This document shows, piece by piece, positions 1-64,000 of a stretch of DNA of 64,000 nt; position 1 is the first letter of the stretch; the number at the start of each line of letters is the position of its first letter. Below the pieces are notes generated by a model. The model was not told the DNA's origin. It did no database searches and saw only the letters and a program-made list of their open reading frames with translations. The position numbers and the translations under genes were made by a program. Source of the stretch: Adineta ricciae (lineage: Eukaryota > Rotifera > Eurotatoria > Adinetida > Adinetidae); NCBI GenBank assembly GCA_905250025.1, contig CAJNOJ010000191.1, positions 1-64,000 on the forward strand. The letters are read 5' to 3'.

Positions 1-865
1 TTTACTACTCTCGCGAACTCCAAAGGTGGCCTGTCAACTACAAGTATGATGAGATGAATTATTGCATCATACGAAAGAGCTCAGCGAGTAATCGATGATA
101 ACAAAACTTAGAAAACGTTTTCTTTTACACTCACTCAATCATCCGAACCTAAAGAGAAAATAGTTAGACGATGAAATATCAAGGACAATTATGTTCGTTC
201 AATCACACCCACTGAGTAATGATAGAAATCAGTTTACCCCAATTATCGATGCTTATCCGAAAGAAATATAAGAAGGATGTGGCAAATGAAGAGTTCGTGT
301 TGTTGAAGCTGTCTAAAGAGCAAATTGTGTTCTGCTCGATTATCATAATGGTTTATTCGCTTTCATTTCTTTTCTTCTCTCGATGTACACATTGATTTTG
401 TTTGTATGACCTCGCTTAATTCATTGTCACCTACATTCTACCAAATCAAGGCATAAATGAAGCAAATACTAATAAATATATCGAAAGTATATATCTGTAC
501 AAATAGACCGTTAAATTAGTTCTCATGTATCTTCTCGTTGAAGTTCTCCGATTAGGATATTACACAATTTTGCTTTTGTTTCTTTAAATATTCATCTATT
601 TGCATAATTGACGTATGCGGGAGATAGCGAGAAGAGTATGAACGTGTCGATGTGATGATTTCTCAGTAATCATCAATAAAATATTATATTGGATAAATTA
701 TCTCTAATAAAGAGCAGAAGAGAGAAATGATTGCCACATGTTACACAAGATGTGTAATAAAGAGACTTGAGATAAAGTTCAGTTTTCTCAAGAGAACATT
801 TAAGTTATTTGATTGCGAAGAAAAAAGGTTGTCATGATTGATTGATTGATTTGTCTTTTTTTTAG
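1..865. other. 5' flank or intron of slit, no gene seen
   Basis: I see no convincing coding exon on either strand. The first recognisable slit exon at 866 begins in the middle of a leucine-rich repeat array, directly after a splice acceptor, so the signal peptide and first LRR cap must lie further upstream, probably outside the window. This stretch is therefore most likely intronic. Confidence 0.5.
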
Positions 866-3800
866 AGAGTTACAATTCAATAATTTATCAATCATCCGTA
901 AAGATGATCTCAAATCGCTTCGACAACTACGCATTCTGTAAGTATGATTAATGATAGAAAAAACATGAAATTGTTTTTGAAGAGTTTCATTCTTCGTCTT
1001 CGTTTTTCAAACAAAATGGATGTTCTCATATTGACAAGGTGAAGAGTTCTTCTTCCTCTTCCGACGTTCGTACAATGGCAAGGTCAAGTAGACACATAAG
1101 CAGGAGAACAAGAGAATAAGCACATATATATATATATATATATGAAAATTATACATTCAATAAACTTTTCTATCGAGATCTCAAGCTGAAAGAATACAAA
1201 TAAGAGAATATCAACTCTAATGACCTTCTTGAAAGGATTACTTTCTTGACCATTGAGAAAAATCATGACTTTTATTAATCGGATATTCATATCTTGAATA
1301 ATTATTCTAATACATACATGTAAAACAATGAAAATGTCGAAAGATTAGAGAATATGTTCAAGTTCAAGACATACATGCACTTCAAAGACATGAAGACGTG
1401 ATGATAACAAGTATCGAGGTCACATTGATGTGTAGTCTATTTTTTATCTGGAGAAAAGCTTGAGAGCTTGACAGTTTGGTGTAAACATTTTCGGCTGATT
1501 TATATATTTGATTTGGTTTCTCTTTAGAAATCTTCAAGACAATCAACTCCATACGATCGACAGCGATGCATTTCGAGATCTGATATCCTTAGAAAAGCTG
1601 TAAGTCGACTTTTCTTTTCATGAGCTTGTAATATTGAACAATCAACATCTGTCTACTATGCGTCCCACTCTTGAAATTATAGTTATTTGTGACCGGTCGA
1701 TAACTGTATTTAGAGAGTGAGAACATGCTCAATACTTGTTTCTCCTCCTTCTCTTTCGTATTTTTTTATGACCGACCATATCATTTGTCTGACTGCATAC
1801 TGTTCGGTTCATTGCACAGACATATTGATAGAGACTAATTGAAATGAACAAATAATGTAACCTGCCTTCTTGTTGTTCTCTGCCTGCAGCCGTCTAATGA
1901 CAGGCAATCAATATACTGTAGTACTTAGTAGTTGAGTAGATTTATGTAATATGAATGAACGAATGAGCGACTAAAATATAAGAATGGGATGATGATGATG
2001 ACAAGAGTGATTGATAAATTGCTCGACAGATCGATGGAATATTGTATATTTATATTTTCCTTCTAGACGTCTTAACGGCAATAAATTAAATCACCTTACT
2101 GATGGCACGTTTGCCTCCCTTAAGCAACTCCAGCGATTGTATGCTAATGACGACAAAAAAAAACAGATTGATTTGTGTATTTTCTACATGTTTGTAGGGA
2201 TCTTAGTTCTAATCGACTACGAGCGATTAAAAAAGAAACATTACAAGGTCTTCAAGAAATTGATAATCTGTAAGTGTAATACTTGTTCGTTTCAACCAGT
2301 CGCACTTCCGTTTTTCTTTTGTTTCGCATAGACAATTGGATCACAATGAGATCAGTTGTATCGAAGCAGAAGCTATCAATGGATTCAATCGTTTGGAGAT
2401 TGTGTAAGTCATATCCGGAGATATTAGATGATTTTTACTATCAATGTAGTTGTCTAGATTTGCTAATAATAATACAGTTTTTTTAATGCTAATTAACTAG
2501 GATTTGCATGTCAGTGTGTTCTCTAGAAGATTTTTTGTTCTAGTACATTAAATTTCAACAATTTAACAACTCTACCTATTTTACCGCTTGCACGACTTAT
2601 CGATTTAAGGGTTTTGTAAGTATTCGTTGAACAATCGTAACTTACATAATGCATGTGCATGAAAAATTTCTTGTATTCACTCTTTGATTTTGTAAAACTT
2701 CATCGATTTGTTTTCTTTAACATAGACGACTTCATGATAATCAATTTGTGTGTGATTGTCGTCTTCTCTGGCTTGCTAAATATCTCAAATTACATCCGTT
2801 TCTTGGCCTCAATGCTCGATGTCAAGACTCGAATACTCTCACTTCTAGAGACATAACATCGCTAATCGATGACGAAAAGCAATGCAATAGCATGGGTATG
2901 ATTGAAATCAGAAGACATTAGAAATGATCATTCATGTGTGTGTTTTTCTCGTAAATAGATATCGATGATATCGATTATACATGCAATGTACCTGTATGCC
3001 CATATCCGTGTACATGTTTTAATGGTGTTGTTGATTGTAAAGATAAAGATCTTACTGAAATCCCGAGAAATATACCAGATACAACCATCGAATTGTAAGA
3101 TGAAATTGTTTTTCTCGACTATTCGACGGAAATGTTGATTGCTATGTAGACGTTTGGAAAAGAATCAAATCACGGAAGTTCCACCGAAGATGTTCTCTCA
3201 TTTAAAGAAACTTCGACGTTTGTAAGAAAGATTTCATCTGAACTTGCTATTTTACTCAAATTTTTACGTTTATTTTAGAGATATAAGTAATAATTTAATT
3301 GCAACGATCTATCCAGATTCATTTGCCGGTCTCAAATCCCTTAATTCACTGTACGTATCGTCTTTCATCTTCGATTGTCTTTCATCTTTCAAAAACACAA
3401 ACAATGAGAACAAATCTTCTTTAGTATTCTCTATCGAAATAATCTCAAAATGTTACCATCTGAAGTGTTCAGTGAATTGAACTCTTTACAGCTTTTGTGA
3501 GTGATTGAGATTGATCGAGAAGTAAAGGCATGTTAGTTTATACTCACTAATGCATACATACACTTTTGTTCTGATACATGGTGACGGTGAAAAGCATCCT
3601 ACCACGCATGAAGATTCATTTGTCATGCCGAGAAATGATTTGTTCAAATTTTTCTCTCTTCAACCTTTCACATACTCACTTGCATGATTTATATATTCTT
3701 ATTTATTGGTTATGGATATAGTATACTTTCAAACAATCAGCTTGTGCATTTACCGTTTGGTGTATTTCATCATGAATTCACGCATCTGCAACTCTTGTGA

Positions 3801-6800
3801 GTATGCCTAGCTTAGAATGCTTGTTTTTTGTATGTAGCATTGATTTTCGAACGAGATTCGATTGTTGAGCGACGAATTGCATTGACATTTGCGTTCTCTA
3901 TTTCGTATACAGATTACTTAATGCAAACAAAATAGTATGTGTACGCGGAGATACATTTCGTGGACTGGAAAAACTCAGTTTACTGTCATTATATGATAAT
4001 CAATTGAAAACACTTTCGAACGAAACATTTTTACCTTTAAAAAGTATTCAAACATTGTAAGTTCGGTCATATCGTTTATATTTTGATGATGATATTGTTC
4101 TTCAAGACATTTGGCTCGTAATCCATTTATATGCGATTGTCATCTTCGTTGGTTAAATGCTTATTTACGCGAGAAACAAATCGAAACAAGCGGTGTTCGA
4201 TGTGCCGGACCACGACGTATGGCAAAACGAAAATTCGGTGTCTTAAACGATCGAAGATTTCGTTGTCGAAGTTTGTCTTCTAACTTTCCTTCTTCATATT
4301 GATTACACCAAACAAATTCTTTAGATCGAATGGAATTCGAGCAAACCGCATATAGCGCTCAATGCGGTGTTCAGTGTCCTAAAGGTTGTACATGTGATGG
4401 AACAGCTGTTAGCTGTCGTGGACTACAATTACAAGAGATACCAAGCGATATACCACCATTCACTACAGCACTGTACGTGAAATTGTTTGAATTCGTTTTG
4501 ATTGTATTGAAAAGTTGTGTTTCTAGCCATCTACAAGATAATTTAATCAAACGAGTCCCACGTGATGGCAGTTTTCGGCGGTTACGAAGTCTCCGTACAC
4601 TGTATGTAATGGAAAATTTGGATTTTTACACGAGATTAATTGCTTATTTTTAGCGATTTACGTAACAATCGTTTGGAAGAAATCGATGATGATGCTTTCG
4701 ATGGAGCTGAATCACTCAATGAATTGTAAGGAATCTATTTTTTGATGGTTTTCGAAACTACATACAAAATTCGTTGTCTTCTAGATATTTAAGCGACAAT
4801 AACTTAAATTCAATAACATCGAATACTTTCAACGGTTTGAAAAATATTCAGACATTGATGCTACGTACGAATAAGTTAACGTATATTAAAAATGATACAT
4901 TTGTGGATTTGGAGACATTGAAAACATTGTCATTGCATGATAATCGTATTAAATGCATTGCACCTGGATCATTCGATCGGTTACGATCGCTGTCAGCATT
5001 GTAAGATTAAATATACGAAAGAAATTCTGTGATTATAATTCATTTGCGCAGGGATCTTCTATCCAATCCATTCGTATGCAATTGTCATATGAAATGGTTG
5101 AAAGGCTGGTTAAAACAAAGTAATATCGTTACGGATTATCCAAAGTACGTATCATCACATCGTGACGGTCATATATAAGTGTCTTGATTATGTTTAGATG
5201 TATGTCACCAACCAAACTACGGAATATTGCAGTAAGTCTCATCTAAAAGTTGAAGCAGTTCACTTTCGTAATAATTTTCTTTTCGTTCAGATTGTCAATC
5301 TAACGGACGATGAGTTCGTTTGCAGTTGTAAGTCACTTTAAAACAAAATCTTGTTTTCATAGAAGAATGATAATCACCTTCTTATTTAGCTACTGAAGTC
5401 GACGCATGCGATGTATCTTATCCAAGTTCTTGTCCACAGAACTGCTCGTGCTACAATCGTGTTGTCCGTTGTTCACATGCTCAATTAACATCGATACCAT
5501 ATGAACAGATGCCCATCGATACTGAAGAATTGTACTTAGATGCCAATGATATTAAAGAAATTCCATTGGAATTGACTAATCGATTGATTTATTTGATCAG
5601 AATTGATCTGAGTTACAACAAATTACGTGTCATATCAGCCAATATATTTGCAAATTTGACACGATTGGAAACATTGATTCTTTCGTACAATAAAATTCGT
5701 TGTCTAGAATCTTCGTCGTTCAAAGGATTGAAAAACCTACGCATTTTGTACGTATTTGTGAAAAATTTTTTTTGTTAAAATGAAAACATTGTTGTAGGTC
5801 ATTACATGGAAATGAGATTTCAACAATCCCAGAAGGTTCATTCAATGATCTGACATCGTTATCACATGTGTAAGTCAATGTGAATGACAGATTCTTTTTT
5901 TTATGACGCAGATTGATTTATTTTGTTAGTGCACTGGGTGGAAATCCTCTCTATTGTGATTGCCATCTCGGATGGTTATCATCCTGGATAAAAACTGATT
6001 ACGTCGAACCAGGTAAGACTTTTCTCATTACAAAATCATGCGTTTATTGCATACATATCCTTGAACCATTAAAGTGATGATTAGATCATCCGTATCTTGG
6101 AATTAAACAGTCATTTTCATACTTCATGTTGAGTGCCTTAACAAATAACAAACTTGTGCATATAAGTAGTTGTGTAATCGCGTTTGATAGATAAGAAATC
6201 CGTTCGGTAATTGTTTTCGTAAAACTATATCTTCGTTAAATAGGCATTGCTCGATGCACTGGACCACCTCCGATGGCGAATAAACTTCTTCTTACGTCTC
6301 CGATATTTTTCTTTCAATGTCACAGTATGTCACTGATTATCGCTTTTCTGATTTGCTTACATCATTATGAAAAACAATCGTTTAGATGAAAGTGAATCTC
6401 GACTTCATCGAGGAAAATGCGATCCTTGTTTAGCGGAGGAGAATCGTTGTTTGAATAATGGATCATGTCGTGCATTATCAACCGAAAAGTTCGTATGTGA
6501 TTGTTTACCAGCATTTCATGGCGATCGATGTGAGAAAGTCATCGACGCTTGTTTTGATAATCCATGCAAGTCGGATGGACGATGTCAAGCACTGCCCGAT
6601 GGTCGATTCAAATGCCATTGTCCCGTTGGTTTTACTGGATATCGGTGTGAGATCAATATAGATGATTGCATATCCCATCGATGTCAAAATAATGCAACAT
6701 GTATTGACAGAATCAATGATTATTCATGTGATTGTGCAGCATTGTTTACTGGTAAATAGAAAGAAGAAATTTTGAAAAAAAATACTATTGGAAGTTCTTC

Positions 6801-8386
6801 TAGGAAAATATTGCGAGATACGATTAAATTGGTGCGAAAGAGATTTAAATCCATGTCGAAATAATGGGCGATGCCTACGAACGAGTCATGGTTATAGGTA
6901 AGATGGCCATTAGCAATTAATCGATTTTTGATCATATAGTTTTCGATTTAGATGCGATTGTTTATCAGGTTGGGGTGGTATGAATTGCACGGATAATTTG
7001 AATGACTGTTCAAACCATGCATGTCAATTTGGTGTGTGCGTTGACGGTGTCAATGGTTACACTTGCAGATGTGACGTCGGATTTAGTGGTAAACATTGTG
7101 AGATAGCGCCCCAATCCAAGTCATTATTTCTAAACAATATCAATCAAACGAAAGCAACACGATGTACAGCGGATGTTTGTTCAAATAATGGCGTTTGCTA
7201 TGAAGAATCAGTGAACAATCTTCGATGTCGTTGCTATCCAGGTTTTATCGGCGATCGGTGTGTTATGCTGAAAAGTGTTCATTCGATCACCAATGATTCA
7301 TATATGAAATTACCTAAACCGAATGTTTATCCACGTTCGAATATTACTATTGTATTTAGCACAACACATAGTAGCGGAGTTCTCGTTTACTTCGGACATT
7401 TGGGACATATGGTTGCAGAGATTTTCATGGGAAGAATACGTGTTAGTTACGATGTCGGCAATTCACCAGGTTCGGTTATGTTTAGCTATGATACAGTCAA
7501 TGATGGTAAGTTAATTCTGAAGAAGACCTTGTCTTTCTTTTGCAAACTGTACACTGTATGTTATTCTAGGTAAAATCCATGAACTACAATTGATTAGTGT
7601 AGGACAAAATTTTAGTTTAACTGTCGATCGAGGTTACACACGACACATTAATAATCGTGGTCAACGTGCCTATCTAAATACAAGCGAAATCCGTGCTTTG
7701 TACATCGCCGGTATACCAAATGATATGACCGCGCGAGCTCTACAATTATGGCATATTCGAGAGGCGACATCATTTCAAGGTATAAGAAAGAACATTTTTC
7801 AAAAGAAAAACAATTCTCATACTCGTTTCCTTTCAAAGGCTGCATTCATGCACTTTACGTCAATGATGATCCCGTCAATTTTGCGAACGTTGATTATCGT
7901 CATAAGATTTTGCCTGGCTGTGAAAATAATGACCACGATCAATCAACATGTACAACAGCCACATGTCTACATGGTCAATGCCGTTTAGAAAATTTCAATT
8001 ATAAATGTGTTTGTCATAACGGATATACAGGTCCCACATGCAATCAACGTAAATGAACTTTTTTTTGTCTTTCTTTTTTATTAAGCAAAGTTTCTTTTGT
8101 AGCAATATCAACGTCAATGTCATTAAGATTCGCACATTCATGTGGCTTAAGTATTGAAACAGGATATTTTATTGATCCATTAACCAAATGTACAAGTAAT
8201 CGACGTTTGCGCATGTCCAAATGTACAGGTATATGTTCATCATCAGCAAATGGTACACAATCTACATGTTGTAAACCAGTTGAACCTAAACGTCGATTCT
8301 TTCGAATGACATGTGCGAATGGTTTCACCTATCGACAGTCATTGGATTTCTTCAAACAATGTACTTGTTCGAGTACAGCGTGTTGA
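866..8386 (+). CDS. slit: Slit guidance ligand, 3' part of gene (multi-exon)
   Basis: Slit is a secreted ligand of Robo receptors that steers axons and migrating cells. Visible in order are the end of a first leucine-rich repeat block (72-nt single-repeat exons at 866-937, 1528-1599, 2067-2138, 2198-2269, 2332-2403 and 2544-2615), its cysteine-rich C-cap at 2726-2895, and a second block with N-cap near 2959-3093 and C-cap near 4108-4275. A third block has its N-cap in 4325-4470 and its C-cap at 5052-5145; a fourth runs from the N-cap at 5390 to a C-cap near 5931-6325. Six EGF repeats follow (6387-7260), then a laminin G domain split over three exons (7260-7920), a seventh EGF repeat and a C-terminal cystine knot (8102-8386) ending in TGA. 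This is the diagnostic Slit order. The 5' end (signal peptide and first LRR cap) is missing from the window. Several EGF repeats carry the G(F/Y)(T/S)G pattern before the last cysteine that EOGT uses, and EGF3 has the C-x4-T-C pattern for O-fucose. Confidence 0.95.
1124..1142. repeat. (TA)n microsatellite
   Basis: A short run of TA dinucleotides inside an intron of slit. Nothing else supports a function. Confidence 0.9.
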
Positions 8387-8893
8387 AGGCTAGATTTATA
8401 TGTCAAAAAAAAACTCAGGTCTATTGTACATATAGAGCAAGAAAAATGGAAACAATAACAAAAAACATCGGACTCTTTGCTTCGTTTTCTTTTTTGTTTA
8501 TGATCTTGTCGCTTATATGTGTGTTTATCGTATTTTCAGCTTTTTCCTCGTCACCCAGTTTGAATTCTTTTTTTTTCTTTTACTTGCTAATCCTTCTTTG
8601 GATATTTTTGTAAGTCAAGTATCTTTGTTCGCATTTGATCTTGTTAAAAATACGTCGTGCGTGGGGAGAGACGTTTCTTTGTCATCATTCATGTTCATAT
8701 GTATTTTTTGAGAAGAGAATTCGCTTGATAAGATAAGGTTTAGACATTTTTGCGAACTAGTATTGATCTAAATTCATGAATTTATGAGAAAAAAAAATAA
8801 AATTCATTAAGCTTATATCAGCAGTATTGGAAATCGATTTTTTTACGAGAGCCTCACCATTTGATTACGAATACTGTTATTAAAAGGAAATGA
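8387..8893. other. convergent intergenic spacer
   Basis: This is the 3' flank shared by slit (+) and the 907-residue protein (-). It is T-rich, contains an AATAAA-like motif near 8800 (aaaaaataaaattc), and has no coding signal. Confidence 0.6.
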
Positions 8894-11617
8894 CTAAAAG
8901 CTTATAGATTGTACTTCGTCAAAGGATATAATATGTTCATTTAAGTTTTGTTTTTCAACGCTTTCATGGTGTCTTCCATCTCGGTATTTCTTCAGGACAT
9001 TCAAATAGAATGGTTTAAAAAGTAACTTGTACGAGAGAAAGATAAGGCCAAATAATTCTAAACATACAGTTATGAATAATAGGTTTTGAAATACAATTTC
9101 CGATGGCTTGGCAATTGGTTGTTGTAAATTTTTCACGTAATATGGTGTTTCGGTAATCACCAATGTTAATGTTGTTAAAGTTAACGTTGAACGAATGAAT
9201 TGATCCTCGGTAAAAAACAAACTATTGTAATCAACTGTGAATGTTGGAATGTAAATCCCACTGAAAATAGGATCTCCTCCGTCAATCGATAAGGTTTCAT
9301 TGACCACTTTAGTTAACGAAAGTGCGACCGGTAGGTTTCTTGCAAGAATGTTTCCATTTTTATGAAACGATTTATAGAAATTTAGTTGTTTTAATGCGTA
9401 ATTCTCGCTTGATTGCTCTTGTCCAAAAAGACCAACTCGTATCGCTCCTATCGTTCGAATATCTGCGATGTAGATCTGCACAGAAATATGTTGGTAAGGA
9501 AGTGGAATCGATAAAGTTAAAGTATAGTTTATATTGTCGCAATTTAACCATCGAACTGTCGACCAGGTAATCCCAAATAGGACTTCGATAGAAATCGCAT
9601 CACATTTGATTATTGTATTGACGAAATCAACGTTGAGAATAAATTCTTGATTATTCAGTAAATCGAACATTTTTTGATCGGCATCGGTCAATGGAATAGC
9701 TAATGATTGAACACTCGTTTCGAATTTTGCATTTCGGATGGATAAGTCACAAGCAAAGTGAGAATCAGATGAGGTTTCGATGGGATATTGTTTGACATAA
9801 TTTTGACTAAAGATGCAGGCGAATGTGACTAGAACAATAACAGAAAATGAAGCTAAACCACCGACCCATAGTTCACCTTCGCCAATCAGATCTGTGTGTC
9901 GAAAAATACATTTCAGTAATGAACGAACTCGTTCTCCACGAGGATCTTTAGTGAAAAATTTTAAAATACCCATTATAAGCATGACAAGAACTGCGAGACC
10001 GGCGACAACTAATGTCCAGAAGAGAGGCGAAATTCGTAGGCAACGATCAGATCCGATACTGAACATATTTTGAATGAGAATTTCATCAAAAATGACACTT
10101 TCCGGTGACTTGGGATATGGAATTGCTTGATTCACAGTCTGCAGCGCTGTTTGTGGTACTTCATTGGCGGATGCAAGCGGGCAAAATGTATTTGGTGAAC
10201 ATGGGATACAGAATGTTGAAAAATTTCCTGGATTTCTCGTACCGGCTGGACAAAGAGCACAATCGTGGACACCGGATTGATTTTTATATGTTCCAGGTAA
10301 ACATGGCTGTGCCGTAGTCACTAATGGAATGGTACCTGTGTCTTGTATCGTTAAATAGAAGCCTGGTAGTGTAGGAAGAAATATGATAATACGTCCTCGA
10401 TTATCGAGTAAAGCCAAGGATGATGGCGATGAGACAATATTTAGAAACACCGGACCGATAGTTGACGGTAGTTTTTGATGGTTATTTGGGAATACTGAAA
10501 GCGGAGTACTATTTGAATTGTAACCATTTAATTGAATACCATATATATGAACTTGCGATGTTGTCCAGACATAATCTAATGTATAAACATTGACTATTAA
10601 TGCAGCAATGCCATTTTGTAACCAAGCAATACTCTTTCCATTGCCCAATGTTCGTCCATTTGTATGTCGACTGACAAAATTCAATTTCGTCGACTTAGTG
10701 AGATTAACTGAGAATAAAAATACACGGTTGATAAACTGCATACCAACCAAAACATCTCCGTAGTCATTGATGCTCACTGACATGTCATATTTGGCAGAAT
10801 AATAATTTGCATCAGCATTCGTTAACAGATCTTGCCATGTGCCCGGTGTTGCTACAGGTTTGTATTGATCGACTACGACTGGATAATTATTCGACGGATC
10901 GTAATTAATTAGATATATCATTGGACCATATTTAACGGTCGAATTTTGACCCTCGTTGATAAATCCCGAAATGACACCGAAACTCTGATGAATATCCACA
11001 GCATGAGGAATAAATGAAGTATCTGGCCATGTCAAACTTGCATTCCAAATATCAATTCTCGACGTATTTCGTGAATCAAATAGAAATATAAACTCATTCG
11101 AGAATCCATAAACATATCGCCCCGATGGTTCAACACCAAGTATAAGATATTCTTGATGTCCATAATTACGAATCAGTTGATAATGGTATACAAAACTTGT
11201 ACTACATTTCAACGACGAGTTTCCATAAGAAGATTTGGTGATATTCGCTCGAGTATATATGACCGTGCCAACAATGATTCCACTGTGATTATTTGTAAAT
11301 TCACCGGCGAAATAGAACTGAGTGCGATTTTTAGGTTGACTTTTGCCAGCAACAACTGTGTATATGAAACTGTTTGTCAGATTTACGTGAGAAGTAGTAC
11401 ACTGAAGTGGCGTTTGCGTGTCGTTATAAGGAGCAAACTGTATGAGAAAAGTAGGAGGATCATTTTTATTTTGAGCTAGAACAAGAAAGTCTTCATTCAT
11501 TGCTATTTTAACACCGTAGGCATCATAATCAGTTCGATCAGGATTGAAAGCACCATTGGCATGGAGTTTTGCCAAGATAACAATCAAAGTTAAAGCAGCG
11601 TAAAGTGATTTATTCAT
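8894..11617 (-). CDS. secreted/membrane protein of unknown function, 907 aa, intronless
   Basis: I do not recognise a named family. The protein starts with a clear signal peptide (residues 1-23). Residues 28-430 are rich in N-glycosylation sequons and alternating beta-type stretches, possibly a propeller. A cysteine-rich segment at about 439-480 with CxPGTY, CxLCPAGT and CxPC spacing resembles the Ephrin-receptor-like (GCC2/GCC3) module. Hydrophobic helices follow at about 533-555, 585-604 and 848-872. The loop between the first two is basic, and a large predicted extracellular segment (605-845) separates the last two. The simplest topology is a large outside N-terminus, three crossings and a short cytosolic tail. 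The reading frame is open for 2.7 kb without an intron, unlike most neighbours. It faces slit tail to tail. A receptor-like or adhesion role is only a guess. Confidence 0.85.
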   Translation of the reverse strand: MNKSLYAALTLIVILAKLHANGAFNPDRTDYDAYGVKIAMNEDFLVLAQNKNDPPTFLIQFAPYNDTQTPLQCTTSHVNLTNSFIYTVVAGKSQPKNRTQFYFAGEFTNNHSGIIVGTVIYTRANITKSSYGNSSLKCSTSFVYHYQLIRNYGHQEYLILGVEPSGRYVYGFSNEFIFLFDSRNTSRIDIWNASLTWPDTSFIPHAVDIHQSFGVISGFINEGQNSTVKYGPMIYLINYDPSNNYPVVVDQYKPVATPGTWQDLLTNADANYYSAKYDMSVSINDYGDVLVGMQFINRVFLFSVNLTKSTKLNFVSRHTNGRTLGNGKSIAWLQNGIAALIVNVYTLDYVWTTSQVHIYGIQLNGYNSNSTPLSVFPNNHQKLPSTIGPVFLNIVSSPSSLALLDNRGRIIIFLPTLPGFYLTIQDTGTIPLVTTAQPCLPGTYKNQSGVHDCALCPAGTRNPGNFSTFCIPCSPNTFCPLASANEVPQTALQTVNQAIPYPKSPESVIFDEILIQNMFSIGSDRCLRISPLFWTLVVAGLAVLVMLIMGILKFFTKDPRGERVRSLLKCIFRHTDLIGEGELWVGGLASFSVIVLVTFACIFSQNYVKQYPIETSSDSHFACDLSIRNAKFETSVQSLAIPLTDADQKMFDLLNNQEFILNVDFVNTIIKCDAISIEVLFGITWSTVRWLNCDNINYTLTLSIPLPYQHISVQIYIADIRTIGAIRVGLFGQEQSSENYALKQLNFYKSFHKNGNILARNLPVALSLTKVVNETLSIDGGDPIFSGIYIPTFTVDYNSLFFTEDQFIRSTLTLTTLTLVITETPYYVKNLQQPIAKPSEIVFQNLLFITVCLELFGLIFLSYKLLFKPFYLNVLKKYRDGRHHESVEKQNLNEHIISFDEVQSISF

Positions 11618-12821
11618 TTAGTTGTTCCAGAATTTAGACAGTTGTTATTCATGTTGACATAAGTCTGTATCCCTCTTACATATAATATTTTTTGCCAAAA
11701 ATGACAAGAGAATCCTTACTTATATTCAACAAATGAATGTAGATCCAAAAATCTCATGTCGTATCAACAGACAAACATCTGTTCCACGAAAAAGATCAAT
11801 CAATGTTTTATTTACATTTTTATACATTCTTATACAATCAACCAGCGAAAATAAAATGCCTAATGAGAAAATCATTTCGTCATTATACACCGTTTAGTTT
11901 CTCTTGATTAGTGAATAAAGTACGGTTTGCAATGTTAAATAGTCTTGTTGAAGTCTATTCAAGAAACAATTTCTTTTTGCTAATGATCAATATCCGAAGT
12001 CAATTGTAAAGTACTGATGATAAACTGATATAGTCTTTGTATGAAATGTTCGCTGAAGTCAAATATGTTGTAAACAAGATCGAAATAGGGAAAAATTTGA
12101 TTTGTGCTATATAACATCGTTGCATTGATTGTTCTCGATTAATTAGTGAAATTGATTTTCTGAATGTTTACAAAAAAGCGACTGATGTTGACACGAAGGT
12201 TCGTTTGAGTGAACGATATTTACTTTGGCTTATCATGCCTGCATCGACTGCTTTGCCTAATGAAATTCTCAATTTTTGTAACGTTTACCAGTGAAAGACA
12301 AATATTTTCAACTATGTTAGTTTTTCGTTAAGGTAATAAAGTAAATGACTTTATAAAAAAAAAACTTTCTCACAATCTTTTCAGCGGTATTGACTGTGTA
12401 ACGTGTTTTCGTATAAAACAGTTTTAAATATCAATAGTTTCTTTCTTTGGAAAGCTCGATAATAGGTGTTTGCACATATATGGTGAGTAAAACGTATCCG
12501 AGTACCATTTTATACGAAAGTGGTTTCAAGAGATTGTTGGCATTAGAATACTGAATGTAGCAAATTCGGACAAGATCGGTCATTAATTAGGGTAATCGGT
12601 TCGAAGCTGTCGTTTGTAAGATGCAGCCAACACAAAAAATTCTATTTATGCCAAGTGAGTCTTTATCGAACATTGTTATGTTTCACACGAGCTTTTCAAA
12701 TAGCATATATTCTCAATTATTATTGTAGAATAAAAAACATTCTAAACAGATTTTGGCAGGTATCAAACAGAAATGGATGAAAGCGTTTTTCACTATTTGA
12801 TCTTACTTGTGATTACTCGAC
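11618..12821. other. divergent intergenic region, no gene seen
   Basis: This 1.2-kb AT-rich spacer separates the start of the minus-strand 907-aa gene from the start of the plus-strand methyltransferase gene, so it should hold both promoters. I see no open coding stretch and no clear promoter motif that I would defend. Confidence 0.5.
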
Positions 12822-13865
12822 ATGTATACTTCACAAAAATTTTGTTCTAGACGAACCAAGTTAATAACTCAATCAAATTATCGAATAATGCGCGGTCTGA
12901 CGTATAATATCACAAGCATCCGTAATATCCTCAAGTTATTTCTATTCACTACACTCTCAATAATCACTCTTCGTCTTATTGGATCTGGCTATCGAATTGT
13001 TAACTCTCAAGAAAAAGAGACATCTTTAGAACTGTCTCCCCACGTCATCGTTGTCGATCCCGACGATTCAACTCTCAACAGAAACTTTACATGTATTACC
13101 ACACAAGTATTAATGAATGTGTTTCAAACTAGTCTTTGTCTCCATTCAAAACATGACACAGTTAGTAAATCAGTTGCGGAGCGACGGGTTTGGGAAGAAA
13201 ATGATGTTTCCCGACTACTAAACATTCTTATTCGTAATCCTGAAATGCAAATGATTGATATTGGAGCTAATATAGGTGGATTTACCATGTTTATAGCAGG
13301 TGCACTAGGACGTTTTACATTAGCGATTGAATGTTATCGGCCAAGTATTGAACGCATCGCACGTGCGGTGCAACTTCGAAACGCACAAAAAAATGTTGTT
13401 CTCGTTCAAAATGCTCTCTATTCAGATCCAGGCAAATATTTAACGATAACAACTGATGATCCGAGTGGTATAAGATTACAAGAGCGAACGACAGAGAAAG
13501 AGTCGAAAAATGAATTCGTTGTCAAAACGATCAAGTTCGATGATTTACTTCCGATACTGATTCAACGAAAAGTGAAAACAGCCATGATTAAAATCGATAT
13601 CGAAACATCAGAAAGTTATATATGTGCCACAGGTGCAAAAATATTCGATCAGATTAATATTCCGTATATTATGATGGAATGGCATTCTTGGCGCGTTAAA
13701 CATCAGCAACGATATCAGTACATAGTGGATTTTATGACTGCTCGAGGCTATATTCCTGTTGATGCGAGTTGTAAAGAACTTAATCCAAATGATTGGCTCA
13801 ATCTATCATGGCCAGGCAATATTTTTTGGATTAAAAAGTCATATCCTAGAAATCTTCTTTGTTGA
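12822..13865 (+). CDS. FkbM-type SAM-dependent methyltransferase, membrane-anchored
   Basis: This 347-residue protein matches the FkbM/Methyltransf_21 family. The AdoMet-binding motif DIGANIGGFT lies at residues 144-153, an acidic strand end (AIECYRP) follows about 20 residues later, and the characteristic KIDIE motif sits at about 257-261 before a segment ending in MMEWHSW. A hydrophobic helix at about 36-54 near the N-terminus suggests a type II membrane protein of the secretory pathway; four putative sequons occur. Family members O-methylate sugars or small molecules, but the substrate here is unknown. The gene is intronless and ends only 107 bp from the convergent hog gene. ATG at 12822 is the first in frame; Met23 is an alternative start that keeps the membrane helix. 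Confidence 0.85.
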   Translation: MYTSQKFCSRRTKLITQSNYRIMRGLTYNITSIRNILKLFLFTTLSIITLRLIGSGYRIVNSQEKETSLELSPHVIVVDPDDSTLNRNFTCITTQVLMNVFQTSLCLHSKHDTVSKSVAERRVWEENDVSRLLNILIRNPEMQMIDIGANIGGFTMFIAGALGRFTLAIECYRPSIERIARAVQLRNAQKNVVLVQNALYSDPGKYLTITTDDPSGIRLQERTTEKESKNEFVVKTIKFDDLLPILIQRKVKTAMIKIDIETSESYICATGAKIFDQINIPYIMMEWHSWRVKHQQRYQYIVDFMTARGYIPVDASCKELNPNDWLNLSWPGNIFWIKKSYPRNLLC

Positions 13866-13972
13866 CGATTTAGAATTGTACTTGGCACGCAGAGATTATA
13901 TATTTAAAAGGGTCTTTTTTATTGTGAATAAAAGTCAATAGAAACGAATCAGTCAATCGTGCACCTTGTTTA

Positions 13973-15108
13973 TCAATAGTGTATGATGGATGGAACAATG
14001 AATACAGCTATTTCATACAACATATTTGCAAACCAGTGAATTCCTTCACCTCCTTCCGATCCCTTCCACGACATTCCGAATAAACGATACCACCATCGCA
14101 TCGGTGCCACTGCACCATGAGCAACATGATGACTGTTGATTGTTGCATAACATGAACTGGCAATGTTGTTCACTATCAGTGTACCTTCTGCAGTCAGTGG
14201 AGCAACGTATCCCTGTTTCACAACATCTGTTATATTCGTGATTGTTTCACTCATCAGCACACCTTCATCATTCATGACATAGATGTTCATGCCAATGCGA
14301 AGATTCTTTGCCATGACATAGCTTTGTTCACTTGTTGGAAGAAGATGAGATGAAGTGAGTGATAGTTGTCGACCGGAGAGAGTTGTGAGCTGCTTGAACA
14401 AGGCTGAAAGAGATGAGCATGACTGAAAGATGAGGAATAGGAGAAAAGAAATGACCTACCGAATCGGTGTGGTTGGAAATCGAGCATGGTGAGGAGAGGT
14501 GTGTGGATGAGTTGTTTAGTTTTATCGTCGTAGGCGAGAAGAGTGTCGCCTGATTGTAGTTGTGTAATGAACTTGTGTTGTCCATTGGCCAGAGTGACAA
14601 GAGAGTCGGCAGCAAAGCAACGTTGATCTTTCAGTGTCGAGTCTGAAGGCGAAGTACGAAAATCGATTAGTTAGAGTATTTATTTGTGACAAACCTCGAA
14701 TAGAACAGTTTGCACTGTTGCGATCTGGGCAACAATTCAGTGCCAAATGCCTAATTTCATTAAATGCGGCAATGCCTAGCTATAAAATGAAAATGTTCAA
14801 TTCATAATCATATCTGCCAAAGAAATTTTCAACTTGGCAAACCTGCTGTCCAACACATTCTGAGAGATGACCTTGAGCACACTGTGCTATCAACGAAGTG
14901 GATCGACATACTCTACTGATATCTAAAACGGCACAGGTTTGTCGCTTCTACACAAATTTCTGTTCAAACCGTTCTTGGCGAATCCGAGCAGCATGGTGCT
15001 CAGATGAGATAAGCATTCAATTAATTCCAACGGATCATCTGTAAGATCGCATCTAGCATTGATCATGGAAACAAGAGAACCAACGATAAGTAGAATTTTG
15101 AATAACAT
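13973..15108 (-). CDS. secreted 8-Cys protein with Hedgehog-type Hint (hog) domain, copy 1
   Basis: The five exons run from ATG at 15108 to the stop at 13973. A signal peptide of about 19 residues is followed by a roughly 80-residue domain with eight cysteines, including an NCCPDR motif. A Hint domain then begins at CFAADS, where cysteine is the expected splicing nucleophile, and continues through LxSGD and AYDDKT to SSHLL, the position of the conserved Hint TxxH-type block. Hint domains of Hedgehog relatives cleave themselves from the N-terminal part by thioester chemistry; here that would release the small cysteine-rich peptide. No Hedgehog signalling (hedge) domain is visible, so this is a hog-only protein. 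The first intron is about 47 bp (GTTTGA..TTTTAG). A paralogue with the same exon plan lies directly upstream on the same strand. Confidence 0.82.
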
Positions 15109-15693
15109 CTATGTCAATGTATGCCACCCATTCATGCAAAATATTTTATGTTGTATTAGTTAACTCACCGTAGTAAATCGGAGCAGTCAGATGACGAGGA
15201 AAACGACTTTGCACACAACAAGACCTGAAAGAAAATGAATATATAAATGTTGTTCGCCTTTCCTTTATCATGTCGCTTATTGGTGATAAAATCGGGCTGA
15301 AATTACAAACCGTTTTCTCAAGTGGACAAGTCAAAGAATTTCATCTCTAGATGTTTTTATTTCGTTAAATTCAAAATTAATACGTGACAATTCCGAAAAC
15401 TTTGCCTATCTGGTAAAAAACGCGCTTCTGTTATTTTATGACATATGATACCGGAATTCTCTGTGTGCAAGTCAAATGTACACAACTGAATCATAAAATG
15501 TATTTCCTCTGATACAGACTAGAACAAACGTACAACAGACCTGTCACCACAATAAAGCAATATATTCCTCACTGTATAAGCAAATTTCATTAGTTTCGTT
15601 ACGTTCTTTAAATAAATTAGTCATCAAGTATCAGTTCGTATCAATGTTTATAGAGGCAAAATACAAAATGAAAAAAAGAAAAAGGAATGTTCA

Positions 15694-16827
15694 TCAATAG
15701 TGTATGATGGATGGAACAATGAATACAGCTATTTCATACAGCATATTTGCAAACCAGTGAATTCCTTCTCCTCCTTCCGATCCCTTCCACGACATTCCGA
15801 ATAAACGATACCACCATCGCATCGGCGCCACTGCAGCATGAGCAACATGATGACTGTTGATTGTTGCATAACATGAACTAGCGATGTTGTTCACTATCAG
15901 TGTACCTTCTGCAGTCAGTGGAGCAGCGTATCCCTGTTTCACAACATCTGTTATATTCGTGATTGTTTCACTCACCAGCACACCTTCATCATTCATGACA
16001 TAGATGTTCATGCCAATGCGAAGATTCTTTGCCATGACATAGCTTTGGTCACTTGTTGGAAGAAGATGAGATGAAGTGAGTGATAGTTGTCGACCGGATA
16101 GAGTTGTGAGCTGCTTGAACAAGGCTGAAAGAGATGAGCATGACTGATAGATGAAGAATAGGGGAAAAGTAGTGACCTACCGAATCGGTGTGGTTGGAAA
16201 TCGAGCATGGTGAGGAGAGGTGTGTGGATGAGTTGTTTAGTTTTATCGTCGTAGGCGAGAAGAGTGTCGCCTGATTGTAGTTGTGTAATGAACTTGTGTT
16301 GTCCATTGGCCAGAGTGACAAGAGAGTCGGCTGCAAAACAACGCTGTTCGTTTATTATCGAATCTATTTGATACACAAAAGAATGTGATGATAGATTGTT
16401 ACTGAAAAGATTTCCGAAGCAAACCTCGAATAGGACATCGCGGACGGTTTCTATCTGGACAGCAGTTATCGGCCAAATCTCTAATTTCGTCAAGCGCTTT
16501 TCTACCAACCTATACAAGCATCTACACATAGTAATACAGTCAACTATCAAAATGTTCAATTACTTCTGCTGCGACACAATCACCCAATTCCCGTCTTGCA
16601 CATATAGCAATATCAGACGCAATCGAACAAATTATTTTCAAATCTATAAAAAACGATGGGCAAAAGTTCAACATGACATTTCACTTACCTTTCGTTACTG
16701 CTCCATAAAGACCCGATGTTATGTAACGTAGACACTCAATCACAGCTTTAGGATTTTGACTCATTGGACAGTCCGCCTGTGTTGTGGCGGTAAACACAGC
16801 AAGTATGAACATAAGCTTCCAAAACAT
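15694..16827 (-). CDS. secreted 8-Cys protein with Hedgehog-type Hint (hog) domain, copy 2
   Basis: This is a tandem paralogue of the gene at 13973-15108 with the same exon plan. Exon 1 (16689-16827) encodes a signal peptide ending near TTQA and the first two cysteines. Exon 2 and exon 3 complete an eight-cysteine domain with the same NCCPDR motif; the Hint domain starts at CFAADS and ends with the stop at 15694. Its last 142 residues differ from copy 1 at only four positions, whereas the cysteine-rich domains are strongly diverged apart from the cysteines. The role is inferred as an autoprocessed secreted peptide; no partner is known from the sequence. Confidence 0.82.
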
Positions 16828-17479
16828 CTAAGAAAATATACATCTAATTTTGTGCCAAGTGACTTTTCTCAACTACTTCCTCACCATCATAAATGTTAGT
16901 AGCAAAGCTAAATCTCGCACTGAATATGTTCCAACGACCAATGAATAAAAACAAATGTGATTTGACTTTTTTTATACAATCATATTTATATAAATATATC
17001 GGATGTTATATTTTAATCAATTATAAAAACGAATCAAGTTACAAATCCTTGTTTTCTCATCTCACTGCTGACAAGAAGACGTATCCGATTTTTTGTTTCT
17101 CTTCAGTGGATGACAACAAATCGATATCGAAAACTCGATCGGATTTCTGTATGACAAAGAGAAAAAATGCTGTATCTATGCAAATAACATGTAGGTGGTG
17201 AAGTTTTCTTCTGACTAATGCTATTTGACTTCATCGTCAGTCAGAGATCAAATAGTTTTCGTCATGTTCGTCCATTGTTATATTAGTAGTTAGACCGACA
17301 TTTGAACATAGAAAGTGTTTTAGTTCGTATTGAAAAAAAAACTAAATATTCTCGTTTACAAAAATCAATCAACGGCAATTTTCCATAAATGCGTCTATTG
17401 TGAAGATAGAAGTAAAATATCAAAAATAAACCTAAACGAAAAAAACAATTAAAGCTTCGACAACTTTTCTCCTTGACAT
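16828..17479. other. intergenic spacer
   Basis: This is the 5' flank of hog copy 2 and the 3' flank of the GPHR gene. It is AT-rich, and a 102-codon plus-strand frame at 16893-17201 shows no protein-like composition. Nothing else is seen. Confidence 0.5.
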
Positions 17480-19482
17480 TTATTCAACCTTTTGAACATT
17501 TTTATCAAAGTGTGTGATCGATTGTTGGGAGGCACGATAGTGTAAGTAAAGAATGCCGATGCTGAATAATGCCGACAGTAGGAAGATGCAATCGAACCAT
17601 CGATGATAGAAATTGAATTGTAAATCACCTAACACTTGGGTTATGATTTGCCGATATTGTTCTGGCATGTTCATTCGAATCAGAAGTACGGAAGATATGA
17701 AATACATACCCTAAAAGACATCAATCGATCGTATGAAATCCGTTTTTCAGTTTACTAAAATTTCTTTACCATGAGCAGGGCAAGACATAGGACAATAACA
17801 TTAGATGAACGACTACTTGATATGGTGTAGAAAAACTAGAAGATCAAAACGGAAATGATGAGAGAGAAATGAACGAATTTGTTGGTTAACCTTGGTTAAT
17901 GTGATCAGTAAACCACGAATACTTGTCACAACAATGATACCGATCAGTATAAATGAGACATATTGAGACCAAAATTGGACATCAAATTGTAGATTGAAAT
18001 AATGCACTGTTAATTCAATACCTCGTGTCACTGGATCGACTAAATTTGGAAAAAATTCATTTAATTTTTTTGTCGAAACCGAAATACGCTCGACTGACCT
18101 TTTCCTACTCGATTGAAAACGATATTAATGAACGAAATTAGGATCTTCCAAACGCAATATAATGAAAAGAAATGCCCTAAGACATGAAAGTATTTGCCTT
18201 TCAATGTCTTTGAATATCCGATTCGTTGTTGAATTCCTTGTAGATCCACTAGATCAGTATACAATTCGGAGGAGATGACTTCATATGTGGCAATCTCTTG
18301 TTTAATCAACGAGAGATTGTAGGACATGTTTGAATTCGATTGTGATGTAAAACTTAAGTTTAACGCTCGACGAAACGGGTTCCATCGATTGTTCATTGAA
18401 TTGAACGACGAATTATAGGTTGATTTTAAAGAATTTTCATATTCGATATAAGCCACACGTTTCTTTTTCGTAGCGACGATTTCCATGACTTGTTTTAAAC
18501 GCTTTTGAGCATCACTGATATCCTTATCAGTAACAGGCTACAAAATATCAATGGCACTTACATTCAACAAGCACTCCAATCTCAACAACTCTCATTTTGT
18601 TTATCCAATGGCACAAAGGTATTTCCTCCGCAGGTGTACATCATCTGATTAACAGAAATATCCCTCCTCACATAGACATTGGCAGACTGATTTCGAAAAT
18701 ACTTTAACCAAACATTCTTTCACACTTACTCGAATAAAATATGTCATGTATGTGTAAGGACAATTGACAGCTAAAAAAAAGAAAATGAAGTATGGTCTTT
18801 GATTGACATGGAATCTTTCGTTTACCACCAAATCCACTTAGAATCGCCATAGCGGTAACACCTATGATACCCACTCGACTGATACACTGTTCAATACTGA
18901 AGAATTCATGTCGATTAGAGATCGGAAATGGATTGCCTAGTTTCCAGAACATATACAAATAAAAACACCACGCAATTAATGTAAAAAATATGACCAGACG
19001 AAAGTCTCGAACTACAAGACAAAAAATAAATAAATACGAAATTTCTTCATAAAAAAAATCTACGAACCGAGTTTAACCGAATTCAATAATAGATAAGCGA
19101 TATAGAATGGAATGAGGAATACAAGTAAGAAGAGCATACAGTAAAGACCAATACGCCAATGAAGATATCGAGATCTAATCGGAAAGCATTTATTAGGGTA
19201 ATCAAGATAAAATTTTAACATACGTAGGTTGGAGGAAAGCAAGAATTTCAAAGATGATCAATTCAAACATTGTACAACTCAGTGCAAATGTTAAGGCAAA
19301 TGATAGAATGACTACACGATTTCGTACATCATAGTTTCGACATAAACCACGAACGAAAAACAACCAACCACCAACGAAAAAGACAATCTAAAGAAAATCA
19401 ATTGCTTATCGAAATAAATATCTAAATTCGTGTAGCATACTTGAGAAATTGTCACAACAATTGTGTCCGTTAACAGAGACAT
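17480..19482 (-). CDS. gpr89: Golgi pH regulator (GPHR / GPR89) homologue
   Basis: GPHR is a multipass anion channel-type protein of the Golgi/ER that keeps Golgi lumen pH low. The match to animal GPHR is collinear over the whole length. It begins with MSLLTDTIVVTISQ at 19482, followed by a second exon with a CTMFELIIFEIL block. Next come RYLHWR.. (about 19170), FWKLGNPFPI and SIEQCISRVGIIGVT (18850-18955), AVNCPYTYMTYF (about 18750) and a charged coiled segment ending YSKTLKGKYF (18100-18480). The end is QFWSQYVSFIL, SIRGLLITLTK and LGDLQFNFYHRWFD near 17600. At least eight small exons with introns of roughly 50-60 bp were recognised. The start was chosen at the internal Met because it aligns with the family N-terminus; an in-frame Met seven residues upstream also exists. 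Confidence 0.93.
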
Positions 19483-19942
19483 GAGTATATTTGCTCTGAC
19501 CAATTGGTCAATTGATATAGAAGAACATGTACACGTAGACTTAATTGAGCACCATGTAAACTATTGCGAGAGCTGCAAGTATATAGAGAAAAAAAGTAAT
19601 TTCGCCGATTAGAATCATTAGGAGATCAAAAAGAAAGAGGAGAGGAGTGGTTTACAAGAAAGAATGATAAATTTCTAGCAACAGACGATAGCCACGTGAA
19701 AGAAAGAGAACGAAAGAATCAATTGGATTCGTCTTCCATAAACATCAAATGAGTTCGTTGACAAAAGCCTCATTAGGTGTTCTGAAAAATTTCCAACAAA
19801 TATCTTGTTTTTATTGTATCTGATCGATAAATTCAACTGTAGAAATTCAGATAAAAAGTCAAATTGATAGAGGGCGCTAGTTGTGATGAAAGGGATGAAG
19901 AATGTTATCAAATGGTCAAATATCTACCGACTCGTATGTCAC

Positions 19943-20074
19943 AGCGGCGTCAAAATTTCCACTCAGGATGGGCTCACTATAGAAAGCGTACTTTTTTATG
20001 GTATAAATGTTGGTTTCCTGTAGAAATTTTTCAAAACCAGGGTGAGCTCGGCCCATCCTTCACGCCTCCACTAC
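19943..20074. mobile_element. short MITE-like inverted-repeat element, copy A
   Basis: The left end AGCGGCGTCA is followed by a block containing GGATGGGCTCAC. The right end, read in reverse complement, gives AGTGGAGGCGTGAAGGATGG and then GCCGAGCTCACC. The two ends therefore form an imperfect inverted repeat of about 35 bp around a non-coding middle of about 60 bp. The same terminal sequences occur at 31688-31760. It has no coding capacity, as expected for a non-autonomous DNA element. A target-site duplication is not obvious. Confidence 0.5.
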
Positions 20075-21614
20075 TCATATGTAAATTAATTAATGGAGGA
20101 AAGCGAATTGCACTTAAGAAGGTGTACTAATCGATTTTGCATTAACTCGCTCTGTTTGAGTACTTTGATGACGATATACGAAGATCAATTTGATTGAAAT
20201 CAATATGATTCGATAAATGCTAATTCAATTCCATCAAGATATCTTTTTTTTCATCAACCGAGTGCATTTCTATGCGATCATTTTAATCAGCAAATCGTGT
20301 TTTTCTACTACGAAAAGGAAAATATTCACGACCTATTTACTCAAGCCTAATGAACAAATTCACCTTATTTGTTAACGATCATTTATTTCTCTTACATCAT
20401 AATGCGTTAATTGATTTCGTATAAACAAAGTAAAATAGCGTTCAGAATTGTTGACATCCCATTAAAATATTAAAATATTCTTTTCATCGACACTTGTCAC
20501 TTTAGAAGTGTTTCATTTTCTATTTCATTGACTTGGAGTCTAATAATAGAATTTTCTTCTTGAAATCTTCGAATGATATAATCATGTGCGATTGAATAAC
20601 TAGATGGGAACATTTTTGCATATTTCTCGAACTTGAATCTTCATATCCTTGTACACATTGTTAGAAGGCGTGTAGACCCATTTGACAAGATGAATGCTAA
20701 TGTAACAAGATGAATTATAGGCATGTAAATAATCAGAAGCGAACTCATCTGTTTCTCATTAATTCATTAGATTCATGTTTCTATACATATCTGTCGTCAT
20801 TTATAACTTGTACGAGAATTTAAGCACGTACACGACTATCGATAAATGTTTACAAGAAGAAAAGTCGATGACTTGTTTTTCTTCATTTATGGAAATGATG
20901 TTTATCTGACTGTCTGTTATGTTAAACAAACAAGCATTTGATGCTATCTAGTGAAGAATACGATTTAACATGAACAATAACGATAATGAATGATCTCGCT
21001 GTCGTAATGAGCTGAATAGGAGATACTCGACAGATTTCCTGTTCATTGTCTCTCACCTGTCATAGAACGAAGCCAGGAGAGACAAGAAAAAGATCAATCA
21101 ATCGTATACATTGACTTCAAATGCAATGTTCCGATGTTTTACACGTCCGGAAATGTTGTCTGTCGTGCTTATTTGTCTCTTGCTTCTTTTATCGTTAAAT
21201 ATTTGTTCAAATGACATACATACACATGTCCTAGTCACCCTGCAATGACAATTTAGTCATGCTGGAAATCCCAATGGAATCTTAATCATCGAACCTTCGA
21301 TGAATGTCGAGATAAAATTCAAGCGAGTTCCATCGTGTTCCGTTCTCTTCATCAAACAAGGACAGACAGAAGGGAATGAACAAATAAAGAAAATTTAATT
21401 TAGACATTGTAAGCATGTCAGATCTCATTTATCATATTTTCTGACCAAATCTACTTGTATTACCTTTTCCCTGGTGAATCAAATCTTTCAATGATGGTCA
21501 ACACCTTCGTCCTTTTTCCCTTTCTTTTTTTTGTTCACGATACAAACAATGAACTTATTAAGTCTTCTTTTTATCTCTCTGGGCGCCTATTTAGAAAATG
21601 TAACAAAGAAACAC

Positions 21615-21630
21615 AGAGAGAGAGAGAGAG
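21615..21630. repeat. (GA)n microsatellite
   Basis: A short run of AG dinucleotides in non-coding DNA. Confidence 0.8.
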
Positions 21631-23014
21631 CGGCAGAAAAAAGAGAGAAAAAGTGACATCGCTTTACTATACAATAGGAGAGAACTGCATTGACAAGATT
21701 TCCGAGTGTGAATTCTTCATAAAAAGTCATATCCTCCCTCTCGAACATTTACTCGTAATGACGACATGGTCATAGTAGTTGTCGCACTTACTTACTTATT
21801 CACTTATTTTGTATAGCCTATTCTCTAGACATTGATGTTTTTCAAAGATATCAATTCATATTCACATGTGTATCGACACTTGATGCTTTCGCTTTTAATC
21901 GTTCTATCACTTCTCCACATGCCAGCTTTTATCTGTCAGCTCGAGAGAGACAGAGAGGGAGAAAATTTGACGCCACCAGAGACGCTAGTAACTTGCCGTC
22001 TCTTTAAAATCAATATGCAAACAAAACCATTTGAATTATTCAAATAAGTACAACCCATTCTTTTTTTTCTTTTCCAGGTTTTTTTTGTTGTGTCCTCATA
22101 AGGAGAAGAGAAAACGACGGTATTTCTTTTGTATTACAATTTTTCCTACGCCTGACTGTCTGTCTATTTAATGTAATATGAAAAGAAGATTGACACAGAG
22201 AGAAAAAGAAACAAAGTGTCCGAATTACTATCACAACTATTCATTGACATTACATAAAGTGTTAAAAAAGAATATATGTGCAGGTGAAGCAGAGAATCAT
22301 TGCTTTAATATATATTAGCATGCCTATCTCTTCTACATAATGAAGACGTGACCAACATATTCTGTAAGTTTCTTTTTCTCTATCTCTGTCTCTTGCGCTT
22401 TTTCTTTCTCTATGTCTATCTCATTTGAAGCTATCTATCGTTATTTCTGTAATCCTTTGGATAAGAGAAGGGAAGAGCATCACTGCTCATCGAGCCGATA
22501 TAAATATGGTCGTGCATCCGGTGCTATTCACTTTATGAGTAACATACACATACACTCATGTACACCTGTCACTAACCACATAAATTACACGGAACAGAGA
22601 AAAAAAGAATCGTCACGATGTCAGTTTGCCATAAACACCTAATTTTGCATACGCGGTGTAGCTTTTCCTTCTCTCTCTCTTTCTATTCCTATTTTTTCCG
22701 CTTTAATAACTGATTGTAACACATCAGCGCAAGTGTGGTTAGCTGAACCATACAAGTCTGAAATTATTTCTAGTACTTAAATTTTGAGTGACATCAGACA
22801 GGTATATAATCAAGTTTTCTTTTGTCTAATTCTGATTGAGAAAAGACTTTTCAGAGAAAGATTCCATTACGAATATTAATAGATTGTTGATTGTGGAGAT
22901 TAATTTCTAATCTGTATTTTTAGACCTGACATTGATTATTCTCTGATAATTCCAAATCTCAAATGACAACTAGTCACCAGTTTTTGTGTTGAGAATAACC
23001 ATCTGAATGAATGA

Positions 23015-24020
23015 ATGAAGCAGTCGTTCGCCCGGATTTTTATTATTTTCTCACTCATTCTTAGTTTGGCATCGTTCATTCTGAGTTTGATTGCATTGCA
23101 TTTACCGAATTGGAAATACATACATCTTCGTTCGACATTCAAGCCTGCCGTCCTCGCTGAAGATCAACCGATGGATCCGTTAATTCGTGGCGAAGTTGAT
23201 AAGTACATTGAAATACTTTATCGACGAGGTAATTTGAATAATTAGTAGCTGAGATTCGATGAAATTCGCCTTTGATCTTCTAGGTGACACTCATTCATTT
23301 GGTTTAGTCACTCACTGCATTGTCGATGGTGAGTGCGGACAAAATTACCTCCCAACATTTCCCGAGAAGAACTACGGCTTATGTCATCATATCAATTATC
23401 ATCGTCAATGTATATTTTCCAACCTTTTCATATTGAATAATAATACGAAATGTACATGTCAAGCACCGTCCTACGCGAAAATCATTCATACATTCTTAAT
23501 CTTATTAATCAGTTTAGAATTCTTCTTTATTTTTATTACTAGTCTACGTTTGACCCGGCAACATTGCCATACGTTCTGTTTAAATGATAGTTTACTTCGT
23601 CTCTTCTCACTTTTGTCGTTATTATCGTCGATTATTTTTCTTATCATCATACTCGTACAGTACAACAGCAATCGACTGTTAGAACCGTTGGAGTTCTTTG
23701 ATTCCATGCGACAACATTATTCCCGGATACAAATCTACACATTCACGAAAGATCTCGACCTAATTATTCAACAGATTGAGAATTCCTTAGATATACACAT
23801 TGGTGCATCGTATGTTTGTATATTAATAGTATTAGTATTGATTATTCTCTCGCTTTTCACCTCCGTTACTGTTGAAATGAAGATTTCTTCAACTTCATCA
23901 TCGTTAACCATTAATGATGAAGAGGAAAAACGGCCCAATCTGATTTTAATACAACCAACACCAGCAGAACGGTTTGTTCCATCTGAACAAATACGATTTG
24001 TTCGACAAACAAAAGTTTAA
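23015..24020 (+). CDS. claudin-like four-transmembrane protein
   Basis: Two exons (23015-23228 and 23284-24020, intron 55 bp) encode about 316 residues. The N-terminal hydrophobic segment (residues 6-28, IFIIFSLILSLASFIL) is followed by a W-containing extracellular stretch (LPNWKY) and a cysteine-containing loop. Three further hydrophobic helices follow: near IHTFLILLISLEFFFIF, near LLSSIIFLIIILVQY and near YVCILIVLVLIILSLF. The tail is short and polar. This layout resembles the PMP22/claudin/Clc-like tetraspan group of membrane and junction proteins. The classical W-GLW-C-C motif is not clearly conserved, so family membership is an inference from topology. It converges with the GPCR at 24442. 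Confidence 0.7.
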
Positions 24021-24441
24021 AAAATTGCTTCTCTGTGTTCGTTATGTAAATGTGACCGTTTCTTTTTCTCTTTGTGAAGATTAATTAGATTAGAAGAATA
24101 ACGATGTTTGATGATTGTTAATCACAAATGATTTTTCAAGAAGAACAAAAGAGATTTCTTCACTTGATTGATCTTCTCATTGATTTAGTTATACAAGACG
24201 AGATAGAATAACTATTACAATTTCGATCTGAACCTGCTGAATATGATCGATCCGCAATGGCAAATGACATGAGAAAAGTCTCATTCCTCTTTGTTGCTTT
24301 TTTTTATCCGCTAATAAAAGGTTTCTGTTTTGCTCGTTTATTTATTACCGATAATTGACTAGAAAGATTGAAGTGCAACACGATTAGTATATTTTTTGAA
24401 CAAAATACGACACATAGTTTCCAGTGAATAAAATGCCTTTC
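24021..24441. other. convergent intergenic spacer
   Basis: A short AT-rich 3'-3' spacer with an AATAAA-like motif near 24315 (ctaataaaagg). No coding signal. Confidence 0.5.
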
Positions 24442-25782
24442 TTAATCTCTTATGGTATTTTTTTGTTCATTTTCTCTTCGATTCTGAGTGTTCAGCAACG
24501 TCAATGGCTGAACGTTGGTTCTCCATCGCATTGTTTGCCTTCTTGTAATATGTGAAAAGATATTCTTCAGCATTTGATGCATCTCTTTTTGACCAGCAAG
24601 AACCACAAATGGACAACCAAATATAACTAAATACTTCAGATGAATGAAATAACGTGTGCGGATTTCGGCTGCCCATGGTAAAAATCGACCGCGTCGAACA
24701 TAGTTACCAAAAATTAACAAAATGCATGACGGAACATAAACACTCATGTACAAAATGCCGATAAACGCCAATTGACCGATCATACGAAAATTGTTTCGCC
24801 ATTGAGAAAGACGATGTCTTTGTTTCATGTTCTTCTTTTGCAAAAGTACACGGAAGATCAACGTACCATTCCCAACGACAATAACAAACAATGGGATCAT
24901 GAAAAAGCCGATATTTTCGACATGGGTAAAGACTGTTGTATTCGTCAGATAACAAGCTGTGCCACATTGAAATGTAAAATAAGAGAACGTCTGTTGACAT
25001 GGATAGCCAAATATTAAAACTGTGTACCAAATGATTGGTATAGCGAAACACAAGACCATTGGTAGTTGATAGAGTAAACGATAATGATTACGAAGGAGAA
25101 TGTGACGAAAAACAAAAATGTATCGTTCAATTGATGCGAATGCCATGATGAACAGATCGACAGCGGTTAATATGGCGTCGGACCATGTCCAAAATAAACA
25201 AAAGAATGAATTTCGGAAAGGAACTTCATTCTCATGGAAAAAATACAATCGAATTGGTAAATCGATTAACATCTAAATCAATGAATTTGTCATTTTCATT
25301 GCAGTTCAATCGTATAACTTACATGTACAAAATTAACAATCAACAAACAAATGATCAGAAGATTCGATGATTTAACTCGTAACACCGGTAAACGAATAAA
25401 ACTGTGGAAGATAAAGATAAAACAAACAATTGATGGAATGATTAAACTCGTCAGAAGATAGAATAAGATTTCCGGACTTTCATCGAGCCANCGTATAACT
25501 TACATGTACAAAATTAACAATCAACAAACAAATGATCAGAAGATTCGATGATTTAACTCGTAACACCGGTAAACGAATAAAACTGTGGAAGATAAAGATA
25601 AAACAAACAATTGATGGAATGATTAAACTCGTCAGAAGATAGAATAAGATTTCCGGACTTTCATCGAGCCACTGGTGCTGAGAAGTGTAATTCGAACTAT
25701 TTGATGAAGTGCCATTTCCGGAAGACGGGCGTCTTGTAGAGTTTCTTGTGCGATTGAAAGTTGGTCGGATAGTCGTGCTCAT
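24442..25782 (-). CDS. rhodopsin-type GPCR, interrupted by an assembly join
   Basis: The receptor reads as two exons, 25504-25782 and 24442-25272, giving about 369 residues. A Ser/Thr/Asn-rich extracellular N-terminus with several sequons leads into TM1 (FYLLTSLIIPSIVCFIFIF) and TM2 (LLIICLLIVNFVH). TM3 ends in an ERY variant of the DRY motif (FASIERYIFVF), followed by TM4, TM5 (FFMIPLFVIVVGNGTLIF), TM6 (LAFIGILYMSVYVPSCIL) and TM7. Family-typical cysteines occur in the loops. The ligand is unknown; the group has many members in rotifers, which is general knowledge rather than something visible here. The intron should be about 50 bp (25273-25322), but the assembly repeats the exon 1/intron junction on both sides of one N. 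With the duplicate removed the gene is intact. Confidence 0.8.
25311..25671. repeat. 180-bp exact direct duplication around a single N (assembly artefact)
   Basis: Bases 25311-25490 and 25492-25671 appear identical, separated only by an N at 25491. Both copies contain the donor end of the GPCR intron and the TM1-TM2 coding sequence. A single N between identical flanks is the signature of two contigs joined without merging their overlap. Confidence 0.9.
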
Positions 25783-28700
25783 CGTGGATTGAATAACTTC
25801 AAATGAATATTTTGAGCGACTAATCTAGAGAATACATGAAAGAGACTTGTGAATTGTAAATTCTGCGTGTGACTTCTCATTATCTCAGAAATAAAGCTTT
25901 GCATTGACATGAAAATAATCTAAATTTTGTATTTGTTTTTGATAGAAATAAATTATTTTCAAAAAAAACGATCATCACAAACTGTCAACTCGAGATATGA
26001 GGGAGAAAATGACGTAGAGAGTTATTTTAATCAGTAAGAGACACACATGATTTTTCATGTTTTTCTGACACGATCATATAAATTCCAAAGATTGCTGATA
26101 CTGAACTATATATCTTTATTTTAACGATCATCTGTTCTTGAACGTGTATATTCTCTCATTAATATCTCGTCAAATACACTATCCAAAACAATTTTCTGTT
26201 ATTGAATTCGACACGAGTAACTTTTTTATAACACGATGGTTTCATGTACTGAGTTTTATACTACAGTTTCTATCATCGCTAATAGTAGAACTCAGAACTA
26301 GTATATGTTTTACATGATATGAACAGAGACCGTGGAAGCGACCTAGAATGTAACAAGTTTTCGATGCATTGTCATGTTCGCTGTTGAAAATGGGAACGAC
26401 CAATGAATTCGAATTGATATTTGGTAGGCAGGAACGTTTCAGATGATTTCTATGACTGAGATGAAGAAGTCAACCATTTATGGATGCTCTACTAAATTGG
26501 CTAAAAATAAACATCAAATGTGTCTACTTTCGATAAAATTTTTTACTCAGATTCATCTGCTTAATCATTGAAGCGAAAATTTGTAGCCAAAAAACGGTTT
26601 TTGGCATTCCTCTGATACGCCTGAATTGAGTATTTTAAAATTAGATGATATGCTATAAATATACTTGTGAGAATCATGATATTCTCTGTTAATTGAACTT
26701 AATTAACCCAATTTATCTCGAAGCAATATCCAGTCATTTAAATTCTGAACTAGATTCATTCATTAAAACCGAAGATGTTAGTAAAGCAAAGGGGAAAAGC
26801 AGAACCTCATAGATCCTAGGATCTAGCAGGATCCGTAAGAATTCACAGTAGGAATTATTGTGCCGTACCATAATCATATAGTAGATGAGTAAATTGTCTA
26901 TGAAAACAGAGCCATACAAGAAAAATCATCAAGCGAGACAGCAACGCTCATTGTTTTGTTATTTTTGCAACAGTCGTTTGTATTTTACATATCTTATTTC
27001 GTATCTGAAGACTAACTTAAAGTTTTCCTAGTGTCCTGAATCCAGACAAAAAAAGTAAAACTATTTGCTTACGTTCACTGGAACCACCGCCGTCTTCGGA
27101 TCCTAATTCTCTCAACTGTAGAATCACATGAAAAAAAAGTTAGCTGCTTTTTTACTCTGTTTATGAGTGTCTATGTTGGCGAAACAATAGCGTCATATAT
27201 TCTGTAGGGTGATACTGCAGGATATGGTTTTCAAAGACATGACCTACTTCTCGCACTCATGATCTGCAGAATATCTGACACAACTCTTCACGGTAGCTTC
27301 ACTCAGATCCTCATACATACCAATCACCAAAACGCCTGAATTTGAGTTTTAACTCGAAACTTTCAAATTGCGTAGATATATACTATGAGAACGCCTTTGG
27401 CTTCGCAGGTTCTTCATCATTCTGTTATTAACAGGTTTTCATGTCTGTCGCAGTGGCAAGAGCAAAGAGACATAGAATGGTAGTTCATATGGTTAGTCCA
27501 CATTAAATGAAGAGATTATCGTATTTTGTGGCTACACAAAGGCCTTCGGAAGACGAACGATTGGCTAAAATATCAGTTCAAAATCTTTAAGCGTTTCTAT
27601 TTAAAAAAAGACCGACATATATCGATATCGGCCCATCTTGACCGAGAAAAAGTGTACGAAGACTAAAGAAACATGGAATACGTTAAGTAGTTTTCCTAGG
27701 AAAGGTTCTAATTCTCATGAAAAAAATAGGAACTGAAAGGATTAAATCATAGATCACTACCTGTATTTGGTATTACTCAATAGTAGATGTTATAAGGCAA
27801 ATATGTGTATGTTGATCCAGGAGAACGCCAATGCACAAAAAATCTCCACTAATTCTGTAGATATTTGTAAACCTTGTAAAACTCTACAAGGATCAAACAG
27901 GATTCGTAGTATCTTCAGGAAACGGGAACCACGAGGATCTGGCGAACCTATGATGATGCTTCAGGATCCGCTTTTCCCGTTTGGACAAATTAACGGCATC
28001 TCACGAGAATAAAGAATATTTCTATACAACCAACTTATTCTATTCTCTATTTGTGCTAAATATAACGTCAATTTTTTGTCAGGCTAACAAAAACATCTGT
28101 GTTGATTTTCTCACTCAATCTTTTTTTGAAAGCAAGCTTATTTCCAAAAAGTCGATTTAGAATTACATTCATGTACAAGAAATTAGCAGAGATGGGAGCA
28201 AGCGTGCCATCTAAGAAAGTAGTCCAGAGCTAGGGTTAGTCGACTACGACATCTTTCGAAGAATTTTGGATCGGACATGTAGAAAAAGATTTAATTTTGT
28301 TTTTCTTTCTAGGATGAGTCAAATACGAAAGATCTTTTGGCGGAATTTGCCAAGGAAATTCTAGCATTCCCAGGGCAATGGTTCCTGGAAGCAGTATTTC
28401 GCTTATTTCCGGTAAATACCTGCAGGATATCTATATTTTTCGCGTTGGATACCATCGGAAAGTGCCTGAAATTCCGCTCAGGGAATCGGGGATCGTATCC
28501 GACTATCGATTATGGCAGCTTCTTGTCGGTTCCCCCAAAAAAACCCGGTTAAATTCGATGACAGGATTTAGTCACCAGAACACTGCTTCCATGAAATCTC
28601 CGGAAGGTCCTGGAACTGGCCGGATTGTTTGACCTGGGTTAAGCGAGCAAGGTGTTATCATCAGTTCACAGATGCTGAAGAAGCTCAGCGAAAAATATCA

Positions 28701-29985
28701 TCTCCCGCCATCGTTTACGTGAATATATTGTGTTTTTCTTTGTTGTTTTTGGATTTAAAGTGAAGATAATCTTTTGTCGTCTTGATTTCATTGAAGAAAA
28801 ACAAATAAAACACAGAAATTTTCTATCGATAGGGAAGATGATAGACTTAGAATAGATTGAACGTGAAATATCGTCAGGGAAGATATTCAAGCGTTTTTTG
28901 TGTTACCTATGAATAGCATTGTTTCTCTGAACATCAAGATTCTAGTGAAGATGGTCTGAGTCATAAGGGTTAATAAAGCAATCCAAAGATTTTTGTTGAT
29001 TTATGGATGTCTCATTTAAATCAAACAGAGATATTCACTGTGAATTGTTTGATTCAGTCGAAGAAGTTGAGCTGAAGAGAATTTATCGTGATGAGTTGGG
29101 ACTTGTCCAGACTGATAGAAATATCTAGGATATCTTGGCACAAGATTTGAGTATTTTGTGCGAGGATTAGCTCTGGCGTGCGGTCCAAGTAGAACTCAAC
29201 GTGCTCTATTCAAACTAAACTATTTTTTCAGAATCGGCGCTGTTTCAGAGAGAAACGCAAATTACTGTAAGAAACCAAAAATATTTCAATGAAAGAGATA
29301 AAATTATGACTCAATGCAATGATATTTGCTTTCTTGGTTTATAGTTTTGATTATGTACTTGCCACTCCTTATGTCGCGATATGTCCTTATATGAACAAAA
29401 TCTACCCGAAAGATCGAAAGAAAAAAGAAAATTCCACTTGACTTCAGTTGCGATTTGAGTTCTCTAAAGCAGAGAATTTTACATTTAGGAACAAGACCAA
29501 GTCGCTTCTACTGTGTCGAAATTGAATCAAGTGGGTGATGGTGTGGATGGATGAAGAGAAGAATGATACCTCCACGCGGGCCCTGATTTACCAGCAGCTA
29601 TTTATGAACAATTAGCCAGTGCTTATTATGATTATGAGATTTCGCTAAACGTTGACTGACACATCTATATGCTAAGAAATTTATTAAACATTTGAGTAAA
29701 TGAACAGCATATGAAGATCAATAATGGGAATCATTACAGGAGTAATAAAATTGACTCTTTTTTGTCAAAACTTAACGTTTAATTGGAATGAGAAACGTCA
29801 CATGACGGAGCATGACGCTGCATAATTTTTTTTGTGCACGATACAATGTTTACTTTTCGTATACTAAAGGTGCATAAGGACGTCAATCATAGAATGTATA
29901 TAAAGAACACATTTTTTATTAGTAAACATTCAACTTTGTATACGTATAAGCACACATCGCTTTTATCGTCGATCTCAATTGAAAA
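25783..29985. other. 4.2-kb region without a recognised gene
   Basis: This lies between the GPCR (-) and the dehydrogenase (+). Only short frames occur. About 27880-28640 is noticeably richer in G and C than its flanks (several gga/tcc and ccc runs) but encodes nothing recognisable; the longest frames (28337-28552, 28378-28632) have no domain. Near 29590-29700 a short frame reads somewhat like a helix-rich TPR-type fragment (YEQLASAYYDYE) and is then interrupted, possibly a gene relic. A 12-bp palindrome GATCCTAGGATC occurs near 26815. Confidence 0.45.
29897..29904 (+). promoter_or_regulatory. TATA-like box of the dehydrogenase gene
   Basis: TATATAAA lies 82 bp before the ATG at 29986, at a distance compatible with a short 5' leader. 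It is the clearest TATA-like element next to a start in this window. Confidence 0.5.
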
Positions 29986-31038
29986 ATGTCTAATCAAGAA
30001 TATAGATTAGCTGATACTTCAGGATTTGATTCACTTAAATTACACAAATCATCGATTCCTCAACCAAATCCAGGTGAAATTCAAATCAAATTTCATGCTT
30101 GTTCTCTTAACTATCGAGATCTAATCATTAGTAAAGGATTATATCCATTACCAATGGAAACAAATGTTGTGCCAACATCTGATGGAGCTGGTGAGATTAC
30201 AGCTGTAGGCGAAGGTGTTACACATTTGAAAATTGGTGATCGTGTTTCACCTAATTTTACTCAAGATCATATTGGAGGACAAATCTCAGAAGGAGCACTC
30301 TCATCCGCTCTTGGAGGTGCACTTGATGGTTGTCTTCGTCAATATGGAAATTTTCGAGCTCTAAGTTGTGTGAAAATTCCAACTTCACTTTCATACGAAG
30401 AAGCAGCAACGTTACCTTGTGCTGCTCTAACAGCGTGGAATGCTTTGTATGGAGTGACGGATAGAGCATTAAAACCTGGTCAAACTGTTCTTCTCCAAGG
30501 TACTGGTGGTGTAAGCCTTTTTGGTGCTCAATTTGCATTGGCAGCTGGAGCAAAAGTCATCTTAACTTCATCATCCAATAAGAAAATTGACGCTATTAAA
30601 ACACATCTAGGAGAAAAGAATGTTATGACAATTAATTATTCGGAAGTTCCTGAATGGGGTAAGCGAGCAAAAGAACTAACGGATGGAAGAGGTGTTGATC
30701 ATATTCTCGAAGTTGGTGGAGCGAATACGTTAAAACAATCAATTGAAGCAATTGCAATGAATGGAACCATTCATGTTATTGGATTTCTTGGTCAGGGGAA
30801 TGGATCTGATATAACTGTATCCGAATTGGTTATGAATGTACTAAAAAAAAATGCTTTTATTCGTGGAGTTCTCATTGGTAGTGTTGAACAATTCAAGGCA
30901 ATGAATGCTGCTATTGAAGCAAATAATATTAAACCAATTATTGATAAAATTTTTGAATTTGAAGATGTTAAAAGTGCTTATGAATATCAATGGTCACAAC
31001 AACATGTTGGAAAAGTTGTTATCCAAATACCACAATAA
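29986..31038 (+). CDS. zinc-independent MDR alcohol dehydrogenase / quinone oxidoreductase-like
   Basis: This intronless gene encodes 350 residues of the medium-chain dehydrogenase/reductase superfamily, which reduces carbonyls or quinones with NAD(P)H in the cytosol. Visible are the GroES-like N-terminal half with NYRDLIISKG (42-51) and the conserved SDGAGEITAVGEGV block (65-78). The Rossmann nucleotide-binding motif is GTGGVSLFGAQFA (172-184), followed by DGRGVDHILEVGG and GTIHVIGFLG. The ligands of the structural zinc are absent. The overall sequence resembles bacterial and fungal zinc-type alcohol dehydrogenase-like proteins more than typical animal MDRs, so an origin by horizontal transfer is plausible. 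It stands alone, with gene-free DNA on both sides, its own TATA-like box and a poly(A) signal overlapping the stop. Confidence 0.9.
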   Translation: MSNQEYRLADTSGFDSLKLHKSSIPQPNPGEIQIKFHACSLNYRDLIISKGLYPLPMETNVVPTSDGAGEITAVGEGVTHLKIGDRVSPNFTQDHIGGQISEGALSSALGGALDGCLRQYGNFRALSCVKIPTSLSYEEAATLPCAALTAWNALYGVTDRALKPGQTVLLQGTGGVSLFGAQFALAAGAKVILTSSSNKKIDAIKTHLGEKNVMTINYSEVPEWGKRAKELTDGRGVDHILEVGGANTLKQSIEAIAMNGTIHVIGFLGQGNGSDITVSELVMNVLKKNAFIRGVLIGSVEQFKAMNAAIEANNIKPIIDKIFEFEDVKSAYEYQWSQQHVGKVVIQIPQ

Positions 31039-31043
31039 ATAAA
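31034..31043 (+). terminator. poly(A) signals overlapping the stop codon
   Basis: Two overlapping AATAAA hexamers (31034-31039 and 31038-31043) include the TAA stop of the dehydrogenase, implying a very short 3' untranslated region. Confidence 0.6.
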
Positions 31044-32563
31044 ACAACGAACTAATATAATCACCGTAGTATTCTTCTTATTTGAATATGTAAAATCTTT
31101 GTAAGATGTAGATTTTATTCAAACAAAATAATATACAACAAAATAAATGACAATTATATGTATATTTTCTTATTGGCAACGGCTAAGAAGACCGATAAAA
31201 TATAGAATAATAGTTCTTCATCAAGTATAATCTATAATGTCTATTTATTTATTTTTTATTAAATATCACTCTAACGAATCGTATATTAAAATTGTCATCA
31301 AAATTATCTTCAGATGAGGATGAGAGTGTAGTTAAAGACAAGAAGGACACTCTTATTCCGAGAAGCAGGTATTGATTTATAAACAGTTTCACAAAGTTTT
31401 GTAGTGAGGGTGAGGGTAGGTGAAATTGTTTTAATGATTGGAATAGATAGAGCACACTTAGTTCCGTCTGGAACAAATATGATCAGAGTTGGAATACACT
31501 CGTGTGTGAATCCGTTCAAGAAAAAGTCGAATCCGTGTCCAAGGTATCTTACATTGCTTGCACATGTCCAGACGACTGAAGATGGCTGATATTGAATAAT
31601 TCAGCGAACATTGAAAAGATCCTTTCTTTTCTGTAATACACAGCTGGCTGACATTTATATTCATAAACACATTCCCAAGTACACAGAAGCGGCGTCAGGA
31701 TTTTTATTTAAAGGGGGCTAAGCCCTCGCCAGACTCCCCCTCCCTTGGCGCCGCCACTACAAGTGCATGATTGAATCGATACTTCATTCGGCCATGAAGC
31801 ATTACAAATAAAAGCAAACAGTGGTTGAGGATAATACAAAGCATACAATTAAAAATTTGCGTATTGTGAAAATGAGAAAATATACGTCTTTAGCGTTTTA
31901 TTTACCATCACAGTTGTCAAAACTATAAAATTCAGGAAAATTGTCGTAAAATTATGATAATTGGTAATGTGTCAGTTCATCGAAAGATTTCCTATTCGTT
32001 ATTGTGTTGATAAATCAGGAGATTTTTTCGATATATCTGCTTTTTGTGGCAGAACCGTAATCAGTGTCTTGAGCTCATCATTCCTCTAATGACGATGTAA
32101 GAAACAACGATGCAATAGATCAATTTTTCCATTTTGACAACAAATTCTATCTTTATTTAAAATTCCCTTCTGCTTCATGAAAAAGTTTTTAATAAATAAA
32201 ATAATAGTTTCAATGCTTGCTATTACTTTTTAAACATTAGATTGCTATTAATAAAATACTTTCAGAAGTCAATTAGAATGATGCCAAAAAAACAGAATCA
32301 TGCACTAACACTGGCAGGAATAGAATTTTTATTGAAGGGCGTCTCTGTAGGCGTTTAATTTCTATTAACAATCGCCGTGAGTGAACAAATATGCGACATT
32401 AGTCCTTTGTAATTTACAGAAGCCAAAGTTTTACTAAATCTCACGTAATAGTTCGATTGGTGCAAGCCGTGTGAACGATAATATCTCCTTGATGGTCTTT
32501 CTAACGAGACTATCTTGCTTAAATGTATCTTATTTCATGAGATTCTTCTATATTCTTTAACAG
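31039..32563. other. intergenic region without a recognised gene
   Basis: About 1.5 kb of AT-rich DNA. Short frames around 31249-31670 overlap on both strands and lack protein-like features. It contains a short inverted-repeat element at 31688-31760. Confidence 0.5.
31688..31760. mobile_element. short MITE-like inverted-repeat element, copy B
   Basis: The left end AGCGGCGTCAGGATTTTTAT and the right end, read in reverse complement (GTAGTGGCGGCGCCAAGG), share the GGCG-CA core. The middle holds the palindromic block GGGCTAAGCCC. Both ends match those of the copy at 19943-20074, but this copy is shorter (73 bp). It is GC-rich against AT-rich flanks. Confidence 0.5.
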
Positions 32564-32665
32564 GATGTAGATTTACTGGAGCGACTTCCAAGAAGACAAC
32601 GACTTGCACGTCGATACCTTTTTTATCATCAGAAACAAGAAGAAAAAAAGGAAGCATTACAGTGA
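32564..32665 (+). other. isolated exon-like segment
   Basis: A pyrimidine-rich stretch ending in TTTAACAG is followed by an open frame of 33 codons (DVDLLERLPRRQRLARRYL.. to QEEKKEALQ) ending in TGA. The composition is protein-like (basic, helical), but no further exon could be linked to it. It may be the last exon of an unrecognised small gene or a relic. Confidence 0.25.
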
Positions 32666-32932
32666 AAGTCTATTTTGGCATTTTCTAATTTCTGAGATAT
32701 CTCATTAGTCGACGTGGTTACAAATTCTCGCATAAAAAACACACACGAGATTTGCTATTCTTTTTCTTTTGTATGACTGATTATTCATTGATATTCGAAT
32801 ATCTGATAGTTATTTCACATAACTTGTTGAAATACTGTTCGTCCTTGGATTTTTCTTTTTAATTGGCAAAGAAAAAGACGGTTCCTTCTACGTTAATCTT
32901 CTAACGTAGCATTTTCTCAACTTAGACCGTTG

Positions 32933-33511
32933 ATGATGATGACGATGAAATTTGAAGAAATTGCTTATAAGAATTCTACGACGAATGACTCGGTCATCAA
33001 TCAAATGGATCTGCAATTTTCTGATTATCGTCGATTATTGTCATCGTTTGATGAAGACACCCCAATCAGCAACGATTTCCAAGCTTTCACGAGTGTTCTA
33101 ATATGCGCCTTCGGTATGTTTGCTGGTATTCTACAATGGAATATTATCTTTCAACGACACTTTCGAAATAGTTTGTTTCCTGAAAAGATTTTTATCCACC
33201 TCTTCTTCGATTCGTGTCATCTAACTAATATAATCGCGACTCATACCGTTATTCTCTTCGTTTATACAACACAAACGAATGATCTGCCTCCGTATTGTCC
33301 ACTTTCAACATTCTTCTTTTCTTTGGCGTCGTTTGGCTCGGTGATGTACCTGTCTCGGGGTGCTTTCTGGCGTCATATGAATGTGTATCACAAAGAATTC
33401 TATTGTCGATATGCGCGCCATCGGGTTTCAGCACATCGGATTATTCTAATTGCATCAACAAGTTGGTTAATTGTAAATTTTCCGAAACTCAACTTTAATG
33501 GCAACTCTTAA
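32933..33511 (+). pseudogene. truncated GPCR-like gene (TM1-TM4 only)
   Basis: An open frame of about 192 residues starts at the ATG cluster at 32933. It shows a polar N-terminus with a sequon, then hydrophobic segments that look like TM1 (TSVLICAFGMFAGILQW), TM2 (FFDSCHLTNIIATHTVILF), TM3 (TFFFSLASFGSVMYLS) and TM4 (RIILIASTSWLIV). The frame then ends after a few polar residues. A full receptor would need TM5-TM7. A possible donor (GTAAAT) follows SWLI, but I could not find convincing later exons before 33990. It may be a truncated receptor gene, a pseudogene or an incompletely read multi-exon gene. An acceptor-like CTTAG precedes the ATG closely. Confidence 0.4.
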
Positions 33512-33991
33512 TGTAAAGTACACGTTTTTTGTCTTTTCTCATCGAATAAAAGCCAACGAGTGACTTCATACACTTAAAGAATGTAATGAAATTTTAATGA
33601 ATAGATCAAAAATGAAGTGCAGCCTTTTCTCTCTGAACACATCCTCTTAGACTAGATCTATTTGAAAAATAGCTCAAATATTCATTCAAGTGATTCTTCT
33701 GTCCTTTGATATGAAGGAAATGTTACTTGCACGACTGTTCTATTGACTGAAAAGAATCGCTGATTGGTCACCATATTATCTGCCTATTATCTCGCATTTT
33801 TACATCGATTCGCTCATCGGAAGTTGTTATGGTCCATCCTAGACATAAGTGTCACATAGCGAAGTGCGTAATTGTTGTTTGTATGTTTCTGTACCCGCGC
33901 AAGAGTAAGATACACAAATAGTTATTCGACTTTATTAATCAATTCAACAAACACATCAGACAAAGAAAAGAGAGAAATGAAGAAGAGTTTT
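33512..33991. other. intergenic spacer
   Basis: No coding signal recognised. It is the 3' flank of the truncated GPCR-like gene and of the convergent chitin-binding protein gene. Confidence 0.45.
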
Positions 33992-36716
33992 TCATCCAGG
34001 CAAAACGCATGATTGTTCACTTTGAGACCAAACATAATTGGGCGAACAGGCGATGATGTTCATTTTACCTTCACTATCGCAAAAGACGAATTTGTGTTTA
34101 TCTAATGGATATTCATGGTAGACAAAGTTAGCACGGAGATTTTCTAATGTACATGGATTGAAACTGGTTGTTAAGTCTAAAAAGATCAAATGAGAAGAAG
34201 AGAATAGACGGGTGTGTTCATCTTACGTGTTGCAATTTCAGTTGTTGTTATTGTTGTTGCTGTTGTACGTTGAGTTATTTCTTCGGTCGTTAGAAATTGT
34301 GATGAATTAGTTAATAAATGAATTAGACGTGGTGTTGACGATGTCGCTTCATATACACTAGATAATTGACTTGTCAATTCAATCGGTTGGCGAGTATCGA
34401 TATCAGTGGTTGTCATATAGTCAACTTGGTTTTCCGTCGAAGTGATGATGTGTTGTTCGGTCGTTGTTTCATCGGAATAAATCATCGTTGATCCAATTGA
34501 TGCCAATGTGTCATTTTGATTATTTCCTTCCGTAGTCATTGTTAACAAACTTATTTCCATATGATTTATTACTTCAGTTGAATGCTCGGGTAACTTCATT
34601 GTGATATCGATTGGTATTGTACTCGAAATGATAGTTGTTGTTGTTGTTGTTGTTGTTGTCAGTTCGGGTGTAGTGACTGGTTCATATTTATTTCGTGGTG
34701 AGACATCTGCAAAACAAAAATATTAGCCATGGAAGACTTCATCGTTTGATTAGTTGTCGCTTTTGCCCTACCGATCTTTTTACATTGAATCCAGTTGACA
34801 TTTGCATCACACACACCAGTGCCTGGTCGGTAAGTGCCGCCGATAACGCGATTGATACCGAAATAGATATCATTATCAGGTTGAACACCAGGATAACAAA
34901 GCGAATCGAAACTAGAAAACATATTCGTGACATAAATTACGAAAGGATGTTGATTTTCTTACCAATTACACGTGACATTTTGTCTCGCAAGTGCATATAA
35001 ATAAGGATTAGACAGTATTTGATGATATGACCGATGGTTAGTTAGTTCAACTCGTTCGTTACTAAACATAGACAGATATTAGACAAAGTTGATCAATAAT
35101 GAAAACGATCTACCTAACAAGAATTGTTATATTGTCGAATGGTTCAATAACATTATAGTCGATCTTTAAGAGAAGTGTATCGCCACATATTTTTGTATTT
35201 GCCCAAATCTGAAACGAAATCGTCGATCGATTGATGCATTCGTTCACTAAGTTTCTTACATAAAATCGATTATCATTCGAGTGAATTTCAGCAGAATTCG
35301 ATGTTGTGCCACCATCACCTCCGTAGCCATTATTGGTGGCTGAATCACCGATATTAAATGTAAAACCGTGAATTTGTGAGCCCATGCTTAGATCAAATCG
35401 AGCAATACGTCGTGATCCAAACGGATCAAAAGTTAATCGAACAACACCTAAACGATTTCTGAACAATCGAAAATACATTGCTAATCCATCGACAAACCTT
35501 GTGCGGTACATTCTCGAACATCAGCATTCGGATCAAGATATGTTAAATGACTAATCCAGTTGATATTTTCAAGATCTCGCTGCACATATGTTTTGTTATT
35601 CACGTCGATGTCCAATGCAGATTCTAAATTGAATAAGATGTCCGCGATCTTTCTTCTCCTAAAGTTGAACATACCTTTATCTGCAAAACATTCGATGAAT
35701 GTTAAGTTTGCGAAACAGAGACCGATACCAGTTTGCTTTCCATTGATATTACGATTGAGACCAACTGATAAATGAGAAGCATTGGGATTGAAAAATAGAG
35801 CATCCGTTCGATTGAACTGAACAGTTAACTTTGGATGTTGGCGAAGTTTGTTTTCAATTTGTATCCATTCATTCGATATGTAGATTGTTAAATCTTCTCC
35901 TGGTTCAAGTAGGGTAACTGATTGTTCAGAGATATCAATATGCTGTTCGTTATTCAAGCGATATTCGATTGAAACCTGCTGATTAAAGATATTCACACTA
36001 TGAACTGTTGTATTTTCTTCATAAGTAAATCCTTCAACAAAAGAAGACCGTTGCGAATGAAACGGACGACGAAAGATCTAGTAACGTACCGATATCAATA
36101 CTGTAATTATGTAAAACAGGACCAAAGCTCAGATCAAACTTGACAATTCCGTGTGGCCCGAGTTTACTCAAAGGTATTTCCAGTAAAGCTAAAATGCGTA
36201 ATTACATTTGCGATGACTTTTGTTTTTACATTACTGATCAATGTCAAATAATTTTCGCTAGTTTGCTTTGTTTTATCTTAATTCTACTTGATCTTTCCAA
36301 ATAGATCACACATAAATTATCATATTTCTTCGAGCAGATCTAATCCGAAGAAACGTACTCACGTATCACAGGAAGACCCGTTCTTTGATGTCTACACTGA
36401 AGTTCTTTTTTCTCTCATGGTTGCTTACCCGGCTCTCGACAACGGCCACTACCTGTCGGATGAAGTGTAACTTGAGCACGTTCATTTTCTCTTTGAATCC
36501 GTGGCTCACTCAGATCTAATTCGACATGAGCTTCGGATGAAGCGCAAATATCAGCACACACAGGATTCGTTCCTAGATAAAGCAAAGCTTGCTGAAAAGA
36601 AAAGTAAGATCTATTTCTTTTGGTTTACCTTGCAAAGGATCATCCGGTTTACTCGCATCGTTTAGAAGAAAATATCCGAGAAGTAAGACATAGACGTGAA
36701 CAAAGTGGGTCATCAT
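33992..36716 (-). CDS. secreted mucin-like protein with C-terminal chitin-binding (CBM14) domain
   Basis: Exon 1 (36629-36716) encodes a signal peptide (MMTHFVHVYVLLLGYFLL..). Exon 2 (about 36428-36572) has closely spaced cysteines (PVCADICASSEAH), and exon 3 is near 36091-36189. Larger exons down to about 35110 encode beta-rich segments with repeated themes such as GIGLCFANLTFIEC and GTGVCDANVNWIQC, suggesting a duplicated N-terminal unit of unknown family. The next exon encodes a Ser/Thr-rich mucin-type linker that includes a poly-threonine run from an ACA repeat (about 34635-34662). The last exon holds a peritrophin-type chitin-binding domain (CTLEN..FVFCDSEGKMNIIACSPNYVWSQSEQSC). Such proteins coat chitinous structures; in rotifers the jaws or gut lining would be candidates (inference). 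Exon limits in the middle are approximate. Confidence 0.75.
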
Positions 36717-39700
36717 TTTCTGATGAAGTGAATGAAAGAAGATGAGCTTCGTATATAAGGTCAATAGAAATGATTCGTCCTTCTCGACCGTTATCTTTTC
36801 TTCTCCCTTTCTTTCTCTTCTCTTTTGCCAATCACTTTTTCATGGCTATTCGATATTGATTGACCATCCACGAGGTCAAACATACTTCACCAGATGAGCT
36901 GAAGATTACTATAGTTATTCACATTTCTTTCCTTAACTTATCTCCTTTCGTTGGCGACTATCTCTCGTTGTTCTCATTAGAGAGATATCAATCAATTAGA
37001 TAGCTGATTTTCCATAATCTACAGATGTCTAAACATGTCGATAGTCAATCTTTGATGGAAAACAAAAGCTTCACGAAACAACTGAATAAATTTTACTAAA
37101 CAATGTAGTCCAGTTTCAACGAAGACTCAAGAGGAAAAACAAGAAAAAGCTATATCGCATGTCAAAATACTAATGAGAACTGGGAGAAACGCTTTCGTCG
37201 TCGTTGTTCTTATCGTTTTAGTTTTAATATCTAATATTATTTCAGTTGATGAATGAACTGTCAACGCTGGAATCGATTCCGCGTACAGTGTACTTGTTTT
37301 CTCTTTAGATTCATCGTGCAAAAAATAAACAAAGTTCATAAAACTACATATATCTAGGGAGATATTCGATCTTGTCTGACCTATAAATATGTTAAGTTGT
37401 CAGTTGAACATCTGCTTCAGGCAATCTGTCTAAAAGCTGGAACGATTTATGCAGACAGTGAGTCAAAAGGAGGAATGTCATCATATAGCTCGGGTCTTCT
37501 TTGCTAATCCTATCTGTCTAGAGACTTCTCGTTACGTTAAATTAATCGAATCAATGATTAGTTAATGATGTTGCACATTTTAAATCCTTTTCATCAATTT
37601 TGTTCGAATCGATGCAAATGATGATGAGTCTTTTCTTCGAAGACTTTGCATTCGTGATTCTTCTTTTCGACGATCTTCTAATCGATATATTGTTTACATT
37701 CCTTTTTCTTATTCAGATAAGTAGCGTCAGTTTCATATGCAATATCTATATGTGACAATGGGGGCGGAATGGATTGAGTGATGCTAGTAGTGTTCGCAAC
37801 GGCGAATGTCTTCACTTGTTATTTTCTTTTTTTATGTAGAGCAAGAAAAAAAAGCCAAAATGGAAAGCAAAAAACGAGAAGATACACAAAATCTTTCTCT
37901 TTTTAGCTCGTTTCATGGCAGCTTAGTTTCCCCTTTCTCTCTCTCTCTTTTCTCTTCGCTACTTCTTGCATTGTACGATCTCTGATAAAACCGTGCTTTC
38001 TCACTTTAGATCGTCGTTATTGTTGTAGACACACCAGTGGCAAAGAAAATCGTTTTCTGAGAAAAATCTTCTCTTTATTACTCTATCGCCAAGCACAACG
38101 AACAGACGACCGACCAGTTGGCCAGCATTTCCTTCATCTACACTCATCCATTTATCTCTCAGACAATAATATAATCGAAATCAATATATCAACCATGGAC
38201 GTAAGTATCTCACAAGCCAATGCCAACCTTTGATTGTCTATGAGAACTCTCGACTTTGTACTCAGTTACAATATCACTTCAATGATAGCGAAGTCTTTCT
38301 CTCTTTTTTTTTCTACGCAATAGCAACTATGATAACTAGCAGTTAAACTTATCATTCACACATTGTGATTGAACATGAAATCTAATCAATAGATCGAACA
38401 TGCATCGATTTGACAACTCCGCATCAAATCAGTTTTCGATCAGAAATGCACTAAAGCATAGAAGTCATTTGGTTGAACCTCCCTCTCGCTCAGAATTGAC
38501 CACTTTGAAATTTGTGTGTTCACAAGTCAGTAGCTTCATTGTTCGGTCTAATCGAATAGTATCTATTAATGTAACGTTGATGATGACAGAAGAGATGGTT
38601 GAAGACTAAGAAAAGAATCGAAAGAGAAGAGATTTAGTTTGCATTTTGGCGTAGTCATTGTTACACCCTAGAGGCACTTAGTCGCGTGTATGTGTTCGAT
38701 CAGTGTTGACTAAGACAGAACATAGTGACGAAGACGGCAAGGCTAGAACAAGAGGAAAGAAACATCACGACTTTTATTCCGAAGTAAAAGCAGAAGGAAA
38801 AGAAAGGTCTGATTTCCTTTCAGATACACGACTCTCTCATTGTCTTCTATCAATTAATAATAAAACAAAACAGATATAAAGGCAATCAATAGCAAATGAT
38901 TGCCAAGTGTTGTTGAGTACATTTTTTTCGATTGATTAACCATGATTGAATTTTGAACGCTTGCTTAAATCGTGACAATATTCGTTGCTTATTTCTCTTT
39001 ATTATTGATTTAACTTGACTAGTGTCATTTGTATTCCATGGCTTGGTTGAAGATATCCTAAGGAAAACATTTTCTTATCATTGCATCTTGAAAACGAGAC
39101 GATATCTGTGCTCCTAAATGATTACTGAAGCAGATCTCATCGCCGTCGTACGCTCGAGGAAAGGAACAAGTTTGAAAAGATTAGGTCAATCGTTAGACAG
39201 ATAATTATTTTTTTTATATTTGCTAGAAATTTTTGTGAGTCGGATTGATTTTATCTCATATTGTTTCGTCTCGAGAGAATAACAATGAAACAATAGATGA
39301 TGATGGTTTAATAACCGACAAACAATTGAAATGTTTCGTAATCAATAAGAAATACACCCGTGTTCGAAGAGAAAGTCTTCATAGTCCTAGTCACAAATGG
39401 TAAAAATAGTAAGCCTTAAAAGAATAAAAATATACGCTGTATGACTCCAATGGAACATATGTCATATGCGATGAATAGTGAAAACCGATGACTAACATCG
39501 TTCTTCATTATTTTTCTCTCGTAACAGCTGCTTAATCTATCGAAAATACACACTCGATAGAATTACTTAATAGCTAAGTGATATTGAGTTGACAAGATAA
39601 TATAATTTACTATTCGTCTCGCTATTTCTCTGCATAGTTATGTCCTATAATTGTATCCTTTTGCCATGAAAAGACAAACACATCGTTAATGGAACTAGGA

Positions 39701-41858
39701 AATAAATTTCATTGAGACATTAACTAAACATTCGGCTATTTACGTCAGATATGGACTAGGTCTCTTCTAGCCGATGCCATCACATTTGGAATGGTGTGAG
39801 AGATAGTGGGATAACTCATACTTCACGTGAGTAAAATAAATATTTGGGTGTAATCGATTAGATCTCATTCGTTTCACCTTTCTCTTGCCGTCGTCATATC
39901 TTACCGAACAAAAGACTGGATGTGAACGAAATCAATAGGAAAGTGGTATTTATTTATTATTCAAACGGCAAGAGTAGAAGCACATCAGTTGAAAGACTAG
40001 CCGGAGTATATAGATTCATCTTCAAACAATGAATTCGCTAGTAATCTTGACAGTCCCAAGCGACAAGAAAATCTTAAGTTGACGACAGACTACTTGGATT
40101 CAAATCAGAAGTTCCTTTCAATGATCAAACATGCCTGCGCAACTGTTGATCGGTAATCAAACGAGAGTCTTCTTTCTGTGCCTCCACATTCGTATGATCG
40201 AAGATGATCGACGTCTAAGAGATGATCAGTTGCATGAAATGATTGATTTTTAATAACATCATTATCATCGAAACACTACTTGCAATGATCTTTACTTCTT
40301 GCAGTAATGTTTAATGTCGTTGTTGATCTATTTATATACTTCTTCTTATTCTTCTTCGTTTTTTTTCTCATTAATGTTTTTAGATAGAGCAAAACTCAAC
40401 AGAACATATAATACACTAATCCCCCTGAGAAAGCTCCGTTGGAACAGTTCTGTCTTGAGTCGATCATTTTTTTTTTGAATAAGATGCACATATAAACGGA
40501 CTAAATATTTTCCACTCGTGTTAGAAAGAAGAAAAGGAAACAGAATGAGAAACGCTCGATCAAAAGTGAAGAAGAAAGAATTCGAGTAATGAATCTTAGC
40601 TCCTGTTTCCCGTCGATTGATATTTTTATCCCCACGAATTTATTCTAGGTAAGAACATTTTCCTTTTTTTCCCCGGCCGCTGCCATTTGTCGAATGGGAA
40701 AACACAGATTCGTGTTTGATTTTACTGATAAAGCAACAAGTCGTTATTAATTTGCTTCGAGAGATTTCTGTCAAGTACTATTAATAGTTCTACAAGTCGT
40801 TCTTTCTCGTCACTTCTCATCCTCTCTCGTTAATCTTCTAGTTAAAAACGAAAAATCTCTTTTTTCGTTATCGAAATTTGAAAAGATAGTTTAGTGCAAG
40901 TCATAATTGACTTCTCTTCTTCTGACAACTGATGTAGTTCTAATCAAGTCTAAAGGGAGATGAAAAGAAAAATTGATCGTAACCAATATTTTTCCACATG
41001 CAAGTTTTGTCCTCGTTCCTTACTTATTCAACTAATCAAAAATGACGATGACAATCATAGCAATAAAAGTTAACATCGGTGAGACGTCTTATCTTCTTTT
41101 GAAACATGCGTGCACGGGTTATTTTTTTCCTTCGTCTTTTGTTATTCTTTCTCTTTCGAATAATTGTTCATGACAGAATTGATTTAGTTCGAAAAAGATC
41201 GTGGAAATTGCATTAAGAACACACACACATATCACAAAGAGAAAAATAGTCTACACATGAAATCCATCAAAAGAAAAAACCACAATTTTGCTTCGATTTC
41301 CTCGCAACATTCCCTCCTTTTCCCATTCAAGCTTGTTCGCATCGACATATCATGAGCTCGGAATTACTCTTCTGACTAATTCACTTTTCATTTCATACCT
41401 TGTCAGCATCGATCGAAGAGGAGGAAAACAGCTAAAAGTAAGGAGATTAAATTAGACAAGAATAACTACATATACTCTGTGCTATTCTTCCAAGATTAGA
41501 AAGACATTTCTTCGAATGCGTTCTTCATATTTAAACATAATCTTAATCCGATATTATTTTCAATGAAACAAATGAGTAAGAGAAACAGACTGAGAAAAAT
41601 CTATTAGCTTGTTTTTTTTTGAAAAAAAAAATAAGCACATTACTCGTTCACTTGTATAGGCAGTCAAATCAATGTGTAGAATGACATATAGAACTAAATA
41701 AGGTTTGTATAATTGAAGTAAAGCATTGAGTTTTCTTCGACAGTCGGAATAGACAAGGAAAAAAGATCAAATATTGATTTCGATTCTCTTGCTTTATTGA
41801 CACGCATTGATTTAGGTCATACGGCGAGAACACAAGCCGCGACTAACTTTTGCCTTCT
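36717..41858. other. 5.1-kb region without a recognised gene
   Basis: This is the longest gene-poor stretch of the window, between the chitin-binding protein gene (-) and the GPCR (+). It is AT-rich with polypyrimidine tracts (for example 37930-37975). Near 38195 the sequence CAACCATGGACGTAAGTA combines a favourable start context with a consensus donor. It could be the 5' exon of an unrecognised transcript, but splicing to the acceptor at 41817 would not give the GPCR frame. Remaining frames (38400-38609) look random. Confidence 0.45.
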
Positions 41859-43395
41859 ATGTTCATCATTTATTTGATTTATCGTTTACTTTTGTCGTTG
41901 ACGATGTCAATGGTCAACGAAGATGTACTCTGGCTCGAGCCACTCTTCTTCGATTCTAATTTCACCATGGTTGAAGCAACATTTAGTTATCAATTCGACT
42001 CATCGTCAAACCCTTCTTCACCTTCCATGTCGGCTGTCAGCGTGACAACATCGTCTATTGCAACAGTACTTGCCAATTCGAATCGTTTGCTCGCCCTCAA
42101 ATGGTCTGTCAGAATCATCGGTGGTCTTCTAATTGTCATCGGTGGCATTGGAAATACGCTATCTGCATTGACACTTAGTAGAAAAAAGCTACGAGCTCAA
42201 GTTACATCGATATACCTCATCGCCTTAGCATTATCTGATTTGGGTAAGACTAACATTTCATGAGACAATTAATGAGTTTTCAAATCGATTCGTATGTTTA
42301 GGTAATGTGTTCTTCAGTGTATTGAATTTCTATCTTGTCCGCCTTGATCCTCAGCAGAATATGCGTGTTCACAGCAATCTCGCTTGCAAATTGCACATCT
42401 TTTTTACATATTATTTTATCAATCTCTCTCCAACGTTGCTCGTTGCTGTCAGTGTTCAACGTTATCTTGCTGTCGCCAAACACCACTATTCCAAACGACA
42501 TTGTACTGTTAAAAATGCCTATATAATCATCGGATTGATTTGTTTCTTCTCTATCTTTATCCAATTGCATTGGGCTATTTTCTACGAACTTCAATTAATA
42601 CCGGTGAAAGAAATGTCAACAGCAATGAATCGAACTATCGTCTATCGACGGGTGTGTAACATCACATCCGATTATCCACAATATATGTGGTTTCGTTCGC
42701 ACATGATTGGCTATATTCAATGGTTTTTCTTTACTCTTTGTCCGTTCGTCATCATGTTAATTCTCAATTCTTTAATTTTGAAAGTCATCGCATCAGCACG
42801 ACGCATTCAAGAGCGAATTAATCAGAAAAATCAACGGAAAAAAGCGAAACAACGCAATATGACCATTATGCTTTTATCAGTTTCGTGTGTATTCATCCTC
42901 CTGACAGCACCCGCATCGACATTCATGGGCTTTGGACATTTATTCAAAAACTTGCATGGTCCAAATTCACAGTCGTTATGGACAATGTTCTCTTTGATCT
43001 ATTATGCGAACACAGCCGCCAATTTTTTACTTTATTTTCTGACTGCCAACGTTTTTCGACAAGAACTTCGCGTGATGATCTTATCTCTTCCAGGTTGTTC
43101 GAAGGTCGTCCCTCCATCTGCTCGTCTGAGCACACCCAATGCGGCAAATCTGACAACAGTCGGTGAGGGCGTTCTGCCAACAACTACAACACCAATATTA
43201 CGAAAAAGTCAATTGACAACTTTTGCTTCGCTTAATTCAACGATACGTCGCAGTCAAGACACAATATCGGATCCGTATCAAAAGCGCAATGGAACTGAAT
43301 TGTTGCTAAGAAATTCGATTAGTCAAAATCATAGTCAGACGTTGATTCAAAACAATATCGATCACGATGTAGACGATCTTGATTCGCCATTATGA
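41859..43395 (+). CDS. rhodopsin-family peptide-type GPCR
   Basis: Two exons (41859-42243 and 42302-43395, intron 58 bp) encode about 492 residues. The extracellular N-terminus is Ser-rich with sequons. TM1 contains GGIGNTLSALTL (the GN of the family), and TM2 has LALSDLGN (the conserved Asp). TM3 ends VQRYLAV in place of DRYxAV, and TM4 follows. TM5 (FFTLCPFVIMLILNSLIL) contains the proline, and a basic third loop leads to TM6 (IMLLSVSCVFILLTAP). TM7 reads YYANTAANFLLYF, with a degenerate NPxxY. The C-terminal tail of about 110 residues is Ser/Thr-rich. It resembles FMRFamide/myosuppressin-type receptors in layout, but the ligand cannot be read from sequence. An acceptor at 41817 suggests a 5' untranslated exon upstream. 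The first ATG at 41859 was chosen. Confidence 0.88.
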
Positions 43396-43938
43396 AAACG
43401 AATATTGTATAAATGAATTTCATATGCTTATCTTGTTCTTGTTTTGACTATTGAGACAAATGGAATGAGAGTTCTAATATTAAATTACACTTGTGCATTA
43501 TTTTGTTGATCGTTAATTTGAAATTAGTTTTTTTTTCTTTTCGTCAAAAAATAACAACAACAAAACTTTTACTCCTTGGCATGATGTTCGATTGTTAGGG
43601 ATGACGAATCGTTTTAATTACAGACTGCCGTTTGGCATATCATAATCAAAATATCCTTCGTGTTTACGAAACTTTCACGAGAAGTTAATTGCACTGCTTC
43701 TGTCATGTCAACAATAGTCTACAATAGTAATTTTAAGAACACGTGCTCACGTACTATTAGTTGCTTGTCTGCTGTATACAAATTCATTTTCGACTTTTCA
43801 ATAGACACCATTAAGAGTAATCTTATCAGACAACTGATGATCTGAATAATCCAATGTTTTTGCAGCGTCAGTTTAGAAAAATAGAGTTATGTATTGTGTT
43901 CATTTTTAGTAGTAATTATTATGTAGAAATAGATACGA
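43396..43938. other. convergent intergenic spacer
   Basis: The 3' flanks of the GPCR (+) and of the ankyrin/armadillo gene (-). AT-rich, no coding signal. Confidence 0.5.
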
Positions 43939-46900
43939 CTAGTGGACTTTCGAACGAATAGGTGGTAAATAGAATTTGACTGGAGAAGATCTGTTGGGTT
44001 CTTTGTCAACTGTTGTAGATGATGGAACGCGTAAACGTTCGATATTATTGGAAAACACTTGATAGTATCGAACATTCGATCCACGTGACCTAGAAAAGTC
44101 GGAAATAGATCTTGTGTGCATAAAATACACGCCCCACCGTAATTTAGGCAGTTTTAACACACTGTATCGGTCCCAAGATTCGAGTAAATGTTTTGATAAA
44201 CGGGATGGTTGACCAGGTAAGCAGTTGTAAACTTTAAGGAAAGCCATTATGTCCAATTCCCCTCGGCATCTTGATTTAAAAGAATATTTCAAAGTCAAAA
44301 TCAATTCTTCCGATTACCTATGCAATAATTTTCGTTCTCCTTCGTGAATGTACGATAAATATCCTAATGCAATCGATGCCACACCAATTGTTGTGTCATT
44401 CTTCGATGAAAACAAATCACACAGGCAATCAATGGCATTCGCCGCAATCAATGCATGTGGAACACCTGAAAGATGTTTTCTTTTGACAAAACTTTGCATG
44501 CAAAAGGTTTAGCGAGAAGAAAGAGAAGAATGCAAGCGAGAAAAAGCATGCGAGAGTATTTAAATAATGTCACCTGTGTATTAACACACTTTTGTAACTA
44601 TAATTAAACATTCGAAAGTTAGGAAAAGTGCTAATTCGTGGACAGTAGAAATCAAAAAAGAAATTTTAGCTTATTTACTTGATTTCATATGTGAAAGGCG
44701 ACAAAGACATTCAGCTGCATCAGATTTTCCATCATCTGACTTAGACATGCGCAGAACATCCATCAATACTCCACATCCAATAGCAGTGTTGATTGCTTGG
44801 GATTGCTCTGGAATCAGATTTGCTAAAACCACAACCTACGGCAGATTCAACATTTCCTGAAATCGTTCGAACAGAGAGAGAGATATATACGAACTTGAAA
44901 TGCAGCTGCACATCGAACATGAGTATTATTGTGTTCGAGAAATCGTTGAAAGTAAATAAATGGAAATTGATATTGTTGAACAAGAAATTCTTCCAGTCGG
45001 CGGTTGTTATAGATAAATGTGGCTAGAACATTGGATGCTTTCAATTGAACAGTCGGATCGATTGATTCCATTAGAGTAAACAAACGTGTATAGGAAAAAT
45101 CCAACGTCGTTTCAATCTGTGTTAAACGTTGACTATTTGCTAAAAAATCACAAAGATCGGATTCAAAACTCCATTGAATTCTTCATTTTATACCTAGAGC
45201 AATGCAGGCGAGTGTCTGAGCAGCTTCTACTTGAATCTCTTCACTTTTAACATGCATCATCAAAGCAACAAGAAATCGAACACCGTCATTTTTAACAATA
45301 GTCTCTTGATTCAACGGATTTGGAATGAAGCCCGGTGCACAAGCTAGTAGTTGTAGCTCTCGTAGAGCACTGAGAACAAGTGATTCATTATTTGATGTTA
45401 ATAATCGTATTATCGAAGGAATTCCACCCGCACGATTGATTTCTTCGGAGATATTTACCTTCACACTTGCTGAGCGTTTTGTCAATTCTGTTAGAATATC
45501 AGTTAATGCAAGTAAATGTTCATCAGATTTGAGACCGTAATAGCTAATCAATCGTTTCACACCAATCCGCGTTGCGACATCCCTCTTACGCGATGAACTT
45601 GTCCCACACAATGTCCACAATGTTCGAACAATGGCAATCTTCAAACTAGCCACACTAGTCTTCTCAAGTAAACCCAATAATTGTTCGAAAGCATTTTCTC
45701 GTATCATAATGTATTGAGTCTGCGGATTATTTTCTGTAAACGCTCGAATAGTCTCAATAGCTATCTGTTGTAACTCTTTCGATGACGCTGTTAAAGCACC
45801 AAGGATATGTTCGCATGCTCCATTTTGTGCTAGTAAATTTTGAACTTCTTCGTTGTTATGTACCAGTTGACGAATGAAACCCATCACAGCTAACGATAAA
45901 TCTAAATCATATTCTTCCAGATAATGATTTATCAGTACAGGAAGAAACAAGGGATAATTCGCAATTTGAACTTGGTAAACCGGTGCGTAGGAAACAACAT
46001 TTGCCATGCAATCGAAATAAGACGCAATGATTTCAGGCGTGCGCTCCTTGTCGATTAAACTCATCACTGGTTCGAACAGGCCATAGTCGACTATTGGCTG
46101 ACCGAAAGTTCTTGTCTTACTCAGCAATGCCAATAATCGACCTAATAATGTGACAATCTGCGTATTCTTTAAATGTGTATGTTTTAACATGGCACTAAAC
46201 GCTTTCCTATTCTGTATTAAATCGTGAATAATACGCGGTTGTTCAGCAATTGCATTCAACAGGATCATATACGTACTAATCAATGCATCTTCATTCTTTG
46301 ACTCGGTAAGCGTATCTACTATTGCTGGAATGAGTCCATTGTTGATAATAAGCTCCCAATATGGACTTTCTTCGTTTGTGTCTGCTTTCGGACGTGTTAG
46401 TGACTCAAGTGCACGACCACCGATACTACTTTCATCTTCACTTAATGAAGTATAGAGTTTGATTAAAGGTTTCCAAACGTTGTACGAATTTTCCGTGAGA
46501 AAATATTCGATCAGATAACGAAGTACACGCTCGTTCTGTGACAACGCAGCAATAGCAATGATGCCTATAAAATGCAAAGAAAAACAATCAGCATTGCTTT
46601 TATTTACTTTCTTCTCGTTGAAAGGCTTACCATTTCCGTTGGCATCAACTGCATTGATATTTACAGAGTATTTTAACAGAAATGAAATCATCTGTATTCG
46701 TCCAGCAGTCACAGCTAACAATAGAGGTGTTAAATCTGTTCGCTCAGTTTTGATTTCTAATTGTTGATTGAGTTCATTACGTTTCTGAGCGTCATCTAAG
46801 ATATTTTTCAATGTCATTTCATAACCGTTAAAAACTGCTCGATGAATTGGTAGAAATCCATTGTCATCGTAAGTTGTTGATGATCGGAGACCATCATCGA

Positions 46901-47010
46901 TCGATTCAGCACCTCGCGACGATGCTGATCCTCTCGCACTAGGTAAAATAGATAATCGAAGGGAACTAAAGGAAATTTATGTCGAAGGTTTACCTGTGCG
47001 CTGATGTCAT
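43939..47010 (-). CDS. ankyrin and armadillo repeat protein (ANKAR-like), copy 1
   Basis: The gene starts with a tiny exon (46994-47010, MTSAH) joined to an exon beginning at 46938. The N-terminus has two or three ankyrin repeats (NGFLPIHRAVFNGYEM.., TDLTPLLLAVTAGRIQMISFL). The rest, mostly one long exon down to about 45194 followed by shorter ones, is a solid array of armadillo repeats (for example GACEHILGALTASSKELQQI, GGIPSIIRLLTSNNESLVL), ending near the basic tail PPIRSKVH. The ankyrin-then-armadillo order matches animal ANKAR proteins, whose cellular role is poorly known. It is a clear paralogue of the divergent plus-strand gene at 47604: the same ankyrin start, the same loop with SDESxxxGR and matching C-terminal repeats. 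Small-intron exons at the 3' end were read from frame and splice sites and are approximate. Confidence 0.85.
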
Positions 47011-47603
47011 TGTTCGAAATGAGATGCTCTCTGTACGCTTTCGATGTCGTTTGAAATAACTAGCTAATGGATTTCAATTCTCTCGTTTTGTTGTTGTTGT
47101 TATTGTTGTTAAAGAGACGAAACTTCGAGTCAACTTAGGCAGTGCAAAACAAATTGATCAAAATCAAAGAAAACGATTATAATTTCATTTGTTCGATCAA
47201 ATCCGACACACATATTAAACGACGCAGTAAGTACTCAGATTCCACATCAAACTCCCTTTTTTTCATTTTCTCTTTTCGTTCTGCTATACATGAAGAATCT
47301 TTTATTTACTTTTTAAATGTATACAAAGACACTTCTATCGTCAGAAAAAAAGGGAAGAGAAAAGAAAATATTGAAGATTATACATGCATCAAATGAAATC
47401 TTAGAAGCAAATAAAAAATAATTCAATATGAAAAGAACAATACTCGAAAATAGAATTACAGAACTTCTCTTTCATTGAATTTTGGTTTTATATTAAAAAA
47501 AGCATATAATGCAACGACAAGGGCAGTAACAATCATCTATTTGGGGCAAATATACAAAACGTACCTGCGTTTATTTTATACAACATCAAGTGGAACTGAA
47601 GTT
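47011..47603. promoter_or_regulatory. shared divergent promoter region of the ANK/ARM pair
   Basis: Nearly 600 bp separates the start codons of the two paralogues. An in-frame stretch upstream of the plus-strand ATG (from 47475) has no Met and is probably leader. A GTT repeat lies near 47090-47110. No defined motif is claimed. Confidence 0.4.
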
Positions 47604-50490
47604 ATGGCACAGGAGTACAACAATGAAGGGCGTTTGCCTATTCACGAAGCATCGTTTCGTAATTATGACGTTGTCGTCGAACGAATTCTCGCGAATCTTT
47701 GTTCAAAAGATGGAAACAAAGATAATGATGATGATCGATTAAGAGCAGATGATGAGAATGACGAACGAACTGATCGTCTTCATCAAGCTCGAATACAAGA
47801 GATGCTCGATGCTACGACATATGATTATTTTCGTTTAACACCAATCTTAGCTGCAACGGTCGGTAATGCCCGTCGTACAATTGAATGTTTAATCAACCAC
47901 GGGGCGAAAGTTACATGTCGCGATGGTGAAAATCGTTCCATGGCTGCCATCGCAATTTTAAAGCAGAATGTTGAGTTGCTTCTCTATTTTTCACAGGCAT
48001 CGTATGCCAACGAACTCGATATATGGAATACATTAATGACGATGTTTACATCGAAAAACTCCGACGAGTCAACCGCTGCAGGTCGCATACTCGAACAATT
48101 AACATCGCCTAAATATATCAAACTTGCTTGGGTATATTTGATGAATCTACATCCGATTGAGAGAACATTTCAAGTTCTCATTCAAACAGTTAACAATACT
48201 CATCATCGAAACGAACAATTGCTTACCAGTTGTTTAATTATACTCTATAATCTTTTGAGTATTGATACGAATATTCGAATTATCTTTAATCAAACCGATG
48301 AGAACGCACGCGCATTGGTGAAAATGCGTAAAACGAATGATATTCTAACACTCTTGTTTTCTCAAATTGTCTGCGAATTCTGTGATGATACACGTGCCAT
48401 TCAAGCATTTGTTCATCACCAACTCATTGGTGATATACAAGTTCTTTTAGATAATGATACGATGAACATCCCGAAAACTCAAGCCTGTCTGTATTTTGAT
48501 ATTCTCGGTAAAATTGCTCGATGTAAGCAAGATTTCCAAATCTTAATACAAAAATCTTCGGCAACCAAACGAACTATTCTTGAACAAGCGATTGAGCTAT
48601 TGGGAACATTCGATCGCCGTTTGACTACATCAATTCTTCATTTCATTCGAGAATTATGTCTACAGAATGAACATCATCAGCAAATATGTGCAGATAATCG
48701 ACAGTTAATTGCACATTTGTTAACCGCACTCAATTCACCTTATCGAGATGTTCAACGTTCAAGTGTCGATACACTTCAAGTAAAAACTCCCAGACGAAAG
48801 ATTTCTAAAGAAAAAAAACTTGTTCTATTTTCAGATGTTCGTCACGCAAAGCACGACATCTCAACAGACTATTTTAGATCAAGGTGGTGCTGAACAACTG
48901 CTTATCTTATTAAATAAAGCCACTTTACCAAAACTACGCATTTCAATTATATGCACACTATGGTCATTGACACTCAATGAACCACCTCGACGACAATCGA
49001 TGGCTTGTAAATTTGATTGAATTCATCATTGTTCTCTTCAAAATTGTCTTCTAGATTCGATCGGAGTGATGGCTTTAGTTGAATTTTTGAATTTAAAAGT
49101 AAGCGATCAATTGTACGTTGTTCTTGATGCGATCAGCGAACTTCTTCGACGAATTCCGACTGAAGCAGAAAACATTCCTGTCATTTTCGGTCGCCGACAT
49201 TGCATTCCTCCCATAGTTCGACTATTATCAGCTGATTCAGAACAACGAATACTCTTCAAATGTTTATTTTGTATTCAACAGTTATGTCTTTTACCGACTT
49301 TTCGTCCTTGTCGAGCGAACCAAACAATATTTCAAAAAGCAAACGGTATCAATCAACTTCTAACGTTAATTCGTCGATCAAATAAGGAGAAATTATTGCA
49401 AGCTAAAGCAATTACAACTATTGCTTATGCGGTGTTCGGTAAAATCTCCAATTGAATCAAATTTTTCGTTTCATACGTCTCTTGTAGATCACAAAGAGAA
49501 TAAGGACATATTAACCAAAGAAACAGTTCGACAGCTGTTTAAACGTATTGCATCGTTACTCAATGCATCTGAAGACATTGTTCAAATCGAAGCTGGAGCT
49601 GGGTAAGGAAAAAAAGCATTGAAATCACTAGTAAGTCATCAAGTATTGAGTTTTAGATTAGTTACATTTATATGTAATGATGAATATCATTACAATCTAT
49701 ATTCCGAAGAGTTATCTCTTGATCTCGAACACTTTCGTCCGCTGTTAACATCGGAAAATATCATCATTCGTTGCAATGCAGCGTTTCAAGTAAACGAAAG
49801 AGTTTGAGTATGAGTTCAACGTTGTGATCGAATCGTTTCAGATGATTATTGTGATTCGATTGATCAACGAGACAGCTGCAGCAGAATGGATCGGTCGAGC
49901 TTTATTGATCTTATTCAGAGTTATTGGTGATCCACGCATTGACGATGAAGATAAACTTCTTCCGACTGATATTATAGGCCGATTAGCACATATTCCTACA
50001 GGTTTTGGAATACACAAGCATTCAGGTTTGAAGAAATGCTCATTATTATTTGCATGAAGCATAAATAACAAACTCTTGTATCGCAGCTTTTGCTTGTTGT
50101 TCTTCTTTTTTGTGAATACAGGTATTTGCGAAGCGATCATCGCTAGTGATGGTCTCGATCATCTGATTTCATTATTGAATAGTTCGAATGCACTTCTACA
50201 TGGTAGTGCAGCTTTAACTATCGATTGTCTCATTCGACATTCGCCCGAAGGACAACGACGATTATTGAAACAGTATGTTATCTATAACTTTCATTGGTAA
50301 ATACTTAAGTTTCTATCAAATTAGATGCCGTGTGGAAGCGCTTTGTTTGGATGTTTTACGAACGTATGTTTGTGGACCATCAGTATTGAGGACACGAATT
50401 GATGAGTTGTATTCATCGATTCACAACAAACAAGTTCAATTTCCTCCGATTCGACCTGCCCGACAGCGACGAAGTTTGCCAACAGTATAA
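47604..50490 (+). CDS. ankyrin and armadillo repeat protein (ANKAR-like), copy 2
   Basis: ATG at 47604 (MAQEYNNEGRLPIHEASF) was chosen because it aligns with the start of the paralogue; the upstream open frame lacks a Met. A first ankyrin repeat is followed by an acidic, low-complexity insert (DGNKDNDDDRLRADDEND), a second repeat (FRLTPILAATVGNARRTIECL) and a third. Armadillo repeats follow through about eight exons (first exon to about 48779; later ones include GGAEQLLILLNKATLPKL, GICEAIIASDGLDHLI) up to the tail FPPIRPARQRRSLPTV. Function is unknown beyond being an alpha-solenoid scaffold. Divergence from copy 1 is high at the protein level, so the duplication is old. A poly(A)-like AATAAA follows at 50537. 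Confidence 0.85.
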
Positions 50491-50744
50491 AAACAATATG
50501 TACAGCAGAGTTTTCTTTATTGTTAATAATAATGATAATAAAGTATTCCATTGTTTCACAAGATGTCGCTAGTAAACAAATATACTCGTAACTTGAATGC
50601 GATTGGTCAATACGCACAATACCTCTACTCAATAAGATTGTTTACCAAGTGTCGTGCGTTGTGCAGTAGAAGGAAAGAATTACGACAAAACGAAATCTTT
50701 CACACGCATTAGAACTATTCGATTTCATAATTAATCCCTTAAAA

Positions 50745-52595
50745 ATGTCTTCGAATGATAGAAAGGCTCTGCCAAAAGTTAGACCATCTCGCTGGGGACA
50801 CCCATTAATATTCGTTGCTGCTGCAATCGGTCTTGCTGGTTCAAGCGCTGTATTTTATGCCCAAATTCGTGCTCGACAGAAAGCTCGAAGTATAGACCAA
50901 ACATCTCTCCATATTTTCTTCATCTACGAACCTGAAATTTAGACCTCTTTCTTCAAGCGGCATTTTATCAAGAAGCACTTGAATTAACACATGGTTATAA
51001 ACCAATCACAGATAGATTAGTCGAACCTATCGAACCGCTTCAAATTGATACGACAAGTAAATTTAATATATTGTCATCTCTTGGTGCACAAGTAAGTTCA
51101 AATCTTGCACGATACTTTCGTTTTCTTATGATAATGAAAATAAATTCTATACATATACTAATCCGACTCAGTGTAAAGTTCAAGGAACAGGGTCATTTGT
51201 TCATTCTAGATAAAATATCTAAAATCTCTGTAGAAAAATGCAACACGATGACGTCATTTGGTCAGTTCTCAACGGACAATTTTGTTCGTATAAACAACAG
51301 AAGAGTAAAACTCAAATCTTTTGCTCAAATGAATACAGTCTAACTGGCTTGTGCGATCGTCGTTCATGTCCATTAGCCAATTCTCAGTACGCAACTGTTC
51401 GCGAAGAAAAAGGCATTCTATATCTCTACATGAAAGTTGTCGAACGTTCCCATTATCCAAAAAAACAATGGGAAAAAGTGAAGTTGCATGAAAACTACCT
51501 CCGTGCATTGAAACAAATCAATGAACACTTGATCTATTGGCCACGATTCGTTCGTCACAAATGCAAGCAACGTTTAACAAAATTAACTCAATACGTTATT
51601 CGAACTCGTCGTTTAATGTTGAAGAAAACGGCTAAACAAGAACTGGTACCAATCAAGAAGAAAGCCGAACGAAGAGAACAACGTCACGAAGACAAAGCAT
51701 TTGTCGCCGCGAATATCGATCGTGCTATTGAAAACGAATTGTTAGAACGATTGAAAAAAGGAACGTATGGTGATACATATTCATTTCCAATGAATACGAT
51801 TTCGAGTGAGTGATGACGAGAAAGTTTTCATGTAAAATGAACAAATTGAATTTGTTTTGTAGTGGAAGAAGATGAAGAGGAAGAAACGGAAAGTGAAGAT
51901 GAGGAAGAAAAAGAAAAAGAAGACGATGATGAAGATGAAAATGAAGAAGTCGAATACGTAGAAGATTTCGAAGAAAGTGATGCAGAAGATATTGAAGATA
52001 TGGGTGATTTCGATGAAGACGAAATCGAAGAAGAACTTGCGAAAGCACTTCCTTCATCGAAGAAACGCAAATTGGAACTTGAATATGAACCAGTAGCAAC
52101 AAAGAGTAAAGAACGTTTGAAACACCGACGACAAGCGTCATCAAATAGCACTAAGGCGTGATTTACTCTTTTTGTTTTGTTTTCTGTGTTAAATAAAAAA
52201 CAACAGCATCCAAAGAAATCGAATTTACTGGTTTTTTTGCTTACAAAAAAAAGATATATCATTTAGGTCGAAATACCAATTCGTGGCAGTGAACGATCCG
52301 GAATCATTTACTGTTATGCAACAAGAGACTCAGTTGATGATGAGTAAGTCATATTTCCAAAGCAAATACGTCTCTTTTCCTTTCCATTGGTGGTATGATC
52401 ATTAAATAGCGATTAGTAGTGTTTGATACTATTTAATACGAAGGCCGAATACGAAAGAAAAAACCGAGTTATATTTTTTTCTTGTTTAGGTGGCACGTAG
52501 ACAAACTTGAATTCAAAGGCATTAATCAATCTGAACGTTATATGTTCTACGATCGTGAATTACGCCGAAATCTTTCAGCGCCAACCACAAAATAA
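50745..52595 (+). CDS. coa1: COA1-like mitochondrial assembly factor, host of a nested gene
   Basis: Four exons (50745-50889, 50943-51091, 52267-52343, 52490-52595) join in frame to give 158 residues, close to the usual COA1 length of about 146. The N-terminus is basic (KVRPSRWGH) and followed by one membrane helix ([21 protein letters not shown]) and an amphipathic segment ([17 protein letters not shown]). The C-terminal half ([28 protein letters not shown]) follows the COA1/TIM21-like fold pattern of IPVxGxxxxG and WxLDxxxLEL. COA1 is an inner-membrane protein helping build cytochrome oxidase and complex I. Its third intron-spanning gap (51092-52266, 1175 bp) contains the complete MAK16 gene on the same strand. 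The stop lies 87 bp before the EOGT start. Confidence 0.75.
51238..52161 (+). CDS. mak16: MAK16 ribosome biogenesis factor, nested in a COA1-like intron
   Basis: Two exons (51238-51805, 51863-52161; intron 57 bp) encode about 288 residues. MAK16 is a nuclear/nucleolar factor needed for 60S ribosomal subunit assembly. The sequence follows the family closely: it starts MQHDDVIW, has the four-cysteine zinc-binding block ([12 protein letters not shown]), [12 protein letters not shown] and [13 protein letters not shown]. It continues through [15 protein letters not shown], a basic coiled region, [19 protein letters not shown], and the typical long Glu/Asp-rich tail followed by a basic end. The whole gene sits inside an intron of the COA1-like gene. 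An acceptor-like CTCTGTAG lies five bases before the ATG, and a poly(A) signal at 52192 lies inside the host intron. Confidence 0.96.
52192..52197 (+). terminator. poly(A) signal of MAK16 within the host intron
   Basis: AATAAA 31 bases after the MAK16 stop and 69 bases before the acceptor of COA1-like exon 3. Its use would give a mature MAK16 message and stop the host transcript, so choice between the two must be regulated or kinetic. Confidence 0.55.
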
Positions 52596-52682
52596 CAACT
52601 TTCCACATCTTCTCATGTCTTTTTTTTATCATTTTCTTGCTAAGAGAAAACAATCCATAACTAACTTTTCTTTGGTTTTTAG

Positions 52683-54597
52683 ATGTTGTTCATATGCTTA
52701 TTGACGTTCCTCGTCACTATTTCCGTTGATGGTTACAAATGGTCTGATCTTGACATTCCTTCCGAACATTCAACCTACTTCTTCACAAATAATCCTTCGA
52801 TTCATGCCCAATGCCTCGCGGACAAAGATCAATGTCCCTATTACGAACAAGCTCGAAATCTTCCGTCACCGGATGTGGCTTGTTGGGGTTATGAACCCGA
52901 TTGTAAAAATATTGCTCCGCTTGTTCAATGTCCTGAGGATAGTCGTGGGTGGACCAAGACAAAAGAAGAACAATTGGAACAGTTTTGGCGTACAGCTGAT
53001 TTTGGTTATATCGCAGAAAAACGCAAGGAATTGAGAGAAATGTGTTCACCATCACCATCGTCTTCATTAGAATGCGTCGATCATTTACGTTTTTGTCGAG
53101 CTAGAAATATCTACATCGATTTTCGACATACAGAAACATCGAAACATCACAATCGATATCGAGAAGATATTCTCAAATTCGGTGATATTGGCGGTTATTG
53201 CAAATTACATCACGATGATTTCATGAAAAACGGTGATCACAAAAGTCCATTGCAAAGTTGGTTTTCGGAATTGCAAGTATTCAAAGAAATCAATCAAACC
53301 GATTCGTTCCAATGTGATCTAACCATAACAAAACCAACGATATTTATCAAACTTGATAGTGGCTATAACATGTACCATCATTTTTGTGATTTCATCAATT
53401 TATACGTCTCTCAACACATGAATAATACATTTACAAAAGATGTACAGATTATCCTATGGGATACGAGTAGTAATGATTATTGGAGTTTCTTTTCATCAAC
53501 GTGGAATGCATTTACATCGAACCGACTGATACATATAAAAGAATTCGAAGGCAAACGTGTATGTTTCGAAAATGTCGTTTTTTCGTTTCTTGCTCGGATG
53601 TTTTTCGGTAAGACAAAACTTCATATCTCCATTTATTTCAAAACCATAATTTAGGTTTCTATTATAACATGCCACTGGTACCAGGATGTACCCAAACAAG
53701 TCTCTTTCGTTCGTTTCAGCAATACCTAATCCACCGACTCCGAATCCCACAGTTAGGTCCATTGAAATCCAATCAAATACGTATAACATTACTGAATCGA
53801 ACGACGCAATTTCGTCAGATTCTCAATGTCAATGAAATTGTTGAACACTTGAGAAATATCTCCAGTATTGGAAATAATGATTACCTTATCAACGTGGTGG
53901 ATTATAATATCAACATGCCATTTATTCAACAATTAAATATTACTCATAATACAGATATTTTCATGGGTAAGTATTGTACAAGACAGACAACATTTGAATA
54001 TATCTACTTATGTTTTAGATACTTCATGAATAAGTAAATATTTTTCAATATTTGTCAGCTGCTTTAGCTAAGATTGAACACTGTATTTGAAATACTCATT
54101 CAGTTAACACTAATCACCCGATTGAGAGATAAAGTTTGATTGTGTTTTTGCATGGATGATTACCCATTGACAATGAATGAATGGTTTTCGAATTCTGTCT
54201 GACTTTTCTTGTTCTTTTTTTCCTAGGAATGCATGGTGCTGGGTTAACCCATTTGCTCTTTTTACCTGACTGGGCGACTATTTTCGAAATCCATAATTGT
54301 GAAGATAAAGATTGTTATCAAGATCTTGCTCGTCTTCGTGGTGTCAAATACTTCACATGGGAGAATGAAGAGAAAGCTTATCCTCAAGATGAAGGCAAAC
54401 ATCCAACACTGGGAACTCCACATAAGAAATTCACGAATTACGCGTTTGATAAACATGAATTTGCTCATATTGTTCGCAGAATGGTTAAATATGTGAAAGA
54501 ACACGCGGCTTATCGTTCCGCGAAACGATCGAAATACTCTCAGTCGAGTTTATCAATCGAACAACACGACACAAAGTTGAGCAAAGATGAATTCTGA
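52683..54597 (+). CDS. eogt: EGF domain-specific O-GlcNAc transferase (EOGT)
   Basis: Three exons (52683-53607, 53655-53966, 54227-54597) give 535 residues, close to the human length. EOGT works in the ER lumen and adds O-GlcNAc to EGF repeats of secreted and membrane proteins such as Notch. Seen here are a signal peptide ([16 protein letters not shown]) and a cysteine-rich start ([18 protein letters not shown]). The GT61-family core follows: [14 protein letters not shown] (the NxYHxF-type block), [19 protein letters not shown] and [13 protein letters not shown]. The last residues are KDEF, a variant of the KDEL ER-retention signal. ATG at 52683 follows directly after an acceptor-like TTTTTAG. 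The gene lies between the COA1-like and MYST genes on the same strand. Confidence 0.95.
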
Positions 54598-54695
54598 ATA
54601 TTTGTCTTCCGTGCAGTCTAATTTCCGCAATGCCATACCTTTGGTGATAACATTGACAAACCTTTTCCTTTTGTTTTCTCCGTCTCATTTATTCA

Positions 54696-54701
54696 AATAA
54701 A
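54696..54701 (+). terminator. poly(A) signal of EOGT
   Basis: AATAAA about 100 bp after the EOGT stop, 95 bp before the MYST start and just before a T-rich tract. Confidence 0.6.
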
Positions 54702-54795
54702 ATATCTGGGTGCTATTTTAGAGAAGTTTTTTTTTTGTGAACCGATTTTGGTCACAAAAGTATATTTATTAACATTATAAATTGTCTTTTAGATC

Positions 54796-56134
<1,339 letters not shown>

Positions 56135-56405
56135 GGATTTCCTCACAAATCATTGTTGTACATAGAAACAAATTATCTTATGTTTGTTTTTTCTTTGCTT
56201 CAAAGCGAACAATCCCAAAAGCAACGATTTCAATTGAAATGTAGATAAACAATTTTTGTCATTTTATTTTCATTTAACAATTCATAGAAAAAAAAATATA
56301 GGAAAAAAAACACGTATGTTCAAAAGTGTATTTTATAAATTGATGTTTCATCACCTCCATTCAATGATGTTCGTGAAATCTAAACACAAACACAATATTT
56401 ACTTT

Positions 56406-58208
56406 TCAAAGTTGAAGCTCGTCACCTACAGGATATTTATCATGATCTCCTTTTGATAATTTGATATCACAAGTCTTGAATTTGCCTTCGCGATATTTCT
56501 TTCGAGATCGGTGAATGTACATAAAGATTGCATCACATACAATGTCTGCTATGACCATAAAACCAATGCCAGAACCTGCGCGAAATGCATATTTTCAAAG
56601 AAAAGGATTCGCATTGAGGCTCACCAATTGCTACGAATAAATTCACAATATCAAATTGTCCACTTTTCCCTGTTATCGCAAGAACGAAACGTAAACCGTA
56701 GATTTTTGATAGAATTCGATAATCTTCATCATCGACGCGATATTTTTGAGCAGATCTACGAGGAAGATGATCAACAAAATCGATGGAAAGATATACACTT
56801 ACCGATAGTTAACACCGGGTGATTGTTTATCATCTCCGCTTTGCAATAAACTAAATGCAAGTGTTGGATAGCATTTATCAGCATCAAAATCAAAATTACA
56901 CGTCCAATCTTGTCGAATTTCGATTAGACCGCCCTAAATCATTTGCTCACAGCTGGAATTCTTTCCAAACTTTGAATTTACCTCTCGTAGAAGAGCAGAT
57001 TTGTTCGTGTTCAATGTATTAAGAATATCACCGATTCGTAAAATGGGACAACGTGGATTTGAATGTTTATCGTATCGACATGAAAAGTTCGTATCGTCAC
57101 GAACATTTCTCCTACGATCACAAAGAATTTTCGTGAAACTTTCTCAAGCATATTCTCATCATCGAAACAAACATGTTGATATCAAACAATGTAAATGTTA
57201 CCATTGTTTTCAGATAGACTGTAAAATCTTGAATATCATTTGCGTTTGCCACATACTCACTTAATAAACAATAGAATTAGATTGGAAATATTAAAATAAG
57301 ATGTTCGTCATACACAGATCTAGTTAGTTCTTCGGGACACCAGGCATTGATTTCACAGACTTTTACTGAGGAGTTAGTTGAACTAGAAACACAATTGCCT
57401 GTATAATAACCTGAAATATGAGATTATTGTTACTATCAGATGGCTGAGGTGATTTACCAAATGTATTTGGCGTTGGTTCGTCTTGTGTACAATTGCTGTC
57501 ATGTGTGCAAAACAGTTTATCATCCATCGCCTAAGATTAAAAGAGTAATTTCATTGTCAAGAATACTTATTCGCTACTCACACTATCACAGTTTCGTTGT
57601 GTTTGATTATAAGTGACTATCTGCCGTGTAGCAATGAAAAATGCGTTATTTTCCTACAATTAATCGAAATTAAACACACAGAAAACAATATATTCAATAT
57701 TTTCCTCGTGCTTACCAATGGTGGAATCTGATATTCAGGTGTATCCCATAAATACGACGAAGATGGCTCTTAGTAATAAAAAGTACGAACTTTGATTTGT
57801 CTAAGCTCTTCTCATGCACACATACTTGTGAATTGAATGCTGTTATTTCCTGTGACTTTGGTAATCCCTTTCACTTTAATAATACTTGTTCCACGTGGCT
57901 CCTGAAATTGCTGGTAACCTTTCTTGTACCATACAATATAGCTAAAAAAAATAAACGAAACACATTACACTCGGACCGCCAATGTGTCGTCAACTCACAA
58001 TGCAATATAAACAATAATAACAAATTGAATAACACGATATACCGAAGCGACACATGTATTTGGTACTTGCACGACTTTCACAGTTGAATATGTGAGAAAT
58101 GTATCGGTAACAAAGTTTTTTAGAAATTTTTTTACTAGAATACCACCGTGAATGAAAGACTGTTGTTTGAGTCGAAGAGGATTAGTTCATCTTACTTGAT
58201 AGAGGCAT
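56406..58208 (-). CDS. p2x: P2X purinergic receptor (ATP-gated cation channel)
   Basis: At least ten short exons read from right to left. The 13-bp first exon (58196-58208, MPLS) joins FLTYSTVKVVQV, which contains the cytosolic YxTxK motif, and TM1 (VYRVIQFVIIVYIAL). The ATP-contact lysines lie in GTSIIKVKGITKVT (about 57850). The cysteine-rich head reads KLFCTHDSNC, TGNCVSS and KVCEINAWCP, followed by NPRCPILRIGDIL (about 57060), QDWTCNFDFDADKC and the NYR block near 56820. YGLRFVLAITGKSGQFDIV then leads into TM2 (GSGIGFMVIADIVCD) and the basic juxtamembrane tail with KKYREGKFK. P2X receptors are trimeric plasma-membrane channels opened by ATP. Several introns are small, and exact borders between 56900 and 57750 are approximate. 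It converges with the MYST gene. Confidence 0.92.
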
Positions 58209-60377
58209 CTCTGTTTCTTGAGTGATGATAAGAAAATGACACAACAAACCGGAGATAAAGCGAATTGTACCCGTAGATTAGAAAAAGAATTTTATTGTTG
58301 AGAGAAGCGAAATGGTATTTCGAATGGCATAAATGATGGTTTGTTCTAAAACAAGCATGAAGAATGAAGACAGACAAGATTAGAAGCATTCCATGCTAAA
58401 ATCAACTCATTCACATCTGTTTCGACTCAACGATTGTACCGAGAAAATAGGGCAAACGAGGTTATTTCTGATTATAAAAAGGGCACCATCAGACTTCGTT
58501 GATTTTAGATAATAGACAGAAAAAAAGTCCAACAAGAACGAAGGGTAATGGTATATACGTATTCCGCGTTCTCAGTGTCACAACATGCCTAAATTAACTC
58601 ATACATCATTCCTTACAGGTCAATAAATTCGATTTCAAGGGGGGATGAATAACTATTGTTTGGATTTTTCAATGAATATACCCATCACGAACCGTAAAGG
58701 GTACAAAATCTCGGGTGGCATATGTTTTAGCGTAAAGATAATTGAGAATCACATTTGTTAGTTGAGTAAGTAATATTGATTTGTCTGTGCAAAATGCAGT
58801 CTAAATGCATAAATCTGAAGATCTTGATTATTTCCATGTCCATAATCATTAACAGAGATTTGTACAAGTTGATTGGTAATCTCTTAACTTTTGAATCGTG
58901 AGCCGTAAACTATGACAGAAGTGAACTAAGTCGAAACAGTGCGACTTGTGAGCCTAGAACGGAGATATTTCTACGATGTACAAGTCAAAAGTGTTTCTAA
59001 TCAAATCATCGTAACAACAGATTGAAAATCAATCTCCCCACCACTCGATTCAAATATGAAGAAATCCGTCCTCGTGCGCCGTGCAAGTATAACTATTTTC
59101 TTCGACCAAATAACTCTGCATATTATCATGTATTCTTTTAAACTAAGAAAAGCAATAGTTAAAAACTAGATTATAATTAACCATGTATACATTCTACAAT
59201 TGAGACGTGAATGTAGAAACTTAACCAAATTTTCTAACAATAACGACATTTTTGCAATACATCTGCTATCATATACACATCATGATCGTTTTACCCATCG
59301 AAAATTCTTTCTAAGTCATTTGATACAGATGGATAGCTAGACTGTTGCAATATTATCCCTAATTCTTTCTATTGATACTATGGCGATTCCATTATCACTA
59401 AAAGATTGGCTTGAGGGTCATTTTGACAAATATGCTAGAAGTCAAAGTGAATTGAATCAAATTACACTTTCGGTCATATTGCACCTCCGGATATCTGCTG
59501 ACACTGTTAATCTTTGTCTTATCCTAATGTATCTCGGCGCTCTCTGATCCGTGTCTGAACTTGACCATCAAACGAGATGAATCTCTACGCTATGTTCGAC
59601 TGCATAGTAATTACTTACCTGAATCATATACATTTCGCGTTATTACTATGGTAGAAGAACAATAAAGTCAACGAGACAAATTGACATTTTTATATCGAAA
59701 AAGAAAAATAGTCATTTCTCGTCATTTACCTTGTTGATAATTCCGAAATGCAAGTGAATAACAGCGCGGACAAAGAACGATAAAAAGCATATATCATTCT
59801 ATCGCATCAATATTCTTAATCTAACGAAATTTTATTTCTCGCAAATGCTTTCGATAATAATTTCGATGAGAAACATGCACTCAGATTGAAGTTAAAAGCA
59901 CAATCAATTATCAAACATATCAAATCCTGTTAGTAAGTCAGAATGGTTAAACAAATCATCGGCTTCAGCAATGAAATTTTCGTTTCTATATTTGCCTTGA
60001 TTCTTTTTTTCTTGAAGTTTACCCTCGCGATTCCGAACACTCGAGATGTTGATTCATTTACGTTATACTCTTTCGAGATAAGAATATTATGATATACGGA
60101 TTAACAGAAAGTATTCTTGCTCGACACAAGGGTAACTAAACACATTCCGATGGAGACTTCTTGTATTGGCTTTCTCATCGAATGGTATATAGGTCAATTT
60201 CATCCAGCAATGAGCGTCGGATAGTTTATAGTTGATTAGAGAAAGTAGATATTGAACTCAAGAGACAAAAATAAAAAGAAAGACATTGCAAATTAGACAC
60301 ACATACACCGATTGACGAAAAAGAAGGAACGTGACAACGGAAAAAAAATAAATATGACAAAGTCTTTTTCTCGTTCG
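58209..60377. other. 2.2-kb region without a recognised gene
   Basis: This is the 5' flank of the P2X gene and the 3' flank of the PKA-like gene. It is AT-rich; frames are all under 70 codons and look random. Nothing repetitive was noticed. Confidence 0.5.

Positions 60378-64000
<3,623 letters not shown>

Follow-up and report, generated by a model that had tools for sequence, protein, structure and literature searches.

A MAK16 gene nested on the same strand within an intron of a COA1-like gene in the bdelloid rotifer Adineta ricciae

The genome of the bdelloid rotifer Adineta ricciae contains a complete MAK16 gene inside the second intron of a COA1-like gene, and both genes are on the + strand. 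From its start codon to the end of its candidate poly(A) signal (51238–52197), the guest lies wholly within the host intron 51092–52266; it thus occupies a single host intron and is read in the same direction as the host. On the evidence of the sequence, the nesting of one gene within the other is genuine. The window, which is the whole stretch of 64,000 nucleotides that was analyzed, corresponds to positions 1–64000 of contig CAJNOJ010000191.1 (hereafter C191) in an assembly of 130.5 Mb comprising 1033 contigs, and coordinates given without a contig name refer to this window.

The host gene and the guest gene

The COA1-like host is composed of four coding exons on the + strand (Table 1), which join into a coding sequence of 477 nt specifying 158 amino acids and a stop codon; its introns are in phases 1, 0, and 2, and all of their borders are GT-AG. 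As judged by eye, exon 1 encodes a hydrophobic stretch near the N-terminus. The joined protein matched the Pfam family Coa1, the only family to match at E <= 1, with 21.6 bits, which is 0.4 bits short of the curated cut-off of 22; the second half of the protein alone gave 19.6 bits and the first half gave no match, and the protein of another host copy in the genome (contig C96, see below) scored 21.8 bits against the same cut-off. With a Coa1 score that falls slightly short of the curated threshold, the host is properly described as “COA1-like”. No match to the host protein was obtained in NCBIfam, and the search of solved chains returned nothing relevant to it (best E 0.65). The host is probably a small mitochondrial gene.

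The predicted protein of the guest matched two Pfam families, namely Ribosomal_L28e (125 bits, E 2.9e-36; cut-off 33.2), which accounts for the N-terminal domain, and Mak16 (80.7 bits, E 1.3e-22; cut-off 23.5), which accounts for the C-terminal region. Residues 1–257 of its 288 align with the solved chain “Protein MAK16 homolog” (E 7.8e-91), and the solved sequences that matched it are all named MAK16 (4/4). Judged by these matches, the identity of the guest as MAK16, a ribosome-assembly gene, is not in doubt. When the genome was searched with MAK16 exon 1, two places matched among the six candidates scored, and the gene is nested at both of them (C191 and the homologous contig C104); a search of prokaryotic and viral contig collections with the same exon found no relative. 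A retrogene origin of MAK16 is not supported, given that the gene carries a GT-AG intron of its own and that the search of the genome turned up no parent copy elsewhere. It is possible that MAK16 is an old retrogene, its single intron standing against a mean of 4.0–5.3 introns per gene reported for four bdelloid assemblies (PMC5916493).

An initial sequence-only reading of this DNA had joined the two halves of the host in phase across 51091/52267 with consensus splice sites, and had placed in the 1175-bp gap between them a complete MAK16 gene with its own intron and poly(A) signal. The join proved exact, and duplicated host genes elsewhere in the genome join the same exons. The size of the gap is likewise exact, the gap being host intron 2, and the gene within it was borne out as a two-exon coding sequence with a 57-nt intron and an AATAAA at 52192.

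Table 1. Features of the COA1-like host gene and the nested MAK16 gene, in window coordinates
Feature	Position	Strand	Remarks
Host exon 1	50745..50889	+	CDS with start codon; intron position and phase 1 common to the C96 and C16 copies
Host exon 2	50943..51091	+	Ends SSLGAQ; donor GTAAGT, phase 0
Host intron 2	51092..52266	+	1175 nt, GT-AG, phase 0; contains MAK16; the corresponding intron of the C96 and C16 copies measures 47 nt
Segment from host donor to MAK16 ATG	51092..51237	+	146 nt; only room for a private promoter of MAK16
Candidate (trans-)splice acceptor AG	51232..51233	+	CTCTGTAG, then AAAA, then ATG; same in C104; putative
MAK16 exon 1	51238..51805	+	CDS, ATG at 51238
MAK16 intron	51806..51862	+	57 nt, GT-AG
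MAK16 exon 2	51863..52161	+	CDS, acidic tail, stop
AATAAA, candidate MAK16 poly(A) signal	52192..52197	+	Kept in C104; use of the site predicted
CTTAC, candidate branch point for host exon 3	52240..52244	+	Kept in C104; putative
Host exon 3	52267..52343	+	
Host exon 4 and stop	52490..52595	+	

Copies of the locus and the join between host exons 2 and 3

A search of the genome with the host protein gave 14 matches at E <= 1, which fall at four loci, on C191, C104, C96, and C16. Contig C104 is 95.0% identical to C191 over 5.5 kb and has the same nesting with intact frames. The loci on C96 and C16 are more diverged: 72 of 134 aligned residues are identical between the C96 host and that of the window (the count being that for C96), and the synonymous rate for this comparison came out undefined. 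The C96 and C16 hosts are each interrupted by three introns, of 54, 47, and 59 nt, whose positions and phases (1, 0, 2) agree with those in the window, such that an empty intron 2 of 47 nt takes the place of the 1175-nt intron; when 9.9 kb at each of these two loci was searched with MAK16 exon 1 at a threshold of E 1e-3, nothing matched.

Downstream of the host, a gene order is common to the window and to C96 and C16. It covers window positions 54859–58186 and then 60296–61102 (C96) or 60296–61041 (C16), the latter limit being the end of the C16 stretch compared, and positions 58187–60295 gave no matches to either locus. The first gene in the shared order encodes a MYST acetyltransferase; in C96 and C16 it begins 91 nt beyond the stop codon of the host. 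Upstream of the host (5′ of 50745), no gene order in common with C96 or C16 was found within the stretches compared; the gene located there has a weak Arm match, under the cut-off, and one weak relative at C16:516991–517152, which lies approximately 33 kb away from the host on that contig, in the opposite orientation. Between the host and the MYST gene, the window carries a GT61-like gene at 52683–54597, whose exons after the second and whose end were judged by eye. It scored 23.4 bits against Pfam Glyco_transf_61, under the cut-off of 27, and is presumably EOGT-like; its matches within the genome were confined to C191 and C104, and the C96 and C16 loci gave none.

As judged from these comparisons, C191 and C104 together with the more diverged C96 and C16 form a duplicated (ohnologous) block of the bdelloid type, in accordance with the pattern of homologs and ohnologs described for bdelloid genomes (PMC5916493). 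On the same comparisons, MAK16 is nested in one of the two duplicated lineages and was not found in the other. Both entry of MAK16 after the duplication and loss from the other lineage are compatible with this distribution, and the finding of two matches in the genome does not separate gain from loss.

The two homologous copies also reveal how the genes are constrained. All 11 substitutions in the first 567 nt of MAK16 (exon 1) are synonymous (dN 0, dS 0.10), where 80% of random changes in this exon would be nonsynonymous, and exon 2 keeps its frame intact through 5 substitutions and 6 gap columns. The host has 18 substitutions, with dN 0.019 and dS 0.108. These values point to coding constraint that is clear for MAK16 and weaker, but real, for the host.

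The copies bear directly on whether the genes are nested at all. Without nesting, host exons 3 and 4 would belong to another gene and the host would end within the intron, or MAK16 would be a set of internal exons of the host. The frame of exon 2 remains open for 83 codons into intron 2, as far as a stop at 51343, in both C191 and C104; an open run of 84 codons occurred in 0.36% of Markov-simulated sequences, and an AATAAA is present at 51139, within the same intron. However, the host genes on C96 and C16 link the same exons over their 47-nt intron, and the Coa1 score is higher for the joined protein than for either half. Furthermore, three joins that pair a splice site of the host with one of MAK16 were tested, and each breaks the frame: that from the host donor to 51234 meets a stop after five codons, and short wrong-frame tails result when the host donor is linked to exon 2 of MAK16 or the MAK16 donor to host exon 3. 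In the frame of the retained intron, 5 of the 8 differences between C191 and C104 change the residue and 3 do not, which gives no sign of protein constraint. The open frame is probably a matter of chance, the duplicates having just a 47-nt intron at this position, and we regard the absence of nesting as very improbable. The join between exons 2 and 3 is well supported because the C96 and C16 hosts share the intron positions and phases with an intron 2 that is empty. An artefact of assembly, or a MAK16 pseudogene inserted recently, is more improbable still, and nothing was found in its favor: two separate contigs, approximately 5% apart, share the layout with frames intact in both, MAK16 exon 1 is strongly constrained, and no other MAK16 was matched in the genome. 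Chance and mis-assembly are thus unlikely, since C104 repeats the layout and the C96 and C16 hosts share the three intron positions and phases.

The predicted 5′ end of the MAK16 message

Two real genes on the same strand imply, as the sequence-only reading had stated, that a transcript is processed either as the host or as MAK16, and a single transcript could indeed serve only one of them. We consider it quite probable that the pair is expressed as follows. The host would be transcribed from its own promoter and cis-splicing would remove 51092–52266 including MAK16, which would require nothing unusual beyond the skipping of the splice sites of MAK16 itself. The MAK16 message would be made separately, with a 5′ end of its own that arises somewhere in the 146 nt separating the host donor from the ATG. 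A private promoter is the likeliest source of this end, perhaps with a spliced leader then added at the AG at 51232–51233. The message would finish at the candidate poly(A) signal of MAK16 (52192), approximately 70 nt before host exon 3.

If intron 2 were retained, the frame of exon 2 would run past the MAK16 ATG at 51238 to the stop at 51343; MAK16 probably needs its own 5′ end because the host frame of such a transcript overruns its start. The segment available for this purpose (51092–51237) differs between C191 and C104 at 4 of its 146 nt (2.7%) and at none of its last 71 nt, as compared with differences of 5.8–15.8% in nearby noncoding stretches. This low divergence suggests a constrained promoter or acceptor, although the 71-nt stretch was picked post hoc and the adjoining host exon 2 also shows just 1 difference in 149 nt. 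The MAK16 intron differs at 9 of its 57 bases (15.8%), the highest divergence among the 15 segments that were measured. Within host intron 2, an AATAAA at 51139–51144 is located upstream of MAK16 in both copies, and the frame of exon 2 has no stop before it; this motif is possibly a site of intronic polyadenylation of the host.

A search for spliced-leader genes was made with a 23-base query that we take to be the bdelloid leader. This query had no exact match in the genome; 41 sites differed from it by a single base, 3 sites by two bases, and 2 sites by three, and the reversed control matched none. Each of the four distinct leader sites that were read is followed by GTAAA. Judged by these matches, the genome carries spliced-leader genes. 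The agreement with the leader query at 22 of 23 bases and the two pairs of copies of the host locus are both in keeping with a bdelloid genome. The copies of the leader exon are clustered on a few contigs (C2, C6, C8, C43, C77, C79, C99, and C146), often as head-to-head pairs approximately 130 nt apart. In two bdelloid species, the leader has been reported on more than half of transcripts, with none found in a monogonont, and the introns of bdelloids are given as approximately 60 nt (PMC1925144).

The existence of these genes makes it conceivable that MAK16 lacks a private promoter and is cut from the host pre-mRNA by trans-splicing at 51232–51233 and polyadenylation at 52192, every host transcript then giving rise to one message or the other. 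The candidate AG is four bases 5′ of the MAK16 ATG in both copies, and the spacing downstream of the host is operon-like: the GT61-like gene starts directly after TTTTTAG, with an AG immediately before its ATG, 87 nt past the host stop, no AATAAA is present between that stop and the start of the gene, and the next gene in C96 and C16 follows at the 91 nt noted above. On the other hand, the host has a consensus donor (GTAAGT) 142 nt before the candidate acceptor, and this donor would be expected to splice to that acceptor in cis. An AG before the MAK16 ATG is by itself weak evidence, because a YAG occurs by chance within 0–4 nt before 156 of the 1434 ATGs on the + strand of the window. We therefore view the excision of MAK16 from the host transcript as unlikely. 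In its strongest form, this would be an intron-borne operon, in which trans-splicing competes with host cis-splicing and one transcript is switched between ribosome-assembly and mitochondrial messages, and this we consider doubtful. We favor a private promoter over a shared transcript, whether or not a leader is also added. The earlier proposal that the two genes constitute one transcription unit was not supported. Nor was the proposed functional link between a mitochondrial factor and a ribosome factor: the host does not need the guest, because the duplicated C96 and C16 hosts are without MAK16 in intron 2.

Comparison with known nested genes and operons

Same-strand nested genes are a known, disfavored minority. 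Of 158 nested coding genes in human, 53 are reported as tandem, and 31 of those 53 were judged to be probably separate genes (PMC3192792); among simple human nested pairs, 74.3% are on opposite strands, so that roughly a quarter are on the same strand (PMC8467205). The hosts of nested genes in animals tend to be long and to have large introns (PMC8467205). The A. ricciae pair resembles the same-strand nested genes of human, mouse, and fly in that a whole gene resides in a same-strand intron, with the attendant risk of transcriptional interference. It differs from them in that the coding sequence of the host is only 477 nt, the introns of its duplicates are 47–59 nt, and the greater part of the host locus consists of the guest.

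The mouse pair H13/Mcts2, whose two genes are on the same strand and whose nested member is a retrogene, offers a further comparison. Transcription of the nested gene has been reported to promote intronic polyadenylation of the host, a case of interference by a nested gene, and the pair is imprinted in a manner tied to DNA methylation (PMC13309782). By contrast, MAK16 has an intron and is the sole MAK16 matched in the genome, and the A. ricciae pair is compared here from sequence alone. With the trans-spliced operons of nematodes, chaetognaths, and rotifers, for which candidates in chaetognaths were defined by a spacing of less than 250 bp (PMC12460157), the locus has in common the presence of leader genes and the proximity of the host and the next gene on one strand. 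In those operons, however, the genes are arranged one after another, whereas here a gene lies inside an intron and trans-splicing of MAK16 is a candidate process.

Median intron lengths of 55–67 nt, with a minority of introns much longer, are given for four bdelloid assemblies (PMC5916493), and the main text of that report contains neither “nested” nor “trans-splic”. No report of the MAK16/COA1-like nested pair appeared among the papers listed from an open-licence literature on bdelloid nesting, same-strand nesting, operons, and trans-splicing.

Neither the genes nor the kind of arrangement is out of the ordinary, and the pair adds a new example in a compact genome. Its setting is uncommon: short introns are the rule in bdelloid assemblies, and here the guest exceeds the coding sequence of its host in size. 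The presence in one genome of the same host gene with and without a guest in the same intron constitutes a natural experiment. Comparison of the RNA of the host copies could show the cost of same-strand nesting, as well as any role of the spliced leader in tolerating it.
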